Of a stretch of 40,060 nt of DNA, positions 1 through 40,060 are shown in pieces. The stretch covers positions 1 through 40,060 of the forward strand of contig NJBH01000034.1 of NCBI GenBank assembly GCA_005223125.1, in the 5' to 3' direction. A program made the position numbers and the translations under genes. The notes under the pieces were generated by a model. It ran no database searches. It worked only from the letters and a program-made list of their open reading frames with translations, and was not told the origin of the DNA. This DNA is from Promethearchaeota archaeon Loki_b32. GTDB lineage: Archaea; Asgardarchaeota; Lokiarchaeia; Sigyniarchaeales; SOKP01. Within the stretch, counting starts at the first letter, position 1, and each line of letters starts with the position of its first letter.

Positions 1-18
1 AAAAGAGGTAAGAATCAA

Positions 19-954
19 ATGTCAAATGAAGAAGAAAGAGATAATAGGATTCAAAAAGAAGAGAAAGAAACGGACATGGGTAGGGTAAGATTAGAGTTGA
101 ATACAATCCGGGATGATCTCATGTATGAATTAGACGATCTTCATGATGATTTAAAGGATGTGATTGAAGATTTAGAGGATGAGGCTGAGGATATAAAAGA
201 TGATTTGAAGGATGAGTTGGAAGAACTTATGGAAGAACGAGAATCTTTACTTGAAGAAGTTGGAGATATAAGGGGAGAATTAGAGCTGTATGGAGAAGAT
301 GCTAGGGATCATATTGAACATGCTAAGGAAAGACTTGAAAAATTAAAACAGAAGATTGAAAATCATGAAGCTAAGTTTGCTGAAAAAGTTTTAAAGAAGG
401 TAGAAAAAGCAAAAAAGAAAGTAGCGAGGATAAACATTTCTGTAGATCCTGAGATGAGTGAAGAATGGAGGGGTTGGGCAGAGGGTTTAGGAGCTTCAGT
501 TTCAGAGTTGGTTCGAAAATCTATGAAGTTTGTGAAGAACAATGTTGGAGATTTAAAGAAGTTAGAGCAGTGGGGGCGTAATATGGAGAAAATGGGAGAG
601 GGTATAGAAAAAGCAGTAAAGGACTCTGGGATAGAGGAGTTAGGGGAAAGACTTGAGAAAGAATTCGGTAAAAAGAAAGGAAAAGGCAAGGCAAAAGTGA
701 GTATAGCGGTCGTTCAGGATACCGATAAAGAACGGATAAAAAAGAGAGTGAGTGGTTTGATAAAACTCCACAAGAGTCTGCCTATTGAAAAATTTGCACA
801 AGCATGTTGTAAATCAAAAGAAGATGCTGAAAACTTGGTATATGAAATGGTCGCGGATGGTATTGAGGGCACTCTTGAAGAAGGTGAGTTTAAATTCACG
901 AGTACTTCAGACGAAGTAATATCAAAATTAAAAGAATTAATTGATAAAATGTAG
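19..954 (+). CDS. Coiled-coil protein with embedded ribbon-helix-helix-like segment
   Basis: 311 residues. I do not recognise a named family. Residues about 20-135 are a highly charged, almost continuous helix dominated by D/E and K/R with leucine/isoleucine spacing, typical of a coiled coil. Residues about 136-175 begin with a short strand (RINISVDPEM) followed by two helices ending in SVSELVRKSMKFV, the pattern of a CopG/Arc ribbon-helix-helix DNA-binding domain. A K/G-rich linker (about 215-232) leads to a helical C-terminal part (about 236-311) that could be a small winged-helix-like unit. The ATG follows a good ribosome-binding site (gaggt at 5-9). The next gene, an M29 peptidase, starts 21 bases downstream on the same strand, so the two may be cotranscribed. 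A DNA-associated, SMC-like or membrane-scaffold role is possible but not shown. Confidence 0.8.
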   Translation: MSNEEERDNRIQKEEKETDMGRVRLELNTIRDDLMYELDDLHDDLKDVIEDLEDEAEDIKDDLKDELEELMEERESLLEEVGDIRGELELYGEDARDHIEHAKERLEKLKQKIENHEAKFAEKVLKKVEKAKKKVARINISVDPEMSEEWRGWAEGLGASVSELVRKSMKFVKNNVGDLKKLEQWGRNMEKMGEGIEKAVKDSGIEELGERLEKEFGKKKGKGKAKVSIAVVQDTDKERIKKRVSGLIKLHKSLPIEKFAQACCKSKEDAENLVYEMVADGIEGTLEEGEFKFTSTSDEVISKLKELIDKM

Positions 955-975
955 AGAAGGATGTGATTTATTAAA

Positions 976-2085
976 ATGATTAAACATGTTTATGAGAAAC
1001 TGGCTAAGATTGCTGTCGAGTATTCACTTGAGATAGAGAAGGGACATACGGTTTATATATCGGGGCCCTCATTTGCGATGGAATTATTTCAAGCTTTAAA
1101 CATGGAAATAATTAAAGCTGGGGCTCATCCATTGATTGTTCCAGGAATAGAAGGGATACGAGAAACCTTTTTTAAATGGGCATCTGACGAACAGTTGGTA
1201 TACGTCGGTAAAGCTGAAGAGCTAATATTTACCGAATTTGATCGTTTAATTGAAATACAGGCAGATTATAATACACGTAAATATAGTAATATTGGCCCGA
1301 AAAGATTGTCGATATTTATGGGTACTGCCAAAAGGGCCGAGTTAAGAAAAATTCAGGAGCAGAGAACTTCAAGTGGAGAATTAAAGTGGGTTGTAATTCC
1401 TTATCCTTGCAATGCTTATGCCCAAGAGGCAAATATGGATTTATTTTCATATTCCGATTTTGTAAACAAGAGCTTGTTTTTAGATAAGGAAAACCCTATT
1501 GAGGAATGGCAGAATATGCAGAAAAAACAAGATTTAATTATTGAAAAATTAAATAAACTTAAGCAAATTCAGGTTATTGGAGAAGATACGGATTTATCAC
1601 TATCAGTAGAAGGACGAAAATGGATAAATTGTTGTGGTAAGAGTAATTTACCCGACGGTGAAATTTATACTGGTCCTGTTGAAGATTCTATTAATGGACA
1701 TATTAGATTTACATATCCGGGGATATACATGGGGAAAGAAGTCGAAGATATCTATTTAGAGTTTGATGATGGAGAAGTAATTAAAGCGACTGCGGCAAAA
1801 GGAGAAGATATTCTTCAAGAGATATTGACGGTAGAGAACGCCGATAGAATTGGAGAATTTGCGATTGGGACGAATTATGGGGTTTCCAAATTCACAAAAA
1901 ATATGTTGTTTGATGAAAAAATCGGTGGAACATTGCATTGTGCCCTAGGGCTTGGCTTTGAATTATCTGGTTCTAAGAATGTTTCTTCAGTTCACTGGGA
2001 CATACTAAAGGATATGAAAGTACCAGGCTCAAAAATTATAGCAGATGATAAAATCATTTATGAAGAAGGAAAATGGAAAATTTAA
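976..2085 (+). CDS. M29-family aminopeptidase (thermophilic AmpS/AmpT type)
   Basis: 369 residues, the usual length of the M29 dinuclear metallo-aminopeptidases, which remove N-terminal residues from peptides in the cytoplasm. The family landmarks are present in order: Glu229 in PDGEIYTGP, Glu294 in IGEFAIGTN, His321 in GGTLHCALG, and His340/Asp342 in SSVHWDIL. These match the two-metal ligands of the family. The tyrosine that I recall seven residues after the first metal histidine is Phe328 here; I am unsure how strict that position is. The ATG has an upstream gaagga ribosome-binding site, and the gene follows the coiled-coil gene closely. It is followed by an AT-rich spacer before the MFS genes. 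A peptide-recycling role is inferred from family membership; substrate preference cannot be read from sequence. Confidence 0.9.
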   Translation: MIKHVYEKLAKIAVEYSLEIEKGHTVYISGPSFAMELFQALNMEIIKAGAHPLIVPGIEGIRETFFKWASDEQLVYVGKAEELIFTEFDRLIEIQADYNTRKYSNIGPKRLSIFMGTAKRAELRKIQEQRTSSGELKWVVIPYPCNAYAQEANMDLFSYSDFVNKSLFLDKENPIEEWQNMQKKQDLIIEKLNKLKQIQVIGEDTDLSLSVEGRKWINCCGKSNLPDGEIYTGPVEDSINGHIRFTYPGIYMGKEVEDIYLEFDDGEVIKATAAKGEDILQEILTVENADRIGEFAIGTNYGVSKFTKNMLFDEKIGGTLHCALGLGFELSGSKNVSSVHWDILKDMKVPGSKIIADDKIIYEEGKWKI

Positions 2086-2156
2086 AGTAAATAATTAAAA
2101 AAACACATAAAAAATACAATATTTACCAAAATAATTAGGGAATTAGGGGATGTATT

Positions 2157-3443
2157 TTGGAAGAAACTGCAAATAAGGAAACATTTAAGAGTTATTTGAT
2201 TTTTTGGTCGGGGCAATTATTTTCTTTACTCGGATCGATGGTGGTGTTTTTTGTTATAATCGTTTGGATTGCACAGGTCTATAAAGATCCAATGATAAGT
2301 GCTTTTGCTTCATTTTTATATATACTAATGATGACCATTTGTATGCCTTTTGCCGGTGTTATTGCAGATCGAATTAATCGAAAGACCTTAATTTTAATCG
2401 TGGATTCACTACAGGCATATGTTACAATTATCTTGATAATTTTGTTTCAATTTGGTGTAGCTAATATTTGGATTGTTTTTATCTTCATTAGTCTACGTAG
2501 TGTATTCCAAGCGTTCCATGTACCTACGGTTAACGCAATTATTCCGACGATGGTTCCTAAAGACAAATTATCACGGATTAATGGTATTAACTTTTTATTT
2601 ACTGGTATAGTTCAGCTTTTTGCACCCTTTATCGGAGCAACATTATTAGTGTTTTTGCCATTTTATATGATTCTTTGGGTCGATGTTATTACATTTTTTA
2701 TCGCTTTGATACCATTATTACTGATAACCATACCATCAGTTAAGCAGATCAGTCTAAAAGAAGAAAAAGTAGAAAAGAGCTCTTTTATAAAGGAATTTAG
2801 ACTAGGGCTAAAAACGTTAAAAATCATTCCAGGGGTAATTACTATGGTCGTCTTATCGATGCTTCTAAATTTCATAATAAGACCAGTCGATTCACTCATG
2901 GCGCTATATATTTTTGATTTTCATGGAGGAAAAGAAGGAAATTTGGCAATTACTCAAATGGTTTTCACAGGAGGGATGATCGCTGGAGCAATACTTACAT
3001 CAATTAAAAAGAATTGGAATAATAAAATCCGTGTAATATTTATTAGCCTTGTAATTGCATTATTAGGATATTTGATATTTGCTTTAGCTCCACCAGGGTT
3101 TTATATTATTTTAGGCTTAGGTGGTGCAATATTGGGATTCAATTTACCAATAATTAATTCCCTTTATCAAACATTTGTACAAACTACGGTTCCTGCTGAT
3201 AAACTTGGACGGGTAACTTCAATTGATCATGCCTTATCTTCAGCAATTTCACCTATTGGCGCGCTAATTTCAGGACCATTAGCGCTCTTATTTGGGATTC
3301 AAACTTTGTTTATCTACTGTAGCCTAATAGGTATTTTATCTACACTCGGATTTTGGAGTTTTACTGGCATTCGGAAAGTAGATATGGATAGCAAAGGTGC
3401 ACTCGAAGTAATTAATAGTAAAATTGAAAATATATCAATCTAA
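2157..3443 (+). CDS. MFS exporter, DHA3/MFS_3-like (paralogue 1)
   Basis: 428 residues with about twelve hydrophobic segments. The first begins at KSYLIFWSGQLFSLLGS, the characteristic opening of the MefA/EntS-like MFS_3 branch. The loop between helices 2 and 3 carries a motif-A-like sequence, GVIADRINRK, and the second half has DKLGRVTSIDHA, the matching motif of the C-terminal bundle. Members of this branch export drugs, siderophores or other small molecules using the proton gradient. The start is TTG, set by gggga at 2145-2149 and by alignment with the inverted copy at 6005. It is followed 40 bases later by paralogue 2 and, in inverted orientation, by a decayed third copy. The substrate is unknown. 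Confidence 0.88.
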   Translation: MEETANKETFKSYLIFWSGQLFSLLGSMVVFFVIIVWIAQVYKDPMISAFASFLYILMMTICMPFAGVIADRINRKTLILIVDSLQAYVTIILIILFQFGVANIWIVFIFISLRSVFQAFHVPTVNAIIPTMVPKDKLSRINGINFLFTGIVQLFAPFIGATLLVFLPFYMILWVDVITFFIALIPLLLITIPSVKQISLKEEKVEKSSFIKEFRLGLKTLKIIPGVITMVVLSMLLNFIIRPVDSLMALYIFDFHGGKEGNLAITQMVFTGGMIAGAILTSIKKNWNNKIRVIFISLVIALLGYLIFALAPPGFYIILGLGGAILGFNLPIINSLYQTFVQTTVPADKLGRVTSIDHALSSAISPIGALISGPLALLFGIQTLFIYCSLIGILSTLGFWSFTGIRKVDMDSKGALEVINSKIENISI

Positions 3444-3444
3444 A

Positions 3445-3462
3445 TTTTTTTCTTATTTTTTT
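3445..3462 (+). terminator. T-rich tract after MFS paralogue 1
   Basis: Two runs of seven or more T separated by a few bases lie directly after the stop codon, the usual appearance of archaeal intrinsic termination. The next MFS gene starts only about 20 bases later, so it could be a partial terminator or merely AT-rich sequence. Confidence 0.3.
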
Positions 3463-3483
3463 CAATAGAAATATTTAGAGAAG

Positions 3484-4743
3484 GTGAGTAAGATTACAGA
3501 AAAATTAGAAAATTCACAAACCTTTAAGAGCTATATCTTATTTTGGGTAGGACAACTATTTTCAATATTAGGATCAGGAATTTCACAGTTTACAATTATT
3601 TGGTGGATAACTGAGACAACTGGAAGTACAATGTTGCTTTCATTGGCGAGTTTTTTTTACATTTTACCAATGACAATTATGATTGCCCTAGCTGGTGTTG
3701 TTATTGATAGATGGAATCGAAAGACGATCATTGTAGTAGTAGATTCGCTTCAAGCATTTTGTATGCTTATAGTTGTGTTACTATTTAATTTTGGAATAGA
3801 AAATCCAATAATTATAATAATAATAATGAGTTTACTCGGAGTTTTTCAAGGATTTCATATTCCGACAGTAAATGCGATTATTCCTACAATGGTACCTAAG
3901 GATAAATTAAGTAGAATGAATGGTGTTAATTCATTCTTCCGCAGTTTCATTCAGATAATAGGCCCTGTGGTATCTGCAATGTTGATAGCAATAATACCAA
4001 TAAGAATCATACTTTGGATTGATCCGATTACGTTTTTAATAGCATTTATACCATTGTTGATAGTAAAAATACCTAAAGTTAAGCGAGAAGAACACTCAAT
4101 TAAAAAAAATTCATATCTAGAGGATTTTAAAATTGGGTTTCGTACTTTAAAACTGATTCCTGTAGTATTCATGATGCTTTTGATCTCGATGTTCATTAAC
4201 TTTCTGCTAAGACCTTTTAGTATCTTTATGCCCTATTTTATAAAATTTAATCACTCAGGAACAGCAACAAATTTGGCAATTGTTATGGTTTTTATGAATG
4301 GGGGTATGTTGTTAGGATCATTAATTACATCTATTAAAAAAGAATGGAAGCATGGGCATTTTATCTATTTTAGTGGAGAATTAATTTTAATGATAATGTT
4401 TGGAATTATGGCTATTTCTCCCCATGGATACTTTTTATTAATGTGGGTAGCATTAGGTATTTTAGGCACGGTAATACCCATTATTAATACAATTTATTTA
4501 ACAATAATGCAGAAAAAAGTACCAGCAGATAAAATGGGACGGATTTCTTCTATTGATTGGGCAATTTCAATGGCAATATCTCCAATCGGAGCACTAATTG
4601 CTTGGCCTTTGGCTGAGATTTTCGGAGTGCCGAATTTATTTGTTTTATGTTCAATTTCAGGAGTTATAATCACTATTATAATTTGGTGGATTTCACATAC
4701 TAGAATAAACAATCATAATTACGGATCACAATTCTTTTTTTAA
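3484..4743 (+). CDS. MFS exporter, DHA3/MFS_3-like (paralogue 2)
   Basis: 419 residues with about twelve membrane segments, and clearly a duplicate of the gene at 2157. It opens with the same TFKSYILFWVGQLFSILGS pattern, has the same motif-A loop (GVVIDRWNRK), the shared stretch VNAIIPTMVPKDKLSR, and the C-terminal motif DKMGRISSIDWA. The start is GTG; no ATG lies upstream in frame. Its stop codon is separated by a single base from the stop codon of the inverted third copy, so the two genes converge with no room for a separate terminator. Function is presumed small-molecule export; the differences from paralogue 1 in the membrane helices suggest a different substrate, but none can be named. 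Confidence 0.87.
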   Translation: MSKITEKLENSQTFKSYILFWVGQLFSILGSGISQFTIIWWITETTGSTMLLSLASFFYILPMTIMIALAGVVIDRWNRKTIIVVVDSLQAFCMLIVVLLFNFGIENPIIIIIIMSLLGVFQGFHIPTVNAIIPTMVPKDKLSRMNGVNSFFRSFIQIIGPVVSAMLIAIIPIRIILWIDPITFLIAFIPLLIVKIPKVKREEHSIKKNSYLEDFKIGFRTLKLIPVVFMMLLISMFINFLLRPFSIFMPYFIKFNHSGTATNLAIVMVFMNGGMLLGSLITSIKKEWKHGHFIYFSGELILMIMFGIMAISPHGYFLLMWVALGILGTVIPIINTIYLTIMQKKVPADKMGRISSIDWAISMAISPIGALIAWPLAEIFGVPNLFVLCSISGVIITIIIWWISHTRINNHNYGSQFFF

Positions 4744-4744
4744 T

Positions 4745-5198
4745 TTACTCATTTAATTTTTCATTATTAACATTAATTTCTTTATCATAATCCACGTGTC
4801 GAAGCCCAGTGAACATGTAAGCTGAGATTGATATAATTATTCCTAATATTGCACAATAAAAATATAGCCAAGCCGCACCATAAATTTCACTTAAAGGTCC
4901 CGAGACAATCGCTCCTATAGGTGAAGCAACCATTGCCAAGGTATTAAGAATAGAAAACACTCTACCCATCTTATCTTGAGGAATTGTTTTTTGTACAACT
5001 GTTAACACTATTGTATTAATAATCAGTAGAAAGAAACCTAGTATAAATACTCCAGAGCCCATCAATGGATAAAATCCAATCGGAGCAATCGCATACATTA
5101 AATAACCAGTGAATATAATAATCATTCCAATAACCATTGTTCTAATTGAATTTTTCCATTTCTTTTTAATTATAGGGATTATCGCTCCAATAATTATG
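4745..5198 (-). pseudogene. C-terminal part of frameshifted third MFS exporter
   Basis: This frame encodes the second-half helices of the same MFS family, including KTIPQDKMGRVFSILNTLA and a final membrane segment, and ends next to the stop of paralogue 2. It has no good start of its own; the first ATG, at 5137, falls inside the helix 7-8 region of the intact copies. Coding similarity continues upstream of that ATG to the frameshift at a run of five C (5199-5203, + strand). One extra base there joins it to the N-terminal part and restores GGIIIGAIIP, matching GGMIAGAILT in paralogue 1. Confidence 0.8.
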
Positions 5199-6005
5199 CC
5201 CCCTGTAAAATCATTTCTACTATTGCTAACATAAAATTATCCCCACTATGTACAATCTTTATAAAGTAAGGCATTAGAATAATCAAAGGTTGAATTAGCA
5301 TGTTTAATAACATCGCGATAGCCATAATTGTTAAAAGCCCTGGAATAGTTCTAATTGCAGTATAACCTTCCCTCATGTCTCTTATAAATGAATTCTTTTC
5401 TCCTCCATCTGAATTGACATGAACAGTAGGAATTTTAATTAACAACAATGGAATTAAAGCAATAAAGTATGTAATTACATCAGCCCATAATACTATTTGT
5501 ATAGGAAAGAAGAATAATAAGGTTGCTCCAACAGCGGGTCCTATTAATTGAATTAGTCCCGTACAAAAAAAATTAACACCATTTATTCTTCCTAACTTGT
5601 CCTTCGGAACCATAGAAGGCATTATTGCTCCCACCGTTGGGGAATGAAATGATTGAAATACACTCCTAATACCTATAAAAATAAACACAATCCATACTTC
5701 AGCAGCGTTGAACATAAAAATCAAAGTTAAAATAAATGTAAAAAATGCTTGTAATGAATCCACAATTAAAATTATTGTCTTTCGATTGTGACGATCCGAT
5801 ATAACCCCCGCAAAAGGAGTTATAATTAACATTGGAATCAAAAAAATGAAACTACCTAAAGCTAACATTGATGCACTGCCAGTCACATCCGTAATCCATA
5901 CAAATATCACAAAAAAGACTACTAATGACCCCAACAATGAAAACAATTGACCTGACCAAAAAAAATATAGCTTCTAAACGTATGCTCATCTGCTAACTCT
6001 GCTAT
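5194..6005 (-). pseudogene. N-terminal part of third MFS exporter, start codon lost and frameshifted
   Basis: The longest open piece (5194-5946) reads MFSLLGSLVVFFVIFVWITDV onward, which is helix 1 to helix 7 of the MFS family, but it begins in the middle of helix 1. The missing residues (AELADEHTFRSYIFFWSGQ) are encoded just upstream in another frame: a run of eight A at 5958-5965 (+ strand) needs one more base. At the place where paralogue 1 has its TTG start, this copy has ATA (6005-6003), ten codons before the same TTT, and the reading frame contains no ATG, GTG or TTG before the frameshift. The leader is also shared: both have aattagg.aattagggga just before the start. With two bases restored, the gene would be about 420 residues, the length of its paralogues. 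Confidence 0.82.
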
Positions 6006-6105
6006 AAATATCCCCTAATTTCCTAATTTTTTTTTTCCTAATTTCCTTTTTTTAATTACAGATTTTATATTTTCCATTTTCCTTCTTCATATATTACTTT
6101 TATTA

Positions 6106-6624
6106 TTAGTTCTCCTCTTTTAAATTTTTATAATGTCTTCTGATCCAATTCAACAAGTCTCTGCTTTTCCTTGGAAAATTAGTAGAAATTATTTTTTTAA
6201 CAGTTTTTTTTACCTCAGGATCTTCATCTGAAAGAAGACAACTTTCAAGAATACTGTATGCTCTGTCGCTTTTAAGATTTAATATTTTAAATGCTAGGAT
6301 GCTAACCTTTCTAGTTTCACTATTTTCACTATTTTCAATGAAATAATTTAATAACTCAATAGCTTCGGTTTTAGTCATCGTTTTAGAAGTAACATAATCA
6401 TAAATTTTCGCTACTGTTAACTCATTGCTCATATATTCTAATGCATCTTGATATAATAATTGTCTATTTTCTGGAAGATTTACATCTTGTCCTTTTTTTC
6501 TTAAATCAAAAGGACAGTCATGATTTTCAGGTAATCTATGCCTGTTACAAAAAACCATGCCACAGAATTTACACCGGTATGGAATATCCTTTATTACAAT
6601 ATCACATTGATAGCAAATTGTCAA
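6106..6624 (-). CDS. AN1-type zinc finger protein with HEAT-like helical tail
   Basis: 172 residues. The N-terminus is an AN1 zinc finger with all eight ligands in order: Cys4, Cys7, Cys18, Cys21, Cys26, His29, His35, Cys37. AN1 fingers are common in eukaryotic ubiquitin and stress-response proteins and occur in archaea, including Asgard lineages. From about residue 52 the protein is helical, with a pattern like a pair of HEAT repeats (SETRKVSILAFKILNL followed by DPEVKKTVKKII). The start is TTG at 6624, required to keep Cys4 and Cys7; a later ATG would remove the finger. It is divergently oriented to a small membrane ORF. A role in protein quality control or ubiquitin-like signalling is an inference only. 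Confidence 0.85.
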   Translation of the reverse strand: MTICYQCDIVIKDIPYRCKFCGMVFCNRHRLPENHDCPFDLRKKGQDVNLPENRQLLYQDALEYMSNELTVAKIYDYVTSKTMTKTEAIELLNYFIENSENSETRKVSILAFKILNLKSDRAYSILESCLLSDEDPEVKKTVKKIISTNFPRKSRDLLNWIRRHYKNLKEEN

Positions 6625-6719
6625 ATTTTTACCTTTTGAATCATAAAAAATGGGCTATATTAATCATATAAATATAGTAAAATCAAGTATAAATAATCAA
6701 CAAAAAATTTAAGGTTAAA

Positions 6720-6926
6720 ATGAACGATAAAAAAAATACAATAAAGATTTGGCTCATTTTTAGCGTGTTATTGATGATATTGCTTATTTTCTCTGTTTTT
6801 TTCTGGGATTTTTATTCTGGCACTGATACTCAAGGATTTGGAGTTTTGGAGCCTTATTATGACATGGGTATGTTCTACATTTACATGAAGAATGTACTCT
6901 TATTTTATTTCTTTTCATTTTTTTAA
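6720..6926 (+). CDS. Small single-pass membrane protein (hypothetical)
   Basis: 68 residues with a charged N-terminus (MNDKKNTIKIW) and one clear membrane segment (about 11-30). The rest is aromatic-rich and ends abruptly in FFSFF where the frame runs into the toxin gene on the other strand, overlapping its end by 12 bases. The abrupt end suggests a truncated gene or an ORF that is open only by chance. An AT-rich promoter region, shared with the AN1 gene, lies upstream. Confidence 0.35.
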   Translation: MNDKKNTIKIWLIFSVLLMILLIFSVFFWDFYSGTDTQGFGVLEPYYDMGMFYIYMKNVLLFYFFSFF

Positions 6927-7448
6927 TTCATTTGCCTTATCTAATAATGTTTTATATTGTGTTTTCTCCATCCACAAACCGATATCAATCATTTTATCAA
7001 GTAGTTCATTAAACTCCTGATAATCTTTTATAATTCCTTTTTCAAGAGCATCCAAAAGTACTTCAGAGCTCCATTTAGTCTTGATACCTTTTGATTCAGC
7101 AATGATTCTGGCTTTTTTATCATTTATAAGTAATAAATCTGCATTTAATTCTAAACTTAAAGCTATTGCATATGCTTCACCACGTCCCAATTCTTTGGTG
7201 AGATTTAAAGCAACTTCACGATATTCTTTTTTTTCAGGATCTTTAACAATCAGCCACCCCTCTTCTTTTGCTTTAATTTCATATTTAATGTCTGGAGGAA
7301 CCTTCCCATCTGGTTTAGATAGTGGATGGATCAACTCTTCCCAGACGGCATTAGGAACAAAAATCTTTAAATATAAATCTTTTAATAGAGTTAAATTCCC
7401 AATCTTAGCAAAAAATATAATAGGAGAAGTATCAGAAATGACTATCAT
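6915..7448 (-). CDS. DUF3368-type PIN-domain toxin
   Basis: 177 residues opening with MIVISDTSPIIFFAKIGNL, the hallmark of DUF3368 PIN-like proteins, with the first acidic residue at Asp6. The middle carries ELGRGEAYAIALSLEL, containing the conserved acidic/glycine block, followed by LLLINDKKARIIAESKGI, the third acidic site. These nuclease-like proteins are the toxin half of toxin-antitoxin pairs with UPF0175 proteins. The UPF0175 gene lies 11 bases upstream on the same strand, the standard order and spacing. The target is presumably RNA, as for PIN domains generally. The C-terminal extension after about residue 130 is helical. Confidence 0.88.
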   Translation of the reverse strand: MIVISDTSPIIFFAKIGNLTLLKDLYLKIFVPNAVWEELIHPLSKPDGKVPPDIKYEIKAKEEGWLIVKDPEKKEYREVALNLTKELGRGEAYAIALSLELNADLLLINDKKARIIAESKGIKTKWSSEVLLDALEKGIIKDYQEFNELLDKMIDIGLWMEKTQYKTLLDKANELKK

Positions 7449-7459
7449 ATAAATCAGAC

Positions 7460-7684
7460 TTAAATATGGATAGGAATTCTAGCTTTTACACGAATCATAT
7501 CCATTTCACGATATGATATTCGTGCAATTTCAGAAGCTTTACCAATTGATATCTCTCCTCGCATATATAACTCTAAAGCATCTTGAATGATCTCTGAAAG
7601 AGATCTTATATATTCCCAATCTATTGGTTTAATTAAATCCTCTTGATTGAACCAATATTGATTTACATCACTTTTTTGAACCAT
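7460..7684 (-). CDS. UPF0175 family antitoxin
   Basis: 74 residues. The core DALELYMRGEISIGKASEIARISYREM is the typical UPF0175 helix-turn-helix: a helix bearing ALELY, then EISIGKAAE-like and a recognition helix. The gene precedes the DUF3368 toxin gene by 11 bases on the same strand, so it is very likely the antitoxin and transcriptional autoregulator of that pair. The N-terminus (MVQKSDVNQYWFNQEDLI) is slightly longer than the minimal family core. The ATG is the only start that keeps the whole helical region. Confidence 0.85.
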   Translation of the reverse strand: MVQKSDVNQYWFNQEDLIKPIDWEYIRSLSEIIQDALELYMRGEISIGKASEIARISYREMDMIRVKARIPIHI

Positions 7685-7798
7685 GCTTATTTTCTCAATT
7701 TCTTCTTCATTAACTTATAGGAAATCCTCATATTAATTTTTATGCATTTAAGAATAGATTGATATCTGTAAAATAGCATTATTGAAAATTACTGAAAT

Positions 7799-10204
7799 TT
7801 ATAGATTATGTTCCAATCTGTCAATAATATCATTTTGAATTGGAGTTCCAAGATCTATAAATGTCGCATTATAACCTCCAACTTTTACAATTAAATCTGG
7901 ATATTTTTCAGGATGTTTTTGAGCATTCCTTAAAGTTTCAGTTGAAACTGCTGTTGTTTGTACCTGCAATCCTCCCTTATCAAAATATCCTTTTAGAAGA
8001 TAAGAGAATTTCTCAACATTTTCTTCACTTAAAAGATTTTGAGGATGGATTCGGATATTTAATGCAATACCATTTGTAGCATAATCATAATTTAGTTTAG
8101 CAACTGAATTTAGAATTGCCGTGAGTCCTTCTTTTTCAACATTATTTACTGGAGATAAACTATTCGAGATTGCTTCCATTGCTTTCCTGCCATCTGCTGT
8201 TGGTTGTGTAAAAAACCCCTCCATTACATGAATTCCCATTGAATAAGCACCGGCACTATATCGCCCTCCTCTAAGAGGTCGATGCTTTGTAACCTCCGTA
8301 CAAAATAAATCCCATAGTTCATTAGCGAAGGAATCAATTTCTTCCTTATCATTTCCCCACTTTTCGTACTTATTTTTCAATCTTTGTCGAAGAGTCTCTT
8401 GCCCCTCGAAATTTGAATTCAAAATGTCAATAAACTCTGGTAAAGACATTAACTTTTCTTCATAGACAACCTTCTTAATGTTATAGAACGAATCAACTAA
8501 TGTAGCAAAACCATAAGCAGTAATTGAAGAAAAATCATATTTAGCACCCCCACAAACATAATCTAATCCGGTTTCCATACATCCTTCTAATGTTGCCGAA
8601 ATGAATGGATGTTGCATAAATTTCATTGCCTCTTCATCTCCTATTTGGGCAATTTTTACAGATTTTTCAATATTAAAAAGTAATTGACGTTTAAATGCGT
8701 CATAAAATTCTTCAAAGATTGTAAAATTAGTTGGATTTCCAGTTTGAAGCCCATCAACCATTTTAGATAAATTACTATACCCATTGTTTAATACTAATTC
8801 CAGTACACCTGGTAGGTTCATGAACATACGAGCCGTTGCTGAAAAACTATTACCTTGACCAGAAGGTTCAACACATCCTATAATAACATAATTACGAGCA
8901 TCTTCTAAGGAATAACCAGCTTTAACTAACGCAGGAATATATATCTCATCATTATAGAAAGCGATACCAGATGTGGATCTTAAAACTCTTATTACTTCTT
9001 CAATAAACTCTTTTGGTGTATTCTTATGAATTCTAACAGATAAATCTGTACTAAACACTTTTAGGTGCTTATATGCTTCAAGAAAAAGATATGATAGTTC
9101 ATTTGTAGCATCATTACCATCATTATTCATGCCAGAAATCGTAATTGTTTGAGTATTTTGGCCCAATGCATTGGCAACCATTGTAAAATCCGTAGGCAAG
9201 AGGGTTATATTCCAAGTTAATTTTAGATTTAATTCTTCTATTAACTCTAAAGCAAACTGTTTTGTTATTTTATTTGATGATATATCTCTTTGATAATATG
9301 TCCATAGAATTTGATCAAGTCTTCCTAAAGCAAGAACGCTACGTTGATAAATAATATTTGCTATATTTTGTGAAAACCAAACGTGTTGAACAGCTTCATA
9401 AAATGTATCAGGAGGGCTTTTAGTAAACTTTTCCATTATTTTGCTAATTAATTCAAGTTCAGCCTTTCTAGTATCATCATCTTCCTCCTTTGCTAAATTA
9501 TATGCTAAATTTGAATATCTTTGAGAAAATTCTATAGCTGCATTATAATATATTTTAACAGCTTCATAGAAATCGTATTTTTCTTGATGTTTTTCATCAT
9601 TTTTATCAAGATGGTTTTGAAAAAATATAGCTTCCTTAATAATACCTTTATAACCTGATTTCAAAAGTTTTTCATATCCCGCACAAAGATGACCTTCTGT
9701 GGTTCCTTGATGTATTGCAATATTAGGGGCTAAAGAAGCTATTTTTCCAGTACCAGTTATTAAACCTTCATTTAGGAGTCTTTTAATAATCTTATCTGCG
9801 ATCAAAGATTTTCCTTTCCAGAAAGGAATAATTTCTAATAACTCATCGCGTTCATTTTCCTCAATAAAAAAAGGTTGTAATTTTCTTCTTGCTAATTTTT
9901 TGTAGGTGCTGATTTTATCTAAACTATTATCATATCTTAATAAATCTAAGTTGATTTTTTCACCTAAATTTTTGCTTGTTTCATTCCCAACAAGTAATTC
10001 ATCATCTCTGATGAAAATGGTCATGTTTTTTAGAGTATGTGCTACTGCTTTTGCTCTTTTTATAATTTCAGGATCATTAGGATATTTTTTATATATCTGT
10101 GTAAAGTAGCTCATTCGTTCAATACACAATTCATACTTACTTGCGAGTAGATTATTTTTTAGCTTATAGGTTCTTCCTGATGAGCTATTAGTTATTGAAA
10201 TCAT
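7799..10204 (-). CDS. Glycyl radical enzyme (pyruvate formate-lyase superfamily)
   Basis: 801 residues, the usual length of PFL-like glycyl radical enzymes of the dehydratase/decarboxylase/lyase group. The active-site loop is IIGCVEPSGQG, with the thiyl-radical Cys444 and the partner Glu446. The C-terminal radical loop is VGGYNATF, with the radical glycine at about residue 777. Other family landmarks are GHLCAGYEKLLKSG (about 171-184), FYNDEIYIPAL before the cysteine, and LEGCMETG after it. The CVEP form groups it with glycerol/propanediol dehydratase, choline lyase and related enzymes rather than with PFL itself, which has adjacent cysteines. The sequence after CVEP (SGQGNSFSATARMF) does not match any type I can assign, so the substrate is unknown. 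No activating enzyme is adjacent; a radical SAM candidate lies at 16219. The enzyme is oxygen-sensitive by family, implying anaerobic metabolism. Confidence 0.92.
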   Translation of the reverse strand: MISITNSSSGRTYKLKNNLLASKYELCIERMSYFTQIYKKYPNDPEIIKRAKAVAHTLKNMTIFIRDDELLVGNETSKNLGEKINLDLLRYDNSLDKISTYKKLARRKLQPFFIEENERDELLEIIPFWKGKSLIADKIIKRLLNEGLITGTGKIASLAPNIAIHQGTTEGHLCAGYEKLLKSGYKGIIKEAIFFQNHLDKNDEKHQEKYDFYEAVKIYYNAAIEFSQRYSNLAYNLAKEEDDDTRKAELELISKIMEKFTKSPPDTFYEAVQHVWFSQNIANIIYQRSVLALGRLDQILWTYYQRDISSNKITKQFALELIEELNLKLTWNITLLPTDFTMVANALGQNTQTITISGMNNDGNDATNELSYLFLEAYKHLKVFSTDLSVRIHKNTPKEFIEEVIRVLRSTSGIAFYNDEIYIPALVKAGYSLEDARNYVIIGCVEPSGQGNSFSATARMFMNLPGVLELVLNNGYSNLSKMVDGLQTGNPTNFTIFEEFYDAFKRQLLFNIEKSVKIAQIGDEEAMKFMQHPFISATLEGCMETGLDYVCGGAKYDFSSITAYGFATLVDSFYNIKKVVYEEKLMSLPEFIDILNSNFEGQETLRQRLKNKYEKWGNDKEEIDSFANELWDLFCTEVTKHRPLRGGRYSAGAYSMGIHVMEGFFTQPTADGRKAMEAISNSLSPVNNVEKEGLTAILNSVAKLNYDYATNGIALNIRIHPQNLLSEENVEKFSYLLKGYFDKGGLQVQTTAVSTETLRNAQKHPEKYPDLIVKVGGYNATFIDLGTPIQNDIIDRLEHNL

Positions 10205-10348
10205 ATTAGGATCTTAATCTTGAATATAAAGCTTAGAGTATAAATTACATCATTAAATATAAAATTAGTTTTTATGGATTTTTAAATTAATTACTCCTAT
10301 CATTAGATAATATAATTAGATTTCAATAAATTTTAAAGGTCGAAAAAA

Positions 10349-11209
10349 TTGAATTTTGAAACAATTAAGTTTGAATTGAGAGAAGATGGTATTGGAATAT
10401 TAACGTTGAACCGTCCAGATAAATTGAATGCATTGAACTTTCAAATGATTGAAGATTTGCATTCAATATTTGATAATTTAATGATTAATCTTGATTGCAG
10501 GGTGCTTATATTAAGAGCTGCTGGAAAAGTTTTTTGTGCTGGATTAGATCTAAAAGAATCTGCTATTCTTCAATCCAAAAAAAAGCCAGAAGAGCTCAAA
10601 GAGAAATTTTTCTTTATGAGAGCTCCAGATAAAGATTTAATTAAAGCTAAAATATATGCGCAGGGAAGAGCTAGTCATTTAATTGTTAAAATGAGAAAGA
10701 TCAGTCAACCAATCATTGCTATCGTTCAGGGGGCTGCTACAGGTGCAGGATTTACTTTGGTTTTAGCAGCTGATATAAGAATTGCAGGAAAAGATGCAAA
10801 ATTAGCAAATTCATTTATTAATATAGGTTTTTCTGGTTCGGATTTAGCAAGTAGTTATCATTTACCTAGGCTTATTGGTATGTCGCGGGCTACTGAAATA
10901 TTATATACGGGGCGATTTGTAGATGCCGAAGAAGCTGAGAGAATTGGATTAGTTTTAAAGGTAATTAAAGGTGACGATACTAAATTATTAGAAGCAGCTT
11001 TGGAAATTGCTGAAAATTTACTTACCAAAAGTCCACTTGGGCTTAGAATGACAAAAGAAGCGATAAATTTAACACTGGATTCCCCGAGTTTAGATACGAT
11101 AATGCAAATAGAAAATCGTTCGCAAATGTTATGCTCAGCATCAATAGATCTTTTAGAAGGAATTAATGCTTTTTTCGAAAAACGAAAACCAAAATATCCA
11201 AAATCGTAA
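10349..11209 (+). CDS. Crotonase-fold protein (enoyl-CoA hydratase/isomerase family), copy 1
   Basis: 286 residues with the crotonase pattern: N-terminal GIGILTLNRPDKLNALN, the first oxyanion loop VFCAGLDLKES, the second oxyanion loop AATGAGFTLVLAADIRIAG, and the helical C-terminus with KSPLGLRMTKEAI. Members act on CoA thioesters in beta-oxidation and related pathways. The positions of the two catalytic glutamates of enoyl-CoA hydratase appear to be Thr and Phe (in GAGFT and NSFINIG), so ordinary hydration is doubtful. An Asp in SGSDLASSY lies close to where dienoyl-CoA isomerases keep an Asp. The start is TTG with aaaggt just upstream. It is followed 25 bases later by a close paralogue and is divergent from the glycyl radical enzyme. 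Confidence 0.88.
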   Translation: MNFETIKFELREDGIGILTLNRPDKLNALNFQMIEDLHSIFDNLMINLDCRVLILRAAGKVFCAGLDLKESAILQSKKKPEELKEKFFFMRAPDKDLIKAKIYAQGRASHLIVKMRKISQPIIAIVQGAATGAGFTLVLAADIRIAGKDAKLANSFINIGFSGSDLASSYHLPRLIGMSRATEILYTGRFVDAEEAERIGLVLKVIKGDDTKLLEAALEIAENLLTKSPLGLRMTKEAINLTLDSPSLDTIMQIENRSQMLCSASIDLLEGINAFFEKRKPKYPKS

Positions 11210-11234
11210 AAAAAAAGAAAAACAATGAAAAATT

Positions 11235-12080
11235 ATGGAATTTGAAACCATTAAATTTGAATTGAGGGAAGACGGTATTGGAATTTTAAGTTTGAATAGA
11301 CCAGAGAAATTAAATGCGATTTCATTTCAAATGGAAGAAGAACTTCATCAAGTAATGGATGATTTGATGATTAATTTAGAGTGTCGTGTTTTAATTTTAA
11401 AAGGAGAGGGAAGAGCATTTTCAGCAGGGACAGATTTACAAGAAGGCTTAATTCTAAACTCTAAAAAAACACCAGAAGGTTATGATAAATTTTACTACTT
11501 AAATGTATCTGAACCTATAAAAAGGAAAATCTATCATCAGTGGCGTATAACTCAAATTATTATGAAAATGAGAAAAATTTCACAACCAATTATAGCAGCG
11601 GTTCATGGATCAATCGCTGGTGGTGGTTTTGGATTTGCAATGGCGGCAGATATTAGATTTGCTAGTAAAGATGCTAAATTTATAAACGCCTCAATTAATA
11701 TTGGATTATCTGGTGCAGATATGGGGAGTAGTTACTTTCTTCCACGCCTCATTGGTCTTTCAAGAGCCAATGAAATGCTTTATAGTGGGAGATCTGTAAG
11801 CGGAGAGGAAGCTGAGAAAATTGGATTTGTTTTAAAAGTTGTAGAGAAAGAAAATTTAATGAATGAAGCAATAAAATTGGCAGAAGAATTGTTAACTAAA
11901 AGCCCATTAGGTTTACGCATGACTAAAGAAGCCCTCAATTTATCATTAGATTCACCAAGTTTAAATAATATTTTACAATTTGAAAATAGTTCCATCGTAT
12001 TAACTTTCTCCTCTAAAGATGTAAATGAAGCAGCAAGTGCTTTCTTTGGAAAAAGAAAACCAAAATATGGACTAAAATAG
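11235..12080 (+). CDS. Crotonase-fold protein (enoyl-CoA hydratase/isomerase family), copy 2
   Basis: 281 residues, a tandem duplicate of the gene at 10349. The first 16 residues are nearly identical, and the motifs AFSAGTDLQEG, GSIAGGGFGFAMAADIRFAS and KSPLGLRMTKEAL recur. The two hydratase glutamate positions are Gly and Ser here, so it also lacks the classical pair, while the Asp in SGADMGSSYFLPRLIG is kept. This SGxDxGxSYxLPRLIG pattern is familiar from a branch of actinobacterial EchA-like proteins whose reactions are mostly unassigned. The short spacing to copy 1 suggests one transcript and perhaps a heteromeric complex, since crotonases form trimers or hexamers. It converges with the hydrolase gene at 12099. 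Confidence 0.88.
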   Translation: MEFETIKFELREDGIGILSLNRPEKLNAISFQMEEELHQVMDDLMINLECRVLILKGEGRAFSAGTDLQEGLILNSKKTPEGYDKFYYLNVSEPIKRKIYHQWRITQIIMKMRKISQPIIAAVHGSIAGGGFGFAMAADIRFASKDAKFINASINIGLSGADMGSSYFLPRLIGLSRANEMLYSGRSVSGEEAEKIGFVLKVVEKENLMNEAIKLAEELLTKSPLGLRMTKEALNLSLDSPSLNNILQFENSSIVLTFSSKDVNEAASAFFGKRKPKYGLK

Positions 12081-12098
12081 TTAAATTCACTGTAAATA

Positions 12099-13856
12099 CT
12101 ATATAATTCTAAAGAAAACTCGAAAATAGAATATAACAAATGGTAACATTACCAAAAGGAACATGGAAAATATATTCTTATAGAATTTTGACAAGAACAT
12201 AACTAAATTCCTAATAAAGTAAATTATTATACCCATTAATATTATGAAAAAAATATGAGACATTATTCCCCCTAATATAGGGAAAGGGGGAACAGGGACA
12301 AAAATTAAAAATATTAGAAGAGATAAAGGTCGAATAATCATTAAGATCATAGGATGCCTTCCTTTCATTTCTCTTAAATACAAATAATCCATACTTCCAG
12401 ATCCTAATCCTATAACCAAATATGGTATTGACTCAAATCTAATAAAGGGAATAGTAAAAGTCATGGTTAATTGTGTTACTAAATTATAGAACACAATAAA
12501 ATAGATTGTTGGGATAATCACTATAGAAAGTGAGTAGAGTGAAGTAAATAATTTATTGTTAATCCAACTCTTCCATTCTACTTTCCAGCTGGAATGGAGT
12601 TCACTTGGGATAAATAGCATTATAATAATTATAATAATTGGAAAAAAAATGAAATAACCGTATAATAATGAACTATTGAAAACTGAAAATAAAATTCCTG
12701 ATAGTAAAGTAGCACCTAGATAGCTTACTGAACGATAGATTAACATCTTATTATACTTTGCTTTACCCTCACGTGAATCGTCAATGACAGGTTTAATTGG
12801 CAGCTGATCCCAATACGGTATAATCTTATTTTTTAATATTAGTACACTCAATCCCATAAAGAGAAGGATAGCGGAGACAATAATAATTATCTCTGACATA
12901 ATGTTTTGAGGAAAATTAAAATTAATTAATGTGATTTTATTGATTTCTGTATCAAGATCTAAGATATTAATAGAAGAATTATGAAAAAAATGCTCAAACC
13001 ATGCAATAGAATACTTTAATGAAGTCTCGTCCTTTTCATTTCCTTCATGCCCTAAACTCGGTCTTAATTTTAATTCAATATCATTTCGGGTTGTACCGTT
13101 TAAATGATTATAGAAATCTTGAGTATCTTGTGGTTCTATTATCTTATCTGATTGTCCCTGTAATAATAATAGATTCTGACTATTACTTACATTAGCAACA
13201 TCAAAAGCATCCTGAATGTCATCTATATTAGTTACTTGTGTGGTTGACCCAATAAGGTTCTGAATTGGGATTCTATCTGTTAAGCTATCCAAAGACGATA
13301 AAGGATGATAAAGTACTACAGCATTTATTCTATCATCTTTTGCTTGTAGGATTGCTCCAATACCTCCACCATACGAAAAACCTAATAATCCCATATGTGA
13401 AGTGTTAGCAAAATCATAATTATTTTCAATAAAATCGATCACTTCAATCATATCATCTGGTTCTTTTCCTAAAAATCCACTAGGTCCTCCTGATTCTCCA
13501 TGTCCTCGCTGTTCTACTGAAATTACGGCATACCCAAGCTTAACAAATTGATAAATAATACTAACTTTATGCTCCTTCCTTCCATTAATCCCATGAAGTA
13601 GTAATATTGTTGGAATGGAGTTCGTATCATTTTCTTTTAAATCTTTATCTACATAAATTAAACTTTTAATCGAAATCCCATCTCGCATTTTTACAGAAAT
13701 GTTTTCAATATCGATGTTTTCCTTTTCAAAATAGGTTAATTTCTGAGTGCCAATTAGAAAAGCAAGAGAGATAGAAATAATTGTTAAAACAATGCTAGAA
13801 GCTACAAGAACAACTCCTAAATACCTAAATAATTGTTTTCTCTCCATCTTATTCAA
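12099..13856 (-). CDS. Alpha/beta hydrolase fused to a polytopic membrane domain
   Basis: 585 residues. An N-terminal membrane anchor (about 12-36) is followed by an alpha/beta hydrolase domain (about 50-295) with the oxyanion HG at TILLLHGINGR, the nucleophile Ser161 in GFSYGG, the acid Asp237 in GQSDKI, and His270 in SLGHEGNE. Several N-x-S/T sequons fit an extracytoplasmic location. From about residue 320 the chain contains roughly seven further hydrophobic segments to the C-terminus. The hydrolase part resembles S9/acyl-hydrolase-like peptidases and esterases of the BAAT or dipeptidyl type, but the substrate is unclear. Fusion with a multi-pass domain is unusual and may tether the enzyme to lipid or surface substrates. 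The gene converges with crotonase copy 2, leaving 18 bases between stops. Confidence 0.82.
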   Translation of the reverse strand: MNKMERKQLFRYLGVVLVASSIVLTIISISLAFLIGTQKLTYFEKENIDIENISVKMRDGISIKSLIYVDKDLKENDTNSIPTILLLHGINGRKEHKVSIIYQFVKLGYAVISVEQRGHGESGGPSGFLGKEPDDMIEVIDFIENNYDFANTSHMGLLGFSYGGGIGAILQAKDDRINAVVLYHPLSSLDSLTDRIPIQNLIGSTTQVTNIDDIQDAFDVANVSNSQNLLLLQGQSDKIIEPQDTQDFYNHLNGTTRNDIELKLRPSLGHEGNEKDETSLKYSIAWFEHFFHNSSINILDLDTEINKITLINFNFPQNIMSEIIIIVSAILLFMGLSVLILKNKIIPYWDQLPIKPVIDDSREGKAKYNKMLIYRSVSYLGATLLSGILFSVFNSSLLYGYFIFFPIIIIIIMLFIPSELHSSWKVEWKSWINNKLFTSLYSLSIVIIPTIYFIVFYNLVTQLTMTFTIPFIRFESIPYLVIGLGSGSMDYLYLREMKGRHPMILMIIRPLSLLIFLIFVPVPPFPILGGIMSHIFFIILMGIIIYFIRNLVMFLSKFYKNIFSMFLLVMLPFVIFYFRVFFRII

Positions 13857-13963
13857 TAATTTTATTAATAATATAACTATATTCCTTATTTGTTATTAAA
13901 CAAGTTTTTATAATTGCATTTGAATTATTACATTCATACATTTGATTTTATAAGATTGTTATC

Positions 13964-14215
13964 ATGGAGATATGTGCTGAGTGTGAAAAAGAAGCTGTTT
14001 CTAAATGTGCTATTTGTGGGAAACCATTATGTAATGACCATATAACCCATGGTATGTCAATGAGAACAAATGCTCCAGCAGCTAATTGTGCTAATTGTCA
14101 AAAAAATTTTCCAAGAAAAATGAAGAAAAATATCTTAATTATGGCTCCAATCCTTATTGTTGGGGCAATAATCTTACTAGTTTATTTAAGTACAATCATT
14201 CCCTTTGGATTATAA
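13964..14215 (+). CDS. Small zinc-binding membrane protein (B-box-like finger plus one TM)
   Basis: 83 residues. Paired ligands Cys4/Cys7, Cys15/Cys18, Cys23/His26, His29 and Cys42/Cys45 form a compact treble-type zinc module similar to B-box or AN1-like fingers (CAECEKEAVSKCAICGKPLC). A basic linker (RKMKK) precedes a single membrane helix (about 57-80). The finger would therefore face the cytoplasm if the positive-inside rule holds. ATG start. The thioesterase gene begins 54 bases later on the same strand. Function unknown; such small finger-TM proteins are frequent in archaea. Confidence 0.7.
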   Translation: MEICAECEKEAVSKCAICGKPLCNDHITHGMSMRTNAPAANCANCQKNFPRKMKKNILIMAPILIVGAIILLVYLSTIIPFGL

Positions 14216-14269
14216 ATGTTTTATTAATAGGATTATTCATAATAATAATTTAGTTAATGTGAAAATGCT

Positions 14270-14776
14270 ATGGATAATAAGAAAATATCAGATTCTAAAG
14301 TTCAAATTGCTCAAGTAATGATGCCCGAGCATTCTAATGCTGCGGGTAATGTTCATGGAGGATATATTTTAAAATTAGTTGATCAAGCAGGAGCTATAGT
14401 AGCAGCAAGACATACACACCTTAATTGTGTTACAGCCTCGCTTGATAGAATGGATTTTATATCCCCTGTATATATAGGAAATTTAACATTCGCCAAAGCT
14501 TCAATTAATTATACGGGAAGAACATCCATGGAGATTGGTGTTAGAGTGGAGGCAGAATGTTTAAGGACAGGAACTCATACTCATGTAGGATCAGCCTATC
14601 TAACTTTTGTTGCGCTTGATGAAAATGATAAACCAGCAGAGATCCCTCAAATAATCCCGGAGACAGAAGAAGAAAAACGGCGATATGAAGAAGCTAAGAA
14701 AAGACGAGAAATAAGACTACAACAAACAAAAAAACATAGACATATTCAGCAACCTTGCCTTGTAAGACCCGAATAA
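14270..14776 (+). CDS. Hotdog-fold acyl-CoA thioesterase (YciA/BFIT-like)
   Basis: 168 residues. The hotdog core spans about 10-130, with the diagnostic MPEHSNAAGNVHGGYILKLV segment containing Asn23 and the helix residue Asp38 (KLVDQAG), the positions that carry catalysis in the YciA/BACH subgroup. The strands DRMDFISPVYIGNL and the final GSAYLTFVALDEN are typical. It would hydrolyse acyl-CoA to the free acid and CoA in the cytoplasm and so fits with the crotonases in this window. The last 40 residues are a charged helix rich in K, R and E, an extension beyond the core. The ATG lies in an AT-rich leader with no strong ribosome-binding site. Confidence 0.87.
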   Translation: MDNKKISDSKVQIAQVMMPEHSNAAGNVHGGYILKLVDQAGAIVAARHTHLNCVTASLDRMDFISPVYIGNLTFAKASINYTGRTSMEIGVRVEAECLRTGTHTHVGSAYLTFVALDENDKPAEIPQIIPETEEEKRRYEEAKKRREIRLQQTKKHRHIQQPCLVRPE

Positions 14777-14877
14777 TAAAATTGATGAATTTTCAAGCTA
14801 CTTGAAAACACCTCGAACTTCTTTTGAATAAACATAGTTTTTATAAAATTGATAATATAATTATTCATATTCAATTT

Positions 14878-14882
14878 GGGAG
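14878..14882 (+). promoter_or_regulatory. Ribosome-binding site deciding the permease start
   Basis: The sequence gggag lies five bases before the ATG at 14888. A TTG four codons upstream, at 14876, overlaps this site, so the ATG is the better start. Confidence 0.6.
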
Positions 14883-14887
14883 TAACC

Positions 14888-16216
14888 ATGGAAGAAGTAA
14901 AAAAGAAACCTAAATTAAAGCGCAGAGTTTCCTTATTTGCTCTTACCGCATATGGCGTAGGAAATGTTTTAGGAGCTGGGATATACGCATTAATAGGAGA
15001 AGTCGTAGGCATAACTGGAAACTTATCATGGTTATCATTTATTCTAGCATCAGTAACTGGTGCCTTAACCGGTTTATCATATGCTGAACTTTCGGCAATG
15101 TTTCCAAAAAGTGCTGCTGAGTTTGTTTATACAGAAGAAGCTTTTAAGATTAGAACCCTATCTTTTATTTTAGGATGGATAATTATTTTTTCTGGAATAT
15201 TCTCTGCGGCAACTGTTGCATTAGCTTTTAGCAGTTATTTATCTGGTTTCTTTGGAATAGATTCAGTATATCTAATTATATTTTTCGCAATTTTACTTGT
15301 ACTAATTCTCAGTGGAATAAATATCGTAGGTATTAAAACATCAACTAGAACCAATATTTTGTTTACATTAATCGAAGCATCAGGATTAATTATTATAATT
15401 ATTATAGGTTTTCCTTTTTTTGGTTCTGTTAATTACTTTGAGCTTCCAACAGCTGCATCTTTTACAGCAGTCTTTTCTGCAGTTGCACTAATCTTTTTTG
15501 CCTACATAGGATTTGAAGATATTGCTAATATAGCTGAAGAGGTTAAAGAACCTCATAGAAATCTACCTAAAGCTATTATTTATTCAATAATTATAACAAC
15601 AATCCTTTATTGTCTTACAGCGATTTCAGTTGTTAGTATATTACCTTATAATGAAATAGCCGCATCTGAAGCCCCTTTAAGAGATGTTGCTGCCGAAGTG
15701 TTAGGTTCCGCTGGTGGAATCATCATGTCGTTAATTGCTTTATTTGCTACTGCAAATACAGTTCTCATAATGTTAATTGTCACATCTCGTATGATGTATG
15801 GTATGGCACGTGATAAAGCACTTCCTGAAGGACTAAGTAAAATCTCGCCAAAATATAGAACGCCCGTAATTGCAGTATTTTTAACTATGATCCTCACAAT
15901 AATACCAATTTTTTTCGGGGACATATCAATAGTTGCTCACGCTACTGTTTTTGGAGTTCTTATTAATTTTTTCTTAGTCAATATTAGTTTAATAGCTTTA
16001 AGAAAAACTAAACCTAATCTCGAAAGGCCATTTAAAGTTAAGCCAAGTATTAAATGGGTACCTATTATTGCTCTATTAGGGTCAATTGTCTGCATAGGGT
16101 TATTATTTACCTTTGATTGGTTGATAATTGTTATACAATCAGTTATAATTCTCTGTGGTATTGGAGTTTTTTATATTATGAAATCAAAAATAGAGACTAA
16201 ATCAATAAAAAATTAA
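14888..16216 (+). CDS. APC-superfamily amino acid permease
   Basis: About 442 residues from the ATG at 14888, with around twelve membrane segments. The first helix carries the substrate-binding GXGAGIY pattern (YGVGNVLGAGIYALIGEVVG), the APC signature. The second helix region has SALTGLSYAELSAMFPKS-like residues, and helix 6 has FFAYIGFEDIANIAEEVKEP, the usual helix 6/loop signature of basic/neutral amino acid transporters. RMMYGMARDKALPEGLSKI is the conserved cytoplasmic loop between helices 8 and 9. Members import amino acids or polyamines by proton coupling or exchange; the specific substrate cannot be read. It lies between the thioesterase and the convergent radical SAM gene, whose end is two bases from its own. 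Confidence 0.9.
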   Translation: MEEVKKKPKLKRRVSLFALTAYGVGNVLGAGIYALIGEVVGITGNLSWLSFILASVTGALTGLSYAELSAMFPKSAAEFVYTEEAFKIRTLSFILGWIIIFSGIFSAATVALAFSSYLSGFFGIDSVYLIIFFAILLVLILSGINIVGIKTSTRTNILFTLIEASGLIIIIIIGFPFFGSVNYFELPTAASFTAVFSAVALIFFAYIGFEDIANIAEEVKEPHRNLPKAIIYSIIITTILYCLTAISVVSILPYNEIAASEAPLRDVAAEVLGSAGGIIMSLIALFATANTVLIMLIVTSRMMYGMARDKALPEGLSKISPKYRTPVIAVFLTMILTIIPIFFGDISIVAHATVFGVLINFFLVNISLIALRKTKPNLERPFKVKPSIKWVPIIALLGSIVCIGLLFTFDWLIIVIQSVIILCGIGVFYIMKSKIETKSIKN

Positions 16217-16218
16217 AA

Positions 16219-16959
16219 TCATAACTCATCGATACTACAATATCCAACTATCTCATCTCTTAAAAATATCTTAAAAGGTAATTCAAGTCCTTTAAATGGT
16301 TTAAGAAGATTATGTAAAACATCATGTTCTGGTTTTAAAAAAACATCTTTAAATCTTTCCCCTACTCCTTCACGATATTGATATTGCTGTAGAACAAAAT
16401 TACCATCAAATTCTATATTTCTGAGATAATTTATAATTTCCCCAATATCATCAGCATCCAATAATTCTTCTACAAATGTGGTCCGTATTTCAAAATCAAT
16501 ATCTTTCTGATTTCTCAAATATTTAATAGTTTCAGATATTTTATCTAAATTAATTTTAATTCCTGTTATATTTTCCATTTTTTTAGGTTTTAAGGGACTC
16601 TTTAAATCTAAAGCAACTCTGTTTATAAAAGGAGCTATATTCTTTATTACATCTGGATTTGAACCGTTTGTATCTACACTTAGATATTTATTTATTTTAT
16701 GGATCTCTCTACATAGTTCTGGCAAATCATCTTGTAAAGTAGGTTCCCCCCCAGTAATACTCACTCCGCTTACTAATAAATTACTCTTGATTTTATCCAT
16801 TAATTCGCTAATCCTATATTCCCTACCAACATTAAGCTGTAATAGATATTTATTATGACAAAACTTACATTTGAAATTGCAACCTACAGTAAAAATTACC
16901 ATGCTTGATCGATGTGGAATATCCTTAGTTGATATATCAATTATTCCCCCTATACGCAT
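16219..16959 (-). CDS. Radical SAM activating protein (anaerobic RNR/glycyl radical activase-like)
   Basis: 246 residues. The [4Fe-4S]-binding CxxxCxxC is Cys27, Cys31 and Cys34 in TVGCNFKCKFCHN, followed by the SAM-binding GVSITGGEPTLQ at about 65-76. The opening GIIDISTKDIPHRSSMVIF is typical of archaeal anaerobic ribonucleotide-reductase activating proteins (NrdG2-like), which make a glycyl radical by hydrogen abstraction. No extra ferredoxin-like cysteine insert is present, unlike many activases of dehydratase-type glycyl radical enzymes. It follows the PfkB kinase gene with seven bases between them, so the two are probably one operon. It could serve an RNR encoded elsewhere, the glycyl radical enzyme at 7799, or both. 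Confidence 0.87.
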   Translation of the reverse strand: MRIGGIIDISTKDIPHRSSMVIFTVGCNFKCKFCHNKYLLQLNVGREYRISELMDKIKSNLLVSGVSITGGEPTLQDDLPELCREIHKINKYLSVDTNGSNPDVIKNIAPFINRVALDLKSPLKPKKMENITGIKINLDKISETIKYLRNQKDIDFEIRTTFVEELLDADDIGEIINYLRNIEFDGNFVLQQYQYREGVGERFKDVFLKPEHDVLHNLLKPFKGLELPFKIFLRDEIVGYCSIDEL

Positions 16960-16966
16960 ATAAGGA

Positions 16967-17857
16967 TCAATACTCTTTTTTAATTAAACTTTCAACTTGA
17001 TATAATGGTAGATTAAATGGTCCAGGAGCTTCTAATTTAAGAGATGTCAAAGCGGCAGCAAATTTTAATGATTGTTCAGGATCTTTTGTAATCCGAGATC
17101 CTAAATAACTAATAAAAGCGGTATCACCTCTACCTGTCCTTCCCATTGAACTAGTATTTTTCCAAGGGAAAAAAAATGATTTAGTTAATGTAAAAATAGA
17201 TATTCCTCGTTCATGAGTAATAAGAATTTCTTTGGCTCCAAATTGAATTAGATTTTTTGCAGCACTCGCTATGGTTTTTTGATTTGTTAAAATTTCTGCT
17301 TCAGTTTGATCCAGCTTTAGGACATTAATATTTGAAATAGTCTGCTTTTTTTCTTTTTGAGATAAAGTGGAATAAAATACTCTACCATTTTTTCTAAATC
17401 TCATAAAACCTTGTATATCAAGGCATAAATTTCTAGGATACTTGCTTTTAGCATACTCAAGTAACTCTAGATCAACCTCTCCTGCAATTATAGGACCAAT
17501 TACAAAAAATTTAGTATTTATCTCCGGAATTTCTTCTTTTCTAAATAAACCTGCAAAACCAAGAGGTTCATAATCTCTGTACTCCATATTTTTAGATGAA
17601 TAAATATTTTTTAAACCAGAAGTTTGTTCAGAGGGATAAGCATAATAATTTATCCCGTTTTTCTTAAATACATTTAATATGTCAAAATCTTCTTCATTTA
17701 ATCTTGTAATAACTGTTATTTTAAGACCCATGTGACTACCGGCTACTCCACCATAATACACAGCGCCCCCTAAAGAATCATGGCTTTTTCCATCAATTTC
17801 AATAATATCTTTAGCGATGTGTCCTAAAATAACTATATCAGCTGATTCTCTATTCAT
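16967..17857 (-). CDS. PfkB-family carbohydrate/nucleoside kinase
   Basis: 296 residues with the ribokinase-fold layout: N-terminal VILGHIAKDII and the SLGGAVYYGGVAGSHMG substrate/lid region, and the C-terminal PfkB signature GRTGRGDTAFISYLGSRI with catalytic-base Asp245 and its anion-hole GRGD. Family members phosphorylate sugars or nucleosides with ATP. The substrate is not apparent; the relative shortness and the GGAVYYGG lid resemble archaeal nucleoside/ribokinase-like members. It is the first gene of a two-gene operon with the radical SAM protein, an association I cannot explain from known pathways. ATG start at 17857. Confidence 0.88.
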   Translation of the reverse strand: MNRESADIVILGHIAKDIIEIDGKSHDSLGGAVYYGGVAGSHMGLKITVITRLNEEDFDILNVFKKNGINYYAYPSEQTSGLKNIYSSKNMEYRDYEPLGFAGLFRKEEIPEINTKFFVIGPIIAGEVDLELLEYAKSKYPRNLCLDIQGFMRFRKNGRVFYSTLSQKEKKQTISNINVLKLDQTEAEILTNQKTIASAAKNLIQFGAKEILITHERGISIFTLTKSFFFPWKNTSSMGRTGRGDTAFISYLGSRITKDPEQSLKFAAALTSLKLEAPGPFNLPLYQVESLIKKEY

Positions 17858-17941
17858 AGATATAATAATAAAACAATCAAATAATTAAGAAATTATTGGC
17901 TAGGAAAATAAAAAAAGTAAGAATTTAGATAATAATTTGAT

Positions 17942-18103
17942 TTAAGATGAATTTTCAGTCTTTCCATTTTTTTTTATACTCTCGATGAAACTTTCTAAAA
18001 TTCTCTCCTTTATTTTAGCATAATCTACGGAAGGAATCTTATTAATTTGTTTATTGCTTCTTTCGATACTTTTAATAATATCTGAACTGATATTTTTAAA
18101 CAT
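17942..18103 (-). CDS. Small hypothetical protein (53 residues)
   Basis: An ATG-initiated frame reads MFKNISSDIIKSIERSNKQI and ends in KTENSS. It is a charged, helical small protein with regular I/L spacing (NKIPSVDYAKIKERILESFI). It sits in a 500-base gap upstream of the PfkB operon and could be its leader gene. A G-rich run lies about 20 bases before the ATG, too far for an ideal ribosome-binding site. No family recognised. The composition looks coding, but length alone cannot establish it. Confidence 0.45.
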   Translation of the reverse strand: MFKNISSDIIKSIERSNKQINKIPSVDYAKIKERILESFIESIKKNGKTENSS

Positions 18104-18254
18104 TTTTTACTTTTTTTTATTATCCCCCCAATTTTTTTTCATTTAAAATCTAATTTTTTATACATTATATATTGTTTTATATATTTAAACTTTTTCCCAC
18201 AATTTTCCCACTTACATATACATATTAGGCAAACGGAGAACCTTAAATTCATAT
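18104..18254. other. AT-rich intergenic region between divergent transcripts
   Basis: Very AT-rich spacer with several TATA-like stretches (for example around 18159-18190), which can serve both the small ORF on the minus strand and the regulator on the plus strand. No gene or RNA seen. Confidence 0.5.
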
Positions 18255-18269
18255 GTGAACATTGTTCAC
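18255..18269. promoter_or_regulatory. Perfect 15-bp palindrome, candidate operator
   Basis: GTGAAC-att-GTTCAC is a perfect inverted repeat with a three-base spacer, extended outward imperfectly by CATA/TATG. It lies about 90 bases before a winged-helix regulator gene, where an autoregulatory binding site is expected. Confidence 0.5.
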
Positions 18270-18357
18270 TATGCTTAAGAAAAAAGCAATCTCATTTAAA
18301 ATTAAATTAGTATTTAATGTTTTCTATTGAAAATTTTCTAATTCAAAAGGTTTTTTA

Positions 18358-18708
18358 ATGGTTTTTAATTTCCCATTACAAAATAGTCTAACTATTTTAA
18401 ACATTTTAATTGGGTATAGGATCTTGATTTTTGAAGATTTAATTGGTTTATTAAAAAAAAAGGGATTTAAAGACACACTGGCAGTTTTAATCAATCAGAA
18501 GGACTATAAAACAGATAGACATACATTTTACAATGAATTAAACAAATTCAGCTATTATAATTCATTTTTTCGAGTTAAGGAAGAATTAATCAAAAAGGGA
18601 CTTATAGTTATCGAAAATACAACTAAAGTAAAAACAATCAGACTAACAGAGAAAGGTTTAGAAGTTTACAATAAATTGAATGAAATTAACGATATGATTA
18701 AAAAATAA
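18358..18708 (+). CDS. Winged-helix transcriptional regulator
   Basis: 116 residues. The helical first part (SLTILNILIGYRILIFEDLIGLL) is followed by a helix-turn-helix and the wing, in which LIKKGLIVIENTTKVKTIRLTEKGLEVY is the standard end of archaeal winged-helix (MarR/PadR/ArsR-like) domains. The final helix may mediate dimerisation. No ligand-binding domain is attached. ATG start at 18358. A palindrome at 18255-18269 is a plausible operator for autoregulation. The downstream MBL hydrolase is on the same strand and could be a target. Confidence 0.75.
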   Translation: MVFNFPLQNSLTILNILIGYRILIFEDLIGLLKKKGFKDTLAVLINQKDYKTDRHTFYNELNKFSYYNSFFRVKEELIKKGLIVIENTTKVKTIRLTEKGLEVYNKLNEINDMIKK

Positions 18709-18756
18709 TATCCTAATTTTTTTTTGATCTCTAATTTCTGTAGAAGTGTAATATTT

Positions 18757-19404
18757 TTGATATTAAAAAGATTAATTGTAGGACCTCTCAGTACGAACTC
18801 CTACATCTTTGGTTCAAGCAAAAATAATGAAGTAGTTATAATTGATGTTGGGGGAGAACCTGAGACTTTTATTACTGTAATTGAAAAGATGGATGCAAAA
18901 CCAATCGGTTTATTACTAACGCACGGACATTATGACCATACACTAAAACTCGGGAAATTACTAAGATATTTTAATATTCCATTAATGTTTAGTAAAAAAG
19001 AATTTGACTCTGGAATTTATACTCATAAAAAAGCGGATAGATGGCTTTCAGAAGGAGATTCTATTGAGATTGGAGAATTAACTTTAAATGTTCTCGAAAC
19101 ACCTGGTCATTCTCCTGGTGCATTATCCTACTACTCAAAAGATCCAAAAGAATTTGATGGTCACAAAATAGGAGGCGTTATTTTTACAGGTGACTTAATT
19201 TTTCAACGCAGTATCGGTCGGTCTGATCTAAGAGGGGGAGATTCACAACTTTTATTTTCAAGTATAAGAAACAAGGTGATGTATAATCCAGAGATCTCTG
19301 ATAACTTTCTGATATTTCCGGGGCATATGGACAGTACTTCTGTAGGAGAGGAACGAAAATTCAATATGTTTAAAAAATATTTTTTAGAAAATAATGATCC
19401 TTAG
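18757..19404 (+). CDS. MBL-fold hydrolase (glyoxalase II-like)
   Basis: 215 residues from the TTG at 18757. This start gives MILKRLIVGPLSTNSYIF, the normal opening of the family; a TTG at 18724 would add eleven residues not expected there. The metal site is THGHYDHTLKLG, with further ligands in TPGHSPGALSYY, the Asp of FTGDLIF and the His of FPGHMDST. These match glyoxalase-II-like metallo-hydrolases, which cleave thioesters such as S-lactoylglutathione or related substrates; archaeal members often act on other thiols. The gene follows the winged-helix regulator on the same strand after a T-rich stretch. Confidence 0.88.
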   Translation: MILKRLIVGPLSTNSYIFGSSKNNEVVIIDVGGEPETFITVIEKMDAKPIGLLLTHGHYDHTLKLGKLLRYFNIPLMFSKKEFDSGIYTHKKADRWLSEGDSIEIGELTLNVLETPGHSPGALSYYSKDPKEFDGHKIGGVIFTGDLIFQRSIGRSDLRGGDSQLLFSSIRNKVMYNPEISDNFLIFPGHMDSTSVGEERKFNMFKKYFLENNDP

Positions 19405-19503
19405 AAAATTATTCTAAATATGTTTCTTTAACATTAATGTCAGACATCCTTAAGAGTTATGATATCATACTTATTAACTATCAATAAAATATGGCGAATT
19501 TTA

Positions 19504-20163
19504 ATGAAAAAAATAGGTAAAGCTAGTTTGGTGTTATTAGTTTTTTCCGTCTTTTTACTGGGAATTGGTCCTACTACTGTTTTTGCGAGATATCATAGTG
19601 ATTATGAAAATGCTTCACAAAAAATTTTAGAAGAGATTAAGTCATTTACTTTCACTTATGATTCGAGAACGCTTAGATATAATATAATCTTTGGAGCTAG
19701 GTTCATAAAACATAACGATAATATTTCGGAATTAGTATCAGATGTTTTTGTTTTCACCGCTGGTGAACTATTTGTCACAGATTTGACAGCTATACTAACT
19801 TTTGATGCTAGTTTCTCTTATGATGGAACTTTGAATAAAAACGCTGGTGCTGGATATGATAGTACAAGTCTATTCCAAATCGGAGATTTACTTTATAGTT
19901 ATAATATTCATTCATTTAATATAACGAATCATTTATTCCCTCTTGAACTAGAAATAACCTTTGTATATGATTTCACCAGTGACGACGAAGAATTTAGTGA
20001 ATCTGGAACTTATAACGTTGTGAAGAGTTTTACACTAAAAAGTTCTGGTTTTAAAATTCCAGGTTATATCTTATCCACAACAATATCAATATTAGTAGTA
20101 GGAATTCTGGCCGTTGCTATGATTTATAAGAGAAAAAAAATCTTAAAGATCAATAACTCCTAA
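19504..20163 (+). CDS. Secreted protein with N-terminal signal and IPGY-TM-basic C-terminal tail
   Basis: 219 residues from the ATG at 19504; an earlier in-frame ATG at 19459 would add 15 residues before an already complete signal peptide. The start is MKKIGKASLVLLVFSVFLLG and a cleavage region GPTTVFA follows. The body is beta-rich, with sequence features of a small extracellular domain. The C-terminus carries KIPGYILSTTISILVVG, one membrane helix and then KRKKILK. This IPGY/TM/basic arrangement resembles the tripartite C-terminal sorting domains described from Asgard archaea, suggesting cell-surface anchoring by a dedicated sortase-like enzyme. Function of the ectodomain unknown. Confidence 0.75.
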   Translation: MKKIGKASLVLLVFSVFLLGIGPTTVFARYHSDYENASQKILEEIKSFTFTYDSRTLRYNIIFGARFIKHNDNISELVSDVFVFTAGELFVTDLTAILTFDASFSYDGTLNKNAGAGYDSTSLFQIGDLLYSYNIHSFNITNHLFPLELEITFVYDFTSDDEEFSESGTYNVVKSFTLKSSGFKIPGYILSTTISILVVGILAVAMIYKRKKILKINNS

Positions 20164-20171
20164 TTTTATAC

Positions 20172-20181
20172 TTTTTTTTTT
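20172..20181 (+). terminator. T-tract after the secreted protein gene
   Basis: An uninterrupted run of ten T soon after the stop codon at 20163, typical of archaeal termination. The remaining 250 bases before the Roadblock gene show no gene or structure that I recognise. Confidence 0.4.
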
Positions 20182-20437
20182 AATAATAGCACTTTTATAT
20201 ATTCAACTTATTTTCATTGGACGAGATTCTAGTGATCTTATCATTAGTATAGATAATTTACTCTCTGCATTTTATACTACGAGTTCAAAAAAATTTAACC
20301 AGTGTTAATGTCTGTTTTCCTTAATATAATACAAGAATTCCCATTAACCATCAGACAAGAAAATTTTAGTGAAAAATGGTTTTACTGTAGTAAATCCAGT
20401 AATTTCGATAAAAAGTTTAAAAATGAAAAAGGTATAA

Positions 20438-20722
20438 TTACTTAAGGATAATTAGAATGAGGTTCTCTTCCAAAGCTATCATTGTCTCTCCTTTACTAGT
20501 CTCCAATCTTATGAAACTGAGCTCTCCTTCCTTCAACGCCTCAACTACCTGTTTCCCCTTCCCGATAAGTGAGGTAACATATGCAGCAATTGATTCACTG
20601 AGCTCAATTTCTAAATTAGAATCTATCGGCAAACCTGATGAATCACAGATGATCACACCACGAATTCCCTCACGTTCCTCGAATCTTCTTATGATATTTT
20701 TGACTTCCTGCCTATTAATCAT
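20438..20722 (-). CDS. Roadblock/LC7 domain protein
   Basis: 94 residues forming a single Roadblock/LC7 domain: the N-terminal helix, then GIRGVIICDSSGLPIDSNLE, the paired strands with GELSFIRLETSKGETMIAL and the final strand NLILIIL. Such domains act as dimeric platforms for small GTPases and motors in eukaryotes and for MglB-type GAPs in bacteria; Asgard archaea encode many. It is divergent from a second Roadblock gene at 20974, separated by 251 AT-rich bases. No GTPase is in the window, so the partner is unknown. ATG start. Confidence 0.85.
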   Translation of the reverse strand: MINRQEVKNIIRRFEEREGIRGVIICDSSGLPIDSNLEIELSESIAAYVTSLIGKGKQVVEALKEGELSFIRLETSKGETMIALEENLILIILK

Positions 20723-20946
20723 AAAATTTCCACCTTGAGAAATAACAAAAAGTAAATTTTAATATTATAATAGATTTAACATTTTTAAAAATTTATATTC
20801 ACAAATTTTCTTTAAATGAATTAGAACAGATGATTTTTTTCACTTTTCCTTTTTTATATATTTGATAAGTTTAAATTGCTTAAACTCTATATTTAAAATA
20901 TAAATTTATTTAAGATAATTTCTTAACCAATTTCAGAATTCAAATC

Positions 20947-20954
20947 TATTTAAA
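20947..20954 (+). promoter_or_regulatory. TATA box giving a leaderless transcript
   Basis: TATTTAAA is centred about 24 bases before the ATG at 20974, so transcription is expected to start at or next to the start codon. There is no Shine-Dalgarno-like site. Confidence 0.4.
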
Positions 20955-20973
20955 TTATTTTAAGGAAATTATT

Positions 20974-21327
20974 ATGGTTGATAAAAAAGTAATAGAACAA
21001 AAATTAGCGGAATTAATGGACATTGTTCCTGAAACAGAAGGCTTGATTGCCGCAGATGCGAATGGGAAAGTATTGGTGGGTCAAACAATTACAGATATGG
21101 ACCATGGAAAGATCGCTAAGGCATGTGCTGCAATAATAAAAGATTCCAATAATCTAGGAAAAGATATTGGCAAAGGTGGGTTGAGGACAACTACTATCGA
21201 ATTAGAAAGTGGATTTGCCGTTTTGGTAGGGTCTGAAAAAACGATTTTGATTGGTTTGGCAGGCTTAGATGGAAGGAGCTCTCTTGCTCTTTTAAAAAGA
21301 AATTTAATATCGATAAGTAACTTATAA
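20974..21327 (+). CDS. Roadblock/LC7 domain protein (second copy)
   Basis: 117 residues with the same fold layout as its divergent neighbour: GLIAADANGKVLVGQTI at the first strands, GGLRTTTIELESGFAVLV in the sheet, and TILIGLAGLDGRSSLALLKR near the C-terminus. The region DHGKIAKACAAIIKDSNNL is the second helix. It resembles MglB-like and other archaeal Roadblock proteins. The two copies are not near-identical, so they are probably old paralogues able to form a heterodimer. The following large surface-protein gene is convergent. Partner GTPase not visible. Confidence 0.85.
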   Translation: MVDKKVIEQKLAELMDIVPETEGLIAADANGKVLVGQTITDMDHGKIAKACAAIIKDSNNLGKDIGKGGLRTTTIELESGFAVLVGSEKTILIGLAGLDGRSSLALLKRNLISISNL

Positions 21328-21386
21328 TATAATTTTATTTTCTCCTTTTTTAAAAGAAATAAGTAGAAATTTAAATGAAAGGAGTT

Positions 21387-24300
21387 TTACTTCTTAGGTT
21401 TTTTTTTTTTATCGCCAAGTCCTCGTTCTTCTAACAGGGAATCTAAATCCATGGTCTTTTTCTCCTTAACTTCTTTAGTTTCTTCCGATTTCTTAAGAGG
21501 TTTTTTAGTTGGAGTAGGTTTTTTCAATTCTGATACAGGAACATATTTTTCTCTTCTTGGTCTTCTTTTAGTAGGTTCTTCAATAGGAGTTGCAATTCGT
21601 TTTCTTATTTTCTGCATATAAATAATTACAACTATCCAGATTACAGCGAAAATAGCTCCAAATATAAACATAAAATATTCTATGAAGTAATCATAAATAG
21701 GAGGTTCATAAATCTTGAATGATGTTTCAGCAGTTGATCTTATACTCTCATTTGTTATTATATTTTGGGAGAATATTGAAATTGAGATGTTTAAATTATT
21801 AATCGCTCCTATATCTATTTCAATAATCAAATTTGTTTTTTCTCCAGGAGAAAACCAATCTAGCGATAAATAATCTATCTGTACAATAGAATAAGAGAAT
21901 TCATAGTTCAATTCAATAGAAAAATTATTAAAAACTCTCAAATTCGAATCTCCAATATTTACAAGAGTAATTGTGAATGTTGTTTCTCTGTTCTTGTAAA
22001 CAAGAACGTCATTTTTATTAATGGAAATTGAAATATTATTTGATTGATGAATTATATTAATTGAAATGTTTTTAGATACCTCATTTACAACGTCTCCGCT
22101 CCATATTAGTCGAACTAAGAGATCTCCTTCAAAATCAATTTTTTGAGTATTTATTAAAAAGGATGTCAAGCCATTTGAATCCGTGAGATCTGAACCTATT
22201 GTAACCCATAAATTAGTATCATAGTATTGGCAGGTAACGTTTTTATTAATTAATTCATCTTCAAATTCAGTGGCTAAAATAGAGGTAATATTAATAATTT
22301 GACCCTTGACAGGATTACTTGGATTAATCGAGATATTTGTGAATATACTATTTAAATTTAAGGAGAATTCATTACTAAATTGTCTGTAGCTACTTACATA
22401 GTTTTGATCGATTACATTAACTAGAAATGAGATGTTTTTAGGATAGTAAAGACATTCATCTCTTTGAAATTCATATAAAATGCCCGAAGTTGTAGCTTCT
22501 TCAGTTACTCTTAATCCAAGTATATTGCCTTCAAAATTATCTTTGGTTTCATTACTAAGTAATGAAATTTCAGGAAGTTCATACGTCCCAATATCAACAT
22601 CATCGATATATAGAGTAATAAGTGTTTTCGCACCACCAAGTCTGATTGGTGCGTTACTTCCAGCCCAAACTTTACTATTATTTTCTAAATAAGGTATATT
22701 TAGATTCAGACTGAATTCATTACTCTCATCTTCATGCCCTGAAAAATATAATAAAACCGGATCAGTAGTATTTTCTGCTATAATCCATTCTTCATTTGCA
22801 TATGAAACTAATTTCACATTAACTTTTACACTCACAGAAATAAAAGCATGTAGATTTTGGAGGGTCACGTTTATCTTAACACTTTCGCTAGGATTTATGA
22901 TATCTTCACTTTGTTTATATGAAGTTATCATAACCGGTAGTTGTTGACCTCCTACGCTATAAAGAAATTGTGAATTGACGTCAGTATTATTAATTGGATA
23001 AAAATTTGGCATAGATATACCTGTAGTTTCATTAACCGAAGCTATCAAGATTGTATAATTATCGAAAACTTGTTTATCTTTTTTGAAGTATCCACTAATG
23101 ACATTCGAATCCAACTCCGGATAATACTCACATTCATATAAATCTAAATCATATGCATCAATGTAAATGATAATTTCTTTGCAACCTATTGCAGATCCAT
23201 TGGACCAAAAGAAACCTAAATGATATTTACCAAAAACTGTAAGAGAATTTGTCAAATTTAAAATTGTGTGATTATCAAAATCATAAATTAGGGTGGAATC
23301 TTTAATAGTACCAGTTGAAGATATTCGTTCATAAGGAACATATTTACTACCATTTGGATAAAATAGAGTCACATTAGCGTCACCGCTATTAGGTGCTTTT
23401 AAATTATGGTCTTGAATTTCTAGACTAATAGAAATATTATCTCCATACATGAAACCATTAGTTTCCCATAATATTCCATTATAATTAATATAACTATGCA
23501 TATCATGAATAAAGTTATAACTTGTTAAATTAAGGGAGTAAATACCATCAATATTTGCAAAACTTTCAGGTACAATTACTTTATATTTACTTGAATCTCC
23601 CGTTAAATTTGATTCTCCACTTAATTGCCAAAATATTTCTTGATCAATTGGTTTTGTTAAATTTTGGGCATTAAAGAAATCTGGATATACATACCAAAAC
23701 TCGTAAAAATCCCAATAATTAAAGTTTGGATTGGTACTATTCATAGTATAATTAAAAATCCATTCAGGGTTACTATTATAATTTACACTATAAGTAGTTG
23801 AAGCACTTTCTATCCAGTATGCATTCACAGAATATGTAACATTGAATTGAAAACCTTTAATATTAGTATGATTCCATATAAGATCGATACGAAAATTGGG
23901 GTCATCCTCAATGGGTGTCGAAAAATTATGAATCCATTGGCCTAAACCCCATGTTAAATATGAACTTTCATTATAAGGGTAAGAGGTAATCTCATAATCT
24001 ATTATGGGCATATTTTGAATTGTTAAATTATAGTTTCCACTCATATTGAAATCTGATGGCATATATCCTCGAGTTACATTTAATATAAATAAGCTAGCGT
24101 CTAGCTGTCCTGAAGTGTATTGAGAGATGGAGTAATCAATCACTTCTTTAGCATTTGTCCAATTTTTTCCATCATCTAGAGTTGTTTTTAATTGATGTTC
24201 AGTTTCTAAATCATCTCCATAGTCAAAATTAGGGAGGGTTACAAGGCTATAGACTTCTTTGGAATTATTAGATTTAATAACAATAAAATAATTAGAAAGA

Positions 24301-25505
24301 TTTAGTTTATCAGTATTGCCTACATTAAATTTAAAATAGGAGTAATTGTCTCCAGTATAAGAGTCAACTGTTATAGAATCTTTCATATCATAATAATCTG
24401 GACTTAAATCAACATTAATTAAATGATAATCATCTCTTTCGACTGTAGAATTGGCTCTATAAAGTGTTATGTTTAATTGTGTTGAGGGGGCCTCCACAAG
24501 ATCAAGGGTTCTTATCCATCCATAAAATCCATGAACTGCTGATTCTTTTCCTTTTAAATCAAACTCTAATGCAACATAAGATTGATTTGTTATAGGAAGA
24601 TCAAAAGCATAAGTAGATTGTATATCATATTCATATATAAATGCTTCAAATGACTCCTGATCACTTTCGAAGATAAATTCTATTTCACAAACATTTGATA
24701 GATCAATAAAATTTAAATTTTCATTAATGAAATGCTCCCTTAATTCTTGACGACCCAAACTACTGTTAATAGGTAGTAGAGATATTACTTCTACCCAAGT
24801 AGATTGGGAAAAATCTTTTATTCTTACGGTCAAGTTAGCATCCTCAAAGAGATTGAAAACTAAAGATGAGATTAAAGCTAAAATTTTAGATCTATTAAAT
24901 TCTAGATTTCCCTTTAAAGCAATATTATGGATAGTATTGGTGAAATTAGCTATAATGGTAAAATTCAGCACCCCTTTTGTCGCATTCATATAAACATAAG
25001 AAGAATTAGTACCATCAATTAAATCATTGAAATCACCACTAATTATATCAGTATCTGGATCATCCCAGGTCCAATTTGATTTAGTAGTATTATAATCAAA
25101 AGAGATAAAATCATTTGCGTATAGAGCATCATCATCCTCTATAATATATTCTGTTGTAAAATTATTCTGAAATGTAAAATTAAAATCACCATAAGTGAGA
25201 ACCATATCTTCTGATGGAAGTGAAGGAATTTCAAAATATTCTAGGTTGTCATTTAAATTTTCAGATATATTGTTTACATAAATTCTTACGTCTTGATCCA
25301 CTCCACTGCCATTTATTTTTTCATCTAAATTAGTATTAGAACTTAAAAGTAAATTATCCAATTCTCCTTCATTAGTAGGATTATTAATTTTATCATCTTG
25401 ATATAAGTTAAAATTGCTAAAGATCAGCATATTAGACAAAATAATTGTAATGATGAAAATTGAAGTAAATAAAATTTGTTTTATCTCTTTTTTTCGACGA
25501 TTCAA
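21387..25505 (-). CDS. Large single-pass surface protein with charged cytoplasmic tail
   Basis: 1372 residues. The N-terminus (MNRRKKEIKQILFTSIFIIT) is a basic region plus hydrophobic signal segment. The long middle part is rich in N, S, T, aromatic residues and N-x-S/T sequons, with a beta-rich pattern like repeated immunoglobulin- or fibronectin-like domains (for example SINIIHQSNNISISINKN and STAETSFKIYEP). A membrane helix lies near residues 1272-1295, and the last 75 residues are K/E/P-rich, ending DLDSLLEERGLG then KKKKPKK. This is the layout of an archaeal S-layer or adhesion-type protein displayed outside with a cytoplasmic tail. The short amphipathic motif in the tail may bind an intracellular partner. 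No enzymatic motif seen. Confidence 0.85.
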   Translation of the reverse strand: MNRRKKEIKQILFTSIFIITIILSNMLIFSNFNLYQDDKINNPTNEGELDNLLLSSNTNLDEKINGSGVDQDVRIYVNNISENLNDNLEYFEIPSLPSEDMVLTYGDFNFTFQNNFTTEYIIEDDDALYANDFISFDYNTTKSNWTWDDPDTDIISGDFNDLIDGTNSSYVYMNATKGVLNFTIIANFTNTIHNIALKGNLEFNRSKILALISSLVFNLFEDANLTVRIKDFSQSTWVEVISLLPINSSLGRQELREHFINENLNFIDLSNVCEIEFIFESDQESFEAFIYEYDIQSTYAFDLPITNQSYVALEFDLKGKESAVHGFYGWIRTLDLVEAPSTQLNITLYRANSTVERDDYHLINVDLSPDYYDMKDSITVDSYTGDNYSYFKFNVGNTDKLNLSNYFIVIKSNNSKEVYSLVTLPNFDYGDDLETEHQLKTTLDDGKNWTNAKEVIDYSISQYTSGQLDASLFILNVTRGYMPSDFNMSGNYNLTIQNMPIIDYEITSYPYNESSYLTWGLGQWIHNFSTPIEDDPNFRIDLIWNHTNIKGFQFNVTYSVNAYWIESASTTYSVNYNSNPEWIFNYTMNSTNPNFNYWDFYEFWYVYPDFFNAQNLTKPIDQEIFWQLSGESNLTGDSSKYKVIVPESFANIDGIYSLNLTSYNFIHDMHSYINYNGILWETNGFMYGDNISISLEIQDHNLKAPNSGDANVTLFYPNGSKYVPYERISSTGTIKDSTLIYDFDNHTILNLTNSLTVFGKYHLGFFWSNGSAIGCKEIIIYIDAYDLDLYECEYYPELDSNVISGYFKKDKQVFDNYTILIASVNETTGISMPNFYPINNTDVNSQFLYSVGGQQLPVMITSYKQSEDIINPSESVKINVTLQNLHAFISVSVKVNVKLVSYANEEWIIAENTTDPVLLYFSGHEDESNEFSLNLNIPYLENNSKVWAGSNAPIRLGGAKTLITLYIDDVDIGTYELPEISLLSNETKDNFEGNILGLRVTEEATTSGILYEFQRDECLYYPKNISFLVNVIDQNYVSSYRQFSNEFSLNLNSIFTNISINPSNPVKGQIINITSILATEFEDELINKNVTCQYYDTNLWVTIGSDLTDSNGLTSFLINTQKIDFEGDLLVRLIWSGDVVNEVSKNISINIIHQSNNISISINKNDVLVYKNRETTFTITLVNIGDSNLRVFNNFSIELNYEFSYSIVQIDYLSLDWFSPGEKTNLIIEIDIGAINNLNISISIFSQNIITNESIRSTAETSFKIYEPPIYDYFIEYFMFIFGAIFAVIWIVVIIYMQKIRKRIATPIEEPTKRRPRREKYVPVSELKKPTPTKKPLKKSEETKEVKEKKTMDLDSLLEERGLGDKKKKPKK

Positions 25506-25671
25506 TAAAACAACCGTAATCTCTAATTTTTGTTTATAAAATAATTTAAAAGTATTAAAATTTCCTAAATTTTTTAATTTTATTAGGGAGTTATAGGATA
25601 TGACAAAATATTTTAAACTTTCAAATTTTTCTTAAATAGTAACACGATTCTTTATAATAAAGGGAATTTAC

Positions 25672-27021
25672 ATGAGTGACGAGCAAATCCTTAATGAAAT
25701 TGAAAGTAATAAAGAAGAATATATCGAATTTCTTAGAGAGTTAATTCAAACTGAATCATATAATCCTCCCGGAAATGAAAAAAATGTGGCTCAAAAAATT
25801 GAAAAATATTTAACTAATGCTGGGGTAAAGACTGAGATATTTCCTTTTGGGGAAAATCGAGCTAACCTAGTAACAACCTTAAATGATAATTTTGATGGAA
25901 AAAATTTATTATATAACGGACATCTTGATGTAGTTCCCCCTGGCTCTGAAGAAGAATGGAAATATCCTCCTCTTTCCGCTGCTTTTAAGAGAAAAAAAAT
26001 ATTTGGAAGAGGTGCTGCTGATATGAAAGGAGGATTAGCAGCTATGGTAATTGCTCTAAAAATTTTAAGGAAATTAAGCATTAAGACTTCTGGTAATTTA
26101 ATTGTAAATGCAGTTGCAGATGAAGAGCTTGGAGGGAAATTAGGTACTAAATGGTGTATTGATAATTTTCTAAAATCAAAAAAGTGTGATTTTGTTGTAG
26201 TAGGTGAACCTACAGGATTTGATCCTTTATCAAAAGCAATAATTATTGGTGAAAAAGGGCGTGTTGCTATAAAAATAATAACAAATGGAATTTCTTGCCA
26301 TGCTGCTGTACCCTTCTTAGGAAAAAATGCTATTTATATGATGAGTGAAATTATTCAAAATTTGGATAAAATAGATGAATTTATCCCAAGAATTGAATCA
26401 CCTTTAACAGAAGACGAATTAAAAGAGTTAATTACTGTAGTTTTTTCCAACAAAGAAATTTTTGAGAAAATATTTAAGGAACAACCTCTACTCCAAAATG
26501 TTATTAAAGCTAATACTCAATTTACAAAAAATTTGACTATGATCAATGGAGGTATTAAATCCAATGTTGTTCCCGATCAATGTGAATCTGTAATTGATTT
26601 TAGATTACTACCAGGCCAAACAACCGAAATGATATTAGATGGTTTGAAGAAATTAATTAATAAACTTGGATATCAAATAAAAGATGAACCAACGGGACTT
26701 CCTAAAGAAGTATTTGTATATTTAGAAATAGAACAATCAGGTGAAGCATCATACTGGAGTGATTGGAAAAATTCCCAAGTTTTGAAAGATTTTTATACGA
26801 TTGTAGAGCAAACTTATAAAAGAACACCTTTTTATTTCATATTGCCTGGAAGTGCAGATGCAAAATTCTATAGAAATACAAACTTCTGTCAACCTACAAT
26901 TTTATTTGGTCCTGGAAATGGGCAAATTGCTCATACGACTAATGAATATATTGAAGCACAAGATTATATTAATGCTATTAAGGTGTATACATTATTTGCT
27001 TATAACTATCTAAAAAATTAA
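25672..27021 (+). CDS. M20-family deacylase/peptidase (ArgE/DapE-like)
   Basis: 449 residues. Zinc ligands and catalytic residues appear in order: His84 and catalytic Asp86 in YNGHLDVVPPG, bridging Asp118 in GRGAADMKGG, Glu151 (base) and Glu152 (ligand) in ADEELGG, the acidic ligand in VVGEPTG, and the last His in GQIAHTTNEYIE. The dimerisation (lid) domain occupies about 195-330. Family members remove acyl groups from amino acids (acetylornithine, succinyl-diaminopimelate) or cleave dipeptides. The lid insertion is longer than in typical ArgE proteins, so the substrate is uncertain. ATG start; no operon partner is obvious. Confidence 0.9.
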   Translation: MSDEQILNEIESNKEEYIEFLRELIQTESYNPPGNEKNVAQKIEKYLTNAGVKTEIFPFGENRANLVTTLNDNFDGKNLLYNGHLDVVPPGSEEEWKYPPLSAAFKRKKIFGRGAADMKGGLAAMVIALKILRKLSIKTSGNLIVNAVADEELGGKLGTKWCIDNFLKSKKCDFVVVGEPTGFDPLSKAIIIGEKGRVAIKIITNGISCHAAVPFLGKNAIYMMSEIIQNLDKIDEFIPRIESPLTEDELKELITVVFSNKEIFEKIFKEQPLLQNVIKANTQFTKNLTMINGGIKSNVVPDQCESVIDFRLLPGQTTEMILDGLKKLINKLGYQIKDEPTGLPKEVFVYLEIEQSGEASYWSDWKNSQVLKDFYTIVEQTYKRTPFYFILPGSADAKFYRNTNFCQPTILFGPGNGQIAHTTNEYIEAQDYINAIKVYTLFAYNYLKN

Positions 27022-27107
27022 GATCTTTCTAAAATTATATAGAAATTTATAAGATTTCACTATTATTAATTTATTAAATCTCAATAAACAGGAAGCCAAG
27101 AAAACCT

Positions 27108-28286
27108 TTGCCTGACATAAAAATAGAAGATACTGTAATTCTCTTAGACACTTCTAGGTCTATGTTGAGAAAAGACTTCAAACCAAGTAGATTAGTGGTT
27201 GAATTACAAACAGCTAAGAATTTTATTGAATCAAAATTATCAATTGATATGAAAGATCGAATTTCAGTTATAACTTTCGGAGGAGTAACGAAAAAATTAA
27301 TTAATTTTGCCTTTGAAGAAATTAAACTGATTCAATCACTAAAAAAAGTTCAAATCTCAGGTCAAGGATTCTTACATGAAGGAATTGCTTTTGCATTACA
27401 AATCCTTGTTGAAGAGTTGCGAAAAATCGGAGGTAAAACACCTCGTATTTTTATTATTACCGATAATAAATTGAAGGTTGACGCGAGCAAATTGGAAAAA
27501 ATGGTTAAAATAGCAAAGGGTTTAGGTGTGTTTATTGATGCTTGTCAATTGGGAGGAACCCAAGATTATGGTGAAAATTCTTTAAAAAGAATAACTCAAC
27601 TAACTGGAGGAGAATATGGGTATTTTAATAATTCAAAAGCATTAATAAATGCTGGTAATGCTTTTGCTTCGAAAAAAGATACCAATAAAACAAGTGATTA
27701 TTTCTCTCCAGAGAAAAAAGATAAAATTGCACCACTAGTTAGTGAAATAGCTCTACCATTACGAAGACCATCAATGTTAGATATTCGAATAATGATGAAA
27801 GGAACAAATAAAGGACAAGAAAAATGTCAAATTTGTCATTCTGTCAAAGCAGTAATTACTGGGGCTGATTTTTTTAGTGAGGGGCGCTATTGTCCAAGTT
27901 GCGATCGAGCAATGCATCTCTCTTGCGCTGCAATGTGGGCAAAAAAAACAGAATATAAAGATTATGTATTTAGATGCCCTTTCTGTTTTTTCTTGTTAGA
28001 ATTACCCAAAGCAGCACTAAAATTAGTAAAAGAAAAAACAGAAGAATTTCAAGAAATAAAAATTATTGATGATGATGAAGCGCTTGATACAAAAATGATT
28101 TTAATCCCCGAGGAAAAAATAGACCAAATAGATGCATCTTGTTCTTATTGTCATAGTATATTTTTAGGTGATTTTAAAGTATTACAGTGTGAAAATTGTA
28201 ATGCGTATTACCATGAACCTTGTCTCCATAAAATGAATAAAGAAATCAAAGCTTGTAGATATTGTGGAGCTAAAATAACCTTTTAA
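27108..28286 (+). CDS. VWA-domain protein with two C4HC3 zinc fingers
   Basis: 392 residues, start TTG with ggaag upstream. A von Willebrand A domain fills about 5-195, with the MIDAS motif Asp14-x-Ser16-x-Ser18 in LLDTSRSM and a later FIITDNK strand. Two zinc modules follow. The first has Cys240, Cys243, Cys262, Cys265, His270, Cys273, Cys290, Cys293; the second has Cys345, Cys348, Cys361, Cys364, His369, Cys372, Cys383, Cys386. Both are C4HC3 fingers of the RING/PHD class, joined by an acidic linker. VWA plus C-terminal zinc fingers is the layout of the TFIIH subunit Ssl1/p44 and of plant RGLG-type ubiquitin ligases. I infer a role in a protein complex or ubiquitin-like pathway. The neighbours do not settle it. 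Confidence 0.82.
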   Translation: MPDIKIEDTVILLDTSRSMLRKDFKPSRLVVELQTAKNFIESKLSIDMKDRISVITFGGVTKKLINFAFEEIKLIQSLKKVQISGQGFLHEGIAFALQILVEELRKIGGKTPRIFIITDNKLKVDASKLEKMVKIAKGLGVFIDACQLGGTQDYGENSLKRITQLTGGEYGYFNNSKALINAGNAFASKKDTNKTSDYFSPEKKDKIAPLVSEIALPLRRPSMLDIRIMMKGTNKGQEKCQICHSVKAVITGADFFSEGRYCPSCDRAMHLSCAAMWAKKTEYKDYVFRCPFCFFLLELPKAALKLVKEKTEEFQEIKIIDDDEALDTKMILIPEEKIDQIDASCSYCHSIFLGDFKVLQCENCNAYYHEPCLHKMNKEIKACRYCGAKITF

Positions 28287-28364
28287 TAACTCAATATTTA
28301 TTCTTACTTTGTTTAAATTATTTAAGCATAGCATTCTTTTTATTAATAAATTAGAATAGAGAGG

Positions 28365-30458
28365 TTGATTAAATTAGGAAATAAAAAGCGATCTAAATGG
28401 GTTATTACATCTGCATGGCCTTATGTAAACGCTACACCCCATTTAGGGAATTTAATCGGAAGTACTCTGTCAGCAGATGTATTTGCTAGGTTTTTGAGAA
28501 TGAACGGAGAAGAAGTAGTATTTGTTTCTGGATCTGATTCTCACGGAACGCCAGTCTTGGTTGAAGCAAAAAAATTAAAGGTACCAGCCGAAGAACTAGC
28601 GTTCAAATATCATAATATCATTAAAGAATTACATGAAAAATGGCAAATATCTTTTGATAATTATACGATAACTCACAATCCAACTCATATTGAATTTGTC
28701 CAGAAAATGTATTTAGAGATACAAAAAAATGGGTATATTATTGAAAAAGAGATTGAATCGTTATATTGTGAAAATGATGACCTTTTTTTACCTGATAGAT
28801 TTGTAGAAGGGATATGTCCTCATTGTAATTTTGAAGATGCTCGAGGAGATCAATGTGATAATTGCCAAAAGCTATTAACTCCAATAGAACTTATTAAATC
28901 CAGATGTGCAGTTTGTGGAAATGCTCCTGTAATTAAAAAAACAAAGCATTGGTATTTAGATCTGCCTAAATTACAAGATCGATTGAAGAAATTAATTGAA
29001 CAAAATGAGATTATTCCCGCGAATGCTCGACAAATGTGCTTAAACAGTATAGCAGAAGGTTTACCCGAACGATCAATTACCCGAGATTTAGAATGGGGGA
29101 TTCCAGCACCTTTTGAGGGTGCTAATGATAAAACCATATACGTGTGGTTTGAGGCTGTCCTGGGATATGTGACAGCTGTTAAAGAATGGGCAGAAAAAAT
29201 TATTAATGAACCGGATAAATTCAATTACTTTTGGAAAGATCCTTCTACTAGAACAGTATACTTTATCGGAAAGGATAATATTATTTTTCATTTAATCGTG
29301 TTTCCTGCTCTATTAATGGCCTATAATGATAACAAAGAAGAAGGCGAAAAACTTGTATTACCTTATAATGTTTCTTCAACTGAATGGTTAATGTATGAAA
29401 ATGTTAAATTTTCAAAATCAAGAGGGATTGGTATTTGGATTGATGATGCATTACAACTTGCTCCTCTTGATTATTGGCGTTTTAGTTTACTATATAATAG
29501 ACCTGAAACAAGTGATACATCTTTTTTGTGGTCTGAATTTGAAAATAATATAAAAACCCTCAATGATAATATTGGAAATTTTATACATAGAACCCTAACA
29601 TTTATAAATAGACAATTCAAAGGTAATGTGCCTAAAAAAATTGCCTATGTTCCAAAAGCAAATGTTGAACTTGAAAAACCTCTTGCAAGTAGAATTGATT
29701 TTGAATTTCAAGAAAAAATAAGATTGATTACATTAAAAATTAGTAGTTTATTAGAGCGATTTGAAATACGCAGGGCAATTAGAGAAATTGTTAATTTCGG
29801 TAAGAAATGCAACGTTTACTTGAATGAAAGAGCACCTTGGCATTTAATAAAAGATGGAGAGAAAGACTTAGCTGGGCATGTATTTAATCTTTGTACTCAA
29901 GCTGTTTATGCTTTAGCTATAATGTTAGGATCTTTTATTCCGGATACTTCAGAAAAAATCTTAATATATTTAAATCAACCAAAATTAAATGAGATAAATT
30001 GGAACAGTGTAAATGAGAATTCAATTAAAGATGGAACTAAAATAAGAAAACCTGATCCACTTTTTCAGAAACTAGATATAGAAGAAGTAAAGGAAAAATT
30101 AAAAAATTTAAAAGAAAATAAGAAAGGTGAAAAGAATTTGGTATCATATGATGAGTTTAAAAAATTAGATATTCGAGTTGCTTTAATCGAAGATGTTGAA
30201 AAAGTTCCTAAGGCAGATAAACTCTATAAATTATCTATTGATTTGGGAACTGAAAAAAGAACTTTAGTAGCGGGTTTGGCAGAATATTATAACGTAGATG
30301 ATTTAAAAGGAAAGAAGATTGTAGTGTTAACAAATTTGGAACCAAGAAAATTAAAAGGAATCTTAAGTAAGGGAATGCTGCTTGCAGCTGTTGAAGGTGA
30401 TAATGTCTCAATACTAATCCCTGATAAAGATCTTCCTCCCGGAGCAAGAATAGAATAA
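28365..30458 (+). CDS. metG: Methionyl-tRNA synthetase with C-terminal tRNA-binding domain
   Basis: 697 residues. The class I synthetase signatures are PYVNATPHLGNL (HIGH-type, His26-Gly28) and KFSKSRG (KMSKS-type, 348-352). The zinc knuckles CPHC..CDNC and CAVCGNAPV sit in the connective-peptide insertion. The anticodon-binding helices follow, and a Trbp111/EMAP-like tRNA-binding domain takes the last 120 residues (KLDIRVALIEDVEKVPKADK through LVAGLAEYY). It charges tRNA-Met in the cytoplasm. The arrangement is the archaeal/eukaryotic form. The start TTG directly follows agaggt; no better start gives the conserved N-terminus. Confidence 0.95.
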   Translation: MIKLGNKKRSKWVITSAWPYVNATPHLGNLIGSTLSADVFARFLRMNGEEVVFVSGSDSHGTPVLVEAKKLKVPAEELAFKYHNIIKELHEKWQISFDNYTITHNPTHIEFVQKMYLEIQKNGYIIEKEIESLYCENDDLFLPDRFVEGICPHCNFEDARGDQCDNCQKLLTPIELIKSRCAVCGNAPVIKKTKHWYLDLPKLQDRLKKLIEQNEIIPANARQMCLNSIAEGLPERSITRDLEWGIPAPFEGANDKTIYVWFEAVLGYVTAVKEWAEKIINEPDKFNYFWKDPSTRTVYFIGKDNIIFHLIVFPALLMAYNDNKEEGEKLVLPYNVSSTEWLMYENVKFSKSRGIGIWIDDALQLAPLDYWRFSLLYNRPETSDTSFLWSEFENNIKTLNDNIGNFIHRTLTFINRQFKGNVPKKIAYVPKANVELEKPLASRIDFEFQEKIRLITLKISSLLERFEIRRAIREIVNFGKKCNVYLNERAPWHLIKDGEKDLAGHVFNLCTQAVYALAIMLGSFIPDTSEKILIYLNQPKLNEINWNSVNENSIKDGTKIRKPDPLFQKLDIEEVKEKLKNLKENKKGEKNLVSYDEFKKLDIRVALIEDVEKVPKADKLYKLSIDLGTEKRTLVAGLAEYYNVDDLKGKKIVVLTNLEPRKLKGILSKGMLLAAVEGDNVSILIPDKDLPPGARIE

Positions 30459-30459
30459 A

Positions 30460-31704
30460 TTATAATTTTAAAGAAAACAACGGATTTAAACGAGCAATAA
30501 TATCTCCAAGATCTAATTGAATCGTCTTAAGAATAACATCCCGACCTCGATATTCAAATTGTAATTCACTTACATTCCTAATTATTTTTAATCTACTAAT
30601 ATTTGTTTTTAAGGAAGTAACAAAGTATCTTTGGTCTTTATACTCTAAAATATCTAAAACATCCTCCATATCGGGAAAGGAATATCCCCCTCCATGTGGG
30701 AGAATATAAGCATTTGTTAATAATTCTAATAGTTCTAAGTCTTCTGCTCGTTCCCATAGATTTACATTTTTTAATACTGTCTCAGATAAATTTCTTTTCC
30801 CCTGAAATAAGTATGCGGAGATATCTGCTCTGAGCGTTGTTGGAAAAATGTTTGACTTAATTAGATCACATTTGATATCTGTACAATTACTTCCCATATA
30901 CATATTATTATAGTCCTTTAAAAATTGGTGAGATTGATTACATATTATTTTATATCCATAATCAAATAATTTATCCGCTATAACTTGTCTTTTTATATTC
31001 GAAAATTCTAAAGCTTTTTTGTTAAAATTAAGATAATCTTTTGCATCTGAATCCAATAAAATATACTGCTTTCCCATTTTGCTAATTTCTTCTATAGCAA
31101 GCTCTTTTAATGTTCTTGATTTATCAATATAAAGACCCATCCCATATTTATCATCCCTAAATTCTGGTGCTGAGCCATGAATCAAAAAAATATAAGGTGG
31201 AAGGTCTATATCAGACAGATTCTTTGTTTCAAAACAGTTAATAAAATGATTAGATATATTATAATCCCAATTAATCAAAATTTCATCATGATAAAGCTCT
31301 TTTGACTTAATATCGTCAATCTTTTTAATTAAATTGTAAGGATCAGGTAATTCTTCTAAACCACCAACTAAAAGACCACAACAATTAGGTTTAATATTAA
31401 GAAAAATTAATTTATCATTACCAGTTCCCCAATTCAATCTTCCCCCATATCCTAATCCAGAATTCCATCTAAACTTATTTCGCGAGATTGTTTCATCAGG
31501 AGAAGAAATAAAAGTTGCCTTCGGTTCGAATCCATATTTTTCTTGAATAAGTTGGAACTGAGCTAAGCCGTATTTCATATTTGCCTTACATAAGTTTGAT
31601 GTTCCATCATTCAAACCAGTTGAAAAAATGAACTGACTCGCTCTATCTAATAAATCTAACTTTGATAGTTCTGTTAATTTTGGATATAAGATGGAAGAAC
31701 CCAT
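30460..31704 (-). CDS. Hypothetical protein, 414 residues
   Basis: I do not recognise the family. It appears soluble and globular with no signal or membrane segment. Segments that look conserved rather than random include FRWNSGLGYGGRLNWGTGND, IHGSAPEFRDDKYGMGLYID, LLDSDAKDYL, NQSHQFLKDYNNMYMGSNC and the AYILPHGGGYSFPDME run. Several His, Asp and Cys residues in these could form a metal or nucleotide site. ATG start at 31704, divergent from the operon at 31840; converges with metG with one base between stops. An enzyme with a His/Asp site is the most that can be said. Confidence 0.75.
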   Translation of the reverse strand: MGSSILYPKLTELSKLDLLDRASQFIFSTGLNDGTSNLCKANMKYGLAQFQLIQEKYGFEPKATFISSPDETISRNKFRWNSGLGYGGRLNWGTGNDKLIFLNIKPNCCGLLVGGLEELPDPYNLIKKIDDIKSKELYHDEILINWDYNISNHFINCFETKNLSDIDLPPYIFLIHGSAPEFRDDKYGMGLYIDKSRTLKELAIEEISKMGKQYILLDSDAKDYLNFNKKALEFSNIKRQVIADKLFDYGYKIICNQSHQFLKDYNNMYMGSNCTDIKCDLIKSNIFPTTLRADISAYLFQGKRNLSETVLKNVNLWERAEDLELLELLTNAYILPHGGGYSFPDMEDVLDILEYKDQRYFVTSLKTNISRLKIIRNVSELQFEYRGRDVILKTIQLDLGDIIARLNPLFSLKL

Positions 31705-31839
31705 TATAGAAAAGATACTGATATATGTTATATACTCTATCTAAAAATATATGAAAAGAATATATATATAATATTAATGATATTTCATTGAAATACTCGG
31801 ATAAAAAGAATCAAAAATATCGATGAAAAAATAGTTATC

Positions 31840-32463
31840 ATGAATAGTCCTGCTAATTTTGTTTTATTTGACTCATTAAAAGATATAAAAATTAATGGAG
31901 AGTTTACAGGTTCTATAATATCAAAATATCGAGATAAAATCATCTTTTCAGATAATATAAAAATTTCAGATTCTGAAGGAATTATAATAACTGAAGGTTT
32001 ACTTACCGGGTTTGAAAAGATAGGAAATAAATTAAATCCTTTTTCAAGAAGCTCTGATTTTAAATGGAACTTAATTGATATCCCATTGGAATATTCTGTT
32101 TTAATTCCAGAGGATACAATGGAACAGTATGACCAAGGACAATTTTCCAATGAGTTTCCATTTACTATTAATTTGCTTCACACTGCAGGCTTACTTTTAA
32201 ATGATCTCAAATTTGGGCTTAATCATCTTGATTTTTTCAAAGGTGAAATTTTAAAAAATCCTATTGCAATGATTAGAAATGGTATTATCACTGCTGACAG
32301 AGTTGTAATCGATGATAATGGTGACCCTGTTTTTTATGATTGCTTAATTGTGGGAAGAGATAAAAATGAAGATATTAATATAAGTTATGAGCCAATTATT
32401 AACGTCGATGATAAAGTGGTTGAATATATTATAATATTAGGAATTGAGGAATTAAAAATTTAA
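31840..32463 (+). CDS. Hypothetical protein paired with a P-loop ATPase
   Basis: 207 residues, no recognised family. The first 60 residues are beta-strand-like with alternating hydrophobics (GEFTGSIISKYRDKIIFSDN). The middle is more helical (LLHTAGLLLNDLKFGLNHLD), and the end is again beta-rich (DNGDPVFYDCLIVGRDKN). No membrane segment or cysteine cluster. The ATPase gene starts 17 bases downstream, so the two are very probably one transcript and may form a complex in which this protein is an adaptor. ATG start after an AT-rich leader. Confidence 0.75.
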   Translation: MNSPANFVLFDSLKDIKINGEFTGSIISKYRDKIIFSDNIKISDSEGIIITEGLLTGFEKIGNKLNPFSRSSDFKWNLIDIPLEYSVLIPEDTMEQYDQGQFSNEFPFTINLLHTAGLLLNDLKFGLNHLDFFKGEILKNPIAMIRNGIITADRVVIDDNGDPVFYDCLIVGRDKNEDINISYEPIINVDDKVVEYIIILGIEELKI

Positions 32464-32480
32464 AATAACCCTGATTCAAT

Positions 32481-33701
32481 ATGCTTATTTTTGAAAATAA
32501 GGAACAAAAACTACTAAATCTCTTAAAATTTACAGGTTCTCCCTTTAAAAAATTTGTTTCTACCGGAGAAATCAAAGAAGATATACGATTAGTACAATCA
32601 AGACAAGACTTTGTTCAGTCTATTATAAATGTACTTGAAAAAGATGAGAATTTAATTTTACCTATTATCGGAGATGTAGGAACAGGAAAAACACATTTAT
32701 ATTGGGCATTAAAACATGAGTTATATTACTATAATATTGTATATATTTCTTTAGAGAATGTTATTAAGAAATTCTATTATAACACATACTCAGAATTTAT
32801 TGAAAATATGGGTATAGAAGTGTTAAGGAACATTGCAAGAAGACTTTGTAATGAATGGGGTGCCTTAGATAGAAAATTCGGTTTTTTTCATCTAGGTGAT
32901 ATTGAAAAAGTTAAAAAAGTTGCATGTGAGAATTGGGCTCCAAATTTCGAAAATAAAGCTGCTATTATGGATGTAATAAATGCTTTAACCGCACATCAAT
33001 TGGATCCTTATAAAAAAATAGAAGCTGAAAGGTGGTTTTTAGGAGAGGTGATAGATATAAGGGATCTTTCAAGGCTAAATTTAAAGCATGACTTAAGGGA
33101 GAGGAATAATTCTTATACAATGCTTAAAGTTTTGGTTGAAAATGCTATGGTAAGTAGTGTGTTATTTATTGATGATTTCGAGAAAATTATTTCTATGATA
33201 AAACCAATATCTATAGAAGAAGAAACAGAAGAAGTTTTTGATCGAAGCTGGCTCTATGGAACTAAGCAATCTCCAGAAAAACGTATAGCTGATAAAGTAT
33301 TAGACAAGATCCTAAACCTAAACAAAATAAATGGTCTAAAAATCATTATAACGATAAAATCACCTGAATATTATAAAGAGATCATAAGTGAAATTGAAGA
33401 TAAAAACAGTTTTCTTTTAGATGTAGTAAAGGAACCTATTATTTTATCAAACTTTATTAAAGAAGATCTCTTCACGTTCTATAAACGGAATTTAGAATTT
33501 TTTTTTGGTCAAATCAATTATTTTGATTATTTTAGGGATTTTTCAAATTCTTATTACCCTTTAAATGAAGAGGTGTTAAAATATATTTATAATCAAACTA
33601 AAGGTAATCCCAGAGAAATAATAAAGTTATTAATAAAAATTTTTAACGATATTGTATTATCTAATGATAATTTAGAAGAAGTTCTCAAAAATTATCAATG
33701 A
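32481..33701 (+). CDS. AAA-type P-loop ATPase (ORC/Cdc6- or BREX-ATPase-like)
   Basis: 406 residues. Walker A is GDVGTGKTHL (64-73, with Lys70-Thr71) and Walker B is SVLFIDDFEKI (Asp231-Asp232). KIIITIKSPEYY looks like the sensor-1 strand, and TKGNPREIIKLLIK is the NPR sensor-2/winged-helix-type motif seen in ORC/Cdc6, TniB and ExeA relatives. The segment ERWFLGEVIDIRDLSRLNLK also recalls the xWLxGE pattern of DUF2791/BREX-type ATPases. It is coupled to the preceding unknown gene. It likely uses ATP to remodel DNA or a protein complex. The exact subfamily is not settled by reading. Confidence 0.83.
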   Translation: MLIFENKEQKLLNLLKFTGSPFKKFVSTGEIKEDIRLVQSRQDFVQSIINVLEKDENLILPIIGDVGTGKTHLYWALKHELYYYNIVYISLENVIKKFYYNTYSEFIENMGIEVLRNIARRLCNEWGALDRKFGFFHLGDIEKVKKVACENWAPNFENKAAIMDVINALTAHQLDPYKKIEAERWFLGEVIDIRDLSRLNLKHDLRERNNSYTMLKVLVENAMVSSVLFIDDFEKIISMIKPISIEEETEEVFDRSWLYGTKQSPEKRIADKVLDKILNLNKINGLKIIITIKSPEYYKEIISEIEDKNSFLLDVVKEPIILSNFIKEDLFTFYKRNLEFFFGQINYFDYFRDFSNSYYPLNEEVLKYIYNQTKGNPREIIKLLIKIFNDIVLSNDNLEEVLKNYQ

Positions 33702-33711
33702 ATAAACCTAT

Positions 33712-34446
33712 TCATAATCTTTTTAAAAGAAGCTTTTCATACATATCAATTTCTTTGAGGAAATTCTCTTTATAATCATCTTCCCATTTTGATTTCGAAA
33801 TTTTTTGTCGAAATGTTTCTAAGTTAATTGGAGATTTAAAATAAATGAATATTAAGGCTCTAAATGCCCTTAGTTTTAGAATTTTATAATTATCCGAATT
33901 ATTTAAGGAGTTAAATAATTGGGTAAAATCTGGAAGAAATCTTTCAAAAATTCTCACATATAAAAGTTCTAATTCAGGATCATGTAGATTTATTACATAG
34001 TAAAGATTTCTCTGTATAAAAAGTGGTAAATCTTCTAAATCTAAAATCGTCTTAAGGGCATTAACTCTAATAGGAGAATAGTCATCATTTATAGCGTAAC
34101 CAATTAATTTAAATATATCATCAGTTATTTTTGTGTTTTTTAAAATTTTACCAAATGCCTGGATTATTTCATTACGCACCCATCTATCTGATTTATAATA
34201 GGTCTTTAATAGAAATTTCAAATATTTAAAGTCTAATTCTGATGATTTCCCTATTTCTCCTAATAAAAATATAATATTTAATTTAATTTTCTGAAATATC
34301 TGTGTTTCCAAATTATCGATAAAATATTGTATTAAATTTAGATATTCAATACTTGGTTCTTCACTTAATTTCATTAAGAAATCATTTATTACTTCTGGGT
34401 TCTTGGCTTTTTTGATTTCTTCAAACTTATTTTTCAAAATCTCCAT
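33712..34446 (-). CDS. HEAT-repeat-like helical protein
   Basis: 244 residues, entirely helical. About five paired helices with the HEAT/ARM spacing are visible, for example IIFLLGEIGKSSELDFKYLK, SDRWVRNEIIQAFGKILKNT and DDYSPIRVNALKTILDLED. HEAT solenoids are scaffolds for protein-protein contacts in all cells. No catalytic motif. The gene converges with the ATPase operon with ten bases between ends and is followed upstream on the same strand by the interrupted flavoprotein, 18 bases away. Partner unknown. Confidence 0.75.
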   Translation of the reverse strand: MEILKNKFEEIKKAKNPEVINDFLMKLSEEPSIEYLNLIQYFIDNLETQIFQKIKLNIIFLLGEIGKSSELDFKYLKFLLKTYYKSDRWVRNEIIQAFGKILKNTKITDDIFKLIGYAINDDYSPIRVNALKTILDLEDLPLFIQRNLYYVINLHDPELELLYVRIFERFLPDFTQLFNSLNNSDNYKILKLRAFRALIFIYFKSPINLETFRQKISKSKWEDDYKENFLKEIDMYEKLLLKRL

Positions 34447-34464
34447 AAAACTAAAAATAATATT

Positions 34465-34983
34465 TTATTTATCTGGATTATCAACAACACTTTTTAGAGG
34501 TTTAATCATTTCTGTTTTTAATACAGAATAAAAAACCTTTCTAAATTTCTCATTTTGAGTTAAAGGGATAAACTTGTCATTCATTTTTTTAGCGTATTTA
34601 TCGTCATGAGGAAAATCATAAAATCCATGTTCTTCATAATATTTATGATCAGCTTGGAACACAAACCTCATTCTACCATATACAGCGTCTCGGAATATTT
34701 TATTTCCTCCTACTGAAAGGAATGTTTGTGGTTTTTTATAACCAGATTGGGAATAGGTGATTAGCTTTTTAGCTAAATTATAAATTAATAAATCTATAAT
34801 CTTTGAATCTGCGTATTCATCAGTAATAATATCTACAAGGTTACTCTCTTCTATTTCAGTAAGTGATTCTATGATTTGTCTTAGATTAGCAATTTGACCC
34901 AATGGTCCAGAAATAAGGAAGCCGAATTGTCTTTTTCTTAATGTAGGAATATGACCATTGAAAAAACTTCTGTCAAAAACCAT
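34465..34983 (-). CDS. C-terminal part of interrupted iron-sulfur flavoprotein
   Basis: 172 residues. This is not an independent protein: it continues, in the same reading frame, the upstream gene after a single TAA stop and three codons (AGA TGG AAA). The first residues, MVFDRSFFNGHIPTL, complete the second flavodoxin-like domain begun upstream, and GFLISGPLGQIANLRQIIE is the next strand and helix. The rest is helical, with FVFQADHKYYEEHGFYDFP. The ATG is simply an internal Met codon. The reference frame with the upstream piece is 34465-35859. Confidence 0.7.
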   Translation of the reverse strand: MVFDRSFFNGHIPTLRKRQFGFLISGPLGQIANLRQIIESLTEIEESNLVDIITDEYADSKIIDLLIYNLAKKLITYSQSGYKKPQTFLSVGGNKIFRDAVYGRMRFVFQADHKYYEEHGFYDFPHDDKYAKKMNDKFIPLTQNEKFRKVFYSVLKTEMIKPLKSVVDNPDK

Positions 34984-34992
34984 TTTCCATCT

Positions 34993-35859
34993 TTATGATA
35001 GATATCTATCTACTATGTTTCCAGCAAAAACTAAAATATCAGCAGATTCTAATTTTATACTCCAAAATTCAGTAAACTCATCCTTATCTTTATAAACACA
35101 AATATTATCATATCCGCATTGAATACATCCTAAACAACCACTCTTTATATCTAGATCATAGATATTTACTACCTCAACTTTAGTAGAAAAACAATTCTGA
35201 AATCGTTGGATCATCCTGCCTAAATTAGTGTTTTGATCAACTGAATCTGTTATAATGAGTACTTTTTTTCCTAGAGTCTCTATTTTTCCTTCTTCTTTTT
35301 CAAGTTTTCCCGGTATATATTCAAAGGGTTGTTTAATTAAGGGTAAATTCTTTCGTGATGTGGGAAGTTTATTTTCGATTGTGTAGAACAAATTTTCAGC
35401 ATATAATATTAATTGCTTTCGCTTGTTTGGAATCATAAGATCAAACATGTCAGCAGAAAAAGAGCCAATATATTTCATTTCCAAATCATCACAAATAGCA
35501 TTCATATAATTTATGGCAGTGTGATCATAGAAATGAATTGATGTTGCTAAAACAGCAGTATATTTATTTTTAAAAGCTTCTTCCTTATGTCTTTCGGTAA
35601 TAAGTTCAATAAATCTTTTATATTGTGATGGAACAAGCATCACATATAAAGGGAAACCCCAAATAATACCGTTAGAATTCTTCACATCCTCAATAATTTC
35701 TTGGAATTTTTCCTCATTTTTTTCGAGTTTTTTTATTTGTTGAGCTATATTTAATATTTTAAGTTCATGTTGAGGAAATTTTTTCTGAATGTATAAAATA
35801 TATTGCATTGTAGCGCTTTCAATCCCTTTAGGACTTCCATTTAAAACAATAATTTTCAC
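34993..35859 (-). CDS. N-terminal part of interrupted iron-sulfur flavoprotein (FMN reductase family)
   Basis: 288 residues. The first NADPH-dependent-FMN-reductase/flavodoxin-like domain begins MKIIVLNGSPKG (flavin phosphate site), with GFPLYVMLVPSQYKRFIELI as the second flavin loop. A second similar domain starts near 195 (GKKVLIITDSVDQNTNLGRM) and bears the iron-sulfur motif Cys242-x2-Cys245-x2-Cys248-x5-Cys254, like the cluster motif of archaeal Isf flavoproteins. The chain stops at DRYLS, in the middle of the flavin loop, because of one TAA. The following in-frame codons continue the fold (see 34465). An oxidoreductase role in electron transfer is the family expectation. Gene is ATG-initiated. 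Confidence 0.78.
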   Translation of the reverse strand: MKIIVLNGSPKGIESATMQYILYIQKKFPQHELKILNIAQQIKKLEKNEEKFQEIIEDVKNSNGIIWGFPLYVMLVPSQYKRFIELITERHKEEAFKNKYTAVLATSIHFYDHTAINYMNAICDDLEMKYIGSFSADMFDLMIPNKRKQLILYAENLFYTIENKLPTSRKNLPLIKQPFEYIPGKLEKEEGKIETLGKKVLIITDSVDQNTNLGRMIQRFQNCFSTKVEVVNIYDLDIKSGCLGCIQCGYDNICVYKDKDEFTEFWSIKLESADILVFAGNIVDRYLS

Positions 35860-36078
35860 TTATTTATCCCTTCTTTTTATTTAGAAAAAATAAAAACTAA
35901 AATAATATAATGAGAAAACAAATATAAAAAATTAGAAAAGAGGAAAAAAAGGATTAAGAATCGCTAAATTATTGATAATATGCTAAAAATAATTATAATT
36001 TGAAATTTTTAACTTCTCTTTTTCTTTGCTAATTCAGAATTTAAAAAAATTAGGAAACATTAAATTTACTATTTTATC

Positions 36079-36834
36079 ATGGCTAAAAAAAGAAAAAAAC
36101 GTGCAAAACGTGGTTATCAAATAGCAATTCTTATTGGTCTGCATGATAATGATGCTGTATTTTGGAGAATATTCAGTGAGACTATTAGGCTACACTTCAA
36201 AATAAATCGTGGAAGGAAGAGAAGAAATCAAAATAAAAAGCAAATATATCATTTTCATGAGGAAATCATTAACACATTAAGACCTATAATTAAAGAAGGT
36301 ATCAGAAGTGTAATACTACTCTCCCCACCGAAAGAAGAATATTCAGATGAGTTTCTTAATCACGTTAATAAGCATCATTCATGGTTATTAAAAAAAGGCG
36401 ATAAACAGGTTGTCTTTTCTAAGATCATAGGTAATCAAGCGAAGACTCAAAAGGATGTATATTACTTAAAAACACAAGAATATTTTAAAGACATCGTTGA
36501 TGAAACCTCAAATCAAGAGGGTTTGTTGATATTAGAAGAACTGACAGAGTTAATTAATAAAAATGAAAAGTTCTCAAAGATTCTTTATACATGGAGAGAA
36601 ATCGATCATGAACTAAGACTTATTATGAAAAACCCTAATTTAACTAAACCAAATTATATTACTCTAACTGAAGAATATCTAAAAAATCCAAAAAATAGAA
36701 ACAAAACACATCGAATTTTACAAATCGCAAAAAATCTTGAGATTAAAACTAAAATCGTCAGTAAAGAATCCGAGGCAGGTGCTATCGTAGATAAATTTGG
36801 AGGATTAGTGTGTTACTTTAAAGAATTAAGTTAA
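36079..36834 (+). CDS. eRF1/Pelota-like protein lacking the N-terminal domain
   Basis: 251 residues. A K/R-rich N-terminus (KKRKKRAKRG) leads directly to YQIAILIGLHDNDAVFWRIF, the pattern of the middle domain of archaeal eRF1/Pelota family proteins. The C-terminal part ends in KTKIVSKESEAGAIVDKFGG followed by LVCYFKEL, which matches the end of the eRF1/Pelota C-terminal (L7Ae-like) domain with its EGxQLxxFGGIxAILRY pattern. The decoding domain, normally the first ~120 residues with the NIKS or equivalent motif, is absent. Related short proteins are known as baeRF/aeRF-type factors that act on stalled ribosomes. The role in translation rescue is an inference. Confidence 0.72.
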   Translation: MAKKRKKRAKRGYQIAILIGLHDNDAVFWRIFSETIRLHFKINRGRKRRNQNKKQIYHFHEEIINTLRPIIKEGIRSVILLSPPKEEYSDEFLNHVNKHHSWLLKKGDKQVVFSKIIGNQAKTQKDVYYLKTQEYFKDIVDETSNQEGLLILEELTELINKNEKFSKILYTWREIDHELRLIMKNPNLTKPNYITLTEEYLKNPKNRNKTHRILQIAKNLEIKTKIVSKESEAGAIVDKFGGLVCYFKELS

Positions 36835-36932
36835 AAAAATGAAAAACAATCCTCTAGAATTAATTCTTCTGTTTTTTCTTGATTTTTTATCATTATCGTA
36901 TATGTTTAAAAATACCTTAAAGTCAATTAGTC

Positions 36933-36963
36933 TTCACTAAATTACGTGAAACAGATTCACTAA
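36933..36963. promoter_or_regulatory. Interleaved TTCAC/GTGAA repeats, candidate operator
   Basis: TTCACTAA occurs at 36933-36940 and again at 36956-36963, with GTGAA at 36946-36950 between them, so GTGAA-n5-TTCAC forms a 15-bp inverted repeat. It lies about 75 bases before the VapBC pair and resembles the palindrome at 18255. Confidence 0.4.
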
Positions 36964-37008
36964 CGGGTTTGTAGTTCTTATTTATATAAATAATTTAGTT
37001 GATATACT

Positions 37009-37016
37009 TATATATT
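37009..37016 (+). promoter_or_regulatory. TATA box giving a leaderless vapB transcript
   Basis: TTATATAT is centred 24-25 bases before the ATG at 37037, so the predicted start site coincides with the start codon. Confidence 0.45.
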
Positions 37017-37036
37017 TTTATAACTTCTATAATATT

Positions 37037-37360
37037 ATGACTGTTAAAACAACCGTAGCAATTGATAGTGATCTACGCAAAATAATTAAGAAACTAGCAG
37101 CATGGTTAGATATATCCCAAGGCGAAGTAATCAGACGGGCTATCGCGGAATTTGAAAAATCCGTTATTACTAAAAACGTCTATCCAAATACAAGTAAGGA
37201 AAAAGTCAAAAAGGAAATTGATGCAATCCTTCAAGCAGCAACGGATGCAGTTTGGGAAGATGATATAAAAACTCGAGAAATTCAAGAAAAATTAAAAAAA
37301 GGACCTAGTACTATTGATGAAGTTATTCTAAACAATTGGGATTCCGGGTTAGAAATATGA
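37037..37360 (+). CDS. Ribbon-helix-helix antitoxin (VapB-like)
   Basis: 107 residues. The N-terminal ribbon-helix-helix domain reads MTVKTTVAIDSDLRKIIKKL, with a DNA-contacting strand (TVAIDSDLRKIIKKLA) and the second helix ISQGEVIRRAIAEFEK. The remaining 50 residues are a charged tail that would wrap and neutralise the toxin. The stop codon overlaps the toxin ATG (ATGA at 37357). The transcript is predicted to be leaderless. Confidence 0.85.
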   Translation: MTVKTTVAIDSDLRKIIKKLAAWLDISQGEVIRRAIAEFEKSVITKNVYPNTSKEKVKKEIDAILQAATDAVWEDDIKTREIQEKLKKGPSTIDEVILNNWDSGLEI

Positions 37361-37800
37361 GCAAAAAAAGAATCGGGGCGCACGAGCAAATATTAGAAAA
37401 GATCGCAATTGATTCTAATGTCTTCCGTAATCTAAATTTTATTAATTATCTAAGGATAAATAAAGCGGAAATCCAAGTATATATTCCTTCCATAGTGAGT
37501 TTTGAAATTGGTTATTATTTTCTCACTAAAGGTATTGCTAGGGAAGATTTTCTCAAAGAAATACAAAAATTTAATGGTATTTTTCTCGAATGGGATTCAG
37601 TCATTCTTTTAGAAGTTCTAAAAAACGCTCTAAATAATAAAGAAACTCTCCCTTTTCGCCACCACTTTCGAGATTTTATGATTGGTACTCAATGTGAAAA
37701 TACAGGTTTTAATTTAATATCTTATAATAAAGACCACTTTTTATGGCTTAAACGCATTTCAATCCAAACACCAGAAGAATTCATTTTAAAAAGGATCTAA
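37357..37800 (+). CDS. PIN-domain toxin (VapC-like)
   Basis: 147 residues from the ATG at 37357; an earlier ATG at 37336 inside the antitoxin gene would overlap 25 bases, but the ATGA junction is the normal coupling. PIN acidic sites are Asp19 in IAIDSNVFRN, the Glu in PSIVSFEIGYYF, the Asp in HHFRDFMIGTQ, and the final Asn/Asp in SYNKDHF. Such proteins cleave RNA, often tRNA or rRNA, and are inhibited by the neighbouring RHH protein. Confidence 0.85.
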   Translation: MSKKRIGAHEQILEKIAIDSNVFRNLNFINYLRINKAEIQVYIPSIVSFEIGYYFLTKGIAREDFLKEIQKFNGIFLEWDSVILLEVLKNALNNKETLPFRHHFRDFMIGTQCENTGFNLISYNKDHFLWLKRISIQTPEEFILKRI

Positions 37801-37932
37801 AAGTAATCAATTTATTTAATAGGACAATATAACTTTTCAAATACTATTAAAATATTATCTTTATTATAATTTTAAATTTAATTAATTTCTGATTTTGTTT
37901 ACTATTGGATTTGATTAATTTATTACGTATTA

Positions 37933-37945
37933 AGCACTGGATCCA
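37933..37945. repeat. 13-bp direct repeat, copy 1 (AGCACTGGATCCA)
   Basis: Identical to the copy at 38872-38884. It contains the palindrome TGGATCCA and lies about 90 bases before the HepT gene. Confidence 0.7.
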
Positions 37946-37957
37946 TTTTTTTTAACT

Positions 37958-37970
37958 AATATATATAAAT
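37958..37970 (+). promoter_or_regulatory. TATA box of the HepT/MNT pair
   Basis: TAATATATATAAA is centred about 73 bases before the ATG at 38038, predicting a leader of about 48 bases, unlike the leaderless VapBC genes. Confidence 0.35.
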
Positions 37971-38037
37971 AATGGAAAGGAGATTCTATTAATAAAAAGA
38001 TAAATAATAAAAGTACAGTATTTAGTAAAGAATTCTA

Positions 38038-38442
38038 ATGGATGAATTGAGAATCAAGCGTTACCATGATAAGATTCACCATATTATTGATTACATTCAG
38101 GAGTTACCTATAAACCCGAGAAATGAACTTGAAAAACGTGGAATTTTTTACTCTCTTCAGACTTCGATAGAAGCAATGGTAGATCTAATTGCAATGTGTG
38201 TAAAAGATTTAGGAATCCAGGTAAAAGAGGATATAATTAATATTTCTAAAATTGTAGAAGTAAGAAAGTTAGATCCTGAATTAGGAGAAAATTTAAAGAA
38301 TGCAAATGGTCTAAGAAATATTATAGTGCATCGTTATAATAAAATTGACGAACTGTTAATCTTAGATTCTGTTGAGAGCATTAAAAATCTCCTACTTAAA
38401 TGGATCTCGATTGTAGAGGAGTTTTTAGATGAAATTAAGTAA
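38038..38442 (+). CDS. HepT-family toxin ribonuclease (DUF86)
   Basis: 134 residues, all helical, with the catalytic Rx4HxY motif as Arg93, His98 and Tyr100 in GLRNIIVHRY. It is the RNase/HEPN toxin of the HepT-MntA type. The MNT antitoxin gene overlaps its end by 14 bases. HepT genes usually follow the antitoxin or precede it; here the toxin is first. Only the pair, not a host enzyme, can be inferred from position. Confidence 0.9.
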   Translation: MDELRIKRYHDKIHHIIDYIQELPINPRNELEKRGIFYSLQTSIEAMVDLIAMCVKDLGIQVKEDIINISKIVEVRKLDPELGENLKNANGLRNIIVHRYNKIDELLILDSVESIKNLLLKWISIVEEFLDEIK

Positions 38443-38827
38443 AATAAATGAATTTAGAAAATTACTAGCACCATTTCAAAATAAATTTGAAGCTATTTTA
38501 TATGGTTCTTATGTGGAAGGAGCTGTACGTCCTAATTCAGATATTGATATAGCTATAATCTCAAGAGAAAAGGATTTAAAGGAAAATTTAAAATTACAAA
38601 AAGAAGTTTTGGGAAAAGTCTCTTTAAAGTTTGATATTCGAGTTTTTGAACTATTACCTATATACATCCAAATATCAATTATTAATAATTATCAAGTTAT
38701 TTTTGGTAATCCTTTAGAAATTTCAGAATATTTTTATTTTTATCGTAAAAAGTGGGATGATTGTAAAAATCGAATATTATCTAACCAATTTTCAAGTTAT
38801 CGTGAGCGTCTCTCACTAATTGAATAG
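38429..38827 (+). CDS. MNT-domain nucleotidyltransferase antitoxin (MntA-like)
   Basis: 132 residues. The minimal nucleotidyltransferase motif GSx10DxD is Gly26-Ser27 ... Asp38-x-Asp40 in LYGSYVEGAVRPNSDIDIAI, with the third acidic strand near KFDIRVFE. Family antitoxins block HepT by transferring AMP or other nucleotides to its active-site tyrosine. The gene begins inside the end of the toxin gene, giving translational coupling. The C-terminal 40 residues form a charged helical tail. Confidence 0.9.
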   Translation: MKLSKINEFRKLLAPFQNKFEAILYGSYVEGAVRPNSDIDIAIISREKDLKENLKLQKEVLGKVSLKFDIRVFELLPIYIQISIINNYQVIFGNPLEISEYFYFYRKKWDDCKNRILSNQFSSYRERLSLIE

Positions 38828-38864
38828 TTAAAATTTCAATAAATAATTAATTATTTCAAAATAA

Positions 38865-38981
38865 TTATTTTAGCACTGGATCCAGCATTCTGTTCAACTT
38901 ATTGTAAAATTCTGTTTCAGACATAAGAGATTTCTTCATAAATTGAATATCCCCTATCTCAAATTCTAATTTACTGGGCAA
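38865..38981 (-). other. Short open frame, possible gene remnant (38 residues)
   Basis: A TTG-started frame on the minus strand ends FYNKLNRMLDPVLK then stop. Its last codons are the second copy of the 13-bp repeat. The composition looks coding (EFEIGDIQFMKKS), but it is too short to name and is bounded upstream by a stop codon. It may be the tail of a decayed small gene. Confidence 0.25.
38872..38884. repeat. 13-bp direct repeat, copy 2 (AGCACTGGATCCA)
   Basis: Identical to 37933-37945, 939 bases apart, bracketing the HepT/MNT module. In this copy the extended CTGGATCCAG is a perfect 10-base palindrome. Confidence 0.7.
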
Positions 38982-39002
38982 TTGAGTCTAAAATAAAAAA
39001 AC

Positions 39003-39010
39003 TTATATAA
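39003..39010 (+). promoter_or_regulatory. TATA box giving a leaderless vapB transcript
   Basis: TTATATAA is centred 25-26 bases before the ATG at 39032, the exact distance for an mRNA that starts at the start codon. Confidence 0.5.
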
Positions 39011-39031
39011 GGGATTTTCCTTAAATACCTT

Positions 39032-39340
39032 ATGACAAATATCACTTTTAGTGTTGATGATGACCTCCACAAACAAATGAAAGAACATCCAGAGATTAAA
39101 TGGACTGAAATCTTACGTCAATCTATACTGAATTATCTTAAAAAAGTAGAAGAAATCGATGAATTATCTATCGAGGATTTTAGAACACGATTAGATCCAA
39201 AATTATTATCGAAGATTGAAGAATTAAATGAACAAGATGAAATTTTATTTTATAAAAAAGTAAAAGAAAAGGAACATAAACGATTAGATGGTTTACAAGA
39301 ATTAGAGAAAGAGGAATTAGAGAGGGGTAAAGATGTGTAA
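39032..39340 (+). CDS. Antitoxin, RHH/VapB-like
   Basis: 102 residues. The start MTNITFSVDDDLHKQMKEHP is the typical strand-helix of an archaeal VapB, followed by IKWTEILRQSILNYLKKVEE as the second helix. The C-terminal half is highly charged and probably wraps the toxin. The stop codon overlaps the start of the PIN gene (TAATG). Leaderless by position of its TATA box. Confidence 0.83.
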   Translation: MTNITFSVDDDLHKQMKEHPEIKWTEILRQSILNYLKKVEEIDELSIEDFRTRLDPKLLSKIEELNEQDEILFYKKVKEKEHKRLDGLQELEKEELERGKDV

Positions 39341-39699
39341 TGTGGTTATTAGATACTAATATATTAATTCAATTTAATAAATTGAGAATAGAGCAATTTA
39401 ATAAAGATGATATATTTACAACCATCCTTTCATTGATTGTGTATCCTCTAGGCTCGAAATTTAATAATATTACAATAATATTTCCATCTACAATTCACTA
39501 TGAGCAAGCTTTTAAAAATGCCCTACTTTTGAGAGAAAAAGGTACTCCTATACCCACTATCGATATTTTAATAGGTACTATTACTGTAGACAAAAATCTC
39601 ATATTAGTATCTGACGATCTTCATTTTCAATATCTTCAAGAAGTCGATCCCCGCTTGAAGATAATTAGTTCAGAATCATTCATAAAAAAAATAGGATAA
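39340..39699 (+). CDS. PIN-domain toxin (VapC-like)
   Basis: 119 residues. MWLLDTNILIQFNK holds Asp5, the first acidic site. The second is the Glu in STIHYEQAFKNALLLREKG, the third is the Asp in PTIDILIGTITVDKNLILVS, and the fourth acidic site is near SDDLHFQYL. This is the standard layout of VapC RNases. It starts one base before the antitoxin stop ends, so translation is coupled. The family cleaves RNA and is inhibited by the cognate VapB. Confidence 0.87.
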   Translation: MWLLDTNILIQFNKLRIEQFNKDDIFTTILSLIVYPLGSKFNNITIIFPSTIHYEQAFKNALLLREKGTPIPTIDILIGTITVDKNLILVSDDLHFQYLQEVDPRLKIISSESFIKKIG

Positions 39700-39761
39700 A
39701 AATTTCCGAATATGTCGCAAAATATCTTTTAAAAAAAGTAAAGGAGTTGTTAGAGTAGAAT

Positions 39762-39848
39762 ATGACTAATCTATCTGTAAGAATGAAAAAAGAGACCATA
39801 GATGAGCTCGATCGTATAGAGAAATTGCTTGGAATAGATAAAGGGTAG
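39762..39848 (+). pseudogene. Truncated ribbon-helix-helix antitoxin (28 residues)
   Basis: MTNLSVRMKKETIDELDRIE followed by KLLGIDKG then a TAG. This is the first strand and helix of a CopG/VapB domain, ending exactly where the DNA-binding second helix (usually starting with S-T/E after DK) should begin. It has a ggag ribosome-binding site upstream, and no toxin follows. It is probably the relic of a lost toxin-antitoxin pair. Confidence 0.6.
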
Positions 39849-39923
39849 TGCCCCATCCTAAAAAATAAGTTCCTATATTGCTAGTTTTAAAAAGATATAA
39901 TAACTGTCATTTACTATATTATA

Positions 39924-40060
39924 ATGACAATTAGAAAAATGAAAATACAAATGACTGAAAAAATTACTCAAAAAGTCTCATCAAATGGAAGGATTGTAAT
40001 ACCAAAAGAATGGAGAGACAAGTTAGCTATTGAAGATAAAAATGAGGTTGAGATGGAATT
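39924..40060 (+). CDS. AbrB/MazE-type antitoxin (partial at window edge)
   Basis: The frame starting at 39924 reads MTIRKMKIQMTEKITQKVSS followed by NGRIVIPKEWRDKLAI and runs off the window. QKVSSNGRIVIPKEWRDKL is the swapped-hairpin AbrB DNA-binding core found in many archaeal antitoxins. In-frame ATGs at 39939 and 39951 are alternative starts. A TATA-like stretch (agatataat) lies about 30 bases upstream. A toxin gene may follow outside the window. Confidence 0.75.
   Translation, partial: MTIRKMKIQMTEKITQKVSSNGRIVIPKEWRDKLAIEDKNEVEME

Follow-up and report, generated by a model that had tools for sequence, protein, structure and literature searches.

The window (the whole 40,060-nucleotide stretch of Loki_b32 DNA analyzed here) carries a gene for a real, conserved and unusual protein, in which a VWA domain of the p44/Rpn10 type is joined to two RING-like zinc fingers, in a single archaeal class. 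The p44 and p34 proteins are core subunits of TFIIH, and no archaeal counterpart of either was found described in the literature that we searched. Nor did we find a description of the present VWA-RING family in that literature, which was short of most subscription papers and all of bioRxiv.

Gene and Domain Organization

The VWA-RING reading frame (Table 1) begins with a TTG codon, where a homologous L, V or M start is present in relatives, and there is no long competing frame on the opposite strand. A sequence-only reading of the window had described a MIDAS (Asp14-x-Ser16-x-Ser18) and two C4HC3 fingers with the same ligand order. Both are present in the translated ORF: the DxSxS motif falls at D14-x-S16-x-S18, and the ligands of the two fingers, whose retention among relatives marks them as more than a chance pattern, follow in the same order. 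The AlphaFold model of the full protein had a mean pLDDT of 79 and a pTM of 0.69; in the modeled VWA domain (AF2), helices and strands alternate.

Table 1. Positions in the window of the VWA-RING gene, its parts and its conserved neighbors.
Feature	Position	Strand	Remarks
Whole gene: VWA and two RING-like fingers	27108..28286	+	392 aa, TTG start
VWA domain, residues 6-187, p44/Rpn10 type	27123..27668	+	Pfam, AF2, Foldseek
DxSRxMxxxDxxPxR motif, residues 14-28: first MIDAS loop and p44/Rpn10-type extension	27147..27191	+	Motif in p44, Ssl1, Rpn10; conservation
D119, acidic MIDAS residue	27462..27464	+	Kept in 61/62 members
Linker, residues 188-238	27669..27821	+	Low-confidence segments: pLDDT <50 at 190-206 and 233-236
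Finger 1, residues 240-293, C4HC3, RING-like; candidate E2-binding module (I242, W277, P291)	27825..27986	+	
Finger 2, residues 345-386, C4HC3, without E2-contact triad	28140..28265	+	
M20 peptidase, conserved upstream neighbor	25672..27021	+	Pfam, synteny
Methionyl-tRNA synthetase, conserved downstream neighbor	28365..30458	+	Pfam, synteny

The VWA Domain and Its Likeness to p44 and Rpn10

A Pfam scan matched the protein to VWA_2 (1.2e-13) and to Ssl1 (PF04056; 2.8e-7, with 31 bits against a cut-off of 27). The DxSRxMxxxDxxPxR motif is common to the VWA-RING protein, p44 (VDGSRTMEDQDLKPNR), Ssl1 and Rpn10. Among 62 distinct family members, D14 and S16 were each kept in 58, S18 in 57 and D119 in 61. 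The MIDAS Thr position is not conserved (the corresponding stretch in the protein is SGQGFLHEG), which leaves a metal site that looks incomplete; those of p44 and Rpn10 look so as well.

In PDB profile searches, p44 (1.3e-12) and Rpn10 (2.2e-12) led when a 17-member alignment was used; with 30 members the values were 1.1e-17 for Rpn10 and 2.1e-17 for p44, both ranking ahead of bacterial BatB, and full-length fungal Ssl1 (8rev_D) was aligned over positions 5–389 (4e-11). With hhalign, the full protein reached 98.9% against p44 over 313 columns running through the zinc region, 98.1% against Rpn10 and 92% against p34, the E-values being those of single comparisons with profiles of two or three sequences (two for p44). 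(The human and yeast p44, p34 and Rpn10 yardsticks were identical to the PDB chains over the stretch used; Ssl1 was corrected at one residue.) Five further VWA proteins that the window genome encodes remained below 2% against p44 and p34, which rules out a generic VWA similarity; one of them reached 66% against Rpn10. These profile searches and same-genome controls place the VWA in the p44/Rpn10 kind, and the whole architecture favors p44. The VWA by itself does not separate p44 from Rpn10, and in a tree of the VWA domains of p44, p34, Rpn10 and the VWA-RING family, support at the relevant nodes was low and the branching order was not separated. As to a grouping with bacterial YegL-type proteins, which the sequence-only reading had named as a refuting outcome, the domain sides with the profiles of p44 and Rpn10, in contrast to the genome's other VWA proteins, the bacterial comparator here being BatB rather than YegL.

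When the AF2 model was compared with the PDB using Foldseek, p44/Ssl1 chains took the first 16 places, the top one with an E of 6.7e-17 over 379 columns, and Rpn10 followed from 1e-11. The VWA on its own superposed with Ssl1 (4wfq) with a target TM of 0.83. The global TM against p44/Ssl1 was low (0.42–0.53), and the interdomain arrangement is therefore not matched. The Ssl1/p44-like layout proposed from the sequence thus stands as far as the Pfam Ssl1 model, the PDB profiles, the AlphaFold/Foldseek comparison and hhalign with its controls are concerned, but does not extend to the finger chemistry, which differs.

Of 228 Asgard genomes, 79 had an Ssl1-model match over the cut-off, and every one of the 79 belongs to Lokiarchaeia; one sub-threshold match lay outside the class, and none of 14 control genomes passed the cut-off. 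Wherever a place was listed by both searches, the Ssl1-model match coincided with a VWA-RING family member; in the window genome, two of the seven VWA_2 loci match Ssl1. The model for p34/Tfb4 (PF03850) gave 11.5 bits in the VWA-RING protein, against a cut-off of 27, and had no match in the window genome. It reached the cut-off in nine other Asgard genomes, each of them a member of the window's order. Among Asgard genomes, Lokiarchaeia are thus the only class with matches over the cut-off for either profile. The Tfb4 matches lie mostly in B-type paralogues (see below) and fall in the C-terminal half of the VWA, the Ssl1 matches chiefly in its N-terminal half. The combined half-domain matches would fit a relative of both p44 and p34, a weak hint and no proof.

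The Zinc Fingers

The ligands of finger 1 are C240-x2-C243-x18-C262-x2-C265-x4-H270-x2-C273-x16-C290-x2-C293, and those of finger 2 are C345-x2-C348-x12-C361-x2-C364-x4-H369-x2-C372-x10-C383-x2-C386. All eight ligands of finger 1 were kept in 62/62 distinct members and those of finger 2 in 58–62, His 369 being found in 58. The C-x2-C-x4-H-x2-C spacing is atypical for a RING and is like that in PHD fingers and in the C4HC3 RING of Nse1, whereas the overall spacing of finger 2 resembles the C-terminal C4C4 RING of p44. Several members (L065, L068, L070 and L077) carry two further motifs in finger 1, C-P-x-C and C-G-R-[FY], inserted between its first and second ligand pairs; because of these extra Cys motifs, the finger may bind additional zinc.

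The sequence-only reading had suggested that predicted structures of the fingers be compared with RING folds. In a model of the two fingers (mean pLDDT 82.6), they are predicted to be RING-like, with a RING-like cross-brace fold for finger 1. RING domains ranked first in Foldseek, namely RNF165/ARK2C (prob 1.00), TRIM2, RNF38, RNF12 and Nse1 (prob 1.00, rmsd 2.5), and p44 was lower in the ranking (prob 0.77); the best E of any match was 8.5e-3, and none was below 0.001. The Pfam zf-RING_2 model (E ≤ 1) matched 29/29 members, at best with 1.4e-8, FANCL_C gave weak matches in 21/29, and Pfam PHD and C1 matches were common. With hhalign, the fingers alone gave 66% against p44, 5% against p34 and 0.1% against Rpn10, which is suggestive only of homology with the p44 fingers.

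Finger 1 keeps the triad of E2-contact residues: the Ile within the first ligand pair (I242, 61/62), the Trp four residues past the sixth ligand (W277, 62/62) and the Pro in the last C-P-x-C (P291, 54/62). The residue after C293, at the linchpin position, is F in 39, Y in 21 and L in two of the 62 members, and the basic linchpin is absent. The triad is absent from finger 2. In the reconstituted archaeal ubiquitin cascade, the Caldiarchaeum RING E3 needed I30 and W58, which correspond to the Ile and Trp of finger 1, and the basic linchpin R69 (PMC5654768). In the simplest reading, finger 1 would be able to bind an E2 and finger 2 would be a docking module.

Distribution and Paralogues

A scan of public prokaryote genomes, with patterns that reach close relatives only, returned 26 relatives at 58–87% identity, one of them truncated by a contig end; all 26 are in Lokiarchaeota/Lokiarchaeia MAG records. 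In a profile search of 228 Asgard genomes, almost every member of the class Lokiarchaeia had a strong match, and matches outside the class were weak (E no better than about 6e-9). A broader profile was run on 16 genomes in which earlier matches had been weak or absent; VWA and finger matches were separate there, and reading the frames at four loci (L115, L118, L131–L133) showed no VWA joined to a finger. The family is near-universal in, and specific to, Lokiarchaeia among the Asgard genomes searched.

Contigs C18 and C52 of the window genome hold its two paralogues. B-type paralogues (L031:6300-7502(-); L067, L069 and L079) have a TPR protein and an Arf/Rag-like GTPase as neighbors. A third paralogue (L032:5928-7067(+)) has lost the MIDAS, and of its finger 2 only ribbon-like C-x2-C pairs remain; G118 has copies of this type in tandem (L082:4767-7204). 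A 686-aa member in G081 (L109:4136-6193(-)) consists of the VWA and finger 1, followed by a long extension and C-terminal ribbon-like C-x2-C repeats.

Gene Neighborhood and Ubiquitin System

Within the window's clade, the neighbors of the VWA-RING gene are conserved, with the M20 peptidase upstream and methionyl-tRNA synthetase (MetRS) downstream. MetRS is directly downstream in 25/26 of the relatives' loci; the adjacency is kept in family f1, and a single gene lies between in f4 and in one f3 genome. These conserved neighbors suggest neither a ubiquitin nor a TFIIH role. Upstream of the peptidase, VWA-RING and MetRS genes, in conserved synteny, is a gene for a 1372-aa likely surface protein (21387-25505(-)), which by eye has a signal-like start and a C-terminal membrane segment. 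Two small proteins, roadblock/LC7-like by eye (20974-21327(+) and 20438-20722(-)), are kept in the same neighborhood.

The window genome has a cluster (L104) that comprises a ubiquitin-family gene, an E1-like ThiF protein, an E2 (6790-7314) and a JAB protease, a second E1/E2-like cluster (L105) with a neighbor that is JAB-like by eye, and a third E1/E2 pair (L106). The E2 gene of the latter (L106:5901-6447(+)) is split over two overlapping frames, possibly by an assembly frameshift. E2 genes are widespread across the Asgard phylum. All E2 loci of the window genome are on contigs other than that of the VWA-RING gene, and no ubiquitin gene was adjacent to the latter on the contigs compared across Asgard genomes. 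Other zf-RING_2 matches exist in the window genome, which rules out the VWA-RING protein as its only E3 candidate.

One Lokiarchaeial genome (G082), where we found no VWA-finger protein, encodes a 429-aa protein (L133:1971-3257(-)) with a finger-1-type domain near its C-terminus. This protein has weak RWD and UQ_con matches, looks repeated, and is reminiscent of FANCL, which combines an E2-like/RWD part with a C4HC3 RING. The best PDB match of its finger was the C-terminal domain of p44, at a weak 0.0079. The gene adjoins, in the same orientation, a gene that is E1-like by eye, with a ThiF-type start. This case ties the finger type, not the VWA-RING gene itself, to the ubiquitin system.

Discussion

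Our preferred reading, which we hold tentatively and at not far below an even chance, is that the VWA-RING protein is a Lokiarchaeia-specific scaffold, an E3-like adaptor made of a p44/Rpn10-type VWA and an E2-binding RING, with ancestry probably shared with p44. In the mechanism that we infer, the VWA would dock on a protein partner, finger 1, as a RING-like cross-brace, would bind an E2 of the archaeal ubiquitin system, and finger 2 would serve as a docking or structural module. Through finger 1, E2~ubiquitin would be brought to the VWA partner or to that partner's client. An E3-like protein was already among the suggestions of the sequence-only reading. The predicted RING-like fold and the E2-contact residues uphold that suggestion, while it is weakened by the missing basic linchpin and by the absence of ubiquitin genes next to the VWA-RING gene; an E3-like role is plausible, if somewhat less probable than not. 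The VWA probably shares its ancestry with that of p44/Ssl1; the same may be said, more tentatively, of the whole layout, and the zinc modules may likewise be of common descent with those of p44.

That reading has to be weighed against a role closer to p44 itself, in which the VWA would be the binding partner and stimulator of an XPD-type helicase and the fingers would bind other proteins without any ubiquitin activity. The best full-length structural match is indeed p44/Ssl1, the p44 VWA stimulates XPD while the p44 RING binds p34 (PMC4094531), and the genome has two XPD-type DEAD_2 helicases (L107:6045-7817 and L108:4496-6577), one with a strong HBB domain. However, the helicase genes are on contigs other than that of the VWA-RING gene, such helicases are also present in archaea (control genomes) without a match to the Ssl1 model, and no further TFIIH-specific subunit was shown, a search for p52/Tfb2 having found no match there or in the control genomes, which makes it uninformative. 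Such a scaffold would also leave the conserved E2-contact residues unexplained, and we consider it unlikely. As for the earlier suggestion of an ancestral-type TFIIH subunit, the VWA is equally near Rpn10, the VWA tree has low support at the relevant nodes and the finger chemistry is unlike that of p44. Work of the protein in a TFIIH-like complex is so far unsupported. The level scores of Rpn10 and p44 in the profile searches might instead point to a proteasome-side adaptor, with the VWA docked on a proteasome-associated complex and the fingers binding ubiquitin-system proteins, and a 20S proteasome alpha subunit gene does lie near the B-type paralogues in three related genomes (L067, L069 and L079). 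This linkage is one of the paralogue only, since neither the VWA-RING gene nor the B-type locus of the window genome was seen to have a proteasome gene nearby. Rpn10, moreover, has UIMs and no RING, and the UIM that had been suggested as something to look for was matched by no UIM model in the VWA-RING protein (Pfam scan to E 1), so that we regard an adaptor of this kind as improbable.

The conserved MetRS neighbor raises the question of whether this is simply a Lokiarchaeial VWA protein with generic RING/PHD-like fingers, acting outside the ubiquitin system, TFIIH and the proteasome, for example in translation. Its likeness to p44 would then reflect the VWA type and an independent addition of fingers, in keeping with the weak similarity of the fingers alone to p44, the poorly supported VWA tree and the common PHD and C1 matches. 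We find this quite unlikely, as finger 1 strictly keeps the E2-contact triad and the same-genome controls show the VWA match to be specific. In a wider evolutionary proposal, the family would come from an archaeal VWA-RING stock that gave rise to both p44 and p34 of TFIIH by duplication, and RINGs in reduced form would be what the zinc modules of these two subunits represent. According to PMC4094531, which cites Takagi 2005, an E3 activity has been proposed for yeast Ssl1; on this proposal it would be a relic of an archaeal ubiquitin ligase. A common p44/p34 stock is supported by the matches of family members to Ssl1 and of B-type paralogues to Tfb4, both confined to Lokiarchaeia among Asgard genomes; we nevertheless rate the proposal as rather unlikely.

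The VWA-RING family may show the form of a p44-type subunit before it joined TFIIH. A conserved archaeal VWA-RING protein offers an expressible stand-in with which the origin of the non-helicase core of TFIIH can be tested, including whether the union of a VWA scaffold with a RING, as in TFIIH, began within an archaeal ubiquitin pathway.

Comparison with Known Systems

The small RING E3 of Caldiarchaeum (srfp) shares with finger 1 the Ile and Trp of the E2-contact surface, but is a stand-alone protein encoded in a ubiquitin operon, with a basic linchpin and without a VWA. Nse1 and FANCL, both C4HC3 RING-like E3s, have the same ligand order, and Nse1 also a predicted fold match; they too are without a VWA and belong to other partner complexes. 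Rpn10/S5a has the same type of VWA, with a profile score equal to that of p44, followed by a UIM C-terminus where the Lokiarchaeial protein has RING-like fingers. In p34/Tfb4, a VWA is likewise combined with a C-terminal zinc module, and an IDAC.L...TGG.Y stretch is held in common, but p34 has a single C4 module and no DxSxS motif. In p44/Ssl1 (GTF2H2), the first module is C4 and the last C4C4, whereas both are C4HC3 in the Lokiarchaeial protein, whose first finger is predicted to be a complete RING-like domain and carries E2-contact residues, and whose conserved gene neighbors point to no TFIIH context. The order of parts is nevertheless the same in the two proteins: both have an N-terminal VWA that contains a DxSRxMxxxDxxPxR-type motif and, after it, a pair of zinc modules towards the C-terminus.
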